Shown here: positions 1 through 64,000 of the stretch, in pieces
Layout of the letters: each line of letters opens with the position of its first letter
Numbering within the stretch: position 1 is the stretch's first letter
NCBI GenBank assembly: GCA_002239005.1
Contig: MPNL01000001.1
Span: forward strand, 62,001-126,000
Source of the DNA: Truepera sp. bin119
GTDB taxonomy: Bacteria > Deinococcota > Deinococci > Deinococcales > Trueperaceae
DNA length: 64,000 nt
Direction: 5' to 3'
The notes under the pieces: generated by a model
Databases searched by the model: none
Seen by the model: the letters and a program-made list of their open reading frames with translations, nothing else
Told to the model about the DNA's origin: nothing
Made by a program: the position numbers and the translations under genes

Positions 1-77
1 ACCTCGGGCTCGCCCCCCTCCATCACGGCGATGACACTGTTGGTGGTGCCCAGATCGATTCCTATTGCCTTTGCCAT
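1..77 (-). CDS. dnaK: DnaK (Hsp70 chaperone), N-terminal 25 residues
   Basis: The minus strand reads from an ATG at 77 into MAKAIGIDLGTTNSVIAVME, the phosphate-1 loop that opens every DnaK/Hsp70 ATPase domain (IDLGTTNS). The rest of the gene lies to the left of the window. DnaK is the cytosolic ATP-driven folding chaperone that works with DnaJ and GrpE. Recognition is certain from these residues. A strong promoter and a palindrome lie upstream and are listed separately. Confidence 0.95.
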   Translation of the reverse strand, partial: MAKAIGIDLGTTNSVIAVMEGGEPE

Positions 78-168
78 TCGTTAGACTCCTTTACCTGCTC
101 GGGTTGGACAGAACACGCCCCGTCAGGAAATCTGACTGCGACGAGGCGAAGAGTTCTCACCGACTCCA

Positions 169-198
169 AGTATATCAACGATTCAAGTTTATTGTCAA
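169..198 (-). promoter_or_regulatory. dnaK promoter, near-consensus sigma70 type
   Basis: On the minus strand a perfect -35 TTGACA (198-193) is followed after 18 bp by TATACT (174-169). This gives an untranslated leader of roughly 85 nt to the dnaK ATG at 77. The quality of both hexamers suggests high basal expression. No CIRCE (GAGCACTC-N9) or perfect HAIR (CTTGAGT-N7-ACTCAAG) element is visible, although CTTGAAT lies inside the spacer. Confidence 0.75.
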
Positions 199-200
199 CA

Positions 201-220
201 GATATGAGCGTACTCATATC
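201..220. promoter_or_regulatory. Perfect 8-bp inverted repeat directly upstream of dnaK -35
   Basis: GATATGAG-CGTA-CTCATATC is a perfect palindrome with a 4-nt centre, ending 2 bp upstream of the dnaK -35 box. Its size and place suit a transcription factor operator, possibly a heat-shock regulator of the HspR kind, but it does not match the known HAIR consensus. The function is inferred. Confidence 0.5.
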
Positions 221-393
221 AGATTCGGGTACTGGGAGGGTGTCAGGGGGCATACATTGCGGCGAGTTACTGCCCGGTGGCGACGGCAACGGATCCGACC
301 CATCTCGGTCCGCCGCCCGAGGGCGAGGTCTGGGAACCCTAGGAGCAGGCGTGCGAAGTAGGGCCGCTCTCAGACTGGGCGAACAGGAGTGCC

Positions 394-498
394 ATGACCA
401 CCTCCGTGGCCAAGGAAGACCTGGGGATTTTCCTCGATCAGGCTTCAGGGGATCACTTCACTTATAGCACAGTTCCTATACGCGCTCCTGTCAAGTAG
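394..498 (+). CDS. Possible 34-residue small protein
   Basis: An ATG at 394 is preceded by AGGAG at 385-389, a proper Shine-Dalgarno spacing, and opens a 34-codon frame (MTTSVAKEDLGIFLDQASG...) ending at TAG 496-498. The first half looks like an amphipathic, protein-like sequence. I recognise no family. It may be the start of a lost gene, since it sits in an otherwise empty 480-bp gap between dnaK and the ankyrin gene. The ribosome-binding site is the main support. Confidence 0.3.
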   Translation: MTTSVAKEDLGIFLDQASGDHFTYSTVPIRAPVK

Positions 499-556
499 CT
501 GTACTGTGATTCCTAGCCTTCCAACGGGCCGCTCGTTTAGGGTGTAGCATCGACTC

Positions 557-1435
557 ATGACCGACATCCTGGCCCTGGATGACCACGCGAGAAGCCCCGA
601 CCGTGACAGCAGCGTCATGCTCAACCGCCTCCGCCACGTCGGCGTGCTGACACGTCACACCGGATGCCTACTGGTGCTAGTGGTTGTGGGGTTGCTGGCG
701 GGGCAAGCACTCGCCCAGGAGCAGGACTGTGTGGGACCAAACAGCGCATTGTGGGACACCCCAAGGTTTTTCACCGAGGCCACGCTTGCGAAGGTGCAAG
801 CCTGCCTTGCTGCCGGAGCAGACCCCGAGATACGAAACAGGGCCGGGTGGACCCCCCTACACTCAGCAGCGGCGGCGTACGGTTCCGACCCTGCCATTAT
901 CCGGGCGCTAGTTGAGGCCGGGGCCAGACCCGAGGCCCGAGAGATCACCGGCCGCACTGCTCTACACCTAGCAGCCCAGCGCAGCAGAGACCCTGCCATT
1001 ATCCGGGCGCTGGTGGACGCCGGAGCGGAGCTGCAGGCTCAGGACGAGGAAGGTTACACCCCCCTGCATCTGGCAGCCCAATCCAATTCCGACCCGAGTA
1101 TCATCACAGCTTTGCTTGAAGCCGGGGCGAGAATGACCACCCCAGCGGGCGTCACGCCTCTACATCTTGCGGCCTTGAGCAACAGCCTCGCCGTGGTCAG
1201 GGTCCTGCTCGAAGCCGGGGCGAGGGTAGATGCTAGGGCCGCCGATGGGACCACCCCCCTTCATTGGGCCGCAAGCGGCGGCAGCGCCGTTGTGATAGAG
1301 GCCCTATTAGATGCCGGGGCGTTCGGGGCCATTCGCGACGAGGACGGAAACACACCGTGGGATTATGCGAAGCCGCGCGGCGACCTCAGAGGGAAAGACG
1401 TGTACTGGCGACTGAACGAGGCCCGCTTCAGGTGA
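557..1435 (+). CDS. Secreted ankyrin-repeat protein
   Basis: This 292-residue protein has a Sec signal (hydrophobic LVLVVVGLLAG then ALA-Q cleavage) around residues 34-54. The signal starts more naturally at the ATG at 617 than at 557, which would add 20 charged residues. After a short Cys-containing head it carries about six ankyrin repeats with the usual TPLHxAA...A..LL.AGA pattern, and ends in a conserved tail VYWRLNEARFR. Ankyrin repeats mediate protein-protein contacts, so a periplasmic or exported binding role is likely. No enzymatic domain is visible. A paralogue lies at 20826-22172 and a decayed tail follows at 1474-1553. The start choice is unsure because neither ATG has a good Shine-Dalgarno. 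Confidence 0.85.
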   Translation: MTDILALDDHARSPDRDSSVMLNRLRHVGVLTRHTGCLLVLVVVGLLAGQALAQEQDCVGPNSALWDTPRFFTEATLAKVQACLAAGADPEIRNRAGWTPLHSAAAAYGSDPAIIRALVEAGARPEAREITGRTALHLAAQRSRDPAIIRALVDAGAELQAQDEEGYTPLHLAAQSNSDPSIITALLEAGARMTTPAGVTPLHLAALSNSLAVVRVLLEAGARVDARAADGTTPLHWAASGGSAVVIEALLDAGAFGAIRDEDGNTPWDYAKPRGDLRGKDVYWRLNEARFR

Positions 1436-1473
1436 GCCGAGATAAAGCGAGGCTCTGAGAGCGCCGCGACGGC

Positions 1474-1553
1474 CTTTGAGCGAGCCACTCTGGCTCTGAG
1501 GCATCAGAGGCACAGACGCCTACTGGAGACTAAACGAGGGGCGTTTCGAGTAG
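1474..1553 (+). pseudogene. Decayed C-terminal tail of an ankyrin paralogue
   Basis: Just after the ankyrin gene, FERATLALR (1474-1500) and GTDAYWRLNEGRFE followed by TAG (1509-1553) can be read in two different frames separated by a 7-nt insertion (1501-1507). Joined, they align with the tail of the second ankyrin protein (ARDNLALKGTKVYWRLNDARFE). This is therefore the last fragment of a tandem third copy, broken by a frameshift and missing its repeats. The match is read directly from the sequence. Confidence 0.75.
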
Positions 1554-1931
1554 GAAAATCGGCCCCTATTCCCCATAAAGACTATATACAGGACGTGTCC
1601 CGTGAAGGTTTTACCCTCCTAGCAGGCCTCTTGGTTCACCGGGAGATGATGGAGGGAGAGGAGGTGACCCAATTCTCGGTTTATCGCCGCTAGGATGAAC
1701 CTAGCAGTGCCGTCATGGGTGATGTATGTTTGGCTGCTCCACGTGGTTGCCGAATGGCGCAGGCGAGTGACCGGATCATTACAACAGTTTCTTGTACTCC
1801 AACCGCACATGAAGCGATCAATTACCAAACACGTAAACATTGACGTAAAGGTACGGCGAGTCGTAATCCCATGTCGGGTCGTACAGTCCTACCGAGTGCA
1901 AGCGAGCAGCAGACCTCCAAGCGACGGTGGT
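1554..1931. other. Intergenic, no recognisable gene
   Basis: About 380 bp of lower-GC sequence. Open frames exist on both strands, but their translations show no family features, no good ribosome-binding site, and they overlap each other. The only structure I see is one copy of an imperfect direct repeat at its left edge. Confidence 0.5.
1560..1578 (+). repeat. Imperfect direct repeat, copy 1 (partner 2511-2530)
   Basis: CGGCCCCTATTCCCCATAA here matches CGGCCCCCAATTCCCCATAA at 2511-2530 with one substitution and one indel. The two copies bracket a lower-GC segment containing the frameshifted membrane-protein gene, as the ends of a small inserted segment would. Confidence 0.45.
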
Positions 1932-2481
1932 TCAGGGGTTAGAAGTCGCATGCCACTCAAGGTCCTTAATCAACCACTTCAGCATCTCCAATTCCCCCAG
2001 AGATGATGTCTCATTGCCAACGCTTTTGCGTATTGCGAGCAAAAATCCACCAAAGACCTTCATCCCCTGAATACCTGCTTCTTTTTTGTCAGATGCCCCC
2101 GCTGGATCGTACTTGTAGAAGAACTGCATCAGCTTGTTATACGCCCTAACAACTTCATCACTTGCAAAAAGTGACAACTTGAAGGCTGTCCATCAATAGC
2201 TTGCTGACTGCATTTTCGCTGACGCTTCTCGTTAGCTCTTCTGAGGTTGCTCCTGGGACAAGCAAAAGGATGAATGGATTGGGAATCTCATTGTAGATTT
2301 CAAGTTGGTAGTCGCGTACCTCTTGCTCAAGCCGCTCAGCCCTTCTTTGAGACGTCTCGAAGCGACTCTTGACAAACCACCCAACGATCCCCCCAATGCC
2401 TGAAAACACAAGGACCAAAAGGGGAACCGCGGCAGTGCCAATAAGGTTGATCCACTCGGGGGTTAGTCCGTTGTCTGACAT
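1932..2481 (-). pseudogene. Small membrane-anchored coiled-coil protein, split by a frameshift
   Basis: The minus strand first encodes an N-terminal part (2481-2158): MSDNGLTPEW, a transmembrane helix (AAVPLLVLVFSGIGGIVGWF), then a charged coiled-coil-like stretch and a helical domain ending ...KLLMDSLQV. A second frame (1932 to about 2177) continues without loss as SLFASDEVVRAYNKLMQFFYKYD through ...LKWLIKDLE. Removing one base near 2165-2172 joins them into one protein of about 180 residues, so the gene carries a single-base frameshift or sequence error. The topology is one N-terminal anchor with a cytosolic domain. I recognise no named family beyond a recurrent hypothetical protein type. 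Confidence 0.65.
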
Positions 2482-2510
2482 AAGCCTTATCCTCCGTACG
2501 AGCCGTTATT

Positions 2511-2530
2511 CGGCCCCCAATTCCCCATAA
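2511..2530 (+). repeat. Imperfect direct repeat, copy 2 (partner 1560-1578)
   Basis: See the first copy at 1560-1578. It lies just upstream of the start of the minus-strand membrane-protein gene. Confidence 0.45.
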
Positions 2531-2666
2531 CCCCTATTATCGGAAATGAACGTTGCGCTCCCCCTGGTGCAAGAGAACCTTGTGACAAATCAGGAGACAA
2601 GCAAGGTTGCAGGGGGAGCCGATTCAGATAGGGCTAGCCGCGATGCCTTTAATGGAGTTCAGTCTA

Positions 2667-2981
2667 TCAACTGGCAGGGGTGAGCACCACCACCGAGCTT
2701 CCCGAAGTAGTCCACAGATAGAAAAACGAATCGGCCTTGCGTTTGAGGCCAAGACCATCTGACAACTTATAAAGCGGAGGTCCGCCGCGCATTGTGCGAA
2801 GCGCCAACCGGTCTGCCATGCCAAGCCGGCTCGACCGTTCGATGATCCAGACCGTTGGGGCTGATCCTGAGATGTTATCGAGCTGAAACTCGCCCTCCCC
2901 GATGGTTCCACCGACATCGGCTACCAGGTCGGCTAGTTCGGCCGGGTCGGGACCGACTATGATTTCTACGGTGTCCGCCAT
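2667..2981 (-). CDS. Hypothetical protein, 104 residues
   Basis: The ATG at 2981 shares one base with the TAA of the upstream frame (TAATG), a translational-coupling junction. This suggests it was the second gene of an operon before the transposase-like sequence arrived. The protein begins MADTVEIIVGPDPAELADLV and has mixed alpha/beta character with no signal peptide, membrane segment or recognised motif. Its reading is intact. I cannot assign a function. Confidence 0.55.
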   Translation of the reverse strand: MADTVEIIVGPDPAELADLVADVGGTIGEGEFQLDNISGSAPTVWIIERSSRLGMADRLALRTMRGGPPLYKLSDGLGLKRKADSFFYLWTTSGSSVVVLTPAS

Positions 2982-3217
2982 TACTGCACCTTACGAAGTG
3001 GGGCCGAGCCAACAAGCTTGATGGCCGCGGCAACGTCCCGCCCAAGGCGACCGCTGGCGCGGTAAGCGGGGTTGGCAAGGAACCGGAAGCCGCGCCCGCG
3101 TCGGCCTTTGACCCGACGCGCCCCGAAGAAGCTTTCATCGACCTCGACGACACCGAACAGAGGGCGTCGCGCTTCGCAGTCAAGCAGAATGCGTTCTTGA
3201 ATATCCCGAGGCAGTCT
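2981..3217 (-). pseudogene. IS1595-type transposase remnant fused in frame to another gene's C-terminus
   Basis: One open minus-strand frame contains FGVVEVDESFFGARRVKG then RRGRG (about 3091-3162). This is the signature around the first catalytic Asp of IS1595/IS1016-family DDE transposases (typical form VEVDESYFGxRRxxGKRGRG). Upstream, ERILLDCEARRPL fits the preceding transposase segment. Downstream the family sequence stops abruptly and the frame runs on as FRFLANPAYRASGRLG... to the TAA at 2983-2981, which overlaps the next gene. There is no start codon and no later catalytic residues, so it is a dead fragment. The junction looks like a deletion or insertion scar. Confidence 0.7.
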
Positions 3218-3470
3218 TATTGGACCAATCTCCTGCGGACCGCTTCCTCAAGATGATTTGACACGCGGTTCCAATTGCCTCTTCTGGACTACGATAGATC
3301 CCATACTCATCAAAGCCTACGATCCTGTATCCCCCTTGCCCCCTGTCTGCGGAAATAGTTATTGAGCCGTCCTTGGATGTCACCTTCGTGGTGCAGTCAC
3401 CGGATACGCTCACGGAGAACTCTTCATCGTTATAGGTGTATTCGAATACGTGCTCGGATTCCTCGGCCAT
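3180..3470 (-). CDS. Hypothetical protein, probably 3'-truncated
   Basis: The frame starts at an ATG at 3470, with TATGCT five bases upstream as a possible leaderless -10. It encodes MAEESEHVFEYTYNDEEFSV, an acidic beta-rich domain to about residue 75. The last 20 residues run into the transposase remnant in another frame and look non-native, so the original C-terminus was probably lost when the IS-like segment inserted. No family is recognised. Confidence 0.45.
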   Translation of the reverse strand: MAEESEHVFEYTYNDEEFSVSVSGDCTTKVTSKDGSITISADRGQGGYRIVGFDEYGIYRSPEEAIGTACQIILRKRSAGDWSNKTASGYSRTHSA

Positions 3471-3581
3471 ATCAGAGCATACCCCCTATTTCTCCGGGAT
3501 CCCCTTGATTTCTGTATAGACCGATCCTCTCAGAGCCCCATTAAGGCCCTTCGAAGTTTCTCCGAAGGTTTTGGGTCGCCC

Positions 3582-3686
3582 CTACCGGGGTGAGGCGGTG
3601 CGAGTGCGAGCGAGGACGTCCGCTACCAGCTCGCCCCATGCTTCCTCTGAGGTGGTGAGCTTGCGTCTGTTCTCAGCCGCAGGGCC
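3582..3686 (-). pseudogene. Short coding-like fragment, C-terminal tail of a lost gene
   Basis: Between an in-frame stop at 3687 and TAG at 3584-3582 the minus strand reads ENRRKLTTSEEAWGELVADV then LARTRTASPR. The sequence is strongly protein-like and helical, but it lacks a start codon. It is most simply the tail of a deleted gene. The parent family is not recognisable from 30 residues. Confidence 0.35.
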
Positions 3687-3809
3687 TTAGCTGGCCAGCA
3701 CACCTGTCTTAGGAGCGGCTTATGGGGGCGATTCGACCCGGCAACCGAGCCGATTCAGCCCTCGTTTGCACGGGTTCGGGACGATTCGAGGGGATCGGGG
3801 TGGAACCCC

Positions 3810-3838
3810 TTGACGAATAGTGCATATCAGGGTAGAAT
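3810..3838 (+). promoter_or_regulatory. Consensus-like promoter feeding directly into a terminator
   Basis: TTGACG (3810-3815), 17-bp spacer, TAGAAT (3833-3838) is a very good sigma70-type promoter on the plus strand. The predicted start, near 3845, lies only a few bases before a rho-independent terminator (3850-3878), so the expected product is an RNA of about 30-35 nt. No plus-strand gene follows; the next gene is convergent. Confidence 0.55.
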
Positions 3839-3849
3839 GGGTTTTATTG

Positions 3850-3878
3850 GTGCTCTTCCTGAAGGGCACTATTTTTTA
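3850..3878 (+). terminator. Rho-independent terminator
   Basis: GTGCTCTTC-CT-GAAGGGCAC forms a 9-bp stem with one G-U pair and a tight loop. It is followed by TATTTTTT, a classic intrinsic terminator in the plus direction. On the minus strand the trailing sequence is not T-rich, so it would not serve the neighbouring minus-strand gene well. Confidence 0.75.
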
Positions 3879-3887
3879 TCTCTCCAG

Positions 3888-4550
3888 TCACCCTCTCCTA
3901 AGGCGTCTCCGGAGCACCTGCGCAACGACCAGATTTCCCAGTAGCAGTGCGACCGAGACACCGAAGAGCCAGGGGTCTAGCCTGAGGCCACCGAAGCGGA
4001 AGCCGCCCTCGATCGAGGTGCCGGCAAGTACCCCGGCCACCATCCCCGGCAGGCCGCCGATCGCGGTCGCGATAAAGAAGGCCGGGAAGGAGATGCGTAG
4101 AGCGCCGGAGGCGTAGTTCACCAGGTCACCGGGCACCGACACCAGTCTGGCGACGAGCACCGTCTCGAACGCCCTCGACCGCAGGTTATCGAGGAGGGCT
4201 GTGCCCCTCTGGGAGGAACCTCTGAGCCGCAGAAACCGCGCCAGCAGGTAGGCTAGTGAGGCCGAGGCCAAGGTCGCGGTCAGCGCGTAGGCCAAGCCCC
4301 AGCCGAGGTCGAACAGGAAGCCGGTGAAGACCGTAAGGATAGTCATCGGCAAGAGTAGTAGCGGCCGGAGCAGGTAGATGCCGACCAGCCAGAGCCAGCC
4401 CAGGGGGTGGGTGGCGATCGCCTGGAGCCAGCCCTCGAGTTGTGCCCCGGCGCTCCCCTCGCGGGCGCGCGTGACGAGCCAGAACGCGACCAGGCCCGCG
4501 CCCCACAGGGCCAGTACGCCGAAGCGCGACCAGCGGCGCGACCGCTTCAT
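3888..4550 (-). CDS. TVP38/TMEM64 (DedA-like, VTT-domain) membrane protein
   Basis: A 220-residue polytopic inner-membrane protein. There is an N-terminal helix (FGVLALWGAGLVAFWLV), a loop, paired hydrophobic hairpins (WLWLVGIYLLRPLLLLPMTILTVFTGFLF and GLAYALTATLASASLAYLLA), the family-typical segment VARLVSVPGDLVNYASGALRI near residues 132-152, and two final helices. Length and layout match the SNARE-associated/VTT superfamily, implicated in lipid scrambling or ion-coupled transport. The ATG at 4550 follows a GGGGG tract acting as ribosome-binding site. It is convergent with the short promoter-terminator unit to its left and divergent from mobA. The substrate is unknown. Confidence 0.85.
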   Translation of the reverse strand: MKRSRRWSRFGVLALWGAGLVAFWLVTRAREGSAGAQLEGWLQAIATHPLGWLWLVGIYLLRPLLLLPMTILTVFTGFLFDLGWGLAYALTATLASASLAYLLARFLRLRGSSQRGTALLDNLRSRAFETVLVARLVSVPGDLVNYASGALRISFPAFFIATAIGGLPGMVAGVLAGTSIEGGFRFGGLRLDPWLFGVSVALLLGNLVVAQVLRRRLRRG

Positions 4551-4764
4551 CCGCCCCCCACTTCAGGCGGGAACCGACCGGCCCACGAGTGCCTAGGCAT
4601 CTCTGAACGATACACTCCCCCCGACGCCGGGGGTCTCGAGTGTCCGGCGGCTGCCGGTGAGCGGGGTGGCCTGCGACCACGATTCAGATCGGCCCCACCC
4701 TCGCGCCCTGACGTCCGAGCCACGGCCGACCCCACGATGCCCCCGGCGACCATAGAATTGGAGT

Positions 4765-5343
4765 GTGACCCGAAGCGACAACGAACCGTTCAGCGGCGCG
4801 GTGCTGGCGGGAGGGCGTTCGGAGCGCTTCGGCAGCGATAAAGCGCTTGCCCGCCACCGGGGGCGCGCCCTGCTGCTGCGGGTGCTCGACAGCCTGACCG
4901 AGGCCGGCGAGCGCTTCGTCGTCTCCAACCGCCCCCGGCCGCTCGCGGGCGTCCCGACCCGGCCCGACCTCCTCACCACCGGCGGCGCATTGGCGGGCCT
5001 GCATAGTGCCCTCGTCCACGCCAAGCACCCCTGGGTGGCGGTCGCCGCCTGCGACCTGCCCAACCTGAACCCTGCCTTCTGGCGACTCCTATGGGGCTAC
5101 CGACATGGCTGGCAAGCGGTGGTCGTGCGCCATGAGGACAGCAGGCTCGAACCGCTCGCGGCCCTCTATCACAGGAGCGCATTGCCGACCGTCATGTCGG
5201 GACTGCAAAGCGGCAAGTACGCCCTCCACAGCCTGATCGACAGCCTCGAGACCTGTCTCGTCCCCGCGCAGCAGATCCCCTCGGAGGAGGTCTTGCAGAA
5301 CATCAACCACCCCAAGGATCTGCCCGGTCCCGAAGGGTCCTGA
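4765..5343 (+). CDS. mobA: Molybdenum cofactor guanylyltransferase, MobA-like
   Basis: The 192-residue protein opens with the nucleotidyltransferase loop AVLAGGRSERFGSDKAL (residues 12-28), the MobA/MobA-like NTP-transfer signature. It then has a Rossmann-like core with AACDLPNLNPAFW as the metal-binding DxP region and ends with INHPKDL, typical of the family (INTPxDL). MobA adds GMP to Mo-molybdopterin to give the bis-MGD cofactor. Some relatives make the CMP form, which suits xanthine dehydrogenases, so MocA-type specificity is possible given xdhAB at 27185. The GTG start at 4765 has TAGAAT at 4753-4758, six bases upstream, suggesting leaderless transcription. Confidence 0.85.
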   Translation: MTRSDNEPFSGAVLAGGRSERFGSDKALARHRGRALLLRVLDSLTEAGERFVVSNRPRPLAGVPTRPDLLTTGGALAGLHSALVHAKHPWVAVAACDLPNLNPAFWRLLWGYRHGWQAVVVRHEDSRLEPLAALYHRSALPTVMSGLQSGKYALHSLIDSLETCLVPAQQIPSEEVLQNINHPKDLPGPEGS

Positions 5344-5649
5344 GCAGTCGCGCGGCTCCCCACTCCGAGTGAAGTGGCGTTCTGAGGTACCCATGGGCCA
5401 GAGCCCGCCTCCCAGAGGCCACTTTCCAGGCACGCCTCCTTGTTCCGGGCGCGTGACCGACCTGCAACCCTCCCGGGTGCACCAGCCGTGTAACTTCACG
5501 ACCTCAGGCACAGCCTTGCCACCGCCGGTCGGTGAGGGTCCCCCGACAGCTGTGAGGTGTACACTGCCCGGTACATAATTTCGTCCCCCTGTGGCCGGCA
5601 ACATGACCTCCAACCAGTCAAGGGAGACTCGCGGCACGAAGATGAATAG
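5344..5649. other. Intergenic region before the defence island
   Basis: About 300 bp with no supportable gene. A long minus-strand open frame that crosses it is the antisense shadow of the downstream ATPase gene. I see no terminator or convincing promoter. The right end runs into the hsdM scar. Confidence 0.5.
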
Positions 5650-5770
5650 AGAGAGGCAGAGGATGACGAGCCGCTCGAGGGGAAGCTGACGCGGCTTGTC
5701 GGCAGGAGCAGCAAGAGATGCGGCGACCGCCGACAACCTGAGCGTCTTGAGGGTCGGAGGCCGACGATGA
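5650..5770 (+). pseudogene. hsdM: C-terminal scar of hsdM (type I methyltransferase), frameshifted
   Basis: Reading across three frames gives REAEDDEPLEGKLTRL (5650-5697), then RQEQQEM, then DAATADNLSVLRVGGRR with TGA at 5768-5770. Together they follow the usual end of HsdM proteins (EAEDDGEPFEEKMARL...REQ...LDAAIxxNLxxLG). The TGA overlaps the ATG of the next gene as ATGA, the intact operon junction expected between hsdM and its neighbour. The rest of hsdM, some 450 codons, is absent from the window. This identification rests on my recollection of HsdM C-termini. Confidence 0.7.
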
Positions 5771-7521
5771 GTTACAGCGACGAAGCTATCGCGCTCCAAC
5801 TGCAATTGGGGGAAGACAGCCGCTGGGAGTTCAAGCAGATCGAGTTTGCCGGGAGCCGACCTAGGGGACCGAGCCGCGAAGATTTGGCGGATGAGATCGC
5901 GGCGTTCGCCAATGCGAACGGCGGCGTGCTGCTCTGCAGCGTCACCGACGCAGGTGAGGTGCGGGGAATGTCGCGCGAGCAGCTTGTCGAGTTGGACGCT
6001 TTGCTGGTTGAGGTGAGTTCCGACTCCATCAGGCCGTCCGTTCGCATCCGCACCTATCACAAGCAACTCCCGGATGGCAGGCGGTTACTTCTAGTCGATG
6101 TCCCGGAGGGCGATGCACAGCATGGCAGCCCCGGCGGGAGCTATGTTCGGGTAGGCGGCTCAAAACGAAGGATGACGAGTGATGAGCGGCTGCGCCTGGC
6201 GCAACAGTGGGGACAGGCGCGTTTCCTGTCGTTCGATGAGCAAGCCGTCCCGGGCACCGGCTTCAAAGCTCTGGATGAATCGCTTTGGAAACCCCTGTTG
6301 AGCGCCGAGGGGGCAGCGGACCCCGAGTTGGCACTCGAGAAGCTGGCGCTCCTGACCACCGACGAGGCCGGGATGCAGCGCGCCACAGTAGCAGGCGTGC
6401 TATTGTGCACCCGAAATCCCGAGCGATGGCTCCCCAACGCCTGCATCACGGCGACCCGTTACCGAGGAAGAGACCGCACCTCGGGCCAGATCGATGCGCA
6501 GGAAATCACCGGCCCGCTGAACAGGCAGATCAGCGATGCGGTGGCCTTCGCCGTCAGGAATATGCAGGTCGCGGCGCGCAAGGAGCCGGCGCGTGTGGAC
6601 CTGCCTCAGTACAGCGACAAGGTGCTGTTCGAGGCGCTGGTCAACGCCGTAGCACATCGCGACTATTCGATACGCGGCAGCAGAATTCGCCTGTCGATGT
6701 TCGCAGACCGCCTGGAGATTCAGTCTCCAGGCTCGTTGCCGAACAACCTGACGGTGGAGAGCATGGCGACGCGGCAAGCGACTCGCAACGAAGCATTGGC
6801 CTCGGTGCTGGGACGCATGCCGGTAGGGGGAGTCCGGGGCTCAGAGGACCGGCACTACTTCATGGAGCGCCGCGGAGATGGCGTTCCGATCATCCGGCGC
6901 GAAACCCGGGAACTCTGCGGGAAGCTGCCTGAGTACCGACTGATCGATGAGTCGGAGGTCCGCCTCATCATCCCCGCGGCAGCGCAGGAGCAGAGCCCTG
7001 CCCGCGTCGTCATCACCGTGCGGTCCGCTGGCCAGCCCTTGCTCGGTGCCGACCTGTTGACTCTTTTTCCGAACAAGACCTGGAAGCGTTCGACCACGGA
7101 CGAAAACGGTGAGGCGACCGTCGATCTGCACACGACTCACCTCCCCATGACGGTGTTCGCCTCCGCCCCCGGGTACGCTGCAAAGCTGGAACGGGAGTGG
7201 TTGCCAAGCCGAGGGGCGCTTGCGCTGGAACTTGAAGCCCTACGGGAGGGCGGCAGTATCATCTTCCCCGAGGCGACCGGCCACCTCCCGGGGCTCAAGG
7301 GTAGGCTGAACCCCATCCGCGATACCCATGACCGAACCTATCTCTACGCCTCCAATGTTGCCATCAACCAGGGAGAGCAGCAGCCGGTCCACTTCGTCCC
7401 CGGTGAAGATCTGCGGTTGATGGATGCTGAAGGCACCGAGTTGCTGGCGCGCATTGTCGACATTGTAGGCCGGTCGGCGCTTGTGGAATATCGCCCCTAT
7501 CCAGACAGAGATGGGGGGTGA
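5767..7521 (+). CDS. AlbA_2/Schlafen-type ATP-binding protein of a type I R-M locus
   Basis: A 584-residue cytosolic protein with an N-terminal AlbA_2 (Schlafen-like) domain: RWEFKQ near residue 19, then LADEIAAFANANGGVLLCSV and YVRVGGSKRRMT. A RecG-like GHKL ATPase domain follows, with FEALVNAVAHRDYSI around residue 290 and DRLEIQSPGSLP (divergent AAA_4/HATPase_c_4). The last 180 residues look like a carboxypeptidase-regulatory-like beta domain plus a variable tail. Such proteins recur inside hsd operons and defence islands as regulators or accessory factors; their exact role is unsettled. The start has GGAGG at 5756-5760 and overlaps the hsdM scar by four bases. Confidence 0.8.
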   Translation: MSYSDEAIALQLQLGEDSRWEFKQIEFAGSRPRGPSREDLADEIAAFANANGGVLLCSVTDAGEVRGMSREQLVELDALLVEVSSDSIRPSVRIRTYHKQLPDGRRLLLVDVPEGDAQHGSPGGSYVRVGGSKRRMTSDERLRLAQQWGQARFLSFDEQAVPGTGFKALDESLWKPLLSAEGAADPELALEKLALLTTDEAGMQRATVAGVLLCTRNPERWLPNACITATRYRGRDRTSGQIDAQEITGPLNRQISDAVAFAVRNMQVAARKEPARVDLPQYSDKVLFEALVNAVAHRDYSIRGSRIRLSMFADRLEIQSPGSLPNNLTVESMATRQATRNEALASVLGRMPVGGVRGSEDRHYFMERRGDGVPIIRRETRELCGKLPEYRLIDESEVRLIIPAAAQEQSPARVVITVRSAGQPLLGADLLTLFPNKTWKRSTTDENGEATVDLHTTHLPMTVFASAPGYAAKLEREWLPSRGALALELEALREGGSIIFPEATGHLPGLKGRLNPIRDTHDRTYLYASNVAINQGEQQPVHFVPGEDLRLMDAEGTELLARIVDIVGRSALVEYRPYPDRDGG

Positions 7522-7691
7522 TGGTGTGCGAACTATGGAACTGTCTGGAACCGCAAACCACTGCACCAGCCGGGGCCGATACGAGCGGGGCAACCACCGT
7601 CAACTCCCCCAGTTCGCCAGCACCGGCCAGGTAGAGCAGCCATTCGACATCAATGCGCAAGGACTGGCTGAGACCAGAGCAGAGAGCACCG

Positions 7692-9272
7692 ATGGCTAAA
7701 CAACTAGACCTGCCACACCAATACCGCCAACACCTCGAGCTCCTGCTGCGGGAACATCTCCCCACCGTAGAGGTCTGGGCCTACGGTAGCCGGGTGAATG
7801 GTCAGAGCCACGACGGTAGCGACCTCGACCTGGTGCTGCGCTCACCAGAGCTGCAGCAGATCTCCGCTGACAGTCTAGCTAGCTTCAGTGAAGCACTACG
7901 AGAGTCCGCTATCCCCTTCCTGGTAGCGGCCCACGATTGGGCAAGACTGCCGGAGCGCTTCCACTCCGAGATCGAACGGGAGCATCTGGTGCTGGTAGCA
8001 GCTGATAGCAAACCACTCGACCAGCAGAACTCGGGTATGGGGAGTGAGTGGCAGGAACTCTGCTGGGGTGATCTGGCAACCCTCGAGTACGGACGAGCCC
8101 TGCGAGGTCATCAGAGCAGAACTGGACCGATTCGGGTATTCGGCACCAATGGCCCGATCGGCTGGCATGATGAAGCGCTCTGCTCATACCCGAGTGTCGT
8201 CATTGGACGTAAAGGCGCCTACCGGGGTGTTCACTACTCGGCAGAACCCTTCTTCGTGATCGATACCGCCTTCTATCTGAAGCCGAAGGTAGAGCTTGAC
8301 ACCCGCTGGGCCTACTACCAACTGCTGACCCAAGACATCAACGGCCTGGATAGTGGCTCGGCCATACCGTCGACTAGGCGCGAGGATTTCTATAGTCTCC
8401 CGGTTCAAGTCCCACCCCTCCCCGAACAACAGACCATCGCCCAGATCCTGGGCACTCTCGACGACAAGATCGAACTGAACCGGCAGCTGAACGAGACCCT
8501 CGAGGAACTAGCGAGAGCCATCTTCAAAGACTGGTTCGTCGACTTCGGACCGGTACGAGCCAAGCTGGAAGGTCGTGATACCGGTCTGCCCAAGCAGCTG
8601 GCAGGGCTCTTCCCCGATCGATTGGTGGAGTCTGAGTTGGGGGGGATACCGGAGGGGTGGAGGATCGGATGCGCTGGAGATATCTTCGAGCAACTGCGCA
8701 ACAAGGAGAACCCATTCGCTTCGCCCGACGCCGCATTCCGTCACTTCAGTATTCCCGCTTTCGATGAAGATCGACAGCCCAAGATCGAGCGCGGTGCAAG
8801 CATCAAGAGTCAGAAATCCCAAGTGCTGCCGGGCGTTGTTCTGTTATCGAAGCTCAATCCAGAGATCGAGCGCGTCTGGCTCGTGGATGTTGAGTTGGGT
8901 GATAGGGCGGTGTGCTCGACCGAATTCCTGGTCCTTCGCCCTCGGCCGCCGTACGGACGTGCCTTTGTGTATTGCCTAACACGCTCATTTGCATTCCGGA
9001 AGAAGATTCAGGCACTGGTCACCGGGACCTCCAAGAGCCATCAACGTGCGCGAGCGAAGGAGATTCTAGACGTCCCTACCATCCTCCCACCAACGCCCCT
9101 TGCAGAATCGTTCGAGAGTATGACAGGAGCATTTCTACGTCGGACGATAGCAAGCCGTCGTGAATCTCGTGCCCTTACTTCTCTGCGGATCACGTTGCTG
9201 CCGAAGCTCGTCTCTGGCGAACTGCAGGTGCAGGACGTGCCACATTTCGCCCATGATGGCGTTCGCTCGTGA
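7692..9272 (+). CDS. hsdS: Nucleotidyltransferase fused to type I specificity subunit HsdS
   Basis: A single 526-residue frame joins two proteins that are normally separate. Residues 1-105 are a minimal nucleotidyltransferase (VWAYGSRVNG near 28-37, then GSDLDLV, the GS-DxD catalytic motif). Residues from about 116 (MGSEWQELCWGDL) are a complete HsdS. It has a first target-recognition domain, a central conserved helix (LPEQQTIAQILGTLDDKI then ELNRQLNETLEEL, ~243-280), a second recognition domain from IPEGWRIG, and a terminal repeat ending LLPKLVSGELQV. HsdS sets DNA sequence recognition for type I enzymes. The ATG at 7692 fits standalone nucleotidyltransferases. An in-frame ATG at 7653 is less likely. 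The fusion may be native or due to a lost stop. Confidence 0.85.
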   Translation: MAKQLDLPHQYRQHLELLLREHLPTVEVWAYGSRVNGQSHDGSDLDLVLRSPELQQISADSLASFSEALRESAIPFLVAAHDWARLPERFHSEIEREHLVLVAADSKPLDQQNSGMGSEWQELCWGDLATLEYGRALRGHQSRTGPIRVFGTNGPIGWHDEALCSYPSVVIGRKGAYRGVHYSAEPFFVIDTAFYLKPKVELDTRWAYYQLLTQDINGLDSGSAIPSTRREDFYSLPVQVPPLPEQQTIAQILGTLDDKIELNRQLNETLEELARAIFKDWFVDFGPVRAKLEGRDTGLPKQLAGLFPDRLVESELGGIPEGWRIGCAGDIFEQLRNKENPFASPDAAFRHFSIPAFDEDRQPKIERGASIKSQKSQVLPGVVLLSKLNPEIERVWLVDVELGDRAVCSTEFLVLRPRPPYGRAFVYCLTRSFAFRKKIQALVTGTSKSHQRARAKEILDVPTILPPTPLAESFESMTGAFLRRTIASRRESRALTSLRITLLPKLVSGELQVQDVPHFAHDGVRS

Positions 9273-9281
9273 GGGCGTAAG

Positions 9282-10082
9282 ATGGCGAGTGTCGCAACGC
9301 TCAACTCTCGGATCCAGTACACGGGAAACGAAGAATCCGTGAATTGGGAAGGGCGTGTCGTAGATAACACGAGTGGGTTTAAGCGTTACATGCGTGAAGT
9401 TGTACGTCCGCGCATCGCTGATGCTGAGTCGCACTTTGTATCCGAGCTCCGCGGTCTTGCAACGACTGGGATGGAAACGGAGTTTGTTGAGTGCGTGTTG
9501 AACGCCGCTCCGACTAGCCCGAAGGATTGGGAAGTAGGTGAAGCCCTCGCGGAATGCGCACTTCGAGACGACTCAGATAGACAGATTCTTTGGCCTTGGA
9601 ACAACGTACGAGACCGTCGAACACCACGGGCAAGCCTTCCGGGCGCTGACCTAGTTGGATTCTGCTGTGAGAAAGAGGATGTTGTTCTTCTGTTCGGCGA
9701 GGTAAAGACCTCTTGTGATACCAAAACACCCCCCGGCGTGATGAGCGGTGGGAGTGGTATGGTGTGGCAGCTTGAGCGGAGCGCTACGTGCCTCGACATC
9801 CAATGTGAGCTGCTACGATGGCTTCACGCGCGATGCAGGTCCCAACCTTACTGCGACCTCTACCGGGAGGCTGTCAAGCGTTACCTGGCGTCGGAAGGGA
9901 AGGAGCTACTTCTCGTCGGGGTATTGATTCGGGATACTGTGCCAAGTGGGCGCGACCTGACAGCACGGGGGAGAGCGCTGTCAAAGCAGCTTCAGGATCC
10001 CATCCGCACTGAGCTCATCGCTTGGTATCTGCCCGTCCCCATCTCCGACTGGCCAGCTCTAGTTCAGGGCGTGGCGCCATGA
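9282..10082 (+). CDS. PD-(D/E)XK-type nuclease partner of the adjacent helicase
   Basis: The 266-residue protein contains the elements of a PD-(D/E)XK nuclease in order: a helix with VGEALAECAL (about residue 84), then LPGADLVGF (about 118) and LLFGEVKTS (about 137), giving E...D...ExK. A Gln-rich helix with WQLERSA follows. It overlaps the helicase by ATGA (10079-10082), so the two are translationally coupled. The pairing of a short nuclease with a large superfamily 2 helicase resembles Hachiman (HamA-HamB) and AbpAB in layout. I cannot show homology to HamA (DUF1837) by eye. It lies between hsdS and hsdR with lower GC than both. Confidence 0.6.
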   Translation: MASVATLNSRIQYTGNEESVNWEGRVVDNTSGFKRYMREVVRPRIADAESHFVSELRGLATTGMETEFVECVLNAAPTSPKDWEVGEALAECALRDDSDRQILWPWNNVRDRRTPRASLPGADLVGFCCEKEDVVLLFGEVKTSCDTKTPPGVMSGGSGMVWQLERSATCLDIQCELLRWLHARCRSQPYCDLYREAVKRYLASEGKELLLVGVLIRDTVPSGRDLTARGRALSKQLQDPIRTELIAWYLPVPISDWPALVQGVAP

Positions 10083-12868
10083 CCACCGATTCCTGGGTTG
10101 TTGCTTCTATAGGAGAGGAACGGGTTCGCAATGCCGCCACCGAAGCGGGGCGTCGGCGGCTCCAGAGCGCACTAAGTATCGGTGAGTCAAAACAACTTAG
10201 CGATGAGCACCTTCGGTTCGTCGCCAATGGTCTTGAGATACGCGTACTAGACCTACTTGACAACGGAGATGCCAAAGAACTTTGTGCGGCTGCTGCCGAG
10301 GTCTTTCAGGTGGCGCGCGTGCTGCCACGGCCGGATAAACCTATGGAAGCGGCTGCAGAACTTGTACGACTCGGATGCCTCGGTATCCTGGGAGACCGGG
10401 GTGCGGATGTCAAACGGATTCTACTCGAAGAGGAAATTCCTCCCCTACCAACTAGTGCGTCCGATTGGGGAGTTCGTGTCTGGGCGACCATCTTGGATAT
10501 ATGGCTGCGCCTTCTCCGTAAGAATGGCTGGGCTGACTTGGATGCAGTTCAGGAGCGAGTCGCCAGCATTCGCTCGGAACAGAGCAATCTCGAACCACAA
10601 TTCCTGAGCAAGGCTGAAGAACAAGGAGATGCGAAGCCAGCTTGGGAGCTCGTTTCGGCTTACCACTTGGTGAAGGCCGCCGAGATTATCGGTGTGTACC
10701 AATCCCAGGGGTCGATCGACGGACACTACGATATCCGGGAGCAGCTCGAGGCACAGTTTGATCGCGCTATCGCTGCAGCGGATCGAGGGCAACTCATGGA
10801 GCGTGAGACGCTCGCCCGCCTGCTTGCCCGAACTGCTCGGACACTCGTCGACAACAGCATCTGGACAGTCACGCGGGCTGTGAATAGCCGCGTCACGGAA
10901 TTCGTCAAGTCGATGATCTCACGCGAGCGCCAGCAACCGATTTTCGATATGCTGCCTCCGCAGCGGCGCACCCTTCGTGAGAAGGGATTGCTTGGATCAG
11001 GCTATCGTTCCGTCGTTGTAAGTCTTCCGACTTCGAGCGGCAAAACGTTAATTGCACAGTTCAGGATTCTCCAGGCACTAAACCAGTTCGAACATGAGCA
11101 TGGCTGGGTTGCGTATCTTGCGCCAACGCGCGCTCTCGTTAACCAGTTGACTCTTCGCCTGCGGCGGGACTTCTCTGAAATCGGCTGTGTCGTTGAGAAA
11201 GTGAGTCCTGCCCTGGAGATAGATGGTCTCGAAGCTAGCATGCTGTCCGAGAAGGACGCTGACCAGCAGTTCCGCATTCTCGTCACGACCCCCGAAAAGC
11301 TCGATCTCATGCTGCGAGGTGGTTGGGAGCAAAAGATAGGAAGGCCACTGACCCTCGTCGTTGTGGACGAAGCGCATGGGCTTGCTTCTGCTGTGCGTGG
11401 CCTGAGACTGGAACTTCTGCTTGCCACCATCAATCGTGAGTGTCAGTTCGCACAGTTCCTGCTGCTTACACCGTTCGTTCCCAACGCTGCGGAGGTTGCA
11501 CAATGGTTGGAGCCCGAAGGCAGCATGAGCATTGAACTTGGGGTGGACTGGGTTCCGAATGACCGAGCGATCGCCATCGCGCGGCCACAGCAAGGAATGC
11601 TTCGTGGTGACTTCAAGGTAAAGCTCCTAACCCAGCACACAACTCGGGAGACGATCGAAATCCCAGAGGCACTAGAGATTGGAAACCAGCGCCCATTAGG
11701 ATTGTTATGGTCAACGGTATCCAAATCGCCTGGCAAGCTCGCGGCAGCGACGGCGCAGGTTCTTCAGCGGCGCGGTGCGGTGATCGTTCTCGTCGACAAG
11801 CCACGGAATAGTTGGGGCGTGGCCGAGGCTCTCAAAGTAGACGAGAATCGCCTGGGAGTTGGGGACGAGGGCTTGAGTGACATCAGTCATGTACAGAACT
11901 TCCTAAGGGATGAGATGGGACCAGATTTCCCTTTGATATCACTACTGGATTACGGCATAGGCGTACACCACTCTGGGCTTTCGGAAGACACCCGGGCGAT
12001 CGTTGAGTGGTTGACCGAGAAGGACAAGATACGAGTGCTCATTGCGACTACGACAATCGCCCAGGGTGTAAATTTTCCTGTATCGGGAGTAATTTTTGCC
12101 AGTCATCAATACCCTTACGGGAAAGACATGCCCCCCGAGGACTTCTGGAATATTGCGGGTCGAGCGGGCCGCATAGATCAGGGTGACCTTGGCATCATTG
12201 CGTTGGCAGGACATGACGATGCTAGGGTCGAGAAGCTTCGCGAGTATATAGGGAAATCTGTTGGCGAACTCAATTCCACACTAATTGACATGATCCAGGA
12301 GGTGTACAGGGAAGGTGACCTGCTTCACCTAGAGAAGCTAGCTTGGCGACCCGAGTGGTCAGCGTTCTTACAGTATCTCGCGCACACTTATAGGCAGGTC
12401 GACGATCATGAAAGATTTGTCGCGCAAGTAGAGCAAGTCCTTCGAGGAACCCTCGGATTCCAGGCCTTGCGCAAGAGTCATACGGGCTGGGCAGACACAT
12501 TGATAAGTGGCGTACATCAATACGCGGAGCGCATCAAGGGCAAGCCGCTGAAGCTTGTTGATGCGACGGGATTTTCTTGGGAGTCGGTCAGCAATACACT
12601 GGATCGTCTATACAGAGAAAAATTGACTGACGAAGTCTGGTCACCTGACCTCTTTCGGCAGCGACGCAACGACCTCCAACGGATGGTTGGTGTACTCCTT
12701 GAGGTTCCCGAACTCAGGATGTCACTGGAGGACCTCAACCGGACGGGGATACCCTTGCGCGGATTATCTGCGACTGGGTTCAAGGGCGCCCCCTATCTGA
12801 GATGGCTGTCGAATACTTTGCGGACGGGGATGATGGGTCTGGCGAAATTGACGCAGTCTCGGCAATGA
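10079..12868 (+). CDS. Superfamily 2 DEAD/DEAH-like helicase (HamB-like), frame broken near its C-terminus
   Basis: Starting at the ATG shared with the nuclease stop, 929 residues are encoded. A helical N-terminal region (1-280) precedes a RecA pair with motif I LPTSSGKT (about 314), motif Ib TTPEKLDL, motif II VVDEAHG (about 427), a Thr-rich motif III (LLLTPFVPNA), motif V TTTIAQGVNFP and motif VI NIAGRAGRID (about 690). The last 22 residues, after GFKGAPYLR, look non-native. One extra C in the C5 run at 12789-12793 would continue the protein as [17 protein letters not shown] into the next frame (to 13239), giving about 1,050 residues. It probably acts with the upstream nuclease in anti-phage defence. 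Confidence 0.8.
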   Translation: MTTDSWVVASIGEERVRNAATEAGRRRLQSALSIGESKQLSDEHLRFVANGLEIRVLDLLDNGDAKELCAAAAEVFQVARVLPRPDKPMEAAAELVRLGCLGILGDRGADVKRILLEEEIPPLPTSASDWGVRVWATILDIWLRLLRKNGWADLDAVQERVASIRSEQSNLEPQFLSKAEEQGDAKPAWELVSAYHLVKAAEIIGVYQSQGSIDGHYDIREQLEAQFDRAIAAADRGQLMERETLARLLARTARTLVDNSIWTVTRAVNSRVTEFVKSMISRERQQPIFDMLPPQRRTLREKGLLGSGYRSVVVSLPTSSGKTLIAQFRILQALNQFEHEHGWVAYLAPTRALVNQLTLRLRRDFSEIGCVVEKVSPALEIDGLEASMLSEKDADQQFRILVTTPEKLDLMLRGGWEQKIGRPLTLVVVDEAHGLASAVRGLRLELLLATINRECQFAQFLLLTPFVPNAAEVAQWLEPEGSMSIELGVDWVPNDRAIAIARPQQGMLRGDFKVKLLTQHTTRETIEIPEALEIGNQRPLGLLWSTVSKSPGKLAAATAQVLQRRGAVIVLVDKPRNSWGVAEALKVDENRLGVGDEGLSDISHVQNFLRDEMGPDFPLISLLDYGIGVHHSGLSEDTRAIVEWLTEKDKIRVLIATTTIAQGVNFPVSGVIFASHQYPYGKDMPPEDFWNIAGRAGRIDQGDLGIIALAGHDDARVEKLREYIGKSVGELNSTLIDMIQEVYREGDLLHLEKLAWRPEWSAFLQYLAHTYRQVDDHERFVAQVEQVLRGTLGFQALRKSHTGWADTLISGVHQYAERIKGKPLKLVDATGFSWESVSNTLDRLYREKLTDEVWSPDLFRQRRNDLQRMVGVLLEVPELRMSLEDLNRTGIPLRGLSATGFKGAPYLRWLSNTLRTGMMGLAKLTQSRQ

Positions 12869-13239
12869 CTAAGTGCTGTCGAAGCGTGTTCGGACGGCTG
12901 ACACAGACTGCATCTTGGGGGTTGGCTGCACTCCAGTCACTGACAATCGGAGACTCGATCGATTCCCTGCCAGAGGACGAGCAGCGGACACTCCGGAATC
13001 TACCGGCTCGGGTCTATTATGGCGTGAATTCCGACGAAGCAGTGGCCCTACGACTCCTAGGCGTGCCTCGTACAGCTGCCGTACCGCTAGCACAACAGCT
13101 TGGGGTAGGCGCAGCCGAACCACTGAACGAAGTGCGAGCCAAAGTTCGCAGTGCAGGTGCCGACACGTGGAAAGCTGCTTTGGGTGATCGCGGTGCGAGC
13201 TACCATTACGTTTGGTCGATCATTGAGGGTGAAGTTTGA
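12802..13239 (+). CDS. Detached C-terminal domain of the helicase (frameshifted continuation)
   Basis: The frame begins [19 protein letters not shown]. It continues with helices and [20 protein letters not shown] then [21 protein letters not shown], the kind of winged/helical end seen on large SF2 helicases. It overlaps the helicase by 67 bases in a +1-related frame, has no Shine-Dalgarno, and restores a sensible protein if one C is added to the C5 run at 12789-12793. It ends in TTGA shared with hsdR. It is most likely not an independent gene, though a reinitiated separate subunit is possible. Confidence 0.6.
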
Positions 13240-16200
13240 TCGGTATTGCCGAATCCGACGTCGAAGACGCTGCCCTCACCTGGCTTGGAGACCTCGGCTG
13301 GCAGGTCGCTCACGGTCCCGACATCGCTCCCGACACACCGGATGCAGAGCGCACCGATTACGGCGAAGTCGTGCTGGCACAACGCCTGCGTGATTCACTG
13401 GTCAGACTCAACCCCAATCTGCCCACCGCAGCCTTGGACGACGCCTACCGCAAGCTGACCCACCCGGAAGGCTCGACCCTCGAGGCCCGCAATCGTGCCT
13501 TCCACCGGATGACGGTAGATGGTGTAACAGTCGAATACCCCACCGCTGACGGCGAGATTCGGGGCGCACAAGTGAGGGTAATCGACTTCGACGATCCCAT
13601 CAATAACGATTGGCTGGCGGTCAACCAGTTCACCGTTGTCGAGAACAAGCGTGAGCGCCGCCCCGACATAGTGCTGTTCGTCAACGGCCTGCCCCTCGGG
13701 ATGATCGAACTCAAGAACCCGGCTGATGAAGAAACCACCATCTGGACTGCCTGGCAACAGTTCCAGACCTACAAGGTTGAAATCCCCTCGCTGTTCACCT
13801 TCAACGCAGCACTCATCGTCTCGGATGGGGTCGAGGCCCGGATCGGGACACTTACCGCCGGGAAGGAATGGTTCAAGCCCTGGCGGACAATCTCGGACGA
13901 TCCTCAGTTGCCCCAGTTGCAGGTGATGCTCGAGGGCGTCTGTACCCCAGGACAGTTTCTCGCCCTGGTCCGTGACTTCATCGTTTTCGAGGATGACGGC
14001 AGCGGTGCACTGGTCAAGAAACTGGCGGGCTACCACCAGTTCCATGCGGTCCGAGTAGGGGTTTCCGAGACCGTCCGGGCAATGGAGTTGCGAGAAGCGG
14101 CTTTGCGAGCCTCGGCGTCGAGCACCAGATCGGGCGGCGCCCCGGGCGACCGCCGCATCGGGGTGGTCTGGCACACCCAGGGCTCAGGCAAGAGCCTGAC
14201 CATGGCCTTCTATGCCGGGCGCATCATCCGCGAACCGGCGATGGAGAACCCGACCGTAGTGGTGCTCACCGATCGCAACGACCTCGACGATCAGCTCTTC
14301 GGTACCTTCTCCCGCTGCCAGGAGCTCCTGCGCCAGCCTCCAGTGCAGGCGGAGAGCCGCTCCGACCTACGCAACAAGCTATCGGTGGAGTCCGGCGGCG
14401 TGGTCTTCACCACCATCCAGAAGTTCTTCCCTGATGAGGAAAGCGCCAGCCAGGCAGGCCGCCACCCAACACTCTCCGAACGCCGCAACATCGTGGTCAT
14501 CGCCGACGAGGCCCATCGGAGTCAGTACGACTTCATCGACGGCTACGCTCGTCACCTGCGCGATGCCCTGCCCAATGCCTCCTTCGTTGGCTTCACGGGG
14601 ACGCCCATTGAACTCAGGGACGCCAACACCCGGACTGTCTTCGGCGACTACATCAGCATCTACGATGTCCAACGCTCGGTCGAGGATGGGGCGACGGTTC
14701 CGATCTACTACGAGAGCAGACTTGCCAAGCTTTCCCTCGACGAAGACGAACGACCGAAGATCGATCCCGACTTTGAGGAGGTGACCGAGGGGGAAGAGGT
14801 AGAGCGCAAGGAGAAGCTCAAGACCAAATGGGTGCAGCTTGAAGCGATCGTCGGGACACCAAGGCGCTTGGCACTGGTTGCGCGAGATGTCGTCGCGCAT
14901 TTCGAGCAACGACTCGAGGTCATGGCTGGCAAGGCACTAGTGGTCTGCATGAGCCGGCGGATCTGTATCGACCTCTACCGCGAGCTAGTGCGGCTACGCC
15001 CAGACTGGCACGGCGATGAGGATGGGGAGGGAGTCATGAAAGTTGTGATGACCGGCTCCGCCACCGACCCGCCAGAGTGGCAACCGCATATCCGCAACAA
15101 GCCCCGGCGTGAAGCACTGGCCAGACGGTTCCGCGACCCTGATGATCCACTCCAGGTCGTCCTGGTGCGCGACATGTGGCTCACCGGCTTCGACGCACCG
15201 AGCTTGCACACCATGTATGTCGACAAGCCGATGAAGGGCCACGGGCTGATGCAGGCGATCGCTCGGGTCAACCGGGTGTTCAGGGACAAGCCGGGGGGTC
15301 TCGTTGTCGATTACCTGGGCTTTGCCCCCGAATTGAAACAGGCCCTAGCGACCTACACTGAGAGCGGCGGCAGCGGGCAGACGGCACTCGATCAGGAAGA
15401 GGCGGTCAAGGTGATGCTGGAGAAGTACGAGATCTGCTGCGACCTGTTCCACGGCTTCGACTGGTCGAAGTGGGTAACCGGAACATCGGCGGAGCGGCTG
15501 AGTCTCTTACCCTCGGCACAGGAGCACATCCTGGCTCAGGAGAACGGCAAGGACCGCTGCATCCAGCTGGTTCGTGAGCTCTCCCAGGCCTTCGCCCTGG
15601 CGGTGCCTCACGAGGCGGCGCTGCGCATCCGGGATGATGTCGAATTCTTCCAGACAGTGCGGGCCGGACTCGCCAAGCGCGCCCCCGGCACTGCCCGTTC
15701 GGACGAGGAGCTAGACCATGCTATACGCCAGATCATCTCTCGCGCACTGGTCCCTGAGGGGGTGATCGACATCTTCACCGCCGCTGGCCTAGCGAAGCCC
15801 GACATCTCGGTCCTCTCCGATGAGTTCCTTGCCGAGGTGCGGGATATGCCCCAGCCCAACCTTGCCATCGAACTGCTGCAGAAACTACTCAGGGGCGAAC
15901 TGGCCACTCGCCACCGTAAGAATGTCGTTCAAGCCCGCTCCTTCGCCGAGATGCTGGAGCGGACCCTCCATCGCTATCAGAACCGCACCGTCGAGACCGC
16001 CCAGGTGATCGAAGAGTTGATCGAGCTCGCCCAGGAAATGCGCGAAGCGAATGCCCGAGGCGAGGAACTCGGACTGTCAGAAGAGGAACTCGCCTTCTAC
16101 GATGCCCTGGAGACCAATGACAGTGCTGTCAAGGTGCTCGGTGACGATACCCTCCGCACCATTGCCCGGGAGCTGGTCAAGACCATTCGTCACAATGTCA

Positions 16201-16454
16201 CCATCGATTGGGCCTTGCGGGAGAACGTCCGAGCACACCTGCGGGTGCTGGTCAAGCGCACCCTGCGCAGGTATGGCTATCCGCCGGACAAACAGGAGCG
16301 GGCGACACGAACGGTGCTCGAACAGGCGGAGGTGCTGTCGGCTGATTGGGCTAGGTGGACCGCTACGGTTACGGAATCGTCTGTCAGGTTGGGCCGAGCG
16401 GTCGCGGGGAATTCAGCGGGTGCCTTGGGCCCAGGAAGGTGGGCAACTCAGTGA
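13236..16454 (+). CDS. hsdR: Type I restriction endonuclease subunit HsdR
   Basis: This 1,072-residue protein carries the full HsdR layout. The N-terminal nuclease domain has [20 protein letters not shown] (ExK near residue 157). The translocase has Walker [10 protein letters not shown] (about 312), [14 protein letters not shown] (about 422) and GFTGTPIE (about 452), and later [12 protein letters not shown] as motif VI. A long helical C-terminal part contacts the methyltransferase core. HsdR cleaves DNA after ATP-driven translocation, but only as part of an R2M2S complex. Here hsdM is missing, so activity needs a partner from elsewhere. The start is TTG at 13236, overlapping the upstream stop (TTGA). 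The ORF appears intact. Confidence 0.93.
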
Positions 16455-16560
16455 CCAGCTTTACCGAATATCGTGCACTGGATGTACAGTGACAGTAATC
16501 ACCTGACAGTCTCCCTACTAGGGAAGGAAAGTTAAACCGTCTCACACTGGAGGATGTTAC

Positions 16561-17346
16561 TTGGTCAGTTCGCATTTCAGGGGTCGGATTATGCTGGGCT
16601 GCGCCTTTGCGCTAGTGGCCTGCGGCGTTTTGCCCTGGCCTAGACTCCCCGGGTCCAGAGCTGAAGCGTCGATCGACATGTGGGGGGACTCCCCGCCCAC
16701 AGAGGCCGCTATCCTGGCCGACCGGATCTTGCGAAGACGCAGCGACGACCTGCTATTCGAAGTGAAACAGCGAGGAGAACTCATCGCCGAAATCGAGCAG
16801 ATTCTGTCACAGATTCGAGATGCGTATCCGGCAATGACGGAGATCGGCGTACGGGAAACTCACCAGCCCAGGACGCTTCTCATTGGGCTAAAGCCGGATC
16901 TGCTCGAAGCCGTCTCCAAGCTCGCCAACGGTCGAGGAGGCTCCGCCGTGCCACGCACCGGCCATGTGGAGTTCGACACTCTCAACGCGTCGCTCGGCTT
17001 ACAGGCCGTCGAACCGCTCTCACGCCTTCCTGGTGGGCCTGTCATCTTCCACTTCGGCGAGCATCTGAATATCGACGCCGCGATCAGGGCGTACACAGCG
17101 ATAGAAGGAGTCGAATACGCGGAGCCCGATACATTCCTGGGAGACGGTTCCGATATCGACGCCTATAAGTCGCGCGGAACTTGGAATTTCGTCGCTCGAA
17201 AGGCGTGGGGAGACTGCCCATCCGGCTGCCTGTACCAAGAGCTTTTCTTCTTCACCGTCGAGGGGGGTGAGGTCGATCAGATCGAGGCTGCGCAGGCAAT
17301 GAACATGGCCGCGTTCGCAGAACTGGTTGCGACAAGGGGCTGGTAG
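16561..17346 (+). CDS. Lipoprotein with subtilase-prodomain-like fold
   Basis: The TTG start at 16561 is backed by GGAGG at about 16549-16553. It gives MVSSHFRGRIMLGCAFALVACG, a lipoprotein signal with an LVAC lipobox. An ATG at 16591 would shorten the signal. The mature protein has a helical stretch, then FDTLNASLGLQAVEPLSRLP ... GGPVIFHFGEHLNIDAAIRA ... AIEGVEYAEPDTFLGDGS. This mirrors the propeptide of fervidolysin-type S8 proteases (short domain with V.YAEPD). No catalytic protease domain follows; after about residue 210 the sequence is unrelated. It may be an inhibitor-like domain or a prodomain remnant. Confidence 0.65.
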   Translation: MVSSHFRGRIMLGCAFALVACGVLPWPRLPGSRAEASIDMWGDSPPTEAAILADRILRRRSDDLLFEVKQRGELIAEIEQILSQIRDAYPAMTEIGVRETHQPRTLLIGLKPDLLEAVSKLANGRGGSAVPRTGHVEFDTLNASLGLQAVEPLSRLPGGPVIFHFGEHLNIDAAIRAYTAIEGVEYAEPDTFLGDGSDIDAYKSRGTWNFVARKAWGDCPSGCLYQELFFFTVEGGEVDQIEAAQAMNMAAFAELVATRGW

Positions 17347-18131
17347 AGTCGCCGAAAATCACCGATCGGCCTTGCACATTGTCCCCTGCTGACAGGTTGG
17401 AGGTCGACCCGGAGGCTCGACCGGGCCGCAGCACAAGCGGTTGCTGAAGCGCCAACTTTCTCTGCCTGTCTCGACGATGTCGCAGTGATGAACCTCAAGG
17501 AGGGCGGGGGCTAGGCTCTTAACGTGACTGGGAGAATGTGGTGTCTCCTCTCAGGTTACCAAGCCTCCCTGATAATCTATCGCCACCACCAAAGACTCTC
17601 TCCCCCTTTCTTTACACACCGAAGAAGATCGCGCAGACTTCGTCAATGGGCTACTACGACTGAAGGCGTACGGCTTGGTTATCACCCAGACAATGAGGCC
17701 CGCAGCCACTCCAGGTCTGTATCGCCTCCGTTCGACCCCAAGGCCGGTTCGGCGTGGTTTCGCACCCTCGCGCGGCCGCCCCACTGCGCCACCAGTATCC
17801 CTCGCCGATCCAGATACGATCCTTCAGGGCATTCGCCGTGGCGTCTCTTTCTCCTTCGCGCCGCAGTTGCCCTACGCCACGAACCCTGCACCGGTCCATG
17901 ACAGACCTATGGGCAAGTACGCCGAACTATAAGCTCGCCGCACCACCGGATTCGGGAAGCTTTGGCAACAGGTGCTGAGGCGCCGATCCGCCTGTTTCGA
18001 ACGCCAGATTCAGCAAGCAGCAACCGGGGCACCTCGAGACGCCCCATGACTCGGAGCGCGAAACCATGCTCACAGCCGTCTTCAGCGACAATTCAGCCGC
18101 TCCACTGTTGGCGGAACAGCCTACTTGTGGA
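17347..18131. other. Long intergenic stretch with possible gene debris
   Basis: About 780 bp without a supportable gene. On the plus strand around 17622-17740 one frame reads TEEDRADFVNGLLRLKAYGL followed by a plausible turn region, which looks like a protein fragment without a start. It is not assignable to a family. A promoter for uraD lies at the right end: TTGGCG, 18-bp spacer, TAGACT (18132-18137). Confidence 0.4.
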
Positions 18132-18154
18132 TAGACTGGTCCCCTCACACCACT

Positions 18155-18670
18155 ATGGCCGAACTCACCCTGAACGATCTGAACCGACTCGAGGAGCCGC
18201 TCTTCGTCTCGCAACTAGGCACCGTCTTCGAGCACTCCCCCTGGGTCGCCCAAGCGGCGAGCACGGCGCGCCCCTTCACTTCCTTAGAGGAGCTGCACAG
18301 GACCATGGTGGAGGTTGTGAGGCTGGCGCCACCGGACAGCCAACTCAAGCTGATCCGCGCCCACCCGGACCTGGCCGGGAGAGCGGCACTCGCCGGTGAA
18401 CTCACCGACCATTCGGCTAGGGAGCAGGCGGGTGCGGGGCTGAACAGCCTGAGCCCCGAAGAGTATGCCCGCTTCCACAACCTCAATGGCTGCTACCTTC
18501 GGAAGTTCGATTTCCCCTTCGTGCTGGCGGTTAAGGGCCACACCAAACATAGCATCCTGGCCTCGTTCGAGGAGCGCCTGAAGAACGATGCCGAGGCTGA
18601 GCGGGCGAGGGCGCTCGACGAGATCGCGAAGATCGCCCGCTTCCGTCTCGAGGAACTACTAAGGGGCTAG
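18155..18670 (+). CDS. uraD: OHCU decarboxylase (2-oxo-4-hydroxy-4-carboxy-5-ureidoimidazoline decarboxylase)
   Basis: 171 residues from the ATG at 18155. The family hallmarks are present: LIRAHPDLAG (the catalytic His of the HPDLxG motif) and SLSPEEYARFHNLNGCYLRKFDFPFVLAVKGH (FxxLNxxYxxKFGFPFIxxVxG). A helical bundle follows with ILASFEERLKND and a closing EIAKIARFRLEELL. The enzyme converts OHCU to S-allantoin, the last step of ureide formation from urate. It is immediately followed by puuD and uraH, so the three form an urate-to-allantoin operon. A GTG 30 bases upstream is in frame but has no better support. Confidence 0.92.
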   Translation: MAELTLNDLNRLEEPLFVSQLGTVFEHSPWVAQAASTARPFTSLEELHRTMVEVVRLAPPDSQLKLIRAHPDLAGRAALAGELTDHSAREQAGAGLNSLSPEEYARFHNLNGCYLRKFDFPFVLAVKGHTKHSILASFEERLKNDAEAERARALDEIAKIARFRLEELLRG

Positions 18671-18674
18671 TGCG

Positions 18675-19943
18675 GTGTCGGCGAGAGTGCGCTCCCTCCT
18701 CTACATCGGGCTCATCGTCGCACTGTTGCTGATCGGCTGGCTGGTACTTCGCCAGAACGGCTGGGAGGGCCACGTCCGCAGCTGGCTCGACCTGCTGGTG
18801 CGGTGGATCCATATCATCGTCGGCATCGCCTGGATCGGCACCTCGTTCTACTTCATCTTCCTCGAGAACAGCCTCGAGCGCGAGAAGGTCCGCGAGGAGT
18901 TGGCCGGCAGCCTGTGGGCGATCCACGGGGGCGGCTTCTATTACGTTGAGAAGTACCGGGTCGCGCCGGAGAAGCTGCCGGAGAAATTGCACTGGTTCAA
19001 GTGGGAGGCCTACTTCACCTGGATCAGCGGCTTCGTCCTGCTCGGCATCGTCTACTACTCGAACGCCAATCTGTACCTGGCCCAGGAGGCACCCTCCTGG
19101 ATCAGACCGTGGGTGTCGGTCGCGATCGGGGTGCTGACCCTAATCGTCTCCTGGGTGGTATATGACCGGCTCTGCCGCACCCCGCTGGTGGATCGTCGCG
19201 ACCTATTCGCCCTGGTGGGATTTCTGCTGGTGGTGGCGGCCGGCTACCTGCTCACGCTGGTATTCACCGGCCGGGCGGCCTATATCCATGTGGGCGCCCT
19301 GCTCGGCACGCTGATGGCCGGCAACGTCTTCTTCGTGATCATCCCCTCCCAGAAGGCGCTGGTGAGAGCCGCCGAGCGGGGTGAGCCGCTCGACCCGGGG
19401 CTCGGCCAGCACGCCGGTCTGCGCTCACTTCACAACAACTACCTGACCCTGCCGGTGGTCTTCGTGATGATCAGCAATCACTTCCCTATGACCTTCGAGC
19501 ACGGGTGGAACTGGGCTGTCCTAGCGGGGCTCTTTGTCGGCAGCGTGGCGGTACGGCACTTCCTGAACCTCCGCGAACGGGGCCGCGACGCCCTCATCCT
19601 GCTCCCCCTGGCTACGGTGATCCTGCTGGCACTGGCCTACGTCACGGTCCCGGCGCGAAGGGCCCAGGAAGGGGGCGAACCGGTCGCCTTCGAACAGGCC
19701 CGGGGGATCATCGAACTGCACTGCACCCAGTGCCACGCTGAGGAGCCCAGCGACGCAGTGTTCACCGTCGCCCCAAGCGGGGTAAAGCTGGACAGCCCGG
19801 AGCGCATCCAGGCCCAGGCAAAGCAGATTCTGGAGAACGCCGTGCAAAGCAGCTATATGCCGCTGGGCAACCTGACCGGCATGACCGAGGAGGAGCGTGA
19901 ACTCCTGGGGCGGTGGATCTGGCAAGGAGCCTCGCTAGAATAG
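18675..19943 (+). CDS. puuD: Membrane-bound urate hydroxylase PuuD with cytochrome c domain
   Basis: The 422-residue protein starts at GTG 18675, four bases after uraD. It has about eight transmembrane helices, with the family segment RWIHIIVGIAWIGTSFYFIF near residue 45 and WAIHGGGFYYVEKYRV next to it. The helical domain ends about residue 330. A C-terminal periplasmic domain then carries CTQCH, a single c-type haem site, and a distal Met in SSYMPLGNLTGMT. PuuD oxidises urate to 5-hydroxyisourate and passes electrons to the respiratory chain instead of oxygen. Length and domain order match known PuuD proteins. Confidence 0.92.
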   Translation: MSARVRSLLYIGLIVALLLIGWLVLRQNGWEGHVRSWLDLLVRWIHIIVGIAWIGTSFYFIFLENSLEREKVREELAGSLWAIHGGGFYYVEKYRVAPEKLPEKLHWFKWEAYFTWISGFVLLGIVYYSNANLYLAQEAPSWIRPWVSVAIGVLTLIVSWVVYDRLCRTPLVDRRDLFALVGFLLVVAAGYLLTLVFTGRAAYIHVGALLGTLMAGNVFFVIIPSQKALVRAAERGEPLDPGLGQHAGLRSLHNNYLTLPVVFVMISNHFPMTFEHGWNWAVLAGLFVGSVAVRHFLNLRERGRDALILLPLATVILLALAYVTVPARRAQEGGEPVAFEQARGIIELHCTQCHAEEPSDAVFTVAPSGVKLDSPERIQAQAKQILENAVQSSYMPLGNLTGMTEEERELLGRWIWQGASLE

Positions 19944-19965
19944 AGCGAGCGGAATGGGAGAACGA

Positions 19966-20319
19966 ATGGGAAGACTCAGCACCCACGTCCTGGATACCGC
20001 CCACGGCCAACCCGCCGGCGGGCTCGAGATCGACCTGTTCTTCCTGGGCGGGGAGTCGAGGCAGCACCTCGCGCAGTTCGAGACCAATGCCGACGGACGC
20101 ACCGACGCACCGCTGATGGCGGGTGATGACCTGGCAGTGGGGGTGTTCGAACTGGTCTTTCACGTAGGCGACTACTTTGCTGGACTCGAACCGGAACTCC
20201 CCGATCCGAGCTTTCTCGACCTCGTCCCCATCCGGTTCGGCATCGCCCATCCCGAAGAGAACTACCACGTGCCCCTCCTGGTGTCACCCTACGGATATAG
20301 CACCTACCGGGGGAGCTGA
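19966..20319 (+). CDS. uraH: 5-hydroxyisourate hydrolase (transthyretin-like)
   Basis: From the ATG at 19966, preceded by GGGAGA, the protein has 117 residues. It carries the two HIUase signatures: STHVLDTAHGQPA at the N-terminus (catalytic His) and the terminal YHVPLLVSPYGYSTYRGS (the YRGS tetrapeptide that separates HIUase from vertebrate transthyretin). The tetrameric enzyme hydrolyses 5-hydroxyisourate from PuuD to OHCU for UraD. An ATG 12 bases upstream is in frame but lacks as good a ribosome-binding site. It is the third gene of the urate operon. Confidence 0.94.
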   Translation: MGRLSTHVLDTAHGQPAGGLEIDLFFLGGESRQHLAQFETNADGRTDAPLMAGDDLAVGVFELVFHVGDYFAGLEPELPDPSFLDLVPIRFGIAHPEENYHVPLLVSPYGYSTYRGS

Positions 20320-20825
20320 CCGCGACCGACCGGCGGGGCTGACCGAGCGGGTCGTGACACGCTGCCACATCCTGGCCACCCACTCAAGTATCATCAAGAG
20401 CACCACGTCTCGCCCTCTCTGTCACGGTGAAGCCTTGGGCGCGGAAGTCGCCTCGCTGAGGATGCTCAAGGATGGTCGGCATCCAGCCCTCCTTGGCAGG
20501 ATGCAGCAGAAGGTGGACAGTGCCACCCACAACCGGCTCCGTTTCCACGGCCACCACCGCTGTCCAGTGATCGGCCGGATCCCTCCAAACCGGCTGCGGA
20601 TGGCCACCTACTGGGCCGAATCAGGACCTGGCGACTTCGGAAACCTGAAACACGGCGACGCGAAGAACGGAGAATCCGCAGGGTGGGCCTGCGCAACCCT
20701 TGAACAAGCGCCAGCCACGACAGGGCCCCTCTCGCGTCAACTAACGGGTCGCCCGAGTCGGCAGCTAGCGAAAGCCGATCAGCCCTCTCCCTATGTAGGA
20801 TGTGCGGTATCGAAAGGAGGAGCCC
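20320..20825. other. Intergenic region ahead of the second ankyrin gene
   Basis: About 500 bp. Open frames on both strands are shadows or lack starts. Nothing recognisable is seen apart from the AAAGGAGG ribosome-binding site at 20813-20820 for the gene to the right. Confidence 0.5.
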
Positions 20826-22172
20826 ATGCGACTGAGCTACCTGCTGGTGGCCGCAATGCTCGCGCTCGGGGCACCAGCGTTGGCAGCAGACTGTGCAGAG
20901 TGGAACACCTGGGAGTTCTTCGAAACGGCCACGCTGGCGGAGGTGGTGGGTTGCCTCGAGGCTGGGGTGGATGTAAACGCGCGGAACGCAAGCGGCTGGA
21001 CCCCGCTGCACTATGTGACCCGGCAGGCCGACCACCCCGCCATCGTCGAGGCCCTAGTGGAGGCCGGGGCGGACGTGAATGCGCGTAGAACGAGCGACAG
21101 CAGGACTCCCCTGCACTTTGCGGTTAGGCAGGCCGACGACCCCGCCATCAGCATCATCGAAGCCCTGCTGGAGGCCGGGGCGGATGTAAACGCGCAGGAC
21201 AAGGACGGCTGGACCCCGCTGCACTTTGCGGCCCAGTACAACGACAGCCCTGCTGTCATCAGAATCCTGCTCGAGGCCGGGGCAGATGCGAGTGCGAAGA
21301 ACGAGGCGGGCTTTACCCCGGAGCACTATGCCCACGAGAGTGGCGCCCCCCGCGACATTCTCGTGGGACTAGGAGCGGCTGGAGAGCTGACCGATTGCAT
21401 GTGGTGGAACACGCCGGAGTTCTTCGCCTGGGCCAGCGTTGCCGGGCTGGAGGCCTGTCTCGAGACTGGGGCAGAGGTGGATGCCCGGACCGAGTCCGGC
21501 CTTACTCCGCTGCACTTCGCAGCCTCGGCCGACGCCGACCCTGCCGTCATCAGGAGTCTGCTCGAGGCCGGTGCTAGCCTGAACGCCCGGACCGAGTCCG
21601 GCCTTGCCCCCTTGCATATTGCTGCCGCCACAGCGATCCCGGCCCTGCTCGAAGCTGGGGCGGACCTGAACGCCCGGACCGAGTCCGGTCGCACCCCTTT
21701 GCACAACGCCGCTGCAGGGACCGATGGCCTCGCCGCGATCACAGTCCTGCTGGAGGCTGGAGCCGACGCGAATGTCCGGGATTATGGGGATCACACCCCG
21801 CTGCACTTTGCAGCCGCCAACACTGACAACCCTGCCGTTATCGCGGCCCTGCTTGCCGCCGGGGCGGAGGTGAATGCTCGAAACGAAGACGGCTGGATCC
21901 CCCTGCACATTGCGGTCGAGGGGAACGACCTCGCCACTGTCCTCGCCCTACTGGACGCCGGTGCGTCGGTGAACGTCCAGGGATTCTCCCCCCTTCACGC
22001 TGCCGCCCGGGGTACTGATGACCCTGCTGTCGTCGAAGCGTTACTCGAGGCCGGGGCTGACGCTAGTGCCCAAGACAGCGAAGGCAAGACCCCTTGGCAC
22101 TACGCTCGAGACAACCTAGCCCTCAAGGGGACGAAGGTCTACTGGCGTTTGAACGATGCGCGATTTGAGTAG
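20826..22172 (+). CDS. Secreted ankyrin-repeat protein with tandemly duplicated module
   Basis: From the ATG at 20826, with a strong AAAGGAGG upstream, 448 residues are encoded. There is a Sec signal MRLSYLLVAAMLALGAPALA then A, a Cys-containing head (DCAEWNTWEFFETATLAEVV), five ankyrin repeats, then a second copy of the head (DCMWWNTPEFFAWASVAGLE, near residue 197) and seven or so more repeats, ending KVYWRLNDARFE. Each head-plus-repeats unit corresponds to the whole 557-1435 protein, so this gene arose by fusion of two copies. A binding or scaffold role outside the cytoplasm is likely. No catalytic motif is visible. Confidence 0.85.
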   Translation: MRLSYLLVAAMLALGAPALAADCAEWNTWEFFETATLAEVVGCLEAGVDVNARNASGWTPLHYVTRQADHPAIVEALVEAGADVNARRTSDSRTPLHFAVRQADDPAISIIEALLEAGADVNAQDKDGWTPLHFAAQYNDSPAVIRILLEAGADASAKNEAGFTPEHYAHESGAPRDILVGLGAAGELTDCMWWNTPEFFAWASVAGLEACLETGAEVDARTESGLTPLHFAASADADPAVIRSLLEAGASLNARTESGLAPLHIAAATAIPALLEAGADLNARTESGRTPLHNAAAGTDGLAAITVLLEAGADANVRDYGDHTPLHFAAANTDNPAVIAALLAAGAEVNARNEDGWIPLHIAVEGNDLATVLALLDAGASVNVQGFSPLHAAARGTDDPAVVEALLEAGADASAQDSEGKTPWHYARDNLALKGTKVYWRLNDARFE

Positions 22173-22293
22173 CACGCGCCCAGTGAGTTCACCTTTGGGA
22201 CACTGGGCCAGTCCGATCCCAGGGCGTGGTAGATAGTTTCATCCTGTCGACGAGCTATACTCAGAACAAGCCCGCCGTCAGTGAAGGTGCAGC

Positions 22294-22707
22294 ATGAAGA
22301 GGCTGGTACTGCTCGTTGTCGCCTTCCTGTTGGCAACTGGGGGGCTCGCCCAACGATTCAGCCTAGACTTCGAGGCCTCTGCAGTTGCGCCGGTCATCAG
22401 CGCGGTCGTGGAAGAGGCCGAGGCTGTCATGATAGCTTGCCCGGTCGACTTGGCCGAGGCCAATGAGGGAGGCGAGTTCAGCTGCGCCTACACCGAGTCG
22501 ATCCTTTTCACTCAACTGGAGGATGTCCGGTCTCAGATCGACTTCGGCCTTTGGAAGAGCGGAGAGCCCGAGGTGGCTCTGCCCTGGACTGCGGGTGAGG
22601 GCTACATCATGAAGGGCGTCCTCCCCGACGGTAAGCCACTGCTGATAGTGCTCTTCGAGGAGAGCCCCCGCGGCAACTTTCTGTTCTTTTTCCTCTGGGA
22701 GGACTGA
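22294..22707 (+). CDS. Small secreted protein of unknown function
   Basis: 137 residues with a clear Sec signal MKRLVLLVVAFLLATGGLA then Q. The ATG at 22294 is preceded by GAAGG. The mature part has two Cys (MIACPVDL and FSCAYTES), probably a disulfide, and a C-terminal hydrophobic beta strand (LLIVLFEESPRGNFLFFFLW). TATACT at about 22255 could be its -10. I do not recognise the family. Codon use and the upstream signals support a real gene. Confidence 0.7.
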   Translation: MKRLVLLVVAFLLATGGLAQRFSLDFEASAVAPVISAVVEEAEAVMIACPVDLAEANEGGEFSCAYTESILFTQLEDVRSQIDFGLWKSGEPEVALPWTAGEGYIMKGVLPDGKPLLIVLFEESPRGNFLFFFLWED

Positions 22708-22876
22708 CCTTCCTCTAAGGTGATACGATTCCGCCCAGCAGCGACAGTGGGAGGTGTTCATGGTTGCTGGAGAGAGGGGCATTGTGGGCCTCGCGATGTC
22801 GGAAGATATCACGACGGTCGGGTTCGTAGCGGCCCCGCAGAAAGGCGCGGCGAGTGTACCGCGATTCGGGCGGCGC

Positions 22877-23209
22877 CTACGAAAGTGCCAGGAACGCCGC
22901 CTCCACGTCGGATCCGAAGGCGAGAATCTCGGTTCGGCTGGATCGCAGCAACGCTTCGATGTCGGCCGTGGTGCAGTTGCCCCGCCGAATCCAGACAACC
23001 TTCGGAGGCGGCCCCCGCAGGAAGTTCGCTTGGTGGAAGTCCGAGTCCTTCGAGACAATAGTGGGGCTGTGGTCCTGGGCGTAACCCCAGATCGCGGCGT
23101 CGGTCGCTCGGGACAGTCCGACATCTCGAACGTGTACGGGCCCCGGAAACACATCCGATAGGCCAGCGACCAGACGCGGAGACAGGTTCTCGTCGAAGAG
23201 GAGCTTCAC
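22877..23209 (-). CDS. DUF5615 PIN-like toxin
   Basis: 110 residues beginning MKLLFDENLSPRLVAGLSDV, the hallmark of DUF5615/Mut7-C-like PIN nucleases (first acidic DEN). It continues with HVRDVGLSRATDAAIWGYA and TIVSKDSDFH, the second and third acidic clusters. Such proteins are RNase-type toxins paired with a DUF433 antitoxin, which is present immediately upstream and overlaps by four bases. All expected acidic residues are present, so it should be active. Confidence 0.85.
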   Translation of the reverse strand: MKLLFDENLSPRLVAGLSDVFPGPVHVRDVGLSRATDAAIWGYAQDHSPTIVSKDSDFHQANFLRGPPPKVVWIRRGNCTTADIEALLRSSRTEILAFGSDVEAAFLALS

Positions 23210-23433
23210 CCAGGCGGGATCGAAACGAGCCTGCGTTCACGCTCCGCCGCGAACGCCAGCACCGCCCGGATATCTTCGCGCTCCAAGTCCGGGAAATCCG
23301 CAAGGATTTGCGCTTCCGTCATCCCGGACGCCAAGTACTCAAGGACATCGTACACCGTGATCCTGAGCCCGCGAATGCAAGGCTTCCCGCCTCTCTTTTC
23401 CGGCTCCAGCGTGATGCGATCTCTATGGTTCAT
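23206..23433 (-). CDS. DUF433 antitoxin
   Basis: 75 residues with the DUF433 core: ITLEPEKRGGKPCIRGLRIT then VYDVLEYLASGMTEAQILADFPDLEREDIRAVL. It is a winged or helix-turn-helix DNA-binding fold that neutralises the co-encoded PIN toxin and represses the pair. The ATG at 23433 has TATTCT six bases upstream (23445-23440) and no Shine-Dalgarno, a leaderless arrangement that would let antitoxin be made first. Confidence 0.88.
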   Translation of the reverse strand: MNHRDRITLEPEKRGGKPCIRGLRITVYDVLEYLASGMTEAQILADFPDLEREDIRAVLAFAAERERRLVSIPPG

Positions 23434-23445
23434 GCCTCAAGAATA

Positions 23446-24142
23446 CCCGCTGGCCTGATCGGAGGTTCAATTCTCACCCGTTGGTGGAATCATGGTGGCC
23501 TGCGGCTCCCCTGCCGCGCCTGAACCGGAACAAGCAGCCCGCCGACACCGATCATCCGCACCAACATGCCCGAGGAGAGGGTTAATGGTTCCGGCGGCCT
23601 ACAGGCCTGCCTCAAGCGGATTAGTCGAGCTGAACGATCTGCTCCGATCCGCGCGCCCCGGAACGACAATCACCGGCTTCAAGCAACATGGCGCTTGATT
23701 CGTCTCAGTGGAGCTGGATCTTGACCGCCGATTCGTCGAGGCCGGGGCCGGGCCGCGCGTGCACATCGGACAGCGGGGGGCATGTGTACAGAAACGCCAT
23801 TCGGATGTGCACGCCACCGCGTCCGTATCTGCTTGGCTCCCTTGCACTTCCGGCGCGGACGCGGCGGGCGCGGTGCCGAACCGGGTCGCGCGGCCGTGGC
23901 TGGGAGCGAACCCTGTGCTTCGATGCCTCGTGCGGCATCGCGGAGGGTTGACAGTGCAATCCGTGCCACGCCCCGCCGGGGGTCACCCCCTGCCATCAAT
24001 CCCTCGCGGGAAGACACAGGCCAGTGCCCAAGAAGGGCACTTCTGGATTTGGCCGTGCCCGCCTTGGCCGCGCACTTGGCCGACGAGAGCTTAGAGACCT
24101 AGAGCCCGAACCGCTCCAAGTGGCGAACCATCAGCCCCTTCG
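23446..24142. other. Long intergenic region, no gene recognised
   Basis: About 700 GC-rich bases between the toxin-antitoxin pair and the carbonic anhydrase. Several open frames exist on both strands, but they are low-complexity (Arg/Pro/Ala-rich) and lack ribosome-binding sites. I see no terminator with a T-tract. Confidence 0.45.
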
Positions 24143-25018
24143 CTACCTCATCAGAACGAACCGCCGATGGAGCGGCTGGACCGGACGCGCGTTCATCGGA
24201 TACAGGGCCGCAAAGGCGTCGACCTGCGCCTGCGAGGCGGCGATCGCCTCGGTCATCACTACCCAACTGACCACCTCGGAGCAGGGCGGCGTAGTCAGGG
24301 AGCCGGCGTACCGGAAGTAGCCGCGCCCTTCGGGCAGGAACGCGTTCGGGTCGACACCGGCCAGCGGTGCTGGCGCCTCGTCGACCCCGGGTATGGCATC
24401 CCATATGGCCTGGATGGCCGGATGGGCGTGGCCAGCCTCTATGAAGACCCCGATCACCGCGAGATCGCCTTCCTCGGCCTGATGCACGAAGTGCACCTCC
24501 ATCGGGTAGCTCCTTCCCTCGACCGTGTGCTCGCTCGGCAGATGGAAGTGGAACTGCAGAAGCGAGAACTGCCGGCCCTCGAGGGTGATGGAACTCCCGG
24601 CTCCCATATTGACCTGGATGGTATGCCCGTTGTCCACCACCTCCCCGTCGGCGGGCTGCCACTGGATTCCGAGCCCGCCTCCCCCCGCCGGAACCGCGCC
24701 CGCCAAGTCGATCGGGGACTGCTGCACGCCGCGGTCACAGACCTCGAAGGACGGGTCCAGCCCGCCCCACCGGTCGGGGCCGGTGTCGCCTTCGTAGCTC
24801 CAGCGAACCTCGCCGCCCTCTGCGCCCTGCGCGTGTTCGGCGGCCCTACCGAGACATGCAGAGCACGGGCAGCCCTGCGCGTGTTCGGCGGCCCCATTCT
24901 GCTCCTCTGCATCCGCCTGGCCCGGTTCACCCGCCTGGCAGGTGTACAGGGCACCAGCGAGGCAGGCCATCGCGAGGCTGGCGGCGAGTGTCTTCGGGAG
25001 TGAATGATGATGTGTCAT
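24143..25018 (-). CDS. Alpha-type carbonic anhydrase, exported
   Basis: From the ATG at 25018, with GGAGG at about 25028-25024, the protein has 291 residues. A Sec signal (LAASLAMACLAGALYTCQAG) is followed by a Cys/His-rich linker (AAEHAQGCPCSACLGRAAEH) containing a 16-residue duplication, then the alpha-CA domain. That domain has W.Y.G, QQSPIDL, the zinc ligands in FHFHLPSEH (two His) and VHFVH (third His), RYAGSLTTPPCSE, and the end ARPVQPLHRRFV. It hydrates CO2 in the periplasm. The linker CPCSAC is not part of the family and might bind metal. All catalytic ligands are present. Confidence 0.93.
   Translation of the reverse strand: MTHHHSLPKTLAASLAMACLAGALYTCQAGEPGQADAEEQNGAAEHAQGCPCSACLGRAAEHAQGAEGGEVRWSYEGDTGPDRWGGLDPSFEVCDRGVQQSPIDLAGAVPAGGGGLGIQWQPADGEVVDNGHTIQVNMGAGSSITLEGRQFSLLQFHFHLPSEHTVEGRSYPMEVHFVHQAEEGDLAVIGVFIEAGHAHPAIQAIWDAIPGVDEAPAPLAGVDPNAFLPEGRGYFRYAGSLTTPPCSEVVSWVVMTEAIAASQAQVDAFAALYPMNARPVQPLHRRFVLMR
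24824..24894. repeat. 23-bp perfect direct repeat inside the carbonic anhydrase linker
   Basis: Copies at 24824-24846 and 24872-24894 are identical over 23 bases (central part CGCGTGTTCGGCGGCC) with a period of 48 bp. They encode AAEHAQG twice on the minus strand. It is a recent in-frame duplication that leaves the reading frame intact. Confidence 0.75.
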
Positions 25019-25028
25019 ATGTTCCTCC

Positions 25029-25594
25029 GCCTCCACCTTGTCGCGCACCGCGTGCGCCAGCGCGGCCTCCATGACCGGACCGCGTGCGGCGCGTCGGTGC
25101 GCCCCGCCGCCCAGTCCAGAAAACTCGAACAGAACCCGTGCGGCACGGCCGCGATCTCACGGTATCCTGCGTCCGAGGACCGGCCCAAGACGGTCCCAGG
25201 GGTTGTCCGTCCTGAACTCCATCGCCACGGCCCATTCTAGTACCGTGCGGATACGCTGGCGCACCAAACGGGCCAAGGGCCGAAGAGTTACTGCCGAGCG
25301 CGTCGCGCATCGAACTCAGGTTGCTCCCGATGGTCAGGCGTCTAACGCGTGCCCGCACCGGGTGAAGAGCCTACGATCCCTGGGGCTTCCTGCGGTAATC
25401 TCGCCGCTCTGACCACAATCGAAACAGGGACTTAGCAGCAGACTACGGAAAGGAAGTGGACCTTCGGGGCCGTCTTCGCCACTAATTGCAACTCCGCTTA
25501 AACCCTCAGAAATCCGCCATTCTCTGTCTCGGTCCGTTTGAGTCTGTGGCAAATCTTTGGCAAAAATCCGGCCGCGAAGGCGAAGACCAAAGGG
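25029..25594. other. Intergenic region between carbonic anhydrase and fic
   Basis: About 560 bp without a supportable gene. Open frames here are short or antisense shadows. No strong promoter or terminator was found. Confidence 0.45.
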
Positions 25595-26698
25595 TTAGAC
25601 GTCCGTCAGCGAGTAGCTGGTACTCCTCCCGCCTCCCGGGTCCTTCTTAAGGACGCCGTGTGCGACCAGATCTTGAATGTCTCGGATCGCCGTGTCCTGG
25701 GAACACTTCGCAATCTTTGCCCACTTTGATGAGGTCAGTTTTCCGTCAAATCCGTCCAGTATCTTATTGAGGAGCAACCGCTGTCGGTCGTTGATGTTCA
25801 CGTCAGAGTGTTGCTGCCAGAACTGAGCCTTGTGAAGCACAGTGGCTAGCGTTACCTCGGTTCCTTCGAACGCACGTCCCAGGCAGACCAGGAACCACAC
25901 CATCCACGGCGTGACATCCAGCGTTCCCTTCTGCGTCCTTTCCAGAATCTCGTAATAGGCATCCCGTTCTTGGCGGATCTGGGAGGACATGCTGTAGAAG
26001 TGCTGCGGGCTCTTCTCGGATCGCGCCAGTGCCCAGTCGGCAATCGCCCGTGCGATGCGGCCGTTGCCATCGTCAAACGGGTGAATTGTGACAAACCACA
26101 GGTGCGCCCGTGCTGCCCGGAGTACGGGATCGGTACCATCAGACTCGTTCGCCCAATCAAAGAACTGAGCCATCTCCTTATCCAGAAGTGGAGCGGCCGG
26201 CGCTTCGTAGTGAACGCGTTCCTTGCCTCTGGGGCCAGAGACGGCTTCCATAGGTCCATCCGAGTCGTCGCGCCACGCACCGACGATGATCTTGCGCATG
26301 CCGCTACGCCCTGTAGGGAACAACGCCGCATGCCATGCAAAGAGGCGGTCGTCTGTGAGGGGCTTGTCAAAGTTCTGGGTTGCATCAAGCATCATTTCGA
26401 CAACACCCTCGACGTTCCGGTCTGCGGGAATCGCCCCGGCAATGTCCATGCCTAACCGCCGGGCAATGGACGAACGCACCTGATCCGTGTTCAGGTTCTC
26501 GCCTTCGATTTCACTGGACTTGACGACATCCAATGTCAGTGTCTCCAGCTCGGCCTCTTGCTGGAGAGAAAAGCCCAGGCCCTCCATCCGACCAAATAAG
26601 CGCCCCTGCCGGTGACGGATATCGGCCAAAGGGGCAGCCAAGACATCATGATCCCATGTAAATTTGGGCCATCCTTTGAGTTGGTAAATATAGCGAGT
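25595..26698 (-). CDS. Fic-family AMP-transferase (class II, with DUF4172 N-terminus)
   Basis: From the ATG at 26698 (MTRYIYQLKGWPKFTWD, the usual DUF4172 start) the protein has 367 residues. The inhibitory helix motif SSEIEG is at about 61-66, marking a class II Fic protein. The catalytic loop HPFDDGNGRIAR is complete at about 206-217, and a C-terminal winged-helix domain (SSKWAKIAKCSQDTAIRDIQDL) ends it. Such enzymes AMPylate or otherwise modify target proteins and are held inactive by the Glu of the inhibitory motif. The helix-turn-helix suggests self-regulation through the palindrome overlapping its start region. A GTG 12 bases upstream is an alternative start. Confidence 0.92.
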   Translation of the reverse strand, partial: TRYIYQLKGWPKFTWDHDVLAAPLADIRHRQGRLFGRMEGLGFSLQQEAELETLTLDVVKSSEIEGENLNTDQVRSSIARRLGMDIAGAIPADRNVEGVVEMMLDATQNFDKPLTDDRLFAWHAALFPTGRSGMRKIIVGAWRDDSDGPMEAVSGPRGKERVHYEAPAAPLLDKEMAQFFDWANESDGTDPVLRAARAHLWFVTIHPFDDGNGRIARAIADWALARSEKSPQHFYSMSSQIRQERDAYYEILERTQKGTLDVTPWMVWFLVCLGRAFEGTEVTLATVLHKAQFWQQHSDVNINDRQRLLLNKILDGFDGKLTSSKWAKIAKCSQDTAIRDIQDLVAHGVLKKDPGGGRSTSYSLTDV

Positions 26699-26701
26699 CA
26701 T

Positions 26702-26722
26702 TCTACGCACTCCATGCGTAGA
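26702..26722. promoter_or_regulatory. Palindrome overlapping the fic ribosome-binding region
   Basis: TCTACGCA-CTCCA-TGCGTAGA is an 8-bp perfect inverted repeat with a 5-nt centre, sitting 4 bases upstream of the fic ATG and covering its GGAG. A protein bound here, such as the Fic winged-helix domain, would block expression; alternatively the RNA hairpin would sequester the ribosome-binding site. Confidence 0.6.
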
Positions 26723-27085
26723 TTATGCCTGTTATTTTCCGCAATCTGGGGCTCCAATTTTTGCATCGCTGAATATGATGTTTATATCAGTCCGCAGGGA
26801 AACTCGGGAAGAAATCCTGCCCATTCGCCCGTCGCCGGAGCGACCGACGGTTGGCGGCCTCCCCCACCCCCCTTGGGACAACAGAACTAAAATCAGAGAC
26901 CGTCAACCCTAGGAGACTACGGCTCCAAAATTGCGGGTTCCGCCAAGGTCTGGTACGCATCTCCAAGGACGGATTCGCTGGATCTGGCCGGGGTGCGGGA
27001 TAATCTCACGTCACCACCCGCAGGCGAGTGCAGGGAAGTTGAGTCTCCAGGGCGCACCCAGTAGGATTTTTCGGTCTATCTGGAC
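26723..27085. other. Intergenic region between fic and the xdh leader
   Basis: About 360 bp, AT-richer near fic and GC-rich near xdh. No gene is supportable. The fic promoter must lie here, but I see no consensus pair. Confidence 0.4.
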
Positions 27086-27098
27086 TAGACTTAAGAGT

Positions 27099-27197
27099 AT
27101 GAGCCGAGCCGACCTCGACACCGCCGAGCATAGCGGGCAGCGGGCGGGCCAGATCGTCAGCACCGGAGAGCGTCAGGAGAGCGCATGGCGGAGCTAA
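27099..27197 (+). CDS. Possible 32-residue leader peptide overlapping xdhA
   Basis: An ATG at 27099 follows TAGACT (27086-27091) by seven bases, the leaderless pattern seen elsewhere in this window. It opens a frame of 32 codons (MSRADLDTAEHSGQRAG...) whose TAA at 27195-27197 lies 13 bases inside xdhA. Translating it would bring ribosomes to the xdhA start at 27185. The peptide has no recognisable domain and no run of a single amino acid, so a regulatory or coupling role is only inferred. Confidence 0.4.
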   Translation: MSRADLDTAEHSGQRAGQIVSTGERQESAWRS

Positions 27198-28588
27198 AGC
27201 TAACCGTCGACGGCGTCGCCGAGACGATCTCCGACGCCCCCCCGACCCGCACCCTCCTCGAGCACCTGCGCCTCAGCGGCAGGGTAGGCACCAAGGAGGG
27301 TTGTGCCGAGGGCGACTGCGGCACCTGCACCGTCGCCCTGGTAGCCGAGGGGGCCGACGGGTCCCCGGGCTACCAGGCCATCAACAGCTGCCTCGTACCC
27401 CTCGCCGCAGTCGCGGACCGACAGCTGGTCACGGTCGAGGGCGTGGCTGCAGGTGACGCACTGCACCCGGTCCAGGAGGCGCTGGTCCGCACGGGGGGAT
27501 CCCAGTGCGGCTACTGCACCCCCGGCTTTGTGATGAGCCTCTTCACCGCCTACTACGACCGGGATCTCAGCGAGCGCGCCGTCGAGGGCAATCTCTGCCG
27601 CTGCACCGGCTACCTCCCCATCCGCAAGGCCCTAGCCGACCTCGGGGAACCCGGCGACGACGATCCTCATCTCGAGGCCCTCGCCGGCTATACCCCCCCG
27701 ACGGGCCTCCGCTACGAGCGTGGGCTCGACCTCTTCTACCGGCCCACCAGCCTCGACGAGACCCTCGAACTGCTGCAGCAGCGGCCCGATGCCATCCCGA
27801 TAGCGGGCGCCACCGACCTCGGAGTCGAGATCAACAAGTTCGGACGCAAGTTGCCGGTCCTGATCTCACTCGAGGCGCTGCCGGAACTCCGGGTGCTGCG
27901 CATCTCCGACGACGAGGCTGTCGTCGGCGCGGGCCTGCCGCTGAGCCACCTCGAGTTCAGGCTGGCAGGGGTCTTCCCCGCCTTAGACGAGATGCTCTAC
28001 TGGTTCGCCGCGCAGCAGATCAAGAACCGCGCCACCCTGGGGGGGAACCTCGGTACCGCCTCCCCCATCGGCGACCTGCCGCCGGTCCTGCTGGCGCTAG
28101 GCGCCACCCTGAATCTGGCGGGTCCCATGGGCTCACGCCAACTCCCCATCGAGGCGTTCTTTACCGGCTACCGGTCGACAGCCCTGCGGTCGGGCGAACT
28201 CATCGTCTCGGTCACCATCCCCCGCTCGCTGCCCGAGGGGGCATACCGACGGCTCAGCCGCTCGTACAAGGTCGGCAAGCGCGGCACCGACGATATCAGC
28301 ATCGTGGCGAGCACCTACACGATCGACCTAGGGGCCGACGGCCGGGTGGTTAGGGCCCGGCTCGGCTACGGCGGGGTAGCCGCCCTGCCGCTGCGGGCCG
28401 CAGAGGTCGAAAGCTGGCTCGAGGGTCGTCCCTGGAGCGAGCCGACGATCCTCGAGGCGGGCCGGATGCTCCGCGAGGCCTTCGACCCCTTAAGCGACCA
28501 CCGCGGTAGCGCCTCGTACCGGCGGCGGCTGGCCGGGAACCTGTTCGAGAGGTTTTTCTGGGAGACGACCGCAGGAGTCCCGGCATGA
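27185..28588 (+). CDS. xdhA: Xanthine dehydrogenase small subunit (2Fe-2S and FAD)
   Basis: 467 residues. An N-terminal plant-type ferredoxin domain carries GCAEGDCGTCTVAL (first 2Fe-2S cluster). A helical domain follows with SQCGYCTPGFVMS and GNLCRCTGYLPI (second cluster), completing all eight Cys. Then comes the FAD domain with PIAGATDLGVEINKF and RATLGGNLGTASPIGDLPP (the flavin loop). The fused arrangement is the bacterial XdhA form. It receives electrons from the molybdenum site of XdhB and passes them to NAD+ or another acceptor. AGGAG at about 27174-27178 sets the start. The stop overlaps xdhB by ATGA, so the subunits are coupled. Confidence 0.96.
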   Translation: MAELKLTVDGVAETISDAPPTRTLLEHLRLSGRVGTKEGCAEGDCGTCTVALVAEGADGSPGYQAINSCLVPLAAVADRQLVTVEGVAAGDALHPVQEALVRTGGSQCGYCTPGFVMSLFTAYYDRDLSERAVEGNLCRCTGYLPIRKALADLGEPGDDDPHLEALAGYTPPTGLRYERGLDLFYRPTSLDETLELLQQRPDAIPIAGATDLGVEINKFGRKLPVLISLEALPELRVLRISDDEAVVGAGLPLSHLEFRLAGVFPALDEMLYWFAAQQIKNRATLGGNLGTASPIGDLPPVLLALGATLNLAGPMGSRQLPIEAFFTGYRSTALRSGELIVSVTIPRSLPEGAYRRLSRSYKVGKRGTDDISIVASTYTIDLGADGRVVRARLGYGGVAALPLRAAEVESWLEGRPWSEPTILEAGRMLREAFDPLSDHRGSASYRRRLAGNLFERFFWETTAGVPA

Positions 28589-30891
28589 GCCGCTCCAGGC
28601 CTCACGAGAGTGCCGCAGCGCACGTGACCGGTCGGGCTGTCTATACCGACGATCAGCGCCCGCCGGCCGGGCTCCTGCACTGCTGGCCGGTCACCGCCCC
28701 CTACGCCAGGGCCCGGATCAGCCGGCTCGACCCGGAGCCGGCCCTCGAGCAGCCCGGCGTGGTCACGGTGCTTACCTACGCCGACGTGCCGGGCCTCAAC
28801 GACATCGGATCGATCGTGCACGACGAGGTGCTGCTGCCGGAGAGCGAGACCTCCTACTGGGGACAGGCGGTCGCCTGGGTGGTGGCCGAGACGACGGCGG
28901 CCGCCCGGGCCGGAGCCGAGGCCTTCGACGCCAGCTTCGAACCGCTGGCCGCGGTGCTGACGCTACGCGACGCGGTGGAGGCGGGGCGGTTCCACGGGGA
29001 GCCTCAGGCGATGGAGCGAGGCCAGGTGGAGAGGGCCCTGTCTACCGCCCCACAGCGGCTCGAGGGCGAGGTCGAGATGGGTGGCCAGGAGCACTTCTAC
29101 CTGGAGACCCAGGCTAGCTGGGCGGTGCCCGACGGCGAGGGCAACCTCCAGATCACCTCCGCGACTCAGCACCCCAGCGAGACCCAGGCGGTCATAGCCC
29201 ACGTCCTCGGCTGGCCCTCGCACCGGATCGTGGTCACCAGCCTGCGGATGGGCGGCGGCTTCGGCGGGAAGGAGACCCAGGCGAACCCCTTCGCGGCCGT
29301 CGCGGCGCTGGCAGCCGTCAAGACCGGCCGCCCTGCCCGGGCACGGCTCGGTCGCGAGCACGACATGACCCTGACCGGCAAGCGACACGGCTTCCTCGGG
29401 CGCTACCGGGTCGGCTTCGACAATGAGGGGACGCTGCTGGCGCTCGACCTCGAACTGTTCTCCGACGGCGGTTGGTCGACCGACCTCTCCGCTGCGGTGC
29501 TGCAGCGGGCCCTGTTCCACAGCGACAACGCCTACTACCTGCCGGCCATGCGAGTCGTCGGTCGGGTCGCCCACACCGACCGAGCCTCCAACACGGCCTT
29601 TCGCGGCTTCGGCGGGCCGCAGGGCATGGTAGTGATCGAGGAGATCGTCGACCGGATCGCCCGGCATCTGAAGCTGCCGCCCCATGCGGTCCGCGAGCGC
29701 AACTTCTACCGTGAGGGGCGCGACACCACCCACTACGGCCAGCGGATTATCGACCAGCGCATCGACCGGGTCTGGGACGAGCTAAAGCGCAACAGCGACT
29801 TCGAGGGGCGCTTAGGGGAGGTCCGCAACCTGAACGCGACCCGGCCTCACCGCAAGATCGGCCTGGCCATCACCCCGGTCAAGTTCGGCATCTCCTTCAC
29901 CACCACCTTCCTCAACCAGGCCGGAGCGCTGGTGCTCATCTACGCCGACGGCAGCGTCCAGGTCAACCACGGCGGCACCGAGATGGGTCAGGGTCTCCAC
30001 ACCAAGATGCTCCAGGTCGCGGCCCGGGCACTCGGGGTCGACGAAGCCCGGATCCGGGTGATGCCCACCGCCACCGACAAGGTGCCCAACACCTCCGCCA
30101 CCGCCGCCTCGAGCGGCTCCGACCTGAACGGCCAGGCGGTGCTCCGCGCCTGCGAGACCCTTAAGGACCGCCTCGCTACCATCGCCGTGCGCATGCTGGG
30201 GTTGAACGCTCCCGAAGGGCTCGAGTTTGCAGACGACCGGATCTTCTCCCCCGGCGAGCCGGGTCGCTCTCTCGACTTCGACGTGGTGGTCGCCCGCGCC
30301 TACCTCGAGCAGGTCTCGCTCTCCGCGACCGGCTTCTACCGCACCCCCAACATCCACTTCGACAAGGCGACGGGACGGGGTACCCCCTTCGCCTACTTCG
30401 CCTACGGCGCCGCCGTCAGCGAGGTCGAGGTTGACGGCTTCACCGGGCAGTGGTCGCTCCGCCGGGTCGACATCGTCCACGACGTCGGCGAGAGCCTGAA
30501 CCCGCTCGTCGACCGTGGCCAGATCGAGGGGGGCTTCATCCAGGGCCTGGGCTGGCTCACCATGGAGGAGTTTGTCTGGGACGAAGAGGGGCGTCCCCGC
30601 ACGGTCGAGCCCGCAACCTACAAGATCCCCACCATAGGCGAGGTGTCCGAGGCGTTCACCGTAAGGCTGCTCGAGCGCGCCGCCCAGCCCGGAGTCATCT
30701 ACGGCAGCAAGGCGGTCGGCGAGCCCCCACTGATGCTCGCGATCTCGGTCCGCGAAGCGATCCGCGAGGCGGTCGCGGCCTTCGGCGAGCCCCGCTCGGT
30801 CCCCCTCGCAGCACCCTCGACGCCGGAGGCGATCCTGAACGCCATCGACGCCGTCCGACAGGGCGCCCCTGTGCCTGCATCCGCGAACTGA
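28585..30891 (+). CDS. xdhB: Xanthine dehydrogenase large subunit (molybdopterin-binding)
   Basis: 768 residues, normal for bacterial XdhB. It begins with the aldehyde oxidase/xanthine dehydrogenase a/b hammerhead (AAHVTGRAVYTDDQRPPAGLL). It contains the cofactor-binding loops GGGFGGKETQ, FRGFGGPQGM, GGTEMGQGLHTKM and the catalytic Glu in KAVGEPPLMLAISVREAI. The enzyme hydroxylates hypoxanthine and xanthine to urate, which feeds the urate operon at 18155-20319. No xdhC sulfuration chaperone gene follows in the window. No truncation or missing motif is seen. Confidence 0.96.
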   Translation: MSRSRPHESAAAHVTGRAVYTDDQRPPAGLLHCWPVTAPYARARISRLDPEPALEQPGVVTVLTYADVPGLNDIGSIVHDEVLLPESETSYWGQAVAWVVAETTAAARAGAEAFDASFEPLAAVLTLRDAVEAGRFHGEPQAMERGQVERALSTAPQRLEGEVEMGGQEHFYLETQASWAVPDGEGNLQITSATQHPSETQAVIAHVLGWPSHRIVVTSLRMGGGFGGKETQANPFAAVAALAAVKTGRPARARLGREHDMTLTGKRHGFLGRYRVGFDNEGTLLALDLELFSDGGWSTDLSAAVLQRALFHSDNAYYLPAMRVVGRVAHTDRASNTAFRGFGGPQGMVVIEEIVDRIARHLKLPPHAVRERNFYREGRDTTHYGQRIIDQRIDRVWDELKRNSDFEGRLGEVRNLNATRPHRKIGLAITPVKFGISFTTTFLNQAGALVLIYADGSVQVNHGGTEMGQGLHTKMLQVAARALGVDEARIRVMPTATDKVPNTSATAASSGSDLNGQAVLRACETLKDRLATIAVRMLGLNAPEGLEFADDRIFSPGEPGRSLDFDVVVARAYLEQVSLSATGFYRTPNIHFDKATGRGTPFAYFAYGAAVSEVEVDGFTGQWSLRRVDIVHDVGESLNPLVDRGQIEGGFIQGLGWLTMEEFVWDEEGRPRTVEPATYKIPTIGEVSEAFTVRLLERAAQPGVIYGSKAVGEPPLMLAISVREAIREAVAAFGEPRSVPLAAPSTPEAILNAIDAVRQGAPVPASAN

Positions 30892-31345
30892 GTGAAACGG
30901 TGGGGGCAAGGAGCGGTGCCGCTTGGAGAACTCGTCCCCAGTTCACCGCTCCCAGGATTTGCACCGGAGGGCAAAGCACCTGCCGGTGCCAAACGCGTAC
31001 GCCAGCCGAGGGCGAGGAAGCGGCCCTCCCGACGACCGTCGTCGTGAATGGTGATGAGGATCTAAGGAGCCCAGCCCCGACGAGTTGGCTGCCCTTCACC
31101 TAACCTCCACCGATCGGCCCGCTAGAGGTGGGGCAGATCGCTCCCACCGGACCTGCTCTCGGCCGTCGAGCCTCTGCCGCCACCCGAGCACGACCGGGCA
31201 GCCCCTAGCCGGTCACCGTCACAAGTGCCGCCGCAGCCAGCCGGTGAGCAACCCGAAGCTCGCTACCAGGGAGGCTGTCACCAGGAAGACCGGTACCGTC
31301 CTACGTCCATCACCTCCGAGGACTACCGCCTCGCGCTCAGTCCGG
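30892..31345. other. Intergenic region after xdhB
   Basis: About 450 bp with no full gene. On the minus strand near 31227-31330 one frame without a start reads a hydrophobic helix, TVPVFLVTASLVASFGLLTG then WLRRHL and a stop, possibly the tail of a lost membrane protein. I see nothing else. Confidence 0.4.
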
Positions 31346-33112
31346 CTACGGTCGGTCGAGGAAGCGCAGGGCGAGCCAGTCGACTACCAGCTCGAGCACC
31401 TCCGGCGCGATGGTGATCTCGATCTGCCCGTACTCCTCGATGGCTCCGGTGATGGCCGGTTGCATCAGGTGGTTGAGCCCGTCGAAGACCTCCACCGTGT
31501 AGTCGGAATTGCCCGCCACCCGGAGGGCACCCGACATCCGACCCGCACTCTGCACCGCGGGGACCTGGATGTCGAGCTTCCCGTAGAAGGCCAGCACCGG
31601 AACCGTCAGCCGCCTGAGGACCGGCTGCGGATCGTAGAGCATGAAGGAGCGGAAGGCGGGGGTGGCCACGCTAGCAACCTGGGCCTCGATGATCGCCTGA
31701 CGCTCGACCGGATCGAGTCGCTGCTCGGCGGGTAGCGCCTCGAGCTGCTCCTCGACCTGATCCCGGACCAACTCCTCCGCCCCGGCGAGGTCCCCACCCA
31801 CCATCAGCTCGTAGAGGTCGTCCAGGTAGGCGAGTTGATCCTCGATCGTCGCCTCATCCGCGCCGGCAAGCTGGTAGATCAGGCGATTCTGGATCTTGAG
31901 GACCTCGAGTGAACTGACCGCCGGCCCGGCCATTAGCACCACAAAAGCCACGTCGCTCGAGCGGTCCGCTGCGAGCGGCGCCAGGAACCCCCCTTCGCTG
32001 TGCCCGAAGAGTCCCACCCGACCCGGATCGATGTCGCTCCTCGAGCGCAGCAGCGCGACCGCCGAGAGTACATCGCCGACCAAGTCGTCAAAGGTGGCTT
32101 GGGCGAGGTCGCCGCCGGATCCGCCCACCCCCCGATCATCGCTGCGCAAGACGGCGAAGCCAGCCCGGGTGAGGGCGTCCGCAACGACCAGGAACGGCTT
32201 ATGGCCAGCCAGCGCCTCATCCCGGTCCTGGGGACCGCTGCCGGTGATCATGATCACGGCCGGATGCGGCCCCGGCCCCTCGGGCAGAGTGAGGGTCCCG
32301 GAGAGTTCGACCCCCTCGTTGAGGTAGACCACCTCCTCCTGTTCGTAGGGGAACGGGGGCAGAGGCTCTTGCGGTCGCACCAGGCCGGTGGGCACCTCAC
32401 CCTCCGCCAGGCGAGTGAGCTCGAAGCTGAGTCCGCTGCCCGCCTGGGTGAAGTCGCCGGAGAGGGTGTCCCCCTCGAGGCTGCCCACGAAGGTCGGGTC
32501 GCCCGGAATGCCGGGGATGGCAAAAGTGATCCCCTCGGGGCCCACTTCGCGGATCTCGAGCGGCAGGTTCTCAAGGGACTGCAGCGGAATGTCGATATGG
32601 CCGATCAGGGCCCCCTCCTGTTCGCTGAACCTGACGATCACGCCGAGGTCGATCACGCCCGGGCCGAGGAGGCCTTCCCACTGGCCCAGGTAGGTGGGCT
32701 CGGCGACCGGTCCGGCCACCGGTCCCGCCACCCCCTCGCCGAACCGGGTGAGTTCAAAGGTCAACTCCTGACCTCCCTGTACGAAGGTGCCTTCCAGGCG
32801 GTCACCACTGAGGAGACCGTCGAAGGTGGGATCGCCCGGTACCCCATCGATGGCAAAGCGGACCCTGGTCCCCTCGACGAACACGTCGCGAAGCGGCAAC
32901 TCCACCGCCCCCTGGACGGGGATGTCGATGCTCCCGGTCCAGGCGCCGGCGTCAGGCTCGAGGACGACGACGATCCCGAGGTCGATCACGCCCGGGCCGA
33001 TGGTGCCCTCCCAACGCCCCGCCGGGTCGGGCTGAGCGGTCGCGAAGGTGGCGAGCCCCGCCAGGGTCAGGACCGCGACAGCGTTCTTGAGGGGTCGGCA
33101 GCGGCAGGTCAT
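31346..33112 (-). CDS. Secreted alpha/beta hydrolase with duplicated N-terminal beta domain
   Basis: 588 residues with a Sec signal (AVAVLTLAGLATFATA-Q). Two homologous domains of about 105 residues follow, each with WEG..GPGVIDLG..V, IDIP.Q, and PGDPTF.G.L.GD.L.G.F.Q. The hydrolase domain starts near residue 265: nucleophile GHSEGG, acid in YGKLDIQVP and His in GLNHLMQP. It resembles serine esterases/acyl-peptide hydrolases of the dienelactone hydrolase group. The substrate is unknown. TAGAGT at 33124-33119 lies six bases before the ATG, so transcription is probably leaderless. It is divergent from truB. Confidence 0.87.
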   Translation of the reverse strand: MTCRCRPLKNAVAVLTLAGLATFATAQPDPAGRWEGTIGPGVIDLGIVVVLEPDAGAWTGSIDIPVQGAVELPLRDVFVEGTRVRFAIDGVPGDPTFDGLLSGDRLEGTFVQGGQELTFELTRFGEGVAGPVAGPVAEPTYLGQWEGLLGPGVIDLGVIVRFSEQEGALIGHIDIPLQSLENLPLEIREVGPEGITFAIPGIPGDPTFVGSLEGDTLSGDFTQAGSGLSFELTRLAEGEVPTGLVRPQEPLPPFPYEQEEVVYLNEGVELSGTLTLPEGPGPHPAVIMITGSGPQDRDEALAGHKPFLVVADALTRAGFAVLRSDDRGVGGSGGDLAQATFDDLVGDVLSAVALLRSRSDIDPGRVGLFGHSEGGFLAPLAADRSSDVAFVVLMAGPAVSSLEVLKIQNRLIYQLAGADEATIEDQLAYLDDLYELMVGGDLAGAEELVRDQVEEQLEALPAEQRLDPVERQAIIEAQVASVATPAFRSFMLYDPQPVLRRLTVPVLAFYGKLDIQVPAVQSAGRMSGALRVAGNSDYTVEVFDGLNHLMQPAITGAIEEYGQIEITIAPEVLELVVDWLALRFLDRP

Positions 33113-33197
33113 GAGGTCACTCTACCCCCCCTGCCTGGGCCCCGTGAACCAGGGGCAAGCGTCCCTAGCGCCAGGACCGCAATACAATAGGCCCACG

Positions 33198-34139
33198 GTG
33201 CCCGTCTACATCGTCGACAAGCCCTTGGGGCTCACCTCTCACGACCTGGTAGAAGAGTTGAGGTGCAGGTTGGGAACAGGCAGGGTCGGCCACGCAGGGA
33301 CCCTCGACCCACTGGCGACCGGCGTACTGGTGGTGCTCGCCCAAGGGGCGACGAAACTCTCGCCCTTTCTCAGCGGCTCGGTCAAGCACTACCTCGCCCG
33401 GGTCGCGTTCGGCGCCTCCACACCCACCCTCGATGCGGAGGGGCCGGTCACGGAGGTGGCCGACGCCAGGCACCTCTCTGAGGACAGGATCCGGGCCGCC
33501 CTCCCTCCCTTCCTCGAACTGACCGAGCAGGTACCGCCGCAGTATTCGGCGGTGAAGCGGGACGGGATCAGGAGCCACCGCGCCGCCCGCCGCGGCCAAG
33601 AGGTCGTGCTCCCCCCCCGGGCCGCCGGCTACCGCCGGATCGACCTGCTCGCCTTTGCGTCCGACCCGGACGCCCTCCCGGTAGCCTTCGCGCCCGATTC
33701 AGCCGGAAGGTGGCGACCCGACCCTCCGGGGTGGGGGTTCACCGGGCCCGAACCTCTCGGCCCCTACCCCACGGCCCTCCTGGATCTCGAGGTGGAGGCA
33801 GGTACCTATGTCCGGGCCTTCGCCCGAGACCTCGGCATCGCCCTGGGGGTACCCGCCCACCTAAGCAGCCTGGTACGTACCCGGGCAGGGCGTTTCGGCC
33901 TCGACTCTGCGCAGGCACTCGGCAGCTTCGACCCCGAGGTCGGACTGGGGCTGGCCGAGGCCCTCCCCTACCCGCTGGAGCCGATCGGGCCGGAGGAGGT
34001 GCGACGGGTGCGCCAGGGCCAGAGGCTCCCCCTCCGCCGCGAGGGGCGCCACGGCCTCATCGACCCCGCTGGCGATCTGGTGGCCGTGGCCGAGGGTGCG
34101 GGGGGGCGGATGCGACTGCTCAAGGTGTTCCCGGCCTAG
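33198..34139 (+). CDS. truB: tRNA pseudouridine-55 synthase TruB
   Basis: Starting at GTG 33198 the protein reads VPVYIVDKPLGLTSHDLVEE and includes GRVGHAGTLDPLATGVL with the catalytic Asp (GTLDP). It also has PPQYSAVKRDG, EAGTYVRAFARDLG and LSSLVRTRAGRFGLDSA, all TruB signatures. It isomerises U55 in the T-loop of tRNAs. Length is 313 residues, normal. Frames extending upstream of 33198 encode unrelated sequence. TACAAT at 33183-33188, nine bases before the start and without a Shine-Dalgarno, again suggests a leaderless mRNA. Confidence 0.95.
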   Translation: MPVYIVDKPLGLTSHDLVEELRCRLGTGRVGHAGTLDPLATGVLVVLAQGATKLSPFLSGSVKHYLARVAFGASTPTLDAEGPVTEVADARHLSEDRIRAALPPFLELTEQVPPQYSAVKRDGIRSHRAARRGQEVVLPPRAAGYRRIDLLAFASDPDALPVAFAPDSAGRWRPDPPGWGFTGPEPLGPYPTALLDLEVEAGTYVRAFARDLGIALGVPAHLSSLVRTRAGRFGLDSAQALGSFDPEVGLGLAEALPYPLEPIGPEEVRRVRQGQRLPLRREGRHGLIDPAGDLVAVAEGAGGRMRLLKVFPA

Positions 34140-34169
34140 TCAGAACCGCCCGGGCAGACTGGGCAGTCC

Positions 34170-34763
34170 CTATCTGAGCTTCGCAAGGGCCTTGCGGATG
34201 AGTCCCTCGGCACTCTCCTCGGGCGAGGCCAGGGCCAACTCGGCCACCACAGCCTTGACGCGAGCCTCCCGGTAGCCGAGCGACAGGAGCGCCTGCACCG
34301 CATCCCCCCCTGCCTCACTCATCACCGACTGAGGACGAGCCTTACCCGAGCCGGCCATGAGCTGCTCGGGCAACTTGTTCTTGAGATCGAGCACGATATG
34401 CTCGGCGGTCCGTTTTCCCACCCCCGGCGTGCTCGTCAGCAGTGCGGGGTCCTCGTTCACGATCGCGGTGGCGATGATCGGGGTTGCCAGGGTCGAGAGG
34501 ATCGCCAGGGCCAGCTTCGGACCGACCCCGGAGACGCCGATCAGATAGCCGAACAGGGTCAGCATGTCCTCATCATGAAACCCGTAGAGCGTGAAGCCGT
34601 CGTCGCGAACCACCAGGTGGGTGTGCAAGCGCACCGCCTCCCCGAGGTCGAGCCTCATAAGGGTGGCTTTGGGAGCGAACACCTCCAGGCCGAGGGGGCC
34701 CGCCTGAATCACCACGCCGGACTCACGGATCTCGGCAACGATGCCGTCGACGAAAGCGATCAA
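34170..34763 (-). CDS. ruvA: Holliday junction branch migration protein RuvA
   Basis: 197 residues, family length. The N-terminal OB domain begins MIAFVDGIVAEI; the tandem helix-hairpin-helix region has LIGVSGVGPKLALAIL and LTSTPGVGKRTAEHIVLDLK; the C-terminal three-helix domain (ALLSLGYREARV) contacts RuvB. RuvA tetramers bind four-way junctions and load the RuvB motor. The ATG at 34763 overlaps the stop of the upstream gene, so they are cotranscribed. ruvB and ruvC are not in the window. Confidence 0.95.
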   Translation of the reverse strand: MIAFVDGIVAEIRESGVVIQAGPLGLEVFAPKATLMRLDLGEAVRLHTHLVVRDDGFTLYGFHDEDMLTLFGYLIGVSGVGPKLALAILSTLATPIIATAIVNEDPALLTSTPGVGKRTAEHIVLDLKNKLPEQLMAGSGKARPQSVMSEAGGDAVQALLSLGYREARVKAVVAELALASPEESAEGLIRKALAKLR

Positions 34764-35551
34764 GACAAGCCCCCGAAGAGCGGGGCGAAGACCGCATCGT
34801 AGCCGATGTCGGCGAGGGTCCGACAGCCGGTGAGGCGCATGGCGTAGTGGAACTCGGCGAGCAGGTTGGCCGGCGCCCGGTCGCTGTCTACCACAACCGC
34901 CTCAGCCCCGACTGCGAGATAACGAAACACGTCGACCCCGCTCTGAACGGGGCCGCCTGCGTACACGCCGGTCATGCCGGCCACAGCGTCGAAGACATCC
35001 GGCAGCAACTCAATCGTCGCGGGGCCGCCGATGTGCCTCCCCGCCCCGGCGTAGACGACCACGCCCTCTAGCCCTGCCTCGGCGGCGACCTCGGCATCTG
35101 CAGGGCTGCAGACCCCGAACAGCCACAGGGGGCAACCCGCAGCGGCGCGCAGTTCGGCCAGATCCTCGCGGGTGCGCGGTCGCCACTCCCGTTCGCCGTA
35201 GGGGGGCGTGTCCGCCAGCGGAGACAGATCGAGAACGATGCCCGGCACCTCGAGGTCGGTGAGTGCGCGGACCTTCGGCATGAGCAGACCCATCTTGTCG
35301 TTGCGAAGTAGGGCGAGGGCAAGGTCGGTAGGGTGACGATCGGACAGTTCGATGATCGCATCCGCCTCAACCACGCTCGGTCTACCGGGGTGAACCCGGT
35401 CGCCGGGCTCGAGCAGCGGCAGGAACGGCCCTTCGAGCCTCAGGCCCAGGAGCTCGAGGCGGCTGTCGACCTCATGCACATCGTGCAGCAACTTGGGCAC
35501 CAGCAGCAGATCGCCCAGTGCACTGAGGTCGCGGTGCGGCATCAGGAGCAT
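34760..35551 (-). CDS. TIM-barrel FMN-dependent dehydrogenase-like protein
   Basis: About 263 residues from the ATG at 35551; a TTG at 35566 and an ATG at 35542 are alternatives. The C-terminal half matches alpha-hydroxy-acid oxidase/FMN dehydrogenase barrels: VVVYAGAGRHIGGP, then GVYAGGPVQSGVDVFRYLAV then GAEAVVVD, the phosphate-binding strands for FMN. It is shorter than the 350-residue family norm and lacks the N-terminal part and a clear catalytic His-Gln pair, so it is either a divergent or N-terminally reduced member. It is coupled to ruvA. A role in hydroxy-acid oxidation cannot be claimed. Confidence 0.65.
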   Translation of the reverse strand: MLLMPHRDLSALGDLLLVPKLLHDVHEVDSRLELLGLRLEGPFLPLLEPGDRVHPGRPSVVEADAIIELSDRHPTDLALALLRNDKMGLLMPKVRALTDLEVPGIVLDLSPLADTPPYGEREWRPRTREDLAELRAAAGCPLWLFGVCSPADAEVAAEAGLEGVVVYAGAGRHIGGPATIELLPDVFDAVAGMTGVYAGGPVQSGVDVFRYLAVGAEAVVVDSDRAPANLLAEFHYAMRLTGCRTLADIGYDAVFAPLFGGLS

Positions 35552-35844
35552 GATATCAGGTGGCAATTCGGACGCAGCCGCCGCCAGAATTGCTGCTGGG
35601 AGGACCGACCTAGCGCGCCCGTACAGCTACCGACGCTGCGGTGATTCTGGCGTCCAGTAGGAACCGGCGCTGTGGAGGGTATGCTGCCGAAGGTGTGCCG
35701 GTGCACCGGAGTCCAGATCATTCCCCGACCCACCCCTCAGGACTCGGCCCGCAGCGGGGCGATGAGAGTCGGCTCGAGAGCGGATGGAGGTCCCCCATTC
35801 GACTATCCTGCCCCTACTGAACATGTCCTTTCCAGGATGGAGCA

Positions 35845-36591
35845 ATGATCGAAGTCCGCAACATCAGCAAGTCCTTCGGCAAGGTCCGCGCCGTTCACAA
35901 TCTCAGCTTCAAGGTCGACACCGGCGAGGTCTTCGGCCTGCTGGGGCCCAACGGGGCCGGCAAGACCACCGCCCTCCGCATCCTCGGCACGCTGCTGCGG
36001 GCCGACAGCGGCGAGGCCACCGTCGCTGGCCACTCGGTCTCGCGCGAGCCCGAACGGGTCCGCCGGATCATCGGCGTGGTCAACGGGGGGATGGGGCTCT
36101 ACGACCGGCTCACCGGGCGGGAGGTGCTCCACTACTTCGGCCGGCTCTACGGCATGAAGCGCGCCGCCGTCAACGCCCGCATCGGCGAACTTGACAACCT
36201 CCTCACTCTGGGTGACGCCCTGACCCGCCGGGTCGGTGACTTCTCGACCGGTATGAAGCAGAAGATCGTGATCGCCCGAGCCGTACTCCACGACCCCCCG
36301 GTGATCTTCTTCGACGAAGCCACCAGCGGCCTCGACGTCATGGCCCGCCGGGCCGTTCTCGATGTCGTCCGGGAGTACCCGAACCGGGGCCGCGCGGTCA
36401 TCTACTCGACCCATGTCATGAGCGAGGCCGACGAGTTGTGCGACCGCGCCGCAGTGCTCTATCGCGGGCACCTGATCGCCGAAGAAGGCATCGACGTCCT
36501 CAAGGACAGGACGGGCGCCGACAGCCTTGAGCAAGCCTTCTTCCGGCTGGTCGAGGAGAGCGAGCCGGTCACCAAGGGGGAGGCGGCGTGA
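35845..36591 (+). CDS. ABC transporter ATPase, NatA-like
   Basis: 248 residues with Walker A GPNGAGKTT (about residue 34), the Q-loop region, signature FSTGMKQKI (a form typical of NatA-type exporters instead of LSGGQ), Walker B VIFFDEATSGLD and H-loop STHVMSEADEL. It energises the permease encoded immediately downstream, whose GTG overlaps its TGA. The pair resembles NatAB sodium/drug exporters, but the substrate is not determinable. ATG 35845 is preceded by GGATGGAG. Confidence 0.92.
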   Translation: MIEVRNISKSFGKVRAVHNLSFKVDTGEVFGLLGPNGAGKTTALRILGTLLRADSGEATVAGHSVSREPERVRRIIGVVNGGMGLYDRLTGREVLHYFGRLYGMKRAAVNARIGELDNLLTLGDALTRRVGDFSTGMKQKIVIARAVLHDPPVIFFDEATSGLDVMARRAVLDVVREYPNRGRAVIYSTHVMSEADELCDRAAVLYRGHLIAEEGIDVLKDRTGADSLEQAFFRLVEESEPVTKGEAA

Positions 36592-37814
36592 GATCCCCGA
36601 TCATCGTCCACCTGGCCCGGAAGGAGATCCTCTCCACGCTGCGCGACCGCCGCGCCATCTTCTCCAACCTGATCATCCCCCTGGTCATGCTCCCGGCGAT
36701 CATGACCGGCCTCCCGCTCGCCGTCGGCGGCCTGTTCGAGCGCGAGCAGGAGACCGTCACCGAACTGGGCATCGTGGGGCTCGCCAACCTACCCGAGGAG
36801 TTGCGGGCCATCATCAGCGCCCAGAATGTCACCCTGGTCGAGGTCGCCGATCCCGAGATGGTGGTGCGGGAGGGCGACTACCCGGCCGCCCTGGCAGTGC
36901 CCGGCGACTTCGTCACCCACCTGGCTAGCGGGAGGCCTGCCACCATCAGGGTCTACAGCAAGCAGGGCAACCTCGCAAGCGAACTCAACGCCAGCAAGAT
37001 CATGGCGGCGGTCCAGGTCTATCGCCAGCAACTCGTCGCCACCACCCTCACCGAGGCCGGTCTCGATCTGACCGTGCTGGAACCGATCCTGGTGGACACC
37101 GTCGACGCCAGCTCCAGCGCCGAGCTCGCCAGTGGCCAGTTGGCCTGGTTGATCCCCTTCTTCATCGCCCTCTGGACCCTGATCGGCGGACAGATGGCTG
37201 CCATCGACGCGACCGCCGGAGAGAAGGAGCGTGGCACCCTTGAGGCGCTGCTGGTGGCACCCGTGCGACGCAGTGAGATCGTGGTCGGCAAGTTCCTCGC
37301 CACCCTCACCTTCGGACTTACCGCTGCAACCATGGCCATCGCGGGCTACGTCCTGGGCGGCGTCCTCATCCGCAGCCTGTTCCTACCGCGGCTGGGGGAG
37401 CAGGCCGGCGAGATCGTCGACGTGCTGGGTGGCTCACTCTCCATCGACCTCGGCACCGTGCTACTGCTGCTGGTGAGCGCTCTACTCTTAACCTCACTGA
37501 TCGCAGCACTCCTGATCGGAGTCACCCTTTTCGCGCGTTCGTTCAAAGAGGCTCAGAGCTATGTGGCTCCACTCTCATTCCTGCTGATCATCCCAGCCAT
37601 CGGGCTGCAGTTCAAGGACCTCCTCGACCTGGGTAGCGGCGTCTACGCGGTCCCGGTGTTCAACGCCCTGGTGCTGATGGATGACATCGTCAAGGGAGCC
37701 GTCACCTTCGGATCGGTCCTCGTCACCTGGCTCTCCCTGGCGGCGGCGACCACCGCCCTGCTGCTGTTCGCCTATGGGAACTTCCGGCGGGAGGGGGTGA
37801 TCTTCCGAACCTGA
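36588..37814 (+). CDS. ABC-2 type permease, NatB-like
   Basis: 408 residues beginning at GTG 36588. One N-terminal transmembrane helix (NLIIPLVMLPAIMTGLPLAV), a large extracytoplasmic domain of about 170 residues, and five or so C-terminal helices form the ABC-2 type-3 topology. IDATAGEKERGTLEALLVAP, the conserved coupling-helix sequence E(R/K)ERGTLE.LL..P, is at about residue 205-224. It functions with the ATPase above as an exporter. Confidence 0.9.
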   Translation: MRSPIIVHLARKEILSTLRDRRAIFSNLIIPLVMLPAIMTGLPLAVGGLFEREQETVTELGIVGLANLPEELRAIISAQNVTLVEVADPEMVVREGDYPAALAVPGDFVTHLASGRPATIRVYSKQGNLASELNASKIMAAVQVYRQQLVATTLTEAGLDLTVLEPILVDTVDASSSAELASGQLAWLIPFFIALWTLIGGQMAAIDATAGEKERGTLEALLVAPVRRSEIVVGKFLATLTFGLTAATMAIAGYVLGGVLIRSLFLPRLGEQAGEIVDVLGGSLSIDLGTVLLLLVSALLLTSLIAALLIGVTLFARSFKEAQSYVAPLSFLLIIPAIGLQFKDLLDLGSGVYAVPVFNALVLMDDIVKGAVTFGSVLVTWLSLAAATTALLLFAYGNFRREGVIFRT

Positions 37815-38107
37815 TCCCTCACACCTGTTCACAGCAATGAGGTCGCGTTCCCCCAGAGCCTGGAAAGCCTCAGCCGGAAGGGCTGGGCATAATCCAAAAT
37901 CGCCGCTCCCGACCATCCCGATCGCCTACTCCGTTACCCGAGGGGGAGCGGAAGACTCCAGGCGACGAGCCGGTAAGGAGCACTGGTCGGCCAGCGACCC
38001 TGATTCCCCCTCTCCCTGACGCCGCCGGGGCCCATCCCAAAGTACCCGGGCAGCCACTGAGAGGGCAGGCCGAGGCGCCTCACTACCATTCGCGTAGACT
38101 GTGGGAC

Positions 38108-38839
38108 ATGAGCCATCCCGCCTTGCTAACTGTCGGAGTGTTGGGTGGGCTCGGGCCTGAAGCTACGCTCGACTTCTTCAGCAAGGTGCTGGAGCATACC
38201 CCGGCTGCTCGGGACCAGGACCATCTCCATCTGCTCATCGACAACAACCCGCAGGTACCCAACCGCAACGAGGCGGTGGCGGGGACCGGCCCCTCACCGG
38301 GGCCGATGCTGGCAGAGATGGCAGCCGGTCTCGAGATGGCCGGTGCCGACTTCCTGGTCATGCCTTGCAATGCCGCTCACGCCTACAAGGCCGAGGTGAG
38401 GGCTGCAGCTCCCCGGACACCGTTCGTCTCGATCATCGCAGAGACCGTCGAGGCCACGCTCGAGCGGGTGCCGAACCTTGAGGTCGCGGGGGTGCTGGCT
38501 GCCTCCGGCTGTCTCGACGCAGGGCTCTACCGGCAGGCGTTCGGCTCCCGCGGCGTCCAGACCGTCGAGCCCGAAGGGGCCAGGCGGGAGCACTTCATGG
38601 CACTCCTCTACCGAATCAAGAGTGGCGACAAGGGTGCTGAGGTCTGCGCCGGAATGCAAGCCCTGTCTGCGGAGTTGGTTCTCGAGGGCGCCCAAGCCGT
38701 CATCGCCGGCTGCACCGAGGTGCCACTGGTCCTCGGCCATGAGGACCTCGAGGTGCCCCTCGTCAACTCTACCGACGCGCTGGTGAATGCCACCATCGCC
38801 TATGCGAGCGGCGACAGGCCACTCCCGGAGCGCCCGTGA
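38108..38839 (+). CDS. Aspartate/glutamate racemase family protein
   Basis: 243 residues with VGVLGGLGPEATLDFF at the N-terminus, first catalytic Cys in LVMPCNAAHAY (about residue 83) and second in VIAGCTEVPLVLG (about residue 196). This is the two-cysteine, cofactor-free Asp/Glu/hydantoin racemase fold. Aspartate racemase (RacX/YgeA type) is the most likely activity. TAGACT at 38095-38100 lies seven bases before the ATG, suggesting leaderless transcription. A small frame overlaps its stop by GTGA. Confidence 0.9.
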   Translation: MSHPALLTVGVLGGLGPEATLDFFSKVLEHTPAARDQDHLHLLIDNNPQVPNRNEAVAGTGPSPGPMLAEMAAGLEMAGADFLVMPCNAAHAYKAEVRAAAPRTPFVSIIAETVEATLERVPNLEVAGVLAASGCLDAGLYRQAFGSRGVQTVEPEGARREHFMALLYRIKSGDKGAEVCAGMQALSAELVLEGAQAVIAGCTEVPLVLGHEDLEVPLVNSTDALVNATIAYASGDRPLPERP

Positions 38840-38979
38840 AGGCTGTCGTCAGCCGGTCTATGGATCCCGAGGCGGTCGCACGCTCGCTCTTTAATGGGAA
38901 GCCGAAGAAGGAGTGGCGGTTCACGAAAGAGACGAAGTTGGCTGTTCAGTCAGTCGAGAACTCAAAATCCGGTAAATAG
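38836..38979 (+). CDS. Small basic protein, 47 residues
   Basis: A GTG overlapping the racemase stop (GTGA) opens 47 codons reading KAVVSRSMDPEAVARSLFNG then KPKKEWRFTKETKLAVQ. An internal ATG could also start it. Base composition falls here from GC-rich to AT-richer, so it may be the first gene of the island to its right. It ends 20 bases before the GIY-YIG gene. No family is recognised. Confidence 0.4.
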   Translation: MKAVVSRSMDPEAVARSLFNGKPKKEWRFTKETKLAVQSVENSKSGK

Positions 38980-38999
38980 CGACAGGAGGACGTGAAGAA

Positions 39000-39323
39000 A
39001 TGTTTAGACGGCAGTGGTCGGGCGCTTGGTTCTCCTATACGCTTGATGACATAGCGGCCCAAGCGCCAAAAGAGTCGGGGGTATATGCTATTGCCGTTGG
39101 GATTATTGGCGGTGGGACCCAGTGGATCTATATTGGCGGGGCGGGCGATGTTCAGGACCGTCTCAAACAACACTGCTCTGGCCAGAGCGAGAAATCTTTA
39201 TGTATCTCTGCATACGGACAGAATTGGTTTAGCTATGAAGTTTGGGTTCCGTCGCTCCGGGCAAAACGTGAGCGTGAACTGATTCGGATGTACCAACCCG
39301 CCTGTAATGAACGGCTTGGGTAA
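39000..39323 (+). CDS. Stand-alone GIY-YIG nuclease-like protein (first)
   Basis: 107 residues from the ATG at 39000, with AGGAGG at about 38985-38990. It has ESGVYAIAVG and WIYIGGAGDVQDRLKQHCSG, the GIY...YIG strands plus the conserved Arg of the following helix. The C-terminus is RERELIRMYQPACNE, with the metal-binding Glu and Asn. All core residues of a minimal GIY-YIG domain are present and nothing else, as in MazG-like or UvrC-N-like single-domain nucleases. It stands on the plus strand beside the phosphorothioation-type island. Confidence 0.8.
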   Translation: MFRRQWSGAWFSYTLDDIAAQAPKESGVYAIAVGIIGGGTQWIYIGGAGDVQDRLKQHCSGQSEKSLCISAYGQNWFSYEVWVPSLRAKRERELIRMYQPACNERLG

Positions 39324-39373
39324 ACTCCTATATGATTCCCCTTCCCAAAGGGAAACACCCTAGCTAGTCTGCA

Positions 39374-39817
39374 CTAAGGGACACCGACGTTCGGGGCACG
39401 GTCAAAATGCTGGTCGAGCAAGCCTATAATCCGGGCGAACATCAATTCATCATCGCTTCGGGCGATCGATATATCATTGCTATCGCCTGGAGGAAGAGTA
39501 TGGACCGCGACACTGCTCACCCCGGCGTGATCGAAGACCGTGACCCTCATCCGGAGGGCATGGGTGTCCAAGAAGAATAGCGACCAACTGGGTTCGGCCC
39601 GCAACGTTATGAACGAGTTACCTATCTCCTCAATGCTGAAGTAGTCGTATGGATCGGGGGTGGCAAGGAGAGGTCCCTCTCGCGCAAGGGTTGCGATCAC
39701 CTCTCCAGGCTCTGCGTAGAAAGAGATAACCCCTCTACCAGCCCGAGGCGCACATGCCGTTAGAGACAGCAGCAGGATGAGCCCAAGCAAAGCTACAAGA
39801 GCCACCGACTTTTTCAC
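39374..39817 (-). CDS. Lipoprotein of unknown function
   Basis: The GTG at 39817 has GGAGG at 39827-39823 and starts VKKSVALVALLGLILLLSLTAC, a lipoprotein signal with an LTAC lipobox. A longer frame to 40048 has no such start. The mature part of about 125 residues is beta-rich (GVISFYAEPGEVIATLAREG ... SFITLRAEPSWSLFFLD) and has no recognised family. TATAGT at 39839-39834 may be its -10. It separates the GIY-YIG gene from the dndB end of the island operon. Confidence 0.7.
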   Translation of the reverse strand: MKKSVALVALLGLILLLSLTACAPRAGRGVISFYAEPGEVIATLAREGPLLATPDPYDYFSIEEIGNSFITLRAEPSWSLFFLDTHALRMRVTVFDHAGVSSVAVHTLPPGDSNDISIARSDDELMFARIIGLLDQHFDRAPNVGVP

Positions 39818-39839
39818 TCGAACCTCCGGTCCAACTATA

Positions 39840-40150
39840 CCCGACCGCACTTGATTCGGTAAATCGCCGACGAACTCCCCAACCAGTTCCCCGTCCCCCG
39901 ATTCTCCTGCCTGGTCAACAGCCACCCATTCGAGATAGATCCCGGCAACATCCTCCCCCTCCTCCATCCGGTGGGCAGCGAGAGGTCCGCTCGAAGCCGT
40001 CGCCAAGGGTGTCCCGGGAGCGAACCTTGACTGTCTCCAGGGACCCACCCGGCTCCCCCCAGATACCAGCCGCCACCCCCTCAGCTACCCAGAAGAGATT
40101 GACAACAGACCGTCATCCACTGAACCGCCTGCCTCTCACTGATGAGGGAG
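39840..40150. other. Intergenic region downstream of dndB
   Basis: About 310 bp without a supported gene. It probably holds the -35 region for the lipoprotein gene and the 3' end of the island transcript. No clear intrinsic terminator with a T-run is visible. Confidence 0.4.
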
Positions 40151-41419
40151 TCAAGAGAACTTTAGTGGGCCGCTCAGATCTCCGGTGCCACCTTGACTAA
40201 TGTATCTGTCCTCCAACTCTTTGATCTCATCGGTGGTGAGATCCTCGCCGAGCCAATATGCGATGACCCGTGATGCATAGTTTACAGCTGCTTTCCCAGC
40301 TAGCACCAGGTCACCATTCATCAGTACTCGCTGCCAGCGAGGCTCCTTAACGGACCAGTCCAATTGATTCACTCGCCTACACGCCTCATCTAGGCTAATT
40401 CGATATCCGGTGTTGCTGTCCTCATTACGCAGTCGCACTATCGCTTGGACCAATGCCAACTGTGCCACTGGTTTTCCCAGCACGTAATCGGCCCTGATCT
40501 CTCTCCGCTTCTCGTCCCCGAGTTCGCTTGTTGGATCGTGCAACGCATCGCTGAACAGTTGCACTTCGGAGCAAACTGTTTCCCAGAAGTCCTGCGCCTC
40601 CTTTTGCATTACATTGTGGGTGGCCTGGGCTGGCAACGCCTCAGTATTTATCTTTCCATGTGTATTTTCGAGCAGATACTTGGTGCTCTCGTAAAGTGTG
40701 GATAGGGTTGTAAACTCGGTCGCCCGAGCTGTAAGAGTATTGCTCTTGGCATTGACCAGCACATCTGGAATGATCTCATCCATACCCACAATTGCCTCAC
40801 GAACGATCACAGCCACAACATCATCGTCGGCCGTAATGAGATTTTCCGCCTTTGTCGTCTTTTTCGCGTAGCGGTTGACCTTGTTGAATATCTTTCTTGA
40901 CTTCACCCCATTGTGTTTGATCAGCATGACTGTGCAAACGTCCTCAGCAACTTCGACTCTCGATTCGAAATCCCTGATAGGCTGTTGTTTCTCGTCCCTG
41001 CCGCTGATCGCGAATCTCAAAGCCGCCAGCCGATGCTGCCCATCCAAAGGTACAAGCACCTCGCTGCCCTGTAACGTCAAGAAACCAAATGCGCTGCCGG
41101 CTGACCTATACAGAGCCGGAACATTCCCCTTGAGGATATTGGTGATCTCTTCGAATTCTACATAGTCGGCATGTAGCATGCTAACGATGAACGCCCCGAA
41201 GAACCTATCTTCATCGTTGACTAGATAAGGAGCGATCTGACGCTTCACGCGATTGAAGTTGATGTCCCGCTGGTAGCGTTCTTCAATCGACAGGTCTTCC
41301 CAACCTTCAATATCTTCTGGAATCACGAGCCGTTCTGTTAGCTCCTTGGCCGGCATAGTCACAATCCAGTAATCAGTGGTACCGAATTTTCCGCGCATCG
41401 CTGGCAGTACTGATGCCAT
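40151..41419 (-). CDS. dndB: DndB-type DGQHR domain protein
   Basis: From the ATG at 41419 (GGAG at about 41430) the protein has 422 residues and begins MASVLPAMRGKFGTTDYWIV. The defining motif VLVPLDGQHRLAALRF is at residues 121-136, with the downstream FNKVNRYAKKTTKAENLIT that links DGQHR proteins to ParB/DndB folds. In Dnd systems DndB represses the phosphorothioation operon and may influence modified sites. Here it is the last gene of an operon whose core is of the Ssp type, which is unusual. Plausible operator palindromes lie at 46959-47011. Confidence 0.85.
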   Translation of the reverse strand: MASVLPAMRGKFGTTDYWIVTMPAKELTERLVIPEDIEGWEDLSIEERYQRDINFNRVKRQIAPYLVNDEDRFFGAFIVSMLHADYVEFEEITNILKGNVPALYRSAGSAFGFLTLQGSEVLVPLDGQHRLAALRFAISGRDEKQQPIRDFESRVEVAEDVCTVMLIKHNGVKSRKIFNKVNRYAKKTTKAENLITADDDVVAVIVREAIVGMDEIIPDVLVNAKSNTLTARATEFTTLSTLYESTKYLLENTHGKINTEALPAQATHNVMQKEAQDFWETVCSEVQLFSDALHDPTSELGDEKRREIRADYVLGKPVAQLALVQAIVRLRNEDSNTGYRISLDEACRRVNQLDWSVKEPRWQRVLMNGDLVLAGKAAVNYASRVIAYWLGEDLTTDEIKELEDRYISQGGTGDLSGPLKFS

Positions 41420-41435
41420 CACTTCACTCCTTCCA

Positions 41436-41768
41436 CTAATGGTCCTTGTAATAGCGGACCCTGTTTGCGAGTGGCTGAAATCGTCGAATGTAGAGTCTCT
41501 CGAGGGAACTAGCCTCAAGACGCTCTGGTGCTACAACGTAAGCCACTCTAAGTTCTGACCCTTTGGCTTGTACCCACGCTTTCAATAAGGGGTTGTGTGA
41601 TTCTCTCCAATGTTGCTCAAGACGTTTCGGTATGGGCTGAATCTCCGCCTTCCCGACATAGATGCAGCGGCGCCTGAACCAAATCCCGTAAACTCCGTAG
41701 GCATCACGAGGGATCTTATCGAATTCTGTCCTCCTAAACCTTAGCTGATTGGAGTACGGGTTACACAC
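41436..41768 (-). CDS. GIY-YIG nuclease-like protein inside the Ssp operon (second)
   Basis: 110 residues from the GTG at 41768. DAYGVYGIWFRRRCIYVGKA gives the GIY and YIG-like strands, EIQPIPKRLEQHW holds the helix Arg, and SSLERLYIRRFQPLANRVR carries the Glu and Asn positions. It is cotranscribed between the PAPS-reductase-like gene (20-bp gap) and dndB (16-bp gap). This puts a predicted endonuclease where classical Ssp loci carry sspE at the operon end. It may be the restriction or nicking partner; that is inference. Confidence 0.8.
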   Translation of the reverse strand: MCNPYSNQLRFRRTEFDKIPRDAYGVYGIWFRRRCIYVGKAEIQPIPKRLEQHWRESHNPLLKAWVQAKGSELRVAYVVAPERLEASSLERLYIRRFQPLANRVRYYKDH

Positions 41769-41788
41769 AGAGGCTCACTCTGACGAGG

Positions 41789-42625
41789 CTACTTGTGACA
41801 CGCCAAGCAAACCTTAGCTTGTCCATATAGATCGTCAATGTCTAGTGGTTCGATGTCAGGACGCAGAGGGTTGACCTGAATCGTCGACCGGATCCGCTCC
41901 AAACGTCTGCCATGATCAGCCTTGATCTGTGCAACGCGCTCGGGTGTCGACAACTCATCTAGGGACTCTCCTTGGCTCCATGTAAAGGGTGATCCATGGT
42001 CGATTGCATTTTTCTCGTAGCTTTTCGCCTCATCGAAGAAGTCAGGATGCCGTTCCATTAGGCGAACCCACTCGATCTTCTGTTGGAAGAAGCAGAACGT
42101 ACAACCACTCCTGGTGCGCCATTCGTAGTATGTCGGCAGACCAAGCCCCGTTCCCTCAAGTAAATCGAGCACGCCAGCCTTGTCGATACCTGCCTCCTTT
42201 AGCGGAAGCCGGACGATAAGACTGTCATGCTTCGAGGCATAACCTTCCCGATACTCCTCATCGGCACGGATCGCTACGTAGCTATACACAATGTCACCAG
42301 CTTCAAGCATCGGTCGCACCCATTGTTCAAATGGCCGCAACTTGAGCTGCCGCGTACACCAGCGGGTCCGTGGCGACGGGAGGAAGTTGTTGTACTGCTT
42401 GAGCCAAAAGTCGAAGTCGCGGTCCGGGTTCAACCGGAGAATTGGTTTGCCCAAGAATCCTTCCAGCTTCACTAGGAACTCATAGACCTCGGGCAACTCT
42501 TTACCTGTGTCAGTGAAAAAGTAGTCTACGTCTAACTCAGGACGATTCTCTCGCATATAAATCGCGAGGGCTGCACTGTCACGCCCTCCAGACAATCCCA
42601 AAACATGACGTTCTCTGACTCTCAT
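41789..42625 (-). CDS. sspD: PAPS-reductase-family ATP pyrophosphatase (SspD/DndC-like)
   Basis: 278 residues. The PP-loop LGLSGGRDSAALAIY at about 10-24 activates a phosphate or backbone oxygen with ATP. Downstream are RTRWCTRQLK (Cys90), SGCTFCFFQQ (Cys175, Cys178) and the terminal CLACHK, cysteines suited to holding an iron-sulfur cluster as in DndC. The protein is expected to activate DNA for sulfur insertion with sulfur delivered by the divergent cysteine desulfurase. The ATG overlaps the stop of the ATPase gene (TAATG), showing coupling. Whether it is closer to DndC or SspD cannot be settled by eye; gene content favours SspD. Confidence 0.85.
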   Translation of the reverse strand: MRVRERHVLGLSGGRDSAALAIYMRENRPELDVDYFFTDTGKELPEVYEFLVKLEGFLGKPILRLNPDRDFDFWLKQYNNFLPSPRTRWCTRQLKLRPFEQWVRPMLEAGDIVYSYVAIRADEEYREGYASKHDSLIVRLPLKEAGIDKAGVLDLLEGTGLGLPTYYEWRTRSGCTFCFFQQKIEWVRLMERHPDFFDEAKSYEKNAIDHGSPFTWSQGESLDELSTPERVAQIKADHGRRLERIRSTIQVNPLRPDIEPLDIDDLYGQAKVCLACHK

Positions 42626-45600
42626 TACAATACCGCCTGTTCAGCTGCACACGGATCCATATCACTTCTTGACACCAAGTACTCTGACGTTAACTTGGCG
42701 AGCGCGGCCAGAACTATATTGCGCTCTTCGGTGCCAGATCCCACTAGTACTGCACGTACGCGCTCGACGATCTCGTCAACCTGAGATTGCTCACCCTCGG
42801 TCACTTCAAACTCATCGTAAACCGGTTTCCCATCCAACCCTAATACGACCGCCATCGCCATGCGATGGTCTTGCCGGCCTTTCACATGGGCATACGCTTC
42901 ATGTCTTATGAAGTTTCGGGATAGGTCCGCTAGTTCAACGGTTGCGCGGTCAACATCAGAATCAACCCACTGCCGGGGGGGCTTGTTTACAGCCATGCTT
43001 GCCAAAGATTCTATGTCCTGCTCCGACCCACTGAACCGAGAGATTCGCAGGATGAATGCCTCTAGACGGTGATCTCCGCTGAGCTGCCTAATGTTGGCAG
43101 CCCTTTCGCGGAGTTCAGTTAGCATAGAAGGTGAAGCGTTGGGTACGCCCAATTCCATCAGCAGAGTCTCACGAAGGCGGTATAGCATGTTGGGGTACGC
43201 TGAGTTCAACTCCGATAGCCCTTCGCGAACAACATCAGACAATGGCCGACTGATCCGCCCATTGTTCCGCAACCCTGTCAACACCTGAGGGATGTCATCG
43301 AACAGAAAGCGATTGGGGTCGCTAGCTTGCTTGAACAACTGCCTAACCAACTTCGCGTTCTGTGAGATTCTCTGAGTTCGTCCGACCCAAGCTGGTAGGC
43401 GGTCATAGATCGAGACCAACCCCCTTGCCACGTCGATGGGTTCCAAGTGGCGTAAAATGTTCTCGTTGTCTAAGTCACGCACTATCTCGGCCATGTCAGA
43501 CAGCACCTGGCGAGATGTGTCGGAGAGTTCCATCCATCGAATCTGCATGTCCGACGGATCATTACTCAGATACTCCACATCAAGGTCAGTTAACCGTGGC
43601 TGAAAAACCCCCTCACGGTATAGAGCAACTTCACGCCGACGCGACAAGATGAACGCAACGGCTATTACAGGGAGCAGCCCATCCTTGATTCCGAACGGCG
43701 GTTTCCGCCAAATGTCGTAGACCTCAGCCAACGATACGGCGATGTGGGCGTTGTCTTTAAGGTAAGTGGCTACAGCACGCCATGCGGGAGCCAAGTTTTT
43801 GGCGTCTCCATTTGGTCCAGTAGGCTCGACGAATCGCCATCCGTCTCGCGTATTCCGGTACAAATCCGTGGCTAACAACAGCGAGTCGAACAGCCCGCCT
43901 TCTGGCGGATACCCTTCGATTCCTAACCGCGGTTTTCCTTCGCGCAATGCCATAGCACGTAAGAGAACATTCCGGGCCGCTACCGCGTTGCTCGACGGCT
44001 TGCTTCGGTTCAACAATTCGTTTGGCAGGAGCGGAGTATCTGGAAATCTCGTGTCGGCTATGTCTGACGCTAGACTGCTGAGTTCAGCGTAGCTGAGTCG
44101 GATCGGCTCGCCTTGGGATCGAAACCACAGTGTATCGTTGAGCGCTCTGCCGAGCTCTCCCTCGATTATTCCTCGTATATCCGCGATACGAGACTGCACC
44201 TCAAGTCGAGCGATTCGATCTCCTTGAAGTTCAGGTGTTTCATCCCGCACCTGTTCCAAAGCCATGAGGTCTCGTGCCAAGGTGGTTATCATCCAGGCAC
44301 TTCGTTCAGGAACACCTATGATCGTATCCCACTTGGTGGGCGTAGCTGCAACATCCTGAACGATGTTCTCTGTGATCGCTGCAGAGTCCCCTTGTGTAGG
44401 AAGGACAAGGAGGAACGCGCCAATTGAACCAGCAGTTGGTTCGAACCTAGCGACTGTATCTCGAACATCAGCTAGTGCTACAACCGCAGTTTCACACCAC
44501 CTTAGGGCACCGGTCGCGTGATAGTGCCGTTTGGCGACTATCGGCTGTAATCCGGCTAAATCGGCGAGTCGACCAAAGTCCAACCCGTCAATCGATCCAT
44601 AGGCCTCATCAATCGCCTTTTCGATATCGAAGTCGCTTCCCTCGAATATGCTGTAGGCGTTACTGAATCTCCTGTAGATGACCAGTGACTGCTCTTGGAG
44701 TTCGCCAACGGCCGTATCAATCACCTCTGGAGGTAAGTCGTTAAGGGCCAATCTGAGCAGGTCCAGATTTGGCATCAGGCCAGATCGTTCCTTAAAGAGG
44801 GCGACTAAGCCGATCGTCTTCAACAACCGGATATGGAGTTCGTCGCCGCCAATCGCTTGGCAGCGATTAAGGGCATCGACGGCCATCGCCCATCGGTGAC
44901 CGTCTGGTGATGCCATGATGGAAGGTTCGAGGTTGAATTGCAGATAGTCCCAGAGAAACTCGGGCGTGTACAATTCACTGTCCGTGGCGCTTTTGAGGAA
45001 GTCCTGGAATCCCCTCGGCTCCGCAGAGTTAAGGAATCCGAAGATGCTGCGCTGATTCTGACCGAACCTCCGGCGAGAGATAGGACCGAGCAGGAGGGCA
45101 ACAATTGGGTGGAGGGGCCAACAGGCCTCTAATAAACCAGGTGCGACTCTGTTTCGCATAAGGGATGAAACGTGTTCGAACACTCCATCGGCCACTGTCA
45201 ACCCCGGTTCCACCTCGATTGAGCGCCCCAACAGGTCTAGTTGTTCAGTCGGCTCTACATTCAGAGCAAGGTCAACAAAGCGGCCCTGGATCTTGGCCCA
45301 CTCATCCCTTATCTCGCGCGACAACCGGTGGGCGTACTCTTCGAAGGCTTGGTGCAAGATTCCGACCACGACCAGACGCCCGTGACTACGAGATGCTAGC
45401 TCTGCAAGCTGCTGGAAGAAGTAGATGTCGGCGCCATCGTAAGCTGCTCCCTCTAGGAACTTGCCCATCTCATCAACAAATACGATGAGGCCCCCTGTCT
45501 TCCTCGGCGTTCTCTCGGCTATGCGAGTCAGAGCGTCAAACACATCCTGGTCGGTCCACGGCATAAGCCGACTGCTTCGAACAAGCCTTGCCCTCTCAAT

Positions 45601-45990
45601 GGCTTCGCCGAATATCTTCGCCGGCTCACCACGTCTTCCAACAATCGGAAGAATCCGCCATCCTTGATCCCGGGGAGGAAGGGCCCTCCAGATCTTCGAT
45701 GTAGTTTGTTCACCCAAAGCAGTAGCGGCATCCTGTCTGAGTTGGCAGTTGCCGCTTAACACCGCACTCAGTACTACTACAAGGCTGGATTTGCCGCTTC
45801 CGTAAGGACCCGTCCATGTAAAAGCAGCCTGACCCGTCTCTGACACGTGCCGAGCCATTGTCTTCAAGACCTCGGACGATGACTCCGGACAGACGAACCC
45901 TTTTAGGACGGACGCATCACCTAGGTCGGTATCGATTCGGATTGCTCGCTGAAAGCGCCGGGCGACAAGTACTCTATCAGCAAGTCGCAT
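42625..45990 (-). CDS. sspC: Large P-loop ATPase of the Ssp-type system (SspC-like)
   Basis: 1,121 residues. Walker A GPYGSGKSS is at 61-69 and Walker B GLIVFVDEMGKF at 167-178, in an N-terminal ATPase domain (RFQRAIRIDTDLGD...). About 800 largely helical residues follow with no recognisable domain. In the four-gene Ssp systems SspC is the ATPase associated with SspB and SspD and required for single-strand phosphorothioation. It overlaps sspB by 14 bases and sspD by one, so all three are translationally linked. The ORF is intact. Confidence 0.8.
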   Translation of the reverse strand: MRLADRVLVARRFQRAIRIDTDLGDASVLKGFVCPESSSEVLKTMARHVSETGQAAFTWTGPYGSGKSSLVVVLSAVLSGNCQLRQDAATALGEQTTSKIWRALPPRDQGWRILPIVGRRGEPAKIFGEAIERARLVRSSRLMPWTDQDVFDALTRIAERTPRKTGGLIVFVDEMGKFLEGAAYDGADIYFFQQLAELASRSHGRLVVVGILHQAFEEYAHRLSREIRDEWAKIQGRFVDLALNVEPTEQLDLLGRSIEVEPGLTVADGVFEHVSSLMRNRVAPGLLEACWPLHPIVALLLGPISRRRFGQNQRSIFGFLNSAEPRGFQDFLKSATDSELYTPEFLWDYLQFNLEPSIMASPDGHRWAMAVDALNRCQAIGGDELHIRLLKTIGLVALFKERSGLMPNLDLLRLALNDLPPEVIDTAVGELQEQSLVIYRRFSNAYSIFEGSDFDIEKAIDEAYGSIDGLDFGRLADLAGLQPIVAKRHYHATGALRWCETAVVALADVRDTVARFEPTAGSIGAFLLVLPTQGDSAAITENIVQDVAATPTKWDTIIGVPERSAWMITTLARDLMALEQVRDETPELQGDRIARLEVQSRIADIRGIIEGELGRALNDTLWFRSQGEPIRLSYAELSSLASDIADTRFPDTPLLPNELLNRSKPSSNAVAARNVLLRAMALREGKPRLGIEGYPPEGGLFDSLLLATDLYRNTRDGWRFVEPTGPNGDAKNLAPAWRAVATYLKDNAHIAVSLAEVYDIWRKPPFGIKDGLLPVIAVAFILSRRREVALYREGVFQPRLTDLDVEYLSNDPSDMQIRWMELSDTSRQVLSDMAEIVRDLDNENILRHLEPIDVARGLVSIYDRLPAWVGRTQRISQNAKLVRQLFKQASDPNRFLFDDIPQVLTGLRNNGRISRPLSDVVREGLSELNSAYPNMLYRLRETLLMELGVPNASPSMLTELRERAANIRQLSGDHRLEAFILRISRFSGSEQDIESLASMAVNKPPRQWVDSDVDRATVELADLSRNFIRHEAYAHVKGRQDHRMAMAVVLGLDGKPVYDEFEVTEGEQSQVDEIVERVRAVLVGSGTEERNIVLAALAKLTSEYLVSRSDMDPCAAEQAVL

Positions 45991-46987
45991 AGCTCAATTT
46001 CTCCGGGCGAATGAGTGTATAGTCCCGCTGCACGAAGTTCAGCGCATCTTCATAGGTCAATTCTTTGAAACGAATCAACTGCTTTAGCCCGGCTGTTTCG
46101 GACCATCTATAGATCCCGTTGCTGAACTCTTCTAAGGACACCAATAAGTCTATTAGGTCGTTTTCCTCCAAAAGGAAGACCCTTCCTGGAGAGCCCGGTT
46201 CGTGGGCAAGAGCCTCAAACGAAAGAGTGTGCACATCTGGCGAGTGCCTGTTCCAGAAGTCCGTCACAGCGTAGACGAACACACCACATCCAAGTGAAGG
46301 TTTCGGTCCACGAACAAATCTGAATCCATCTCTCCTGCCAACCGACTTGATCAGTCCAAGTTCCGTTAATGGGGACTCAAGTGCGTCTTCATAGCCTGCA
46401 TGGCAGGAAATGGGCTGGGGAACATAAGTGCGAACGAAGCACGACACATCTCTTCTGATTGTGGCAGCGGAAGCTCTAGACCAATTCCGCTCGCTTGCCA
46501 GTCGAGAAATGGCTCGAACCAACATGTCTCGTTCGAAGGAAAGCGCAGGGTAGTGATTGAACGCCCAAAACCATGTCGTCTTAACCGGATTGCCACTCAC
46601 GTTCCAATGCACGAGCCATGACGTGCTCGGATCTTCCATATATGGGTCGAGACCATCATCACGGAACAGCAACCGTCCAAGCGGAGTTGTCCTAAAGCGG
46701 GACTCGCTCGTCACTTCCTCAAGCACCCCGGCTGCTGTTGACCAATGACGCATAGACGCCACCATATTTTTTCCGACGCCGAAGTGGGCTATTGCACTAT
46801 CGCTTTTAAATACAGCCCTGTTCTCAGTCTCATCCTCACTAGCTTCGACTGCATCGAATGCCTTCTTAAGCCAGCCATAACGAAGTGGAAATGTCTCGTG
46901 GCCTGAAAGCTGAGGTCGATAGTCGTCTTCGTAAAGTGGTCCCCGAATCGTCCGGCCTCCAACTGGACGCAGCGTCCAGTTGGACAA
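45977..46987 (-). CDS. sspB: DUF4007 protein (SspB-like)
   Basis: 336 residues. The DUF4007 core is evident: YRPQLSGHETFPLRYGWLKK then AFDAV, AIAHFGVGKNMVASMRHWS, and WLVHW...TTWFWAFN. SspB is the DNA-nicking member of Ssp phosphorothioation and acts on one strand. No ATG or GTG precedes the domain; the only start is TTG at 46987, immediately after a TATTGT or TATAGT -10 candidate. A 25-bp perfect palindrome forms its first codons. It heads the operon sspB-sspC-sspD-GIY-YIG-dndB. Confidence 0.85.
   Translation of the reverse strand: MSNWTLRPVGGRTIRGPLYEDDYRPQLSGHETFPLRYGWLKKAFDAVEASEDETENRAVFKSDSAIAHFGVGKNMVASMRHWSTAAGVLEEVTSESRFRTTPLGRLLFRDDGLDPYMEDPSTSWLVHWNVSGNPVKTTWFWAFNHYPALSFERDMLVRAISRLASERNWSRASAATIRRDVSCFVRTYVPQPISCHAGYEDALESPLTELGLIKSVGRRDGFRFVRGPKPSLGCGVFVYAVTDFWNRHSPDVHTLSFEALAHEPGSPGRVFLLEENDLIDLLVSLEEFSNGIYRWSETAGLKQLIRFKELTYEDALNFVQRDYTLIRPEKLSYATC
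46959..46983. promoter_or_regulatory. 25-bp perfect palindrome at the start of sspB
   Basis: CCAACTGGACGC-A-GCGTCCAGTTGG: 12-bp arms with a single central base, inside the first nine codons of sspB (46987-46959) and next to the divergent promoter region. A dimeric repressor site is the obvious reading. The RNA could also form a hairpin at the sspB start. Confidence 0.7.
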
Positions 46988-47011
46988 TACACTATACAGT
47001 GCGCTATTGTC
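46983..47011. promoter_or_regulatory. Nested palindrome between sspB and sspA
   Basis: GACAATA (46983-46989) and TATTGTC (47005-47011) are a 7-bp inverted repeat enclosing CACT-ATAC-AGTG (46990-47001). TATTGT and TATAGT on the minus strand and TATACA/TATTGT on the plus strand can serve as -10 boxes, so divergent promoters overlap the repeat. A regulator bound here would control both sides of the island. Confidence 0.6.
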
Positions 47012-47079
47012 TACTCCACAACACCTTGAAAGGAAAGATTAGGTGGTGTGAAGCGCCAAGACGTTGAGGTGGACCCAAC

Positions 47080-48246
47080 ATAGATACCATCTACGCAGAC
47101 TATCAGGCCACTACTCCGGTCGACTCGCGAGTCGTGGTCAAGATGACTCCTTATTGGGTCGAGTGCTTCGGCAATCCGCATTCAGCCAACCACATCATAG
47201 GTTGGCGAGCAGCCGAAGCAGTTCAAGAAGCTAAAGAGGCAGTTGCGGTCATGATTGGGGCCGACGCAAACGAGATCGTTTTGACGTCTGGAGCAACTGA
47301 GGCCAACAACCTTGCCTTATTGGGGTTGGGAAACGGAACAGATGATAGACGGAGGCGCATCCTCGTTAGTGAAATCGAACACAAGTGCGTCTTAGCCGCC
47401 GCTACCGCCGTTGCTGCACAGAGAGGGTTCACTCTGCAAACCATCCCTGTTGACCATGCAGGATTCGTGGATTTGGATTGGCTCTCATCGGAGGTGGATG
47501 AGACTGTCTTAGTCGTTTCTGTCATGGCTGTCAATAACGAGATTGGTACAATTCAAGACATCGCATCTATCACATCACTACTTGAGCCGCATGGGGCTCT
47601 GTTTCACTGCGACGCAGCTCAAGCACCGTGTGCGATGGACGTGAGAGACTTGGCGTCCCATGTTGATCTCATTAGCCTGTCAGGCCATAAGTTCTATGGC
47701 CCACAGGGGATAGGTGCCTTACGTGTTCGGCGCGAATTGAGTGGTCACTTAGAGCCGATAATCCACGGTGGTGGCCAACAGGATGGCCTACGTTCAGGAA
47801 CCATCCCTGTGGCCTTGTCCGTAGGAATGGGCGCGGCGGCAGAAATCATGAGTTCGGACAGGGAACGCCTAGACCGGAAACGGGTGGAGGCCCTACGCGA
47901 TAGATTCATTCAAAAGCTCCAACAAGAGAGTATACGATTTCAGGTCTGCGGTCCCAGTGGTACTAGGAGGCATCCTGGGAACGCCAATCTGCGGTTCCAA
48001 GGGTTCGATGCACTAGACATCTTGGCACGCCTTCAACCTCGCCTAGCTGCATCTACAGGTTCTGCCTGTACATCGGGAATCCCGGAACCGTCCCACGTGC
48101 TGCGCGCGTTGGGTCTAAGTGGTGAGGAAGCAGAATCTTCAATTCGCTTCAGCTTCGGGCGTTTCTCAACAGAAGCAGAGGTTGACGACGCCGCGCGGCT
48201 ACTTATAGCCGCTTTGTCGCGCTCATCGGGAAAGATGTGTCGGTAA
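47080..48246 (+). CDS. sspA: Cysteine desulfurase (SspA/DndA, IscS-like) with non-canonical start
   Basis: The family N-terminus DTIYADYQATTPVDSRVVVK then MTPYW...GNPHS begins at 47083, but no ATG, GTG or TTG lies between the in-frame TGA at 47065 and this motif. ATA at 47080, six bases after GAGGTGGA, is the best start; the ATG at 47134 would delete a strand needed for PLP binding. The PLP Lys is in SGHKFYGPQG (about 204) and the catalytic Cys in STGSACTSG (about 330), followed by PSHVLRALGL and SIRFSFGRF. It supplies persulfide sulfur for phosphorothioation. It is transcribed away from sspB. Possible mutation ATG to ATA. Confidence 0.85.
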   Translation: MDTIYADYQATTPVDSRVVVKMTPYWVECFGNPHSANHIIGWRAAEAVQEAKEAVAVMIGADANEIVLTSGATEANNLALLGLGNGTDDRRRRILVSEIEHKCVLAAATAVAAQRGFTLQTIPVDHAGFVDLDWLSSEVDETVLVVSVMAVNNEIGTIQDIASITSLLEPHGALFHCDAAQAPCAMDVRDLASHVDLISLSGHKFYGPQGIGALRVRRELSGHLEPIIHGGGQQDGLRSGTIPVALSVGMGAAAEIMSSDRERLDRKRVEALRDRFIQKLQQESIRFQVCGPSGTRRHPGNANLRFQGFDALDILARLQPRLAASTGSACTSGIPEPSHVLRALGLSGEEAESSIRFSFGRFSTEAEVDDAARLLIAALSRSSGKMCR

Positions 48247-48397
48247 GTCCTCACACCTCCCTGCTTCCCGCTAGCTTATCGACTGGGAGTGGCTCACCAC
48301 TATGAAGGCAAGTACAGGGCACCGCTGACTGACACTGCCGGGCGAAAACCTCCAGAATCACCAGTGCACCGAGGGGGAGCCCGAGCGCCGGGGCCGG

Positions 48398-49117
48398 CTA
48401 ACGCCTTGCGACCCGCTCCCTCAGCTGCGCGAAGATCGCCTGGGCCTCGGCCCGAACGGAGTCGAGTCTCTCCGGCGACCGGTCGTCGCTCTTCACCGCC
48501 TCGAGGATAAGGCCCTCAGCGGCGACGAACTCATCGCCGACATCGGCCAACTCGGCAGCAATATCCAGCGGAATGGTGGTGACACCGTTGAGATCGCCGT
48601 GGATCAATTCACCCGGCGCTACCACCACCCCACCCACCTGAACGGGCACATGGATGTCGACCGCACGGAAGTATCCGTGGGAGGCGACGACGCCGTCCGT
48701 GAACACGGGGAAACCGAGAGCCCGGACCTGCTCGAGGTCGCGCCCGCTGCCGCTAGAGACCAGGCCTACGGCCCCGAACGCCTGATAGCTGGTGCACATC
48801 ACCTCACCGAAGGTCGCGGCCACGAGCGGGTCGTCGAGATCCTGTTGCACCACTACCACCGGGCCGGGCAGATCTTCGAAGCGCCGCACGTGCTCGCCGA
48901 GCCAGTCGTAGCCAGCATCCCGGTCCGGCGGCGCAGCCGAGCGCACTGTCACGGTCGAGGCAAAGCCTACCATCGGTGGCAACTCGGGGAAGCGCGCCGT
49001 GATGCGCCGGTCCATATAGCCGGCGGTGTGTGATCGTACGTTAAACAGCTCGATCAGATTGCAGATGGTCGGCGTGTCGAAGGTACGGAGTTTGTCCAGG
49101 ACGGTCGGATCTACCAT
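48398..49117 (-). CDS. RraA-family protein (dimethylmenaquinone methyltransferase-like fold)
   Basis: 239 residues. DTPTICNLIELFNVRS at the N-terminus, GEVMCTSYQAFGAVGLVSSG then SGRDLEQV, and PGELIHGDLNGVTTIP are the RraA/HMG aldolase-family landmarks. Members are class II aldolases for 4-hydroxy-4-methyl-2-oxoglutarate or RNase E inhibitors. The usual GDxxGVxxIP metal region is GDLNGVTTIP here, so an aldolase-like function is more likely than RraA proper. The ATG at 49117 has GGAGGT upstream. Confidence 0.85.
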   Translation of the reverse strand: MVDPTVLDKLRTFDTPTICNLIELFNVRSHTAGYMDRRITARFPELPPMVGFASTVTVRSAAPPDRDAGYDWLGEHVRRFEDLPGPVVVVQQDLDDPLVAATFGEVMCTSYQAFGAVGLVSSGSGRDLEQVRALGFPVFTDGVVASHGYFRAVDIHVPVQVGGVVVAPGELIHGDLNGVTTIPLDIAAELADVGDEFVAAEGLILEAVKSDDRSPERLDSVRAEAQAIFAQLRERVARR

Positions 49118-49204
49118 GTTTGGTGACCTCCAGGTGGGTGAGGGATGAGGTTTACCCGAGAGTGGTCCCGGCGGCGGGAGTCACCCTACTGGAGACCTGC
49201 TCGC

Positions 49205-50239
49205 TCATGATCGAATGCCTGGAGACTCACTGTCCGCCAGCCCAATCAACTCCAGAGCCAGCCTGTGCGGCTCCTCGACCCAGTCGCCATTGTAGAGGAC
49301 CACCGCAGAGAGACGCTGATCGAGGCGGTGAAGCAAGGTGCTGGAGAACCCCTGGAGGCTGCCGTTTTGCCCTGCGTAGGAGCGGCCGCCGAAGTCGAGC
49401 AGGAACCAGCCGAGACCTACGGTGAAATGAAGAGAGCGCTCGTTCCCCTCCCTCGAAGGCTGGGGCGTCCACATCCGCTCTCGCAGCGCCCGGGCACCCT
49501 CCCCGACGCCCAAACTCGCCGCCCAGGTCGCCAGGTCGCGAGCACTGGAGAGGAGAACCCCGGCCGAGAAGGTGTTGCTGGTGCTGTAGTAGGTCTTGTT
49601 GACGATCCGGTCGTTCACGCGGCTGTACCCGCTGGCGCGACCCCGGACCGGCAGCGCGTAGTCGTTCACGCGGGTGGTGGTCATGCCCAGGGGTGCGAAG
49701 ACACGGCGCCCGAGGTGGTCCTCGTACGACTCCCCCGTGACGGCCTCGATGAGCAGGCCGAGCAGGTAGAAGCCGGTGTTGTCGTAGGCGTAGCGCGCGC
49801 CCGGCTCGAAGTCGAGCGGGAGGTCGGCCACCAGAGCGAGGATCTCCTCGGCGGAACGGTCCTCGCGGATGCGCTCCCAGTAGCCCGGGGGCAGGGTGTA
49901 GTTGCGGATGCCGGACTGGTGGGTGAGGGCGTGCCGGACGGTGACGCCGCGCCAACCGGGGGGCAGCTCGAGGTGATCTGCGAGCGGCGTGTCGAGTTCG
50001 ATCAGACCGTCCTGGACCAGCAGCAGCACCGCCTCGGCGGTGAAGAGCTTGGTCACCGAGGCGATCTCGAAGGCGGTGTCGGCTGTAACGGGCAGATCGT
50101 GCTCGAGACTGGCGACGCCGAGACCGGCGAGGAAGAGGAAGTCATCACCCCTTACCAGAGCGGCGGCGAGGCCAGGGATCCCGGAAGCTTCCAGGAATCG
50201 CAAGCAGGCGCCCCGCGCGGCCGCGTCGAGATCGCTCAC
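49205..50239 (-). CDS. Serine hydrolase of the beta-lactamase/PBP family (class C type)
   Basis: 344 residues, no signal peptide. The catalytic SxxK is ASVTK at about residue 61-65, the second motif is YDN in RYAYDNTGFYLLG (about 152), and the domain surroundings TVRHALTHQSGIRNY and GYSRVNDR match the beta-lactamase-related serine hydrolases. The third motif, usually HxG or KTG, is replaced by AGQNGS. Esterase or peptidase activity is more likely than antibiotic resistance. It overlaps the Gfo/Idh remnant at 50236-50239. Confidence 0.87.
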   Translation of the reverse strand: MSDLDAAARGACLRFLEASGIPGLAAALVRGDDFLFLAGLGVASLEHDLPVTADTAFEIASVTKLFTAEAVLLLVQDGLIELDTPLADHLELPPGWRGVTVRHALTHQSGIRNYTLPPGYWERIREDRSAEEILALVADLPLDFEPGARYAYDNTGFYLLGLLIEAVTGESYEDHLGRRVFAPLGMTTTRVNDYALPVRGRASGYSRVNDRIVNKTYYSTSNTFSAGVLLSSARDLATWAASLGVGEGARALRERMWTPQPSREGNERSLHFTVGLGWFLLDFGGRSYAGQNGSLQGFSSTLLHRLDQRLSAVVLYNGDWVEEPHRLALELIGLADSESPGIRS

Positions 50240-50514
50240 GTTCCCCAGCCGGTAGTGGAGAGATCGACGACACCGGAGCCGGTCGCCAGTGAGGCCGCCA
50301 CCGCCAGGCCGAGGGCGACCGAGGCGCTGCCGTCGGCCTCTGTGGCCGACGGCGAGGTTCCCTCCCGGATGGTGGCGAGGAAGGTCCGGGCCTGGCGGGG
50401 TAGGTCGAAGGCGTGTGCGCCGTTCAAGTTATCTCCGTGAACCGCCCACGGCTCGATGTAGCCGCCGAACCTAGCCACAGCGACGGCACCGGCGGCGGCC
50501 GGCCCCCTCCCCAC
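50236..50514 (-). pseudogene. C-terminal remnant of a Gfo/Idh/MocA oxidoreductase
   Basis: The frame ending at 50236 contains FGGYIEPWAVHGDNLNGAHA then FDLPRQARTFLATIREGTSP ... ASVALGLAVAASLATGSGVV. This is the standard end of Gfo/Idh dehydrogenases, where the catalytic C-terminal domain closes with a substrate-interface helix. The N-terminal NAD-binding half is missing. Upstream to 50590 the frame stays open but low-complexity, and a short separate frame (MTLKLGSSLAFGAGEF..., about 50588-50692) ends beside it. This is probably a deletion derivative. Confidence 0.65.
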
Positions 50515-50592
50515 ACCCGGTAGCCGCGAGCCAGAGTCCTCGAGTGGACGGGGGGAAACGCCCCACCCGCCAGGGGTGATCCAGTCATGAGA

Positions 50593-50838
50593 GGCCCACC
50601 ACGAGTACGCGGGGCGCGCTCACAGGACTCAGCCCGTCGCTGAACTCCCCCGCGCCGAAGGCTAAAGATGAACCGAGCTTGAGCGTCATCCCCCAAGCCC
50701 ACCCCCCGGCGGGCGCTGCAGCGCACCGCAGTCGGGTGGCGAGGTGCATAGCTCCACTCCCCTAGGCACGAAGGCGGTGGCAAACCTGGACTCCTCCCGT
50801 CGGAGACGAACAACTCCAGACCGCGCTGGGGCCCGGTC
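50593..50838. other. Intergenic region with debris between the two oxidoreductase sequences
   Basis: No intact gene. The minus strand contains a 34-codon frame with an ATG (MTLKLGSSLAFGAGEFSDGL) ending RVLVVGLS, a reading not assignable to a family. Confidence 0.35.
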
Positions 50839-51879
50839 CTACACCAGACTGGACAGTGCCACTTCACACCGCTCGACCAAACTCCTGTGCACCGCCTCGG
50901 TAAACGCCATGTACTTCACACCATCCTCGAACGTGGTAAGGCGGACCGGCTCCTCCCCGCGAATCGCGGCCACGAACTCCTCCTCCACTCGCCAGCCACC
51001 TGCCTCCGAGGCCGGGACCGGCACCGCCTCCAAGCGATCGTCCCCCCGCTGAGCACCGAACAGCCTTCCCTTGCGAATCTGTAGGGTCCCGTCGCTACCG
51101 TACAGGGCGACCTCGGGGCCCGGGGCTAGTCCCGAAAGGCGTGAAAGGCCGAAGTGTGCCTGAGCTCCGCAGGCCATCTCGGCGACGACATCGAGGTGGT
51201 CGGGCACCCCGACAGCGCGCAGCTCCCCCGTCTCGGCGTCACGACGCATCCTGATGACGGTGCGGCCCACCGCCACGACCCGCGTCGCCTCTCCCACCCA
51301 ACGCATGATCGCCTCGTACCAGATGCCCATACCCATGATGTTCTTCCCACTGATATCGGCGTCCTGCCGCCAGTGCAGGGGGGCCTCCCGGTCGAGAAAC
51401 GCACCCTTCTCGCTAACCTCGATCGCCAGTAGCTCCCCGGGGAACCCCTCCCTGAGAAGGCGCTTTATGGTCCTGTCGACGCCCAGGGTGAGGGGTGAGG
51501 GTACGACCTGAGCGACCAGCCGGGGCCGGGCACGAGACGCCTCGAGCATCGCCCTCGCCTCCGCGAGGTCGCGGGCCATCCGCGCCTCACACAGCACATG
51601 CTTGCCCGCCGCCAGCGCCGCCAGAGTGACGCGAGCGTGCAGGTTCGGCCAAGTGCCGACCACGATCGCATCGCTGTCATCCGCCGCAACCAGCTCCCAC
51701 CAGTGACGGTAGACCCTAGGGATACCGAAGTGGGCTGCGACCCGCTCTGAGGAGTCCAAGCTGCGATTGCAGACGCTCACAACCTCGACCCCTTCGATGG
51801 CCAGGAGGCCGGGGATATGCCGGCCACGGGTGTTGGCGCCTGCGCCGACTACACCGACGCGAATGGTGTCCAAAGCCAT
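50839..51879 (-). CDS. Gfo/Idh/MocA-family oxidoreductase
   Basis: 346 residues. The Rossmann N-terminus is IRVGVVGAGANTRGRHIPGL. Strand-loop motifs are DAIVVGTWPNLHARVTLAAL and AGKHVLCEARMARDLAEARA. The middle catalytic segment has GKNIMGMGIWYEAIMRWVGE, where the usual Asp/His pair reads less canonically. The Gfo/Idh_C domain follows. NAD(P)-dependent sugar or cyclitol dehydrogenase activity is expected, with unknown substrate. The EKP motif found in many members is EAR here, so the catalytic Lys is replaced. TAGGTT at 51891-51886 lies six bases before the ATG, suggesting leaderless transcription. Confidence 0.88.
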   Translation of the reverse strand: MALDTIRVGVVGAGANTRGRHIPGLLAIEGVEVVSVCNRSLDSSERVAAHFGIPRVYRHWWELVAADDSDAIVVGTWPNLHARVTLAALAAGKHVLCEARMARDLAEARAMLEASRARPRLVAQVVPSPLTLGVDRTIKRLLREGFPGELLAIEVSEKGAFLDREAPLHWRQDADISGKNIMGMGIWYEAIMRWVGEATRVVAVGRTVIRMRRDAETGELRAVGVPDHLDVVAEMACGAQAHFGLSRLSGLAPGPEVALYGSDGTLQIRKGRLFGAQRGDDRLEAVPVPASEAGGWRVEEEFVAAIRGEEPVRLTTFEDGVKYMAFTEAVHRSLVERCEVALSSLV

Positions 51880-51891
51880 ATCTCGAACCTA

Positions 51892-52418
51892 CCACTCCCA
51901 AGGGGCAAGGATGGGCAACTGCCACAGCCACTCAAGCCGTTCTCTGAACCCCCGACCACCTCAGCAGCCTGTATAGGTCCTCCCTTCCGTCGTCTTAAGA
52001 GGGGGTTCGGGACGAAGCGTGAGAGCTTGGGTGCCCTCCCGCTCGAGCGGGCAGGTCGACAGCGACCTGGCCTCGCCGAGATCCAAAGCCGACCCGACCA
52101 GCATGCCTATCCCGCGCCGAGAGGATTCATCCGACAACCGCCATGATCATGCAGTCGATGCCACGCAAGAGCAGCAGGCGGTCACTCCCCGTCCGTTCCA
52201 CCCGTGGGAGCTGAGACCCGATATCCGACCGGGGAATGATGGTGATGAGGGAGCCTCGGTGCTAAAGAGCTAGGGGGAACGGACACAGCGACACCGACAG
52301 GCCCTGTGAGCCGGAAGCTGTCAGAATGCCTAGAGTCCGGCCTCCCCGCACTCCACAACCGACTTAAAGCCCTTAACGGCACTCTAAGCCGACATGCTCC
52401 CTACGCAGTCCCCCGCGG
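51892..52418. other. Intergenic region upstream of mutS
   Basis: About 530 bp. A 56-codon plus-strand frame ending at 52273 (from about 52103, MPIPRREDSSDNRHDHAVDA) has no good ribosome-binding site and looks non-native. I see no repeat or terminator beyond this. The mutS -10 lies at the right end. Confidence 0.4.
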
Positions 52419-52432
52419 TATCATGAGGCCTT

Positions 52433-54949
52433 ATGGCGCTTAAGGGCGAAGGGAAAGGCCCCCTCCCCCCTCTGCTAACCCAATACCTCGAGTTGATTGA
52501 GCAGCATCCCGACTACCTGGTGCTCTTTCAGGTAGGGGACTTCTATGAGTGTTTCGGCGAGCACGCAGAGCAGCTCGCCCGGCTCCTCGGGCTGGTGCTG
52601 ACCCACAAAACCAGCAACACCTTCACCACCCCCATGGCCGGTATCCCTGTGCGTAGCGCCGACGGGCACATCGAGACGCTCCTCAAGCTGGGGGTCCGGG
52701 TCGCGGTCGCCGATCAGGTGGAGCCGGCTACAGAGGCCGAGGGCCTGGTGCGGCGTGAGGTAACGCAGCTCATCACTCCGGGAACGGTCACTGCCGAGCG
52801 GATCCTCAAGCCCGATGCCAACTATCTCGCTGCAGTCGCTACCGGGGATGGTTATGGCGTGGCCTTCCTCGACATCACTACCGGCGAGTTCCGTGGCACC
52901 CAACTCCACACCCGAAGCGCCCTCTACGACGAACTCGAGCGCTACCGCCCAGCCGAAGTGCTGCTCGCACCGGAACTCTATGAGCAGGAGGGATTCCGCG
53001 AGGCATTCGGCCAGCACTTTCCGGTCATGCTCAGCCGCGGCCGTTTCGACAGCGACGCGGCCCAGCAGGCGCTGCGCGAGCAGCTAGGAGAGAGCTTCGA
53101 AGTGGAGACCGATGGGCTGCTCCGGGCAGCCGGAGCGGTGCTGGCCTACGCAAGCCACACCCAACAGGGACCGCTGCACCAGGTGACCCGCTTCCAACGC
53201 TACGATCCGGGCGCCTTCATGCAGCTCGACGAGGTTACGCTCCGCACCCTGGAGATCTTCGCACCTCGGATCGCGGGCGGGCACACTCTGTTCGAGGTGC
53301 TGGGAGACACCCGCACCGCCCCGGGGCGCCGACTGTTGCGGGCCTGGCTGCGCCACCCGCTCCTCGACGCAGAGCCGATCCGCCACCGCTTGGACGCCGT
53401 CGAGGCGCTGGTATCGGACGGGGTTCTGCGTCACGACGTGAGAAGACTGCTCCACCGTATCTACGACTTAGAGCGGCTCGCCTCACGATTGGCCACCGGC
53501 CAGGCCAACGCCCGTGATCTGGCGGCGCTCGCCCGCAGCGCGGCGCTGGTCCCGCTCCTGTGCGAACGCTTGGCGGGGCGCCCCGAGGCGGCGCTCGTCC
53601 GCCTCCTCCGTAGTGCTGGCGCCCTGGAATGCGTTCAGGAACTGATCCGAGCAGCGCTGACAGACGACCCTCCACCGAGACTGACCGAGGGTGGGCTCCT
53701 GCGCGACGGTTTCGACGCCGAACTCGACTCGCTGCGCCACGCCGCTGAGGAGGGGCGCTCCTGGATCGCTGCGCTCGAGGAGGAGGTCCGCAGCAGCACC
53801 GGGATCCCTACCCTCAAGATCGGATTCAACGGCGTGTTCGGCTACCACTTCGAGGTTACCCGTCTCTACTACGACCGCGTCCCCCCGGACTTCCGACCGG
53901 TGCAGACGCTTAAGGACCGGCAGCGCTACACCCGGAGCGACCTGCGCGAGAAGGAGCGGGAGGTGCTGCTCGCCGAGCAGGCGGCTCAGCGCCGCGAGTA
54001 TGCGGTCTTCGACCGGCTCCGCAAAGATCTCGCCGGATACGCCGGAGCGGTCCGGGAGGTCGCTGGAGCGCTCGCGGAACTCGATGCCTACGCCACCTTA
54101 GCCGAACTCGCGGCGCGTCAGCACTACTGCCGACCCCGCTTCCGCGACGGTGGCGAACTCTCCCTGAAGGCAGGGCGCCACCCGGTGGTGGAACTCCACC
54201 GACCGTTCGTCCCCAACGATGCGGAGTTCGGACCCAAACGGCGGCTGATCGTACTGACCGGTCCGAACATGAGTGGTAAGAGTACCTACCTCCGACAGGT
54301 CGCTCTGATCGCGCTGCTAGCCCAAGTCGGCTCGTTCGTACCGGCCGAAAGCGCCGAGCTACCCATCTTCGACCGCATCTACACCCGCATAGGGGCTAGC
54401 GACGACATCGCCGGTGGGCGCAGTACCTTCATGGTGGAGATGGGAGAGTTGGCACGCATCCTGACGGGTGCAACCCCCAACAGCTTGGTCCTCCTCGACG
54501 AGGTGGGGCGCGGCACCAGCACCTATGACGGCCTCGCCCTCGCTTGGGCAGCCAGCGAGCAGTTGCACGATCACCTCCGCTGCACGACCCTGTTCGCCAC
54601 CCACTACTTCGAGCTGACCCAACTGGCCGGTCGCCTGTCTGGTGCCCGCAACCTCCACGTCGCCGCCAACGAGTCGGACGGAGGCCTGACCTTCTATCAC
54701 CAGGTCCTTCCCGGCCCCGCCAGTAAGGCCTATGGCCTCGAGGTGGCCCGTCTAGCCGGGGTGCCAGCCTCCGTCTTAGACCGCGCCCGGCAGCTGTTCG
54801 CCACCTTCGACGCCCGCCGGGAGGCCGACACCAAGGGGGTACTTGAAGCGCTCCTGGAGCGAGACTTGAGCCTCCTGTCCCCGCTCGAGGCACTCCAGTG
54901 GCTCCACGAACTGCAGGCCAAGGCACACGGCCTAGCCCCGCAGGGCTAA
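52433..54949 (+). CDS. mutS: DNA mismatch repair protein MutS
   Basis: 838 residues. The mismatch-binding domain has LVLFQVGDFYECFGEHAEQL with the Phe-x-Glu wedge (FYE). Connector, lever and clamp domains follow, and the ATPase has GPNMSGKSTYLRQVALIALL then AQVGSFVPA, the Walker B VLLDEVGRGTSTYDGLALAW, and FATHYFELTQL. All MutS hallmarks are present at normal length. It recognises base mismatches and recruits MutL, encoded two bases downstream. TATCAT at 52419-52424, eight bases before the ATG, suggests a leaderless message. Confidence 0.98.
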   Translation: MALKGEGKGPLPPLLTQYLELIEQHPDYLVLFQVGDFYECFGEHAEQLARLLGLVLTHKTSNTFTTPMAGIPVRSADGHIETLLKLGVRVAVADQVEPATEAEGLVRREVTQLITPGTVTAERILKPDANYLAAVATGDGYGVAFLDITTGEFRGTQLHTRSALYDELERYRPAEVLLAPELYEQEGFREAFGQHFPVMLSRGRFDSDAAQQALREQLGESFEVETDGLLRAAGAVLAYASHTQQGPLHQVTRFQRYDPGAFMQLDEVTLRTLEIFAPRIAGGHTLFEVLGDTRTAPGRRLLRAWLRHPLLDAEPIRHRLDAVEALVSDGVLRHDVRRLLHRIYDLERLASRLATGQANARDLAALARSAALVPLLCERLAGRPEAALVRLLRSAGALECVQELIRAALTDDPPPRLTEGGLLRDGFDAELDSLRHAAEEGRSWIAALEEEVRSSTGIPTLKIGFNGVFGYHFEVTRLYYDRVPPDFRPVQTLKDRQRYTRSDLREKEREVLLAEQAAQRREYAVFDRLRKDLAGYAGAVREVAGALAELDAYATLAELAARQHYCRPRFRDGGELSLKAGRHPVVELHRPFVPNDAEFGPKRRLIVLTGPNMSGKSTYLRQVALIALLAQVGSFVPAESAELPIFDRIYTRIGASDDIAGGRSTFMVEMGELARILTGATPNSLVLLDEVGRGTSTYDGLALAWAASEQLHDHLRCTTLFATHYFELTQLAGRLSGARNLHVAANESDGGLTFYHQVLPGPASKAYGLEVARLAGVPASVLDRARQLFATFDARREADTKGVLEALLERDLSLLSPLEALQWLHELQAKAHGLAPQG

Positions 54950-54950
54950 C

Positions 54951-56597
54951 ATGATCCGCCACCTCCCTCCAGAGCTGATCCGCGAGATCGCCGCCGGCGA
55001 GGTGATCGGCAGCCCTGCCGACGTGCTGCGCGAACTCCTTGAGAACGCCCTCGATGCGGGTGCCACCCGGCTCGATGTCGTCCTCGAGGGGGGTGGCAAG
55101 GATCGCCTCGCCGTGACCGACAACGGCTCCGGCATCCGCGCCGACGAGGTCGAACTGGCGACCCTGCCCCACAGCACCTCGAAGCTCCACGATCTGGAGT
55201 CCATCGAAACCCTAGGCTTCCGCGGGGAGGGTCTCTCCGCCATCCGCTACGCCGCCACCATCACGATCCTCTCACGCCCCGAGGGACAGCTCGGCGGGGT
55301 ACGCCTGGTCGCCGACGGCGACAACTGCGAGCTCGAGAAGCACCCTGCCCCAGCCGGCACCACCGTCGAGGCGCTCCGACTATTCGACCGGCTCCCTGGC
55401 TACCGTCGGTCGCTGGGGAGCGCTGCGGCCGAGACCCGCGCCTGCCAGGCACTGCTGGGCCGCTATCTGCTCCACTATCCGGAGCTTCAGGTCCGCCTCA
55501 CCGTCGACGGCGAGGTGCGCTGGAGCCATGGCGGTGGCGGCTTCGCCGCCGCTGCTGCGCTCATCTGGGGCCCGGTCACCTCCAACCGCCTGCTGCCCCT
55601 CCAGGCCGGTGAGGGCGACCTCCACCTCAAGGGCCTGATCGGTCGACCGGAGCTGACCCGGCCGCACCGCGACCGCCTGCTGCTAGCTATCAACGGCCGG
55701 CCTGTGGACTGGCCCGACGCCCTCCTAAAGGCGGTGCTGGCCGGCTACCGGGAACTGCTCCCCACCGGCCGCTACCCGGCCGGGATCGTCGACCTCGAAC
55801 TGCCTCCGAACCGCGTTTTGGTCAAGACCGCACCCGACAAGCGTCGGGGGCGACTGCTCGAGGAGGCCGAGGTGGCCACCTTTATCCGGCGGGGCGTGGA
55901 AGCCTCGCTGGCCGATCACCCGCTGGCCCCACCGCTGCCCGCCCCGACGATACCCGAGGGCGTTCGGGCGGCTCCCAGGGGCACCTCTTTTCCCCCGCTG
56001 CGTCACCTCGGCACCTACCGCGACCTCTACCTGCTGGCCGAGGCGGACGACCGTCTCTGGATGGTCGATCAGCACGCCGCCCACGAGCGGGTCCTCTTCG
56101 AAGAACTCGGTGCCCGTTACCGTCGCGAGCCCCCTGTCGAAGTCTCCCGGCCCGAGCTTCTCGATCTGACCCCTGACGAAGTGGCTGCGCTCGATCAGCG
56201 CCGTAGCACGCTCGCAATCGCCGGCCTGGTGCTCGAGCCCTTCGGCGGGGGCCGCTGGCGCGTGCGCCTCATCCCCGCCTTCTTAGCCGGCATCCCCGAC
56301 CTGATCGGCGAGACCGTCAAGGGTGCCCTCGCAACTGGCGACTTCGACGAGGTCTGGCGCCGGGTCCTAGCCCGCATCGCCTGCCTCCCTGCGATCAAGG
56401 CCGGCCACCGCCTCGCCAGGGACGAGGCCCAGGCTCTCCTGGACGCCCTCGGCGACTGCCGCACCCCCTGGGTCTGCCCCCACGGTCGCCCCACAGCGCT
56501 GGTCCTCTCAGAGCTCGAGTTGGCCCGCCGTTTCGGCCGCAGCGGCACCCGAAACAACCGCAGCGTCGTTGCAGATGAGACCCTTGCCAACCCCTAG
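54951..56597 (+). CDS. mutL: DNA mismatch repair protein MutL (endonuclease type)
   Basis: 548 residues. The GHKL ATPase has IRHLPPELIREIAAGEVIGS, LLENALDAGATRLDVVLEGG, DNGSGI and LGFRGEGLSAI. The C-terminal domain has DQHAAHERVLFEE, which fits the endonuclease motif DQHA(X)2E(X)4E, and CPHGRPTALVLSELEL for the metal site. This MutL therefore nicks DNA itself, as expected in bacteria lacking MutH. It starts one base after the mutS stop. Ends with RPT motif and a short tail; shorter than many MutLs because the linker is brief. Confidence 0.97.
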   Translation: MIRHLPPELIREIAAGEVIGSPADVLRELLENALDAGATRLDVVLEGGGKDRLAVTDNGSGIRADEVELATLPHSTSKLHDLESIETLGFRGEGLSAIRYAATITILSRPEGQLGGVRLVADGDNCELEKHPAPAGTTVEALRLFDRLPGYRRSLGSAAAETRACQALLGRYLLHYPELQVRLTVDGEVRWSHGGGGFAAAAALIWGPVTSNRLLPLQAGEGDLHLKGLIGRPELTRPHRDRLLLAINGRPVDWPDALLKAVLAGYRELLPTGRYPAGIVDLELPPNRVLVKTAPDKRRGRLLEEAEVATFIRRGVEASLADHPLAPPLPAPTIPEGVRAAPRGTSFPPLRHLGTYRDLYLLAEADDRLWMVDQHAAHERVLFEELGARYRREPPVEVSRPELLDLTPDEVAALDQRRSTLAIAGLVLEPFGGGRWRVRLIPAFLAGIPDLIGETVKGALATGDFDEVWRRVLARIACLPAIKAGHRLARDEAQALLDALGDCRTPWVCPHGRPTALVLSELELARRFGRSGTRNNRSVVADETLANP

Positions 56598-56643
56598 AAG
56601 GGAGGTCTTTGAGGCGACCGAGACCTGGGGGTGTTGGTACTGC

Positions 56644-56802
56644 CTAACCACAGCCCCGATCTGAATCTGGCTGCAAAATCGAGGCGTCCAAGAGGGGCCT
56701 GGGAACGAGGTTGGGGTCGGCTTCAGCGAGCGCGACTGCGTCCGAGGACAGCCCCCTCCGTCTGATGTAGCAGGCTACGAGCGTACCGGGGTACTCCATC
56801 AT
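56644..56802 (-). CDS. Possible 52-residue small protein
   Basis: ATGATG at 56802-56797 is preceded by GGAGG at 56815-56811 (eight-base spacing) and opens MMEYPGTLVACYIRRRGLSS, ending at TAG 56646-56644. The short N-terminal part resembles a soluble helix; there is no signal or membrane segment. It lies downstream of the sulfatase operon on the same strand. No family is recognised. The good ribosome-binding site is the support. Confidence 0.35.
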   Translation of the reverse strand: MMEYPGTLVACYIRRRGLSSDAVALAEADPNLVPRPLLDASILQPDSDRGCG

Positions 56803-56864
56803 CTTTCAAGCCTCCGTCAGGGGCCTAAAGCGGCGATCAGGGGACAGGTCACCCGCCACTATCG

Positions 56865-58496
56865 CTACAGGTACTCCTGCACCTCTTCCCACAACAGGAC
56901 GCCACATCGGCGCGCCCACTCCCTGTACTCCTCTTCCAACTCTCTGACGATTGTCCGATTTGAATCCGCTACATCCCTGAGCTCGGTCCGGTCATCGCTC
57001 ATGTTGTAGAGTTCCCATTTGCTGGGGTACTGGCTGACGAGTTTCCACTCTCCCCTTCTAACAGCACAGTTGCCCTCGTGCTCCCAGAAGATCGGCCTCC
57101 GGCGCTCGAACCGTCCCCCTTCAAGGAGCGGCAGGAAACTCTCTCCCGCTAACGGGGTCGTCCGAACGCCACTTCGGTGATCGGGGTAGGGAACTCCCGC
57201 GATGTCCAGAAGGGTCGGCATCACATCGATCACGTGAAGGGGCGGCCCGTCCACAACCCGACCCCCCTTCTGAACGACAGCCGGCCAGTGGACGATCAGC
57301 GGGGTCGCAATCCCTCCCTCGTGAACCCAATGCTTAAAGAGCCTAAACGGCGTATTGCTAACATTGGCCCAGGGTAGGCCGTAGCTCATAAAGGTGTCCT
57401 CACCCCCAGGCATCCTCCGAGGGTCATTGCCGGGCTTAATGGGCTCGCCCATCCGGGTTCGCGGGGGCGCCATACTCTCCACCCACCCCCCTCTCCTCAG
57501 CTGCTCTGCGCAGCCGCCATTGTCGGACAGGAAGAGCACGAGCGTATTCTCGAGAATTTTGAGTTCCTTGAGCTTGCCCACGATGCGACCCAACCCCTGA
57601 TCCATCCGATCGAGCTGGGCAGCATAGACGGCCATCCGCATCGCTTCCCACTCCTGGTCTTCGACCTCATCCCAGGGCCGCACCTGTCGGTTCCTCGGGC
57701 TGTTGGACCAGCGACCGTCGATCAGCCCCTCTTCCAGGAGGCGCCGGTAGCGTGCCTCCCTCACCGCGGTCCACCCCTGACGGTAGCGACCCTCGTACCT
57801 GGCGATATCTTCGGGGAGCGCGTGCAGGGGCCAGTGGGGCGCGTAGTGGGCCACATAGAGGAAGAAGGGAGAGCCCTCTCCGTGGAAGCCCTCAATCATC
57901 TCCACCGCCCGGTCATTGATCGCGTCGGTGTAGTAGTAGTCCTCGTCCAACTCCGCAGCGGCGTCGACGAATCGGTCCCCCTCCATCAGGGTCTGGGGAT
58001 TGAAGTAGTTCCTCCCCCCATGGAGGGTCCCGTAGAATCTGTCGAATCCCCGCTGGGTCGGTAAGGGATGGTGCCCATCGCCGGGGTGCCAGCCGCCAGC
58101 GTCCCGTGGCGGATACTCGCCGCCGACATGCCATTTGCCAGAGATCCCGGTCCGATATCCGGCCGCCTTTAGGGCCTCAGCGATCGTGACGCAACTCTCG
58201 CGAAGGTACCCCTGGTAGCTGGGTAGCTCGCTGGCAACCCCCCTGGTCATATGACCCACTCCCGCCTGATGGGGGTAGAGGCCGGTCAGGAGGGAGGCTC
58301 GGGTGGGGCAACAGCGTGCACAGTTGTACGCCTGGGTGAACCGCAGGCCACCTCTGGCCAAACTGTCAAGTGTGGGGGTCCTAATCTCCGATCCATAACA
58401 GCCCAGGTCGGAAAATCCCATGTCATCGGCCAGGATCAGGACGATGTTTGGCCTGTCTGCGACCCCGCTATTCGCCGATGAATCCAGCCCGATCAC
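56865..58496 (-). CDS. Type I sulfatase (arylsulfatase A family)
   Basis: 543 residues from GTG 58496, without a signal peptide. RPNIVLILADDMGFSDLGCY supplies the two metal-binding Asp. CARCCPTRASLLTGLYPHQ contains CCPTR, fitting the formylglycine motif C-x-P-x-R. ISGKWHVGG and FLSDNGGCAEQ complete the site. It closely resembles marine arylsulfatases that cleave sulfate esters. The absent signal suggests cytosolic action or a missed N-terminus, but the start is constrained by the previous stop 12 bases upstream. It is the last gene of the operon peptide-binding protein/permeases/sulfatase/sulfatase. Confidence 0.92.
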   Translation of the reverse strand: MIGLDSSANSGVADRPNIVLILADDMGFSDLGCYGSEIRTPTLDSLARGGLRFTQAYNCARCCPTRASLLTGLYPHQAGVGHMTRGVASELPSYQGYLRESCVTIAEALKAAGYRTGISGKWHVGGEYPPRDAGGWHPGDGHHPLPTQRGFDRFYGTLHGGRNYFNPQTLMEGDRFVDAAAELDEDYYYTDAINDRAVEMIEGFHGEGSPFFLYVAHYAPHWPLHALPEDIARYEGRYRQGWTAVREARYRRLLEEGLIDGRWSNSPRNRQVRPWDEVEDQEWEAMRMAVYAAQLDRMDQGLGRIVGKLKELKILENTLVLFLSDNGGCAEQLRRGGWVESMAPPRTRMGEPIKPGNDPRRMPGGEDTFMSYGLPWANVSNTPFRLFKHWVHEGGIATPLIVHWPAVVQKGGRVVDGPPLHVIDVMPTLLDIAGVPYPDHRSGVRTTPLAGESFLPLLEGGRFERRRPIFWEHEGNCAVRRGEWKLVSQYPSKWELYNMSDDRTELRDVADSNRTIVRELEEEYREWARRCGVLLWEEVQEYL

Positions 58497-58507
58497 CGCC
58501 TCGAACG

Positions 58508-60008
58508 CTACCGTTCTCTTCTTGACAGGAACAGATCATAGGACGAACCCTTCCAGCTATCTTCCTCGGCAATGCTATCGTGCGTTCGCTCCAACCACGC
58601 TACGAGGCGCGCCTTCATCCTCGTGAGAACATGTTTAAAGCCCGGTCTGCCTGCTACATTGCGGAGTTCGCCCGGGTCGCTTCTGAGGTCATAGAGTTCA
58701 TCTTCACTCGCTGGGTTGTACACATATTTCCAGGAGTCCGTCCTCACCATCCGGATCGAACAGAGGGTGGATTCGTAGCCGTGAAACTCGCAGAAGATAT
58801 CGTCGGGCCAATCCCGAGGGGTGTCTCCGCTAAGGAGGGGGATCAGGGATCTCCCGTCGACCGAGTCCGGCACCTCGGCCTTCCCCAACTCGAGAATCGA
58901 GGGCATCAGATCGACCAGGTTGACGAACCGGTCGCAGACCGATCCCGGCTCGGCCGCGCCCGGCCACCTGATGATCAGCGGCACATGATGGGTCTCTTCG
59001 TACATGTGCAGCCCCTTGTTGAAGAGCCGATGGTTGCCCAACATGTCACCGTGATCGGCGGAAAAGATGACGACCGTATCCTCGGCCAGCTCCAATCGCT
59101 CCAGACGCTCCAGAATGCGCCCGATCTGATCGTCGATAAAGGTGCAGTAGCCCCAGTAGTGGGCGATGACCCGCTGCCAGTCGGGCCAGGTCAGGTGGCT
59201 CGCGTTCCATCTCAGCTGCTCTTTCTGCTGAACGCTCGGTTTGCCAGCGAAGTCCTCATCGAAGTTCTGGGGCCTGTCGACCCGCCTCGGGTCGTAGTAC
59301 CCGTCGTAGGGCCTGGGGACCGCGTAGGGGAAGTGTGGGCCGAAAAACGACGCGCAGATCATGAACGGCTCGCCAGAGTACGCCTCCAGCAGGTCGATCG
59401 TCCTGTCGGCCACCCACCACTCCTGGGTCTTTTCGGCGGGCAGGACCGACCGGCCCCCGAAGGGGGCGGTCCCTCCCCCCCCCCCCCCCCTGGGTCTTTG
59501 CGGCGGGAAGGCCCGCCCGGCGGCAGAGGGGGCCGTCCCCCCCCCCCCCCAGCCGTTGAACATCGTCCCGGCCCCGCTCAAAGCCGATCCCTTGGTCCTG
59601 CAACCAAGCGTGCCAAGCCGCATCCGTGTGCCACCGGTCGAAAGCCCATCTGGACCGATTGCCCTCCTCGGGGAGATGCCACTTGCCTACGAAACCGACC
59701 CGATACCCTTCCCGGGAGAGGATCGAGGGATAGCTCGGTCTGTCCAGGATCTGAGTGTCGAAGACAGAGTTGAAGTTCCCCATGTTGGCCAGTTGACCGT
59801 GGTTGTGGGGGTAGAGGCCGGTGAGCAGGGAACCGCGTGCCGGGGAGCACAGGGCGATCGGTGTATAGGCGTTCGTAAAGCGCATTCCCGTCTCGGCTAT
59901 CAGGTCGACAGCCGGGGTTTTGCAGACGGGGGCCCCGTTGCAACCCAACGAATCGAAGCGCTGCTGATCGGTCAACAGGAGGAGGATATTCGGCCTGTCG
60001 CGCCTCAT
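58508..60008 (-). pseudogene. Second type I sulfatase, frame broken at poly-C repeat
   Basis: The N-terminal part starts at ATG 60008 (MRRDRPNILLLLTDQQRFDS). It has CSPARGSLLTGLYPHNHG (CSPAR formylglycine motif) and FVGKWHLPEEGN, then reads into the poly-C repeat near 59550. The C-terminal part resumes in another frame after 59424: TQEWWVADRTIDLLEAYSG, FSADHGDMLGNH, then the typical YDLRSDPGELRNVAG end. Both frames are open across the repeat, so the gene is complete apart from the inserted tandem segment and a net shift. If the repeat is a sequencing artefact the sulfatase is intact (about 480 residues). It is coupled to the preceding permease with a 5-base gap. Confidence 0.8.
59424..59550. 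repeat. Imperfect tandem repeat with C16 and C14 runs inside the second sulfatase
   Basis: Unit 1 (59424-59490) and unit 2 (59491-59550) each start TGGGTCTTT-CGGCGGG and end in a pure C run (16 and 14). The normal sequence just left of unit 1 is CACCCACCACTCC; in front of unit 2 the same position is all C. Unit 2 is a degraded copy of unit 1. No other homopolymer in the window is this long. Confidence 0.85.
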
Positions 60009-60013
60009 ATCAG

Positions 60014-61120
60014 CTAACCGACGGTCTTCTGAGACAGGGGGTCCGCCGCGTCTCTGGCCCCGTCGCCCAGGAAGTTGAACCCGAGCACCGTGATGAAGAT
60101 GGCGAGCCCGGGGAACATCAGCCAGGGATACTGACCTATAGCCTGGATGCTTTGCGCCTTCTGGAGGAGCACACCCCAACTCACCATCGGCGGCTTGATC
60201 CCCAGTCCCAGGAAGCTCAGCCCCGCTTCGGCGAGGATGAAGGTCGGGATCTGCAGGGTCAGAACGACGATGATGTGGCTCGCTGCCTGGGGGAGGATGT
60301 AGCGGGTGAGGATGCGGAAGTCATTCTGTCCAAGTGCCTTCGCGGCCAGGACATAATCCGCCTCGCGATAGGAGAGGACCTTCCCCCGAACCTCCCTAGC
60401 CAGCAGGGGCCAGGAGAGCAGGGCGAAGATGGCGATGACTCCAAACATGATGTAGGTCGGTGGCCAGGTGATCGGCAGAGCCACTGTGAGGGCCATCCAG
60501 AGGGCGAGCTGCGGGAAGCTCCGAACCAACTCCACCAGCCTCTGGAGAATGTTGTCGATCACGCCCGCGTAGTATCCCGAGATCGCCCCAACGAAGGCGC
60601 CAATTATCGTCGTCACCACTGCACCGAAGACGGCCACTATGAGGGAGACGCGCGCTCCGAAAACGATCCGGCTCAACAGATCCCTGCCCTGATCGTCGGT
60701 ACCTAGGAGATGGATCTCTCCCCCCTGGTCGACCCCGAACAGGTGCAGATCGGACCTGAAGATACCGAACAGTTTGTACTCCCAGCTGCGAACAAAGAGC
60801 CTGATCGGAAACGGCCTCGAGGAGTCCTCGGTGAAGGACTCCTCGAGGGTCTCAAAGCTGATCTCCTTCTTGACCAGGTAGGTGAAGGGGGTGAAGTGGA
60901 AGCGGCCCTCCTGATCGATCAGGTGGAGCGGCTGGGGAGGGAAGTAGGTCTTACGCAAGTTCTGCCTCCGATAGTCGTAGGGGGCAAAGAATGGAGCGAA
61001 GATCGCGATAACGGTGATCGCCCCGATAATCGTCAGCCCGAGCATGGCGAGCCTGTTCCTTCGAAATTTCCGCCACATCAACCTCAGTTGATAGTGCGAG
61101 ACCGTCCCAGTCTCACTCAT
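60014..61120 (-). CDS. Peptide/oligosaccharide ABC transporter permease, OppC/DppC type
   Basis: 368 residues. It opens with the DppC-like WRKFRRNRLAMLGLTIIGAI helix and a long periplasmic loop of about 120 residues. LGTDDQGRDLLSRIVFGARV and five more helices follow. The coupling EAA loop is in EADYVLAAKALGQNDFRILT then RYILPQ, and it ends FLGDGARDAADP. It forms the channel with the OppB-like permease upstream (stop at 61113 overlapping). The unusually long first loop is shared with transporters for unusual peptides or sulfated glycans. No ATPase gene is in the window. Confidence 0.92.
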   Translation of the reverse strand: MSETGTVSHYQLRLMWRKFRRNRLAMLGLTIIGAITVIAIFAPFFAPYDYRRQNLRKTYFPPQPLHLIDQEGRFHFTPFTYLVKKEISFETLEESFTEDSSRPFPIRLFVRSWEYKLFGIFRSDLHLFGVDQGGEIHLLGTDDQGRDLLSRIVFGARVSLIVAVFGAVVTTIIGAFVGAISGYYAGVIDNILQRLVELVRSFPQLALWMALTVALPITWPPTYIMFGVIAIFALLSWPLLAREVRGKVLSYREADYVLAAKALGQNDFRILTRYILPQAASHIIVVLTLQIPTFILAEAGLSFLGLGIKPPMVSWGVLLQKAQSIQAIGQYPWLMFPGLAIFITVLGFNFLGDGARDAADPLSQKTVG

Positions 61121-62108
61121 AGCGCACCCTCGGATCGACCCAGGCCAGAGCGATGTCGGCCAACAGATTGCCTAAGACGACGAGAATGCCGACCAAGAGC
61201 AGAAAGGAACCGGCGAGGTACATGTCCTGTTGTTGGATCGACTTTAAGAAGGCCGACCCTGTTGTGGGCAGGTTCAATACGACCGAGATGATGAACGCCC
61301 CCTCGATGAGCCACGGCAGGAACATCCCGAACCCCATGATGATGGGATGGATCGCGTTCCTGAGAGCGTGCTTGTAGACCACGACCCGCTCTTTTAAGCC
61401 CTTGGCCCGTGCTGTCTGAATATAGGGCTGATGTAGGATATCCAGTAGATTTCCCCGCATGACCCTCATGTTGTGAGCCGTCCCTGCCGTTCCCAAGATG
61501 ACAATCGGTACCCAGACGTGTCGCAGGAAATCGACAAGCTTGGCCCAACTCCAAGGCCTTGCGATCATCTCTGGTGAGAACAGCCCGGTGACGCTCTCGA
61601 CCCCCACCACGAAGGCAAGGAAGTAGATGAGTAGCAGGGCCAGGAAGAAGTTGGGAATCGAGAGGCCCAGAAAGGCGAGCACTGTGAAGACATTGTCGAG
61701 GAAGCCGTACTGGTGGGTAGCCGAGTAGATGCCGGGGAGCAGCCCGAAGATCACCGAGAAGATCCAGGCCGATATGGTGATGACGAAGGTCCATTGGAGT
61801 CTTTCCCAGATGATCTCTGACACCGGCCTCTGAAAGATAAAGGAGAACCCGAAGTCCCCACGCACGATTCCGAAGAGCCAGCGTCCATACTGGACCAAGA
61901 AAGGGTCGTCCAGTCCGTAGTGCTCTCTGAGCCGTTGGGCGAGCTCTACCGCATCACGCTCGGAGATCCCTCCCTGCTGGGTGAGGTTCGCCTGCCAGGC
62001 GGTCAGGTAGTCGCCGGGGGGGAGAGTGATGATGGTGAAGGAGATAAACGAGATCATGAGCAGGAGAGGTACCAGGTACACGATCCGCCTGACGATATGC
62101 TCGATCAT
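61113..62108 (-). CDS. ABC transporter permease, OppB/DppB type
   Basis: 331 residues from the ATG at 62108; a GTG nine bases upstream at 62117 is an alternative. VRRIVYLVPLLLMISFISFT is the first helix, followed by the OppB signature LREHYGLDDPFLVQYGRWLF then GIVRGDFGFSF, six helices, and the cytoplasmic EAA-type loop ARAKGLKERVVVYKHALRNA. It pairs with the OppC-like protein and is fed by the binding protein encoded upstream. Confidence 0.93.
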   Translation of the reverse strand: MIEHIVRRIVYLVPLLLMISFISFTIITLPPGDYLTAWQANLTQQGGISERDAVELAQRLREHYGLDDPFLVQYGRWLFGIVRGDFGFSFIFQRPVSEIIWERLQWTFVITISAWIFSVIFGLLPGIYSATHQYGFLDNVFTVLAFLGLSIPNFFLALLLIYFLAFVVGVESVTGLFSPEMIARPWSWAKLVDFLRHVWVPIVILGTAGTAHNMRVMRGNLLDILHQPYIQTARAKGLKERVVVYKHALRNAIHPIIMGFGMFLPWLIEGAFIISVVLNLPTTGSAFLKSIQQQDMYLAGSFLLLVGILVVLGNLLADIALAWVDPRVRYE

Positions 62109-62234
62109 GCCCTGCACCTCTCCCTATTCCCGGCAAGCCGTTGGGAGTCGCAACTCACCCAGGGATAACACCTAGGCCTTAACACCTGCCAGACCATTTA
62201 ATATCTCCGCAGTCGCGGCACAGGCGTAATCAAG

Positions 62235-62270
62235 CGGCATTGGGGCTGGAACGCGCCAGCCCCAATGCCG
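62235..62270. terminator. 15-bp perfect stem-loop between binding protein and permease genes
   Basis: CGGCATTGGGGCTGG and its exact reverse complement CCAGCCCCAATGCCG flank a 6-base loop (AACGCG). No T-run follows on either strand, so full termination is doubtful. In ABC operons such hairpins behind the binding-protein gene stabilise its mRNA and let it be made in excess over the permeases. Confidence 0.75.
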
Positions 62271-62356
62271 ATCACACCTTCTCACCCCGCTCGGTCTGGG
62301 CCGGACCGGAGTGAATGCGGAGACGAAGGAGGCTCACCCAACCCTTGCCTGCACTC

Positions 62357-64000
62357 CTATTCCTGACCCAGACCCTGAAGGACTGGCTGATACCAGTCTG
62401 CGGACTGGTAGATCTCTGCGGTTGGGATCAGCCCCTCGAACTCGCTCGTGTCGAACTGCGCCGGCAACGGGGTCCAGATGATCTCCTTGGGAACCGACAT
62501 CGTCACGCCGTTGTAGATGCGGACGGGGTAGTCCGAGGGGTAGTTCTGGAACCGGTCGGCGTGCCCCGTCATCATGCGCTCCACCCAGATGCCCACAGTG
62601 TAGACGTTCTCGGTGAAGATCTCCTGCACCTGCGCAAAGGTCCTCGCCCGGTCTTCCGCCGAGTCCATCGTCCGGGTCGCCTTGAGCAATTCACCGATCT
62701 CCACCTCGAAAGGCATAAGCTCTCGACCCCCTGGACCTTCCCGGTGCCAGACGGGCGTGTTGCCACCGATCGAGCCCAGCGAGGCCGGTGAAATCCAGGG
62801 TTTCCCCAGATTCTGGTCTCGTGTGAGGACCGCTTCGAAGTTCCCGGTGTTGATATTCGACTGCGCGATTCCGCCCGTCAACGGGTTGAGGCGCAGATCG
62901 ATGCCGATCTCCCGGAACATGGGGGCCAGAGCCTCGCTGGTCGACACGAAGTCCGGATCCGTCGAAGAGGTCTGAAGCCCGATGATCAACTCTTCACCGG
63001 GGATCAACGAGTCCGCTGGCCAGTTCAGGATGCCGTCCCCATCGGTGTCGCTGAATCCCAGGTCGGCAAGTAGCGTTCTCGACCCGTCAGGGTCGTAAGC
63101 GAAGGTGGCGGTCATGCTCGCCTCGTAGAAGGGAGATCCCGGTGTGATCCCACCAAAGTAGGGATCGGAGGAGGGGTCCGGGAAGACACCCCCGGCAATT
63201 CCCTCTCGATCGATTGCATGCGAGATGGCCTGGCGGAACGTGAGGTCTCTAAACAGCTGCCGCAGCGCCAGATCCCGATCCGTCTCCACCGAATTGGTGA
63301 GCGACAGGTTGAAGTAGAGGTGGAAGCCGGAGAGGAACTGTCCCCACGATGACACGAACTGGGAATCGGCGCTTCGCTCGGCAGCCAGGGCCTGGGGCTG
63401 CAGCGAGACCTTGACGTTAGCGATATCGGCACTGCCTGTCATCAGATCCAGGGCCCACTGGTCCCAATCCTGGGCGAAGGTCCATACGATCACGTCCCAG
63501 TAGGGTAGCTGGTTGCCGGCCTCGTCAACCTTCCAGTAGTAGGGGTTCCGGACCGCGATCAGCTGTTGGCCCGGGACGTAGGTGACGGGAACCCAGGGAC
63601 CCAGGGCGACCTGGGGTACGGCGTCCATCGGCGTCGCCAAGACGTACTCTTCATAGCTACTCTCCGGGTTGTACTTCGGATGGAAGTTCTTATACACGTG
63701 CGCCGGCGTGATGGTGTTGAAGCTCCTCTCGCCCAGCTGGAAGAAGACCTGAACCGGGAAGGGCTCGCCGAAGGTCCAGCGGATCGTGTAGTCGTCGATC
63801 TTCTCCAGTTGGGTGACCTCACCCCCGAAGGTCCACTGACCTTCGCCTACCGGGCTGGGTACCTGGGGGTCGAGCCACTCGTCGTAGTAGGTGTAGAGCA
63901 CATCATCGGCGGTGAAGGGCTGACCGTCAGACCACCTGACCCCTTCGATCAGGTGCATGGTGAGGGAGGTCCCGTCCTCGGACCACTCCCAGGACCGGGC
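62357..64000 (-). CDS. Peptide-type ABC substrate-binding protein (SBP_bac_5), N-terminus beyond the window
   Basis: 547 residues are visible, open at the right edge (residues begin ARSWEWSEDGTSLTMHLIEG then VRWSDGQPFTADDV, so the ATG at 63958 is internal). The family 5 solute-binding core is clear: WSDGQPFTADDVLYTY, then PYWDVIVWTFAQDWDQWALD, and FRQAISHAIDREGIA. The end is GLIPTAEIYQSADWYQPVLQ then GLGQE. It delivers substrate to the two permeases downstream. With sulfatases in the same operon, sulfated glycans or peptides are possible substrates. Signal peptide not visible. Confidence 0.95.
   Translation of the reverse strand, partial: ARSWEWSEDGTSLTMHLIEGVRWSDGQPFTADDVLYTYYDEWLDPQVPSPVGEGQWTFGGEVTQLEKIDDYTIRWTFGEPFPVQVFFQLGERSFNTITPAHVYKNFHPKYNPESSYEEYVLATPMDAVPQVALGPWVPVTYVPGQQLIAVRNPYYWKVDEAGNQLPYWDVIVWTFAQDWDQWALDLMTGSADIANVKVSLQPQALAAERSADSQFVSSWGQFLSGFHLYFNLSLTNSVETDRDLALRQLFRDLTFRQAISHAIDREGIAGGVFPDPSSDPYFGGITPGSPFYEASMTATFAYDPDGSRTLLADLGFSDTDGDGILNWPADSLIPGEELIIGLQTSSTDPDFVSTSEALAPMFREIGIDLRLNPLTGGIAQSNINTGNFEAVLTRDQNLGKPWISPASLGSIGGNTPVWHREGPGGRELMPFEVEIGELLKATRTMDSAEDRARTFAQVQEIFTENVYTVGIWVERMMTGHADRFQNYPSDYPVRIYNGVTMSVPKEIIWTPLPAQFDTSEFEGLIPTAEIYQSADWYQPVLQGLGQE

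Follow-up and report, generated by a model that had tools for sequence, protein, structure and literature searches.

Apparent paired loss of canonical start codons from the divergent sspA and sspB genes of a Truepera phosphorothioation locus

Where does translation of a gene begin when its frame holds no ATG, GTG or TTG ahead of the conserved N-terminus of its product? The question is posed by sspA, the cysteine desulfurase gene of a locus in Truepera sp. bin119. The window analyzed here is a stretch of 64,000 nucleotides (contig MPNL01000001.1, positions 62,001 to 126,000), which contains an SspABCD DNA-phosphorothioation locus: SspA, SspB, SspC and SspD were all matched by family models (PADLOC), sspA is divergent from sspBCD, and sspB and sspC overlap (Table 1). 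SspA retains the SGHK and GSACTS regions, which in an alignment match the SGHK and SSGSACTS segments of mitochondrial-type desulfurases of solved structure. We take the lysine of SGHK to be the PLP lysine and GSACTS to be the catalytic Cys region; an active-site cysteine of SspA is described in PMC7188994. A cysteine desulfurase 42% identical to SspA is encoded on contig C33 of the same genome. The GC content, in 1-kb windows, was 0.50-0.58 at ~39.0-48.3 kb and 0.64-0.69 on either side, as expected for a horizontally acquired island; judged by GC content, the ssp module would thus have been acquired horizontally. A further open frame (39374-40084, minus strand) is flanked by the racemase gene on one side and the DndB-like gene on the other; its stretch 39377-40048 has no Pfam match.

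No SspE or SspFGH was seen beside the ssp genes of the window, where a DndB-like gene stands instead. In this, and in an sspA and an sspB without canonical start codons, the locus differs from the SspABCD systems described in Vibrio and E. coli (PMC8092258, PMC7188994), with which it shares all four proteins; the divergent position of its sspA recurs in 22 relatives that were selected for it. Of 2,678 sspBCD, 2,211 have been reported to lack both SspE and SspFGH (PMC8092258). Full SspE was not found in the genome, the search giving only a 20-bit match that covers SspE positions 17-118, and one query, run without a positive control, found no relative in the genome of the GHKL protein of L115, a neighbor of the ssp genes of L018. 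A trio of helicase, GHKL ATPase and phospholipase-D-like protein was seen beside ssp genes in L115 (4694-9119, PADLOC), L147 (9657-14081, annotation) and L116 (5539-10013, by eye), and it is possible that this trio is an effector module.

Table 1 Features of the ssp locus in window coordinates, with the support for each.
Feature	Position	Strand	Support
sspA open frame (cysteine desulfurase)	47068..48246	+	PADLOC SspA E 3.8e-129; coding from ATA 47080 if ATA is the start
sspB (DUF4007 family), counted from ACG	45977..46951	-	PADLOC SspB E 6.7e-107; start alignment
sspC (ATPase), ATG start	42625..45990	-	PADLOC SspC E 0
sspD (PAPS-reductase-like), ATG start	41789..42625	-	PADLOC SspD E 9.5e-135
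DndB-like (DGQHR) protein, start taken as ATG 41419	40151..41419	-	PADLOC, Pfam DndB
ATA, candidate near-cognate sspA start	47080..47082	+	Same position relative to the conserved Tyr: ATG in L136, TTG in L098
Shine-Dalgarno GAGGTG, 8 nt before ATA	47066..47071	+	-10.1 kcal/mol
Off-frame GTG followed by GAC	47069..47071	+	Resembles ATGGAC/ATGGAT/GTGGAT starts of the nearest relatives
11-codon GTG frame, TAG 47081-47083 overlapping ATA	47048..47083	+	No specific support as a leader
GTG, first canonical codon in the sspA frame	47134..47136	+	A start there would delete IYADYQATTPVDSRV
ACG where relatives have ATG; candidate near-cognate sspB start	46949..46951	-	Start alignment
Shine-Dalgarno GGAGG, 4 nt before ACG	46956..46960	-	-9.3 kcal/mol
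TTG used as sspB start in the ORF listing	46985..46987	-	Overlaps predicted -10 hexamer
Predicted sspA promoter TGGACA-18-TATTGT	46981..47010	+	Consensus match
Predicted sspB promoter TAGACA-18-TATTGT	46984..47013	-	Consensus match; face to face with sspA promoter
CTGG-N9-CCAG palindrome, sspB-side copy	46963..46979		Extended perfect arms 46958-46970, 46972-46984

The last in-frame stop before the conserved N-terminus of sspA is TGA 47065-47067. After it the frame continues GGT GGA CCC AAC ATA GAT ACC ATC TAC (GGPNIDTIYADYQATTPVD) and reads GGPNIDTIYADYQATTPVDSRVV to the stop ending at 48246. A preliminary description of this DNA had stated that sspA lacks a canonical start, and the frame does run from the TGA to codon 47134 without ATG, GTG or TTG; that codon had been given as ATG and is GTG. 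Initiation there instead of at ATA 47080 would cost SspA 18 residues. The well-placed Shine-Dalgarno (SD) sequence that had been described ahead of the ATA was confirmed (Table 1). With the same anti-SD tail, pairing reached -1.5 to -3.0 kcal/mol for GTG 47069, ATC 47089, GTG 47134 and TTG 46987, and it was both strong and well placed only at ATA 47080 and at ACG 46951, the sspB codon discussed below. An SD as good as that of ATA 47080 precedes 5 of the 656 ATA triplets on both strands of the window, a rank that is circular, because the start was picked partly for its SD.

Relatives of the locus were sought in a collection of genome contigs (best 80 of 519), in 101 related genomes and 111 genomes of the phylum, in 396 and 399 genomes of the group of L018 (at most 4 candidates scored per genome), in 148 genomes of the group of L017 (at most 12 candidates scored) and 84 of the group of L016, and also in plasmids, phages and viral contigs. 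The nearest relatives found were L017 and L111, at 63% identity, with nothing closer in any collection searched; the best match among the 111 phylum genomes was 46% identical. At this distance none of them shows the ancestral start directly. We compared 22 relatives chosen for divergent sspA and sspB, taking as anchor the conserved Tyr of an IYxDxQATT-like motif. L139 was left out for a mismatch in this motif; the 22 include the near duplicates L017 and L111 and the decayed locus L021.

All 22 relatives have a canonical in-frame sspA start and the window has none, a difference beyond chance. The distance from the start to the Tyr codon end is exactly 24 nt in 16 of them (15 ATG, 1 GTG) and 12-30 nt in the other six. 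The window ATA lies at 15 nt, which puts the 24-nt start site 9 nt (three codons) upstream of it. Two relatives begin exactly at the ATA site, L136, on a closed plasmid, with ATG (MKTLYFDYQAST) and L098 with TTG, so this site is a possible ancestral ATG site, though not the usual one. None of the 22 has ATA at the homologous codon, and the conserved ATA considered in the preliminary description is not supported. None begins at the position of GTG 47134 either, so the refutation that this description had named, homologues starting at that codon, did not come about. Its reading of the site as either a rare AUA start or the loss of a start codon is supported. An SD as strong as that of the window, spacing ignored, precedes sspA in 0/22 relatives and sspB in 1/22. 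An NCBIfam scan of ten further window genes gave eight matches. In a coarse comparison by eye, the place where the profile begins coincides with a canonical codon, or lies no more than a dozen codons from one, in mutS, mutL, truB (GTG), ruvA, a drrA-like ATPase gene, xdhA and one oppB-like permease gene; in the second permease gene the match begins too far inside to judge the start.

The observation made on sspA was correct yet incomplete, since sspB also has no canonical start at the homologous position. In 22/22 relatives an ATG opens sspB 14-17 codons before an SGHE-like motif (exactly 15 in 18 of them). The codon of the window at distance 15 is ACG, a position placed by homology alone, and ACG serves as sspB start in 0/22 relatives. 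It is followed by ATT CGG GGA CCA CTT TAC (IRGPLY), where relatives read MLRGPLY, MHRGPLY or MQRGPLF. An SD as good as that of ACG 46951 precedes 63 of the 1773 ACG triplets in the window. The TTG of the ORF listing precedes the point where transcription probably begins, lacks an SD (-1.8 kcal/mol) and would add 12 doubtful residues to SspB. With sspB affected like sspA, neither lead gene of the divergent pair has a canonical start, and the loss is a paired one.

Apart from their starts, the frames are intact. Counted from the ATA and the ACG, the four ssp frames contain no internal stop in 2115 codons. In a 16-locus alignment the window differs at 18 of 432 otherwise invariant columns (4 changes radical, no gap), and private changes number 1-18 in 14 of the 15 relatives, with the outlier L137 at 72. 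The window value is at the top of the normal range, in keeping with its long branch (0.39; other loci 0.11 to 0.45, L137 0.94), and these private changes would also be compatible with mild decay. Stops, frameshifts and loss of invariant residues of the kind that mark a pseudogene were thus not seen. Neutral decay was modelled with an assumed kappa of 4 and an assumed 0 to 0.1 indels per substitution. Under this model the probability that two start losses are the sole two disabling lesions is 1.9e-4 to 2.3e-5, that of losing the second start ahead of any stop or frameshift is about 0.003-0.01, and zero stops limit neutral divergence since inactivation to about 0.5-1.4%. The absence of stops and the low neutral probabilities imply either that expression was lowered by selection or that inactivation is very young.

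We place first, tentatively, attenuated translation of sspA and sspB from the near-cognate codons ATA and ACG. At neither homologous start is there a canonical codon, and at both an SD stands at working distance (8 nt for ATA, 4 nt for ACG). The two lead genes would have lost their canonical starts and now carry near-cognate codons behind intact, strong SDs, from which ribosomes may still initiate at a small fraction of the ATG rate. The desulfurase and the nickase would then be made at a low level, as would the downstream ATPase through the sspB-sspC overlap. Nicking by SspB has been reported as essential for modification (PMC8092258). A low dose may be tolerated, since the searches brought up no cognate effector and since IscS can substitute for SspA in other systems (PMC8092258), and low modification would probably cost little by self-restriction.

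Attenuation owes its first place to the low neutral probabilities together with two published patterns. In Listeria, acid selection yielded rsbW mutants with ATG turned to ATA, and protein from an ATA reporter was reduced yet detectable, in the order ATG>ATA>ATT (PMC13068326). The resemblance lies in a start codon turned ATA; the Listeria mutants were laboratory-selected and concern one gene, whereas in the window two genes of one natural locus are affected. Strong SDs are commoner at GUG and UUG starts than at AUG (PMC5622118), although the same study reports no significant association between individual start switches and switches in SD strength. Little on AUA initiation in bacteria was found in the literature searched. 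Other non-canonical starts include GTC in Streptomyces sigR and ATT or ATC in infC, which are like the window in that a nearby canonical codon was misannotated (PMC5472188); ATT/ATC starts of infC are reported in both E. coli and Streptomyces and the sigR start is IF3-controlled, whereas the ATA and ACG of the window recur in none of the 22 relatives. Against attenuation stand the reconstructed starts, which almost never leave AUG, GUG or UUG (of 61,358 ancestral AUG starts, 2 became CUG and 1 AUU; PMC5622118), and a decayed sspA fragment in the genome.

That fragment also bears on a close rival, ranked second and quite possible in our judgment, in which the locus is newly inactivated: the start losses put an end to useful translation of the two lead genes, whose frames have had too little time to decay. 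The fragment lies on contig C34 (L099, ~5680-5960) and represents a second sspA by its 3' end, with 65% identity over 74 residues; its upstream part is unrecognisable, with an apparent internal deletion, and a different ORF follows it. It indicates that ssp genes do die in this genome. Loss also marks the related locus L021/L118 (57% SspA), where the sspB match covers only residues 11-131 and sspC and sspD have no match in 14.7 kb. Recent inactivation is further favored by the lack of a full SspE (the 20-bit match apart), by the negative outcome of the single uncontrolled query for the L115 GHKL protein and by the missing sspA-side copy of a palindrome described below. It is weakened by the narrow divergence that the zero stops in 2115 codons allow and by the small probability that the second start would be lost while no stop or frameshift had yet arisen.

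A third account, improbable in our estimate, holds that sspA began at GTG 47069, that a small indel between 47072 and 47086 put this codon out of frame, and that the ATA is an ordinary Ile codon. In its favor, the 24-nt spacing is the usual one (16/22 relatives), and GTGGAC 47069, at 26 nt and two bases off register, is like the ATGGAC of L018, the ATGGAT of L017 and L111 and the GTGGAT of L016; L020 reads MKID-KTIY where the window has PNID-TIY. It is made less likely by the lack of an SD ahead of GTG 47069 (-1.5 kcal/mol), a codon whose bases are themselves part of the SD of the ATA, GAGGTG being placed for 47080. Moreover, starts at the ATA position do occur in the family, as L136 (ATG) and L098 (TTG) demonstrate.

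Sequencing or consensus error has a smaller chance still. The draft assembly is in 91 contigs, and no relative above 63% identity was found for checking, but two independent errors would be needed, each exactly in a start codon, in a locus whose four ssp frames are free of stops.

The preliminary description had also raised coupled reinitiation, in which regulated starts at the AUA would follow upon termination in the 11-codon GTG frame, and this we consider very unlikely. The frame is there, with its 11 codons and a TAG that overlaps the ATA by two bases, although its GTG lies at 47048 and not at 47047. Short frames of 5 or more codons, with their end no further than 6 nt from the sspA start, are present in 10/22 relatives, and in five the stop overlaps the start codon, which counts for the idea without being specific to it; these frames are 8 to 39 codons long, however, and share neither a length nor a start, so they appear to be ordinary and that of the window unremarkable. 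The SD-like pairing of GTG 47048 reaches -7.3 kcal/mol only via a large internal loop and ends 0-1 nt from the GTG. The 5' leader folded no better than shuffles (z 0.58), and a folded leader was rejected. Coupling would also leave sspB unexplained. The last alternative, that nothing is odd and the genes use the ordinary in-frame starts TTG 46987 (sspB) and GTG 47134 (sspA), is barely credible, as the former overlaps the predicted -10 hexamer and has no SD and the latter would delete an IYxDxQATT-like stretch present in 22/22 relatives (YADYQATTPVDSR in the window).

The region between the two genes carries a further conserved element. Promoters for sspA and sspB are predicted face to face, by consensus match only: two promoter-like sites were found in 351 bases against 0.3 expected. 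The sspB-sspA spacer contains CTGG-N(6-12)-CCAG in 19 of 23 loci, with N9 in all sites but one, where mononucleotide shuffles gave 0.4 expected matches in total. A pair of palindromes, 45 to 84 bp apart, is present in 13 of the 23 loci (ten pairs at 55-58 bp), and the paired copies flank the stretch where the face-to-face promoters of the window are predicted. The window spacer has the sspB-side copy, and the sspA-side copy is absent from it. We then considered 42 distinct sspB loci. Not counted among them are L010, which lacks the motif, near-duplicates, and loci truncated too near the gene. CTGG-N9-CCAG lies at -200 to +30 of the SGHE codon in 34 of the 42; these stretches (42 x 230 bp) hold 48 sites, and the other 511,313 bp of the loci hold 8. 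Loci not used for its discovery contain it in 16 of 20 cases; the 16 include two E. coli lineages, loci without an adjacent sspA, and L148 and L151, where an sspA pointing the same way has its 3' end within the palindrome. Chance alone would give two matches to CTGG-N9-CCAG in the GC-rich window, and the narrower CTGGA-N7-TCCAG has three sites in the whole genome, equal to the same pattern read backwards. At such rates of chance matching only the conserved position carries weight, and this genome-wide count gave no sign of a wider regulon.

Each half of the palindrome contains CCA, and 5'-CCA is the modification target of SspABCD (PMC8092258). SspB has been crystallised as a dimer (PMC9240713) and described as a triple-wHTH recognition component (PMC10853773). 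The palindrome is a candidate operator, and a natural hypothesis is autoregulation, exerted by SspB or through the modification state of CCA. A parallel is offered by the DndB-controlled dnd promoter of Salmonella, another phosphorothioation operon promoter with palindromes, although its site is TACG-N10-CGTA and the widespread ssp palindrome is CTGG-N9-CCAG (PMC4507180). The exact TACG-N10-CGTA of Salmonella DndB (PMC4507180) was seen in the ssp promoter of L018, and TACC-N10-GGTA in L096. No description of CTGG-N9-CCAG near sspB was found in the literature searched, a search partly swamped by unrelated papers.

Attenuation can be joined to this element in a bolder reading, which as a whole we regard as unlikely. 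Selection would have replaced both ATGs, by ATA and ACG, with the SDs kept or strengthened, and thereby set a matched-pair low dose of an effector-less system, in a locus whose self-targeting CTGG-N9-CCAG operator, with two copies of the CCA target, would suit repression by SspB as a dimeric wHTH nickase or control by modification state. On this account the window would retain the sspB-side operator and would have lost the sspA-side one.

Near-cognate and lost starts are known, as is the ssp system; here they occur as a pair in one locus. Sequence by itself fits both a dimmed and a dead system. Gene finders assume ATG, GTG or TTG, and at this locus they would cut the 18 residues from SspA and give SspB the 12 doubtful ones. 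If both lead genes of a natural locus use near-cognate starts, the dimming of a modification system through its start codons could be tested against its discarding, and the conserved CTGG-N9-CCAG, with the Ssp target in both halves, would provide a directly testable model of ssp operon control.
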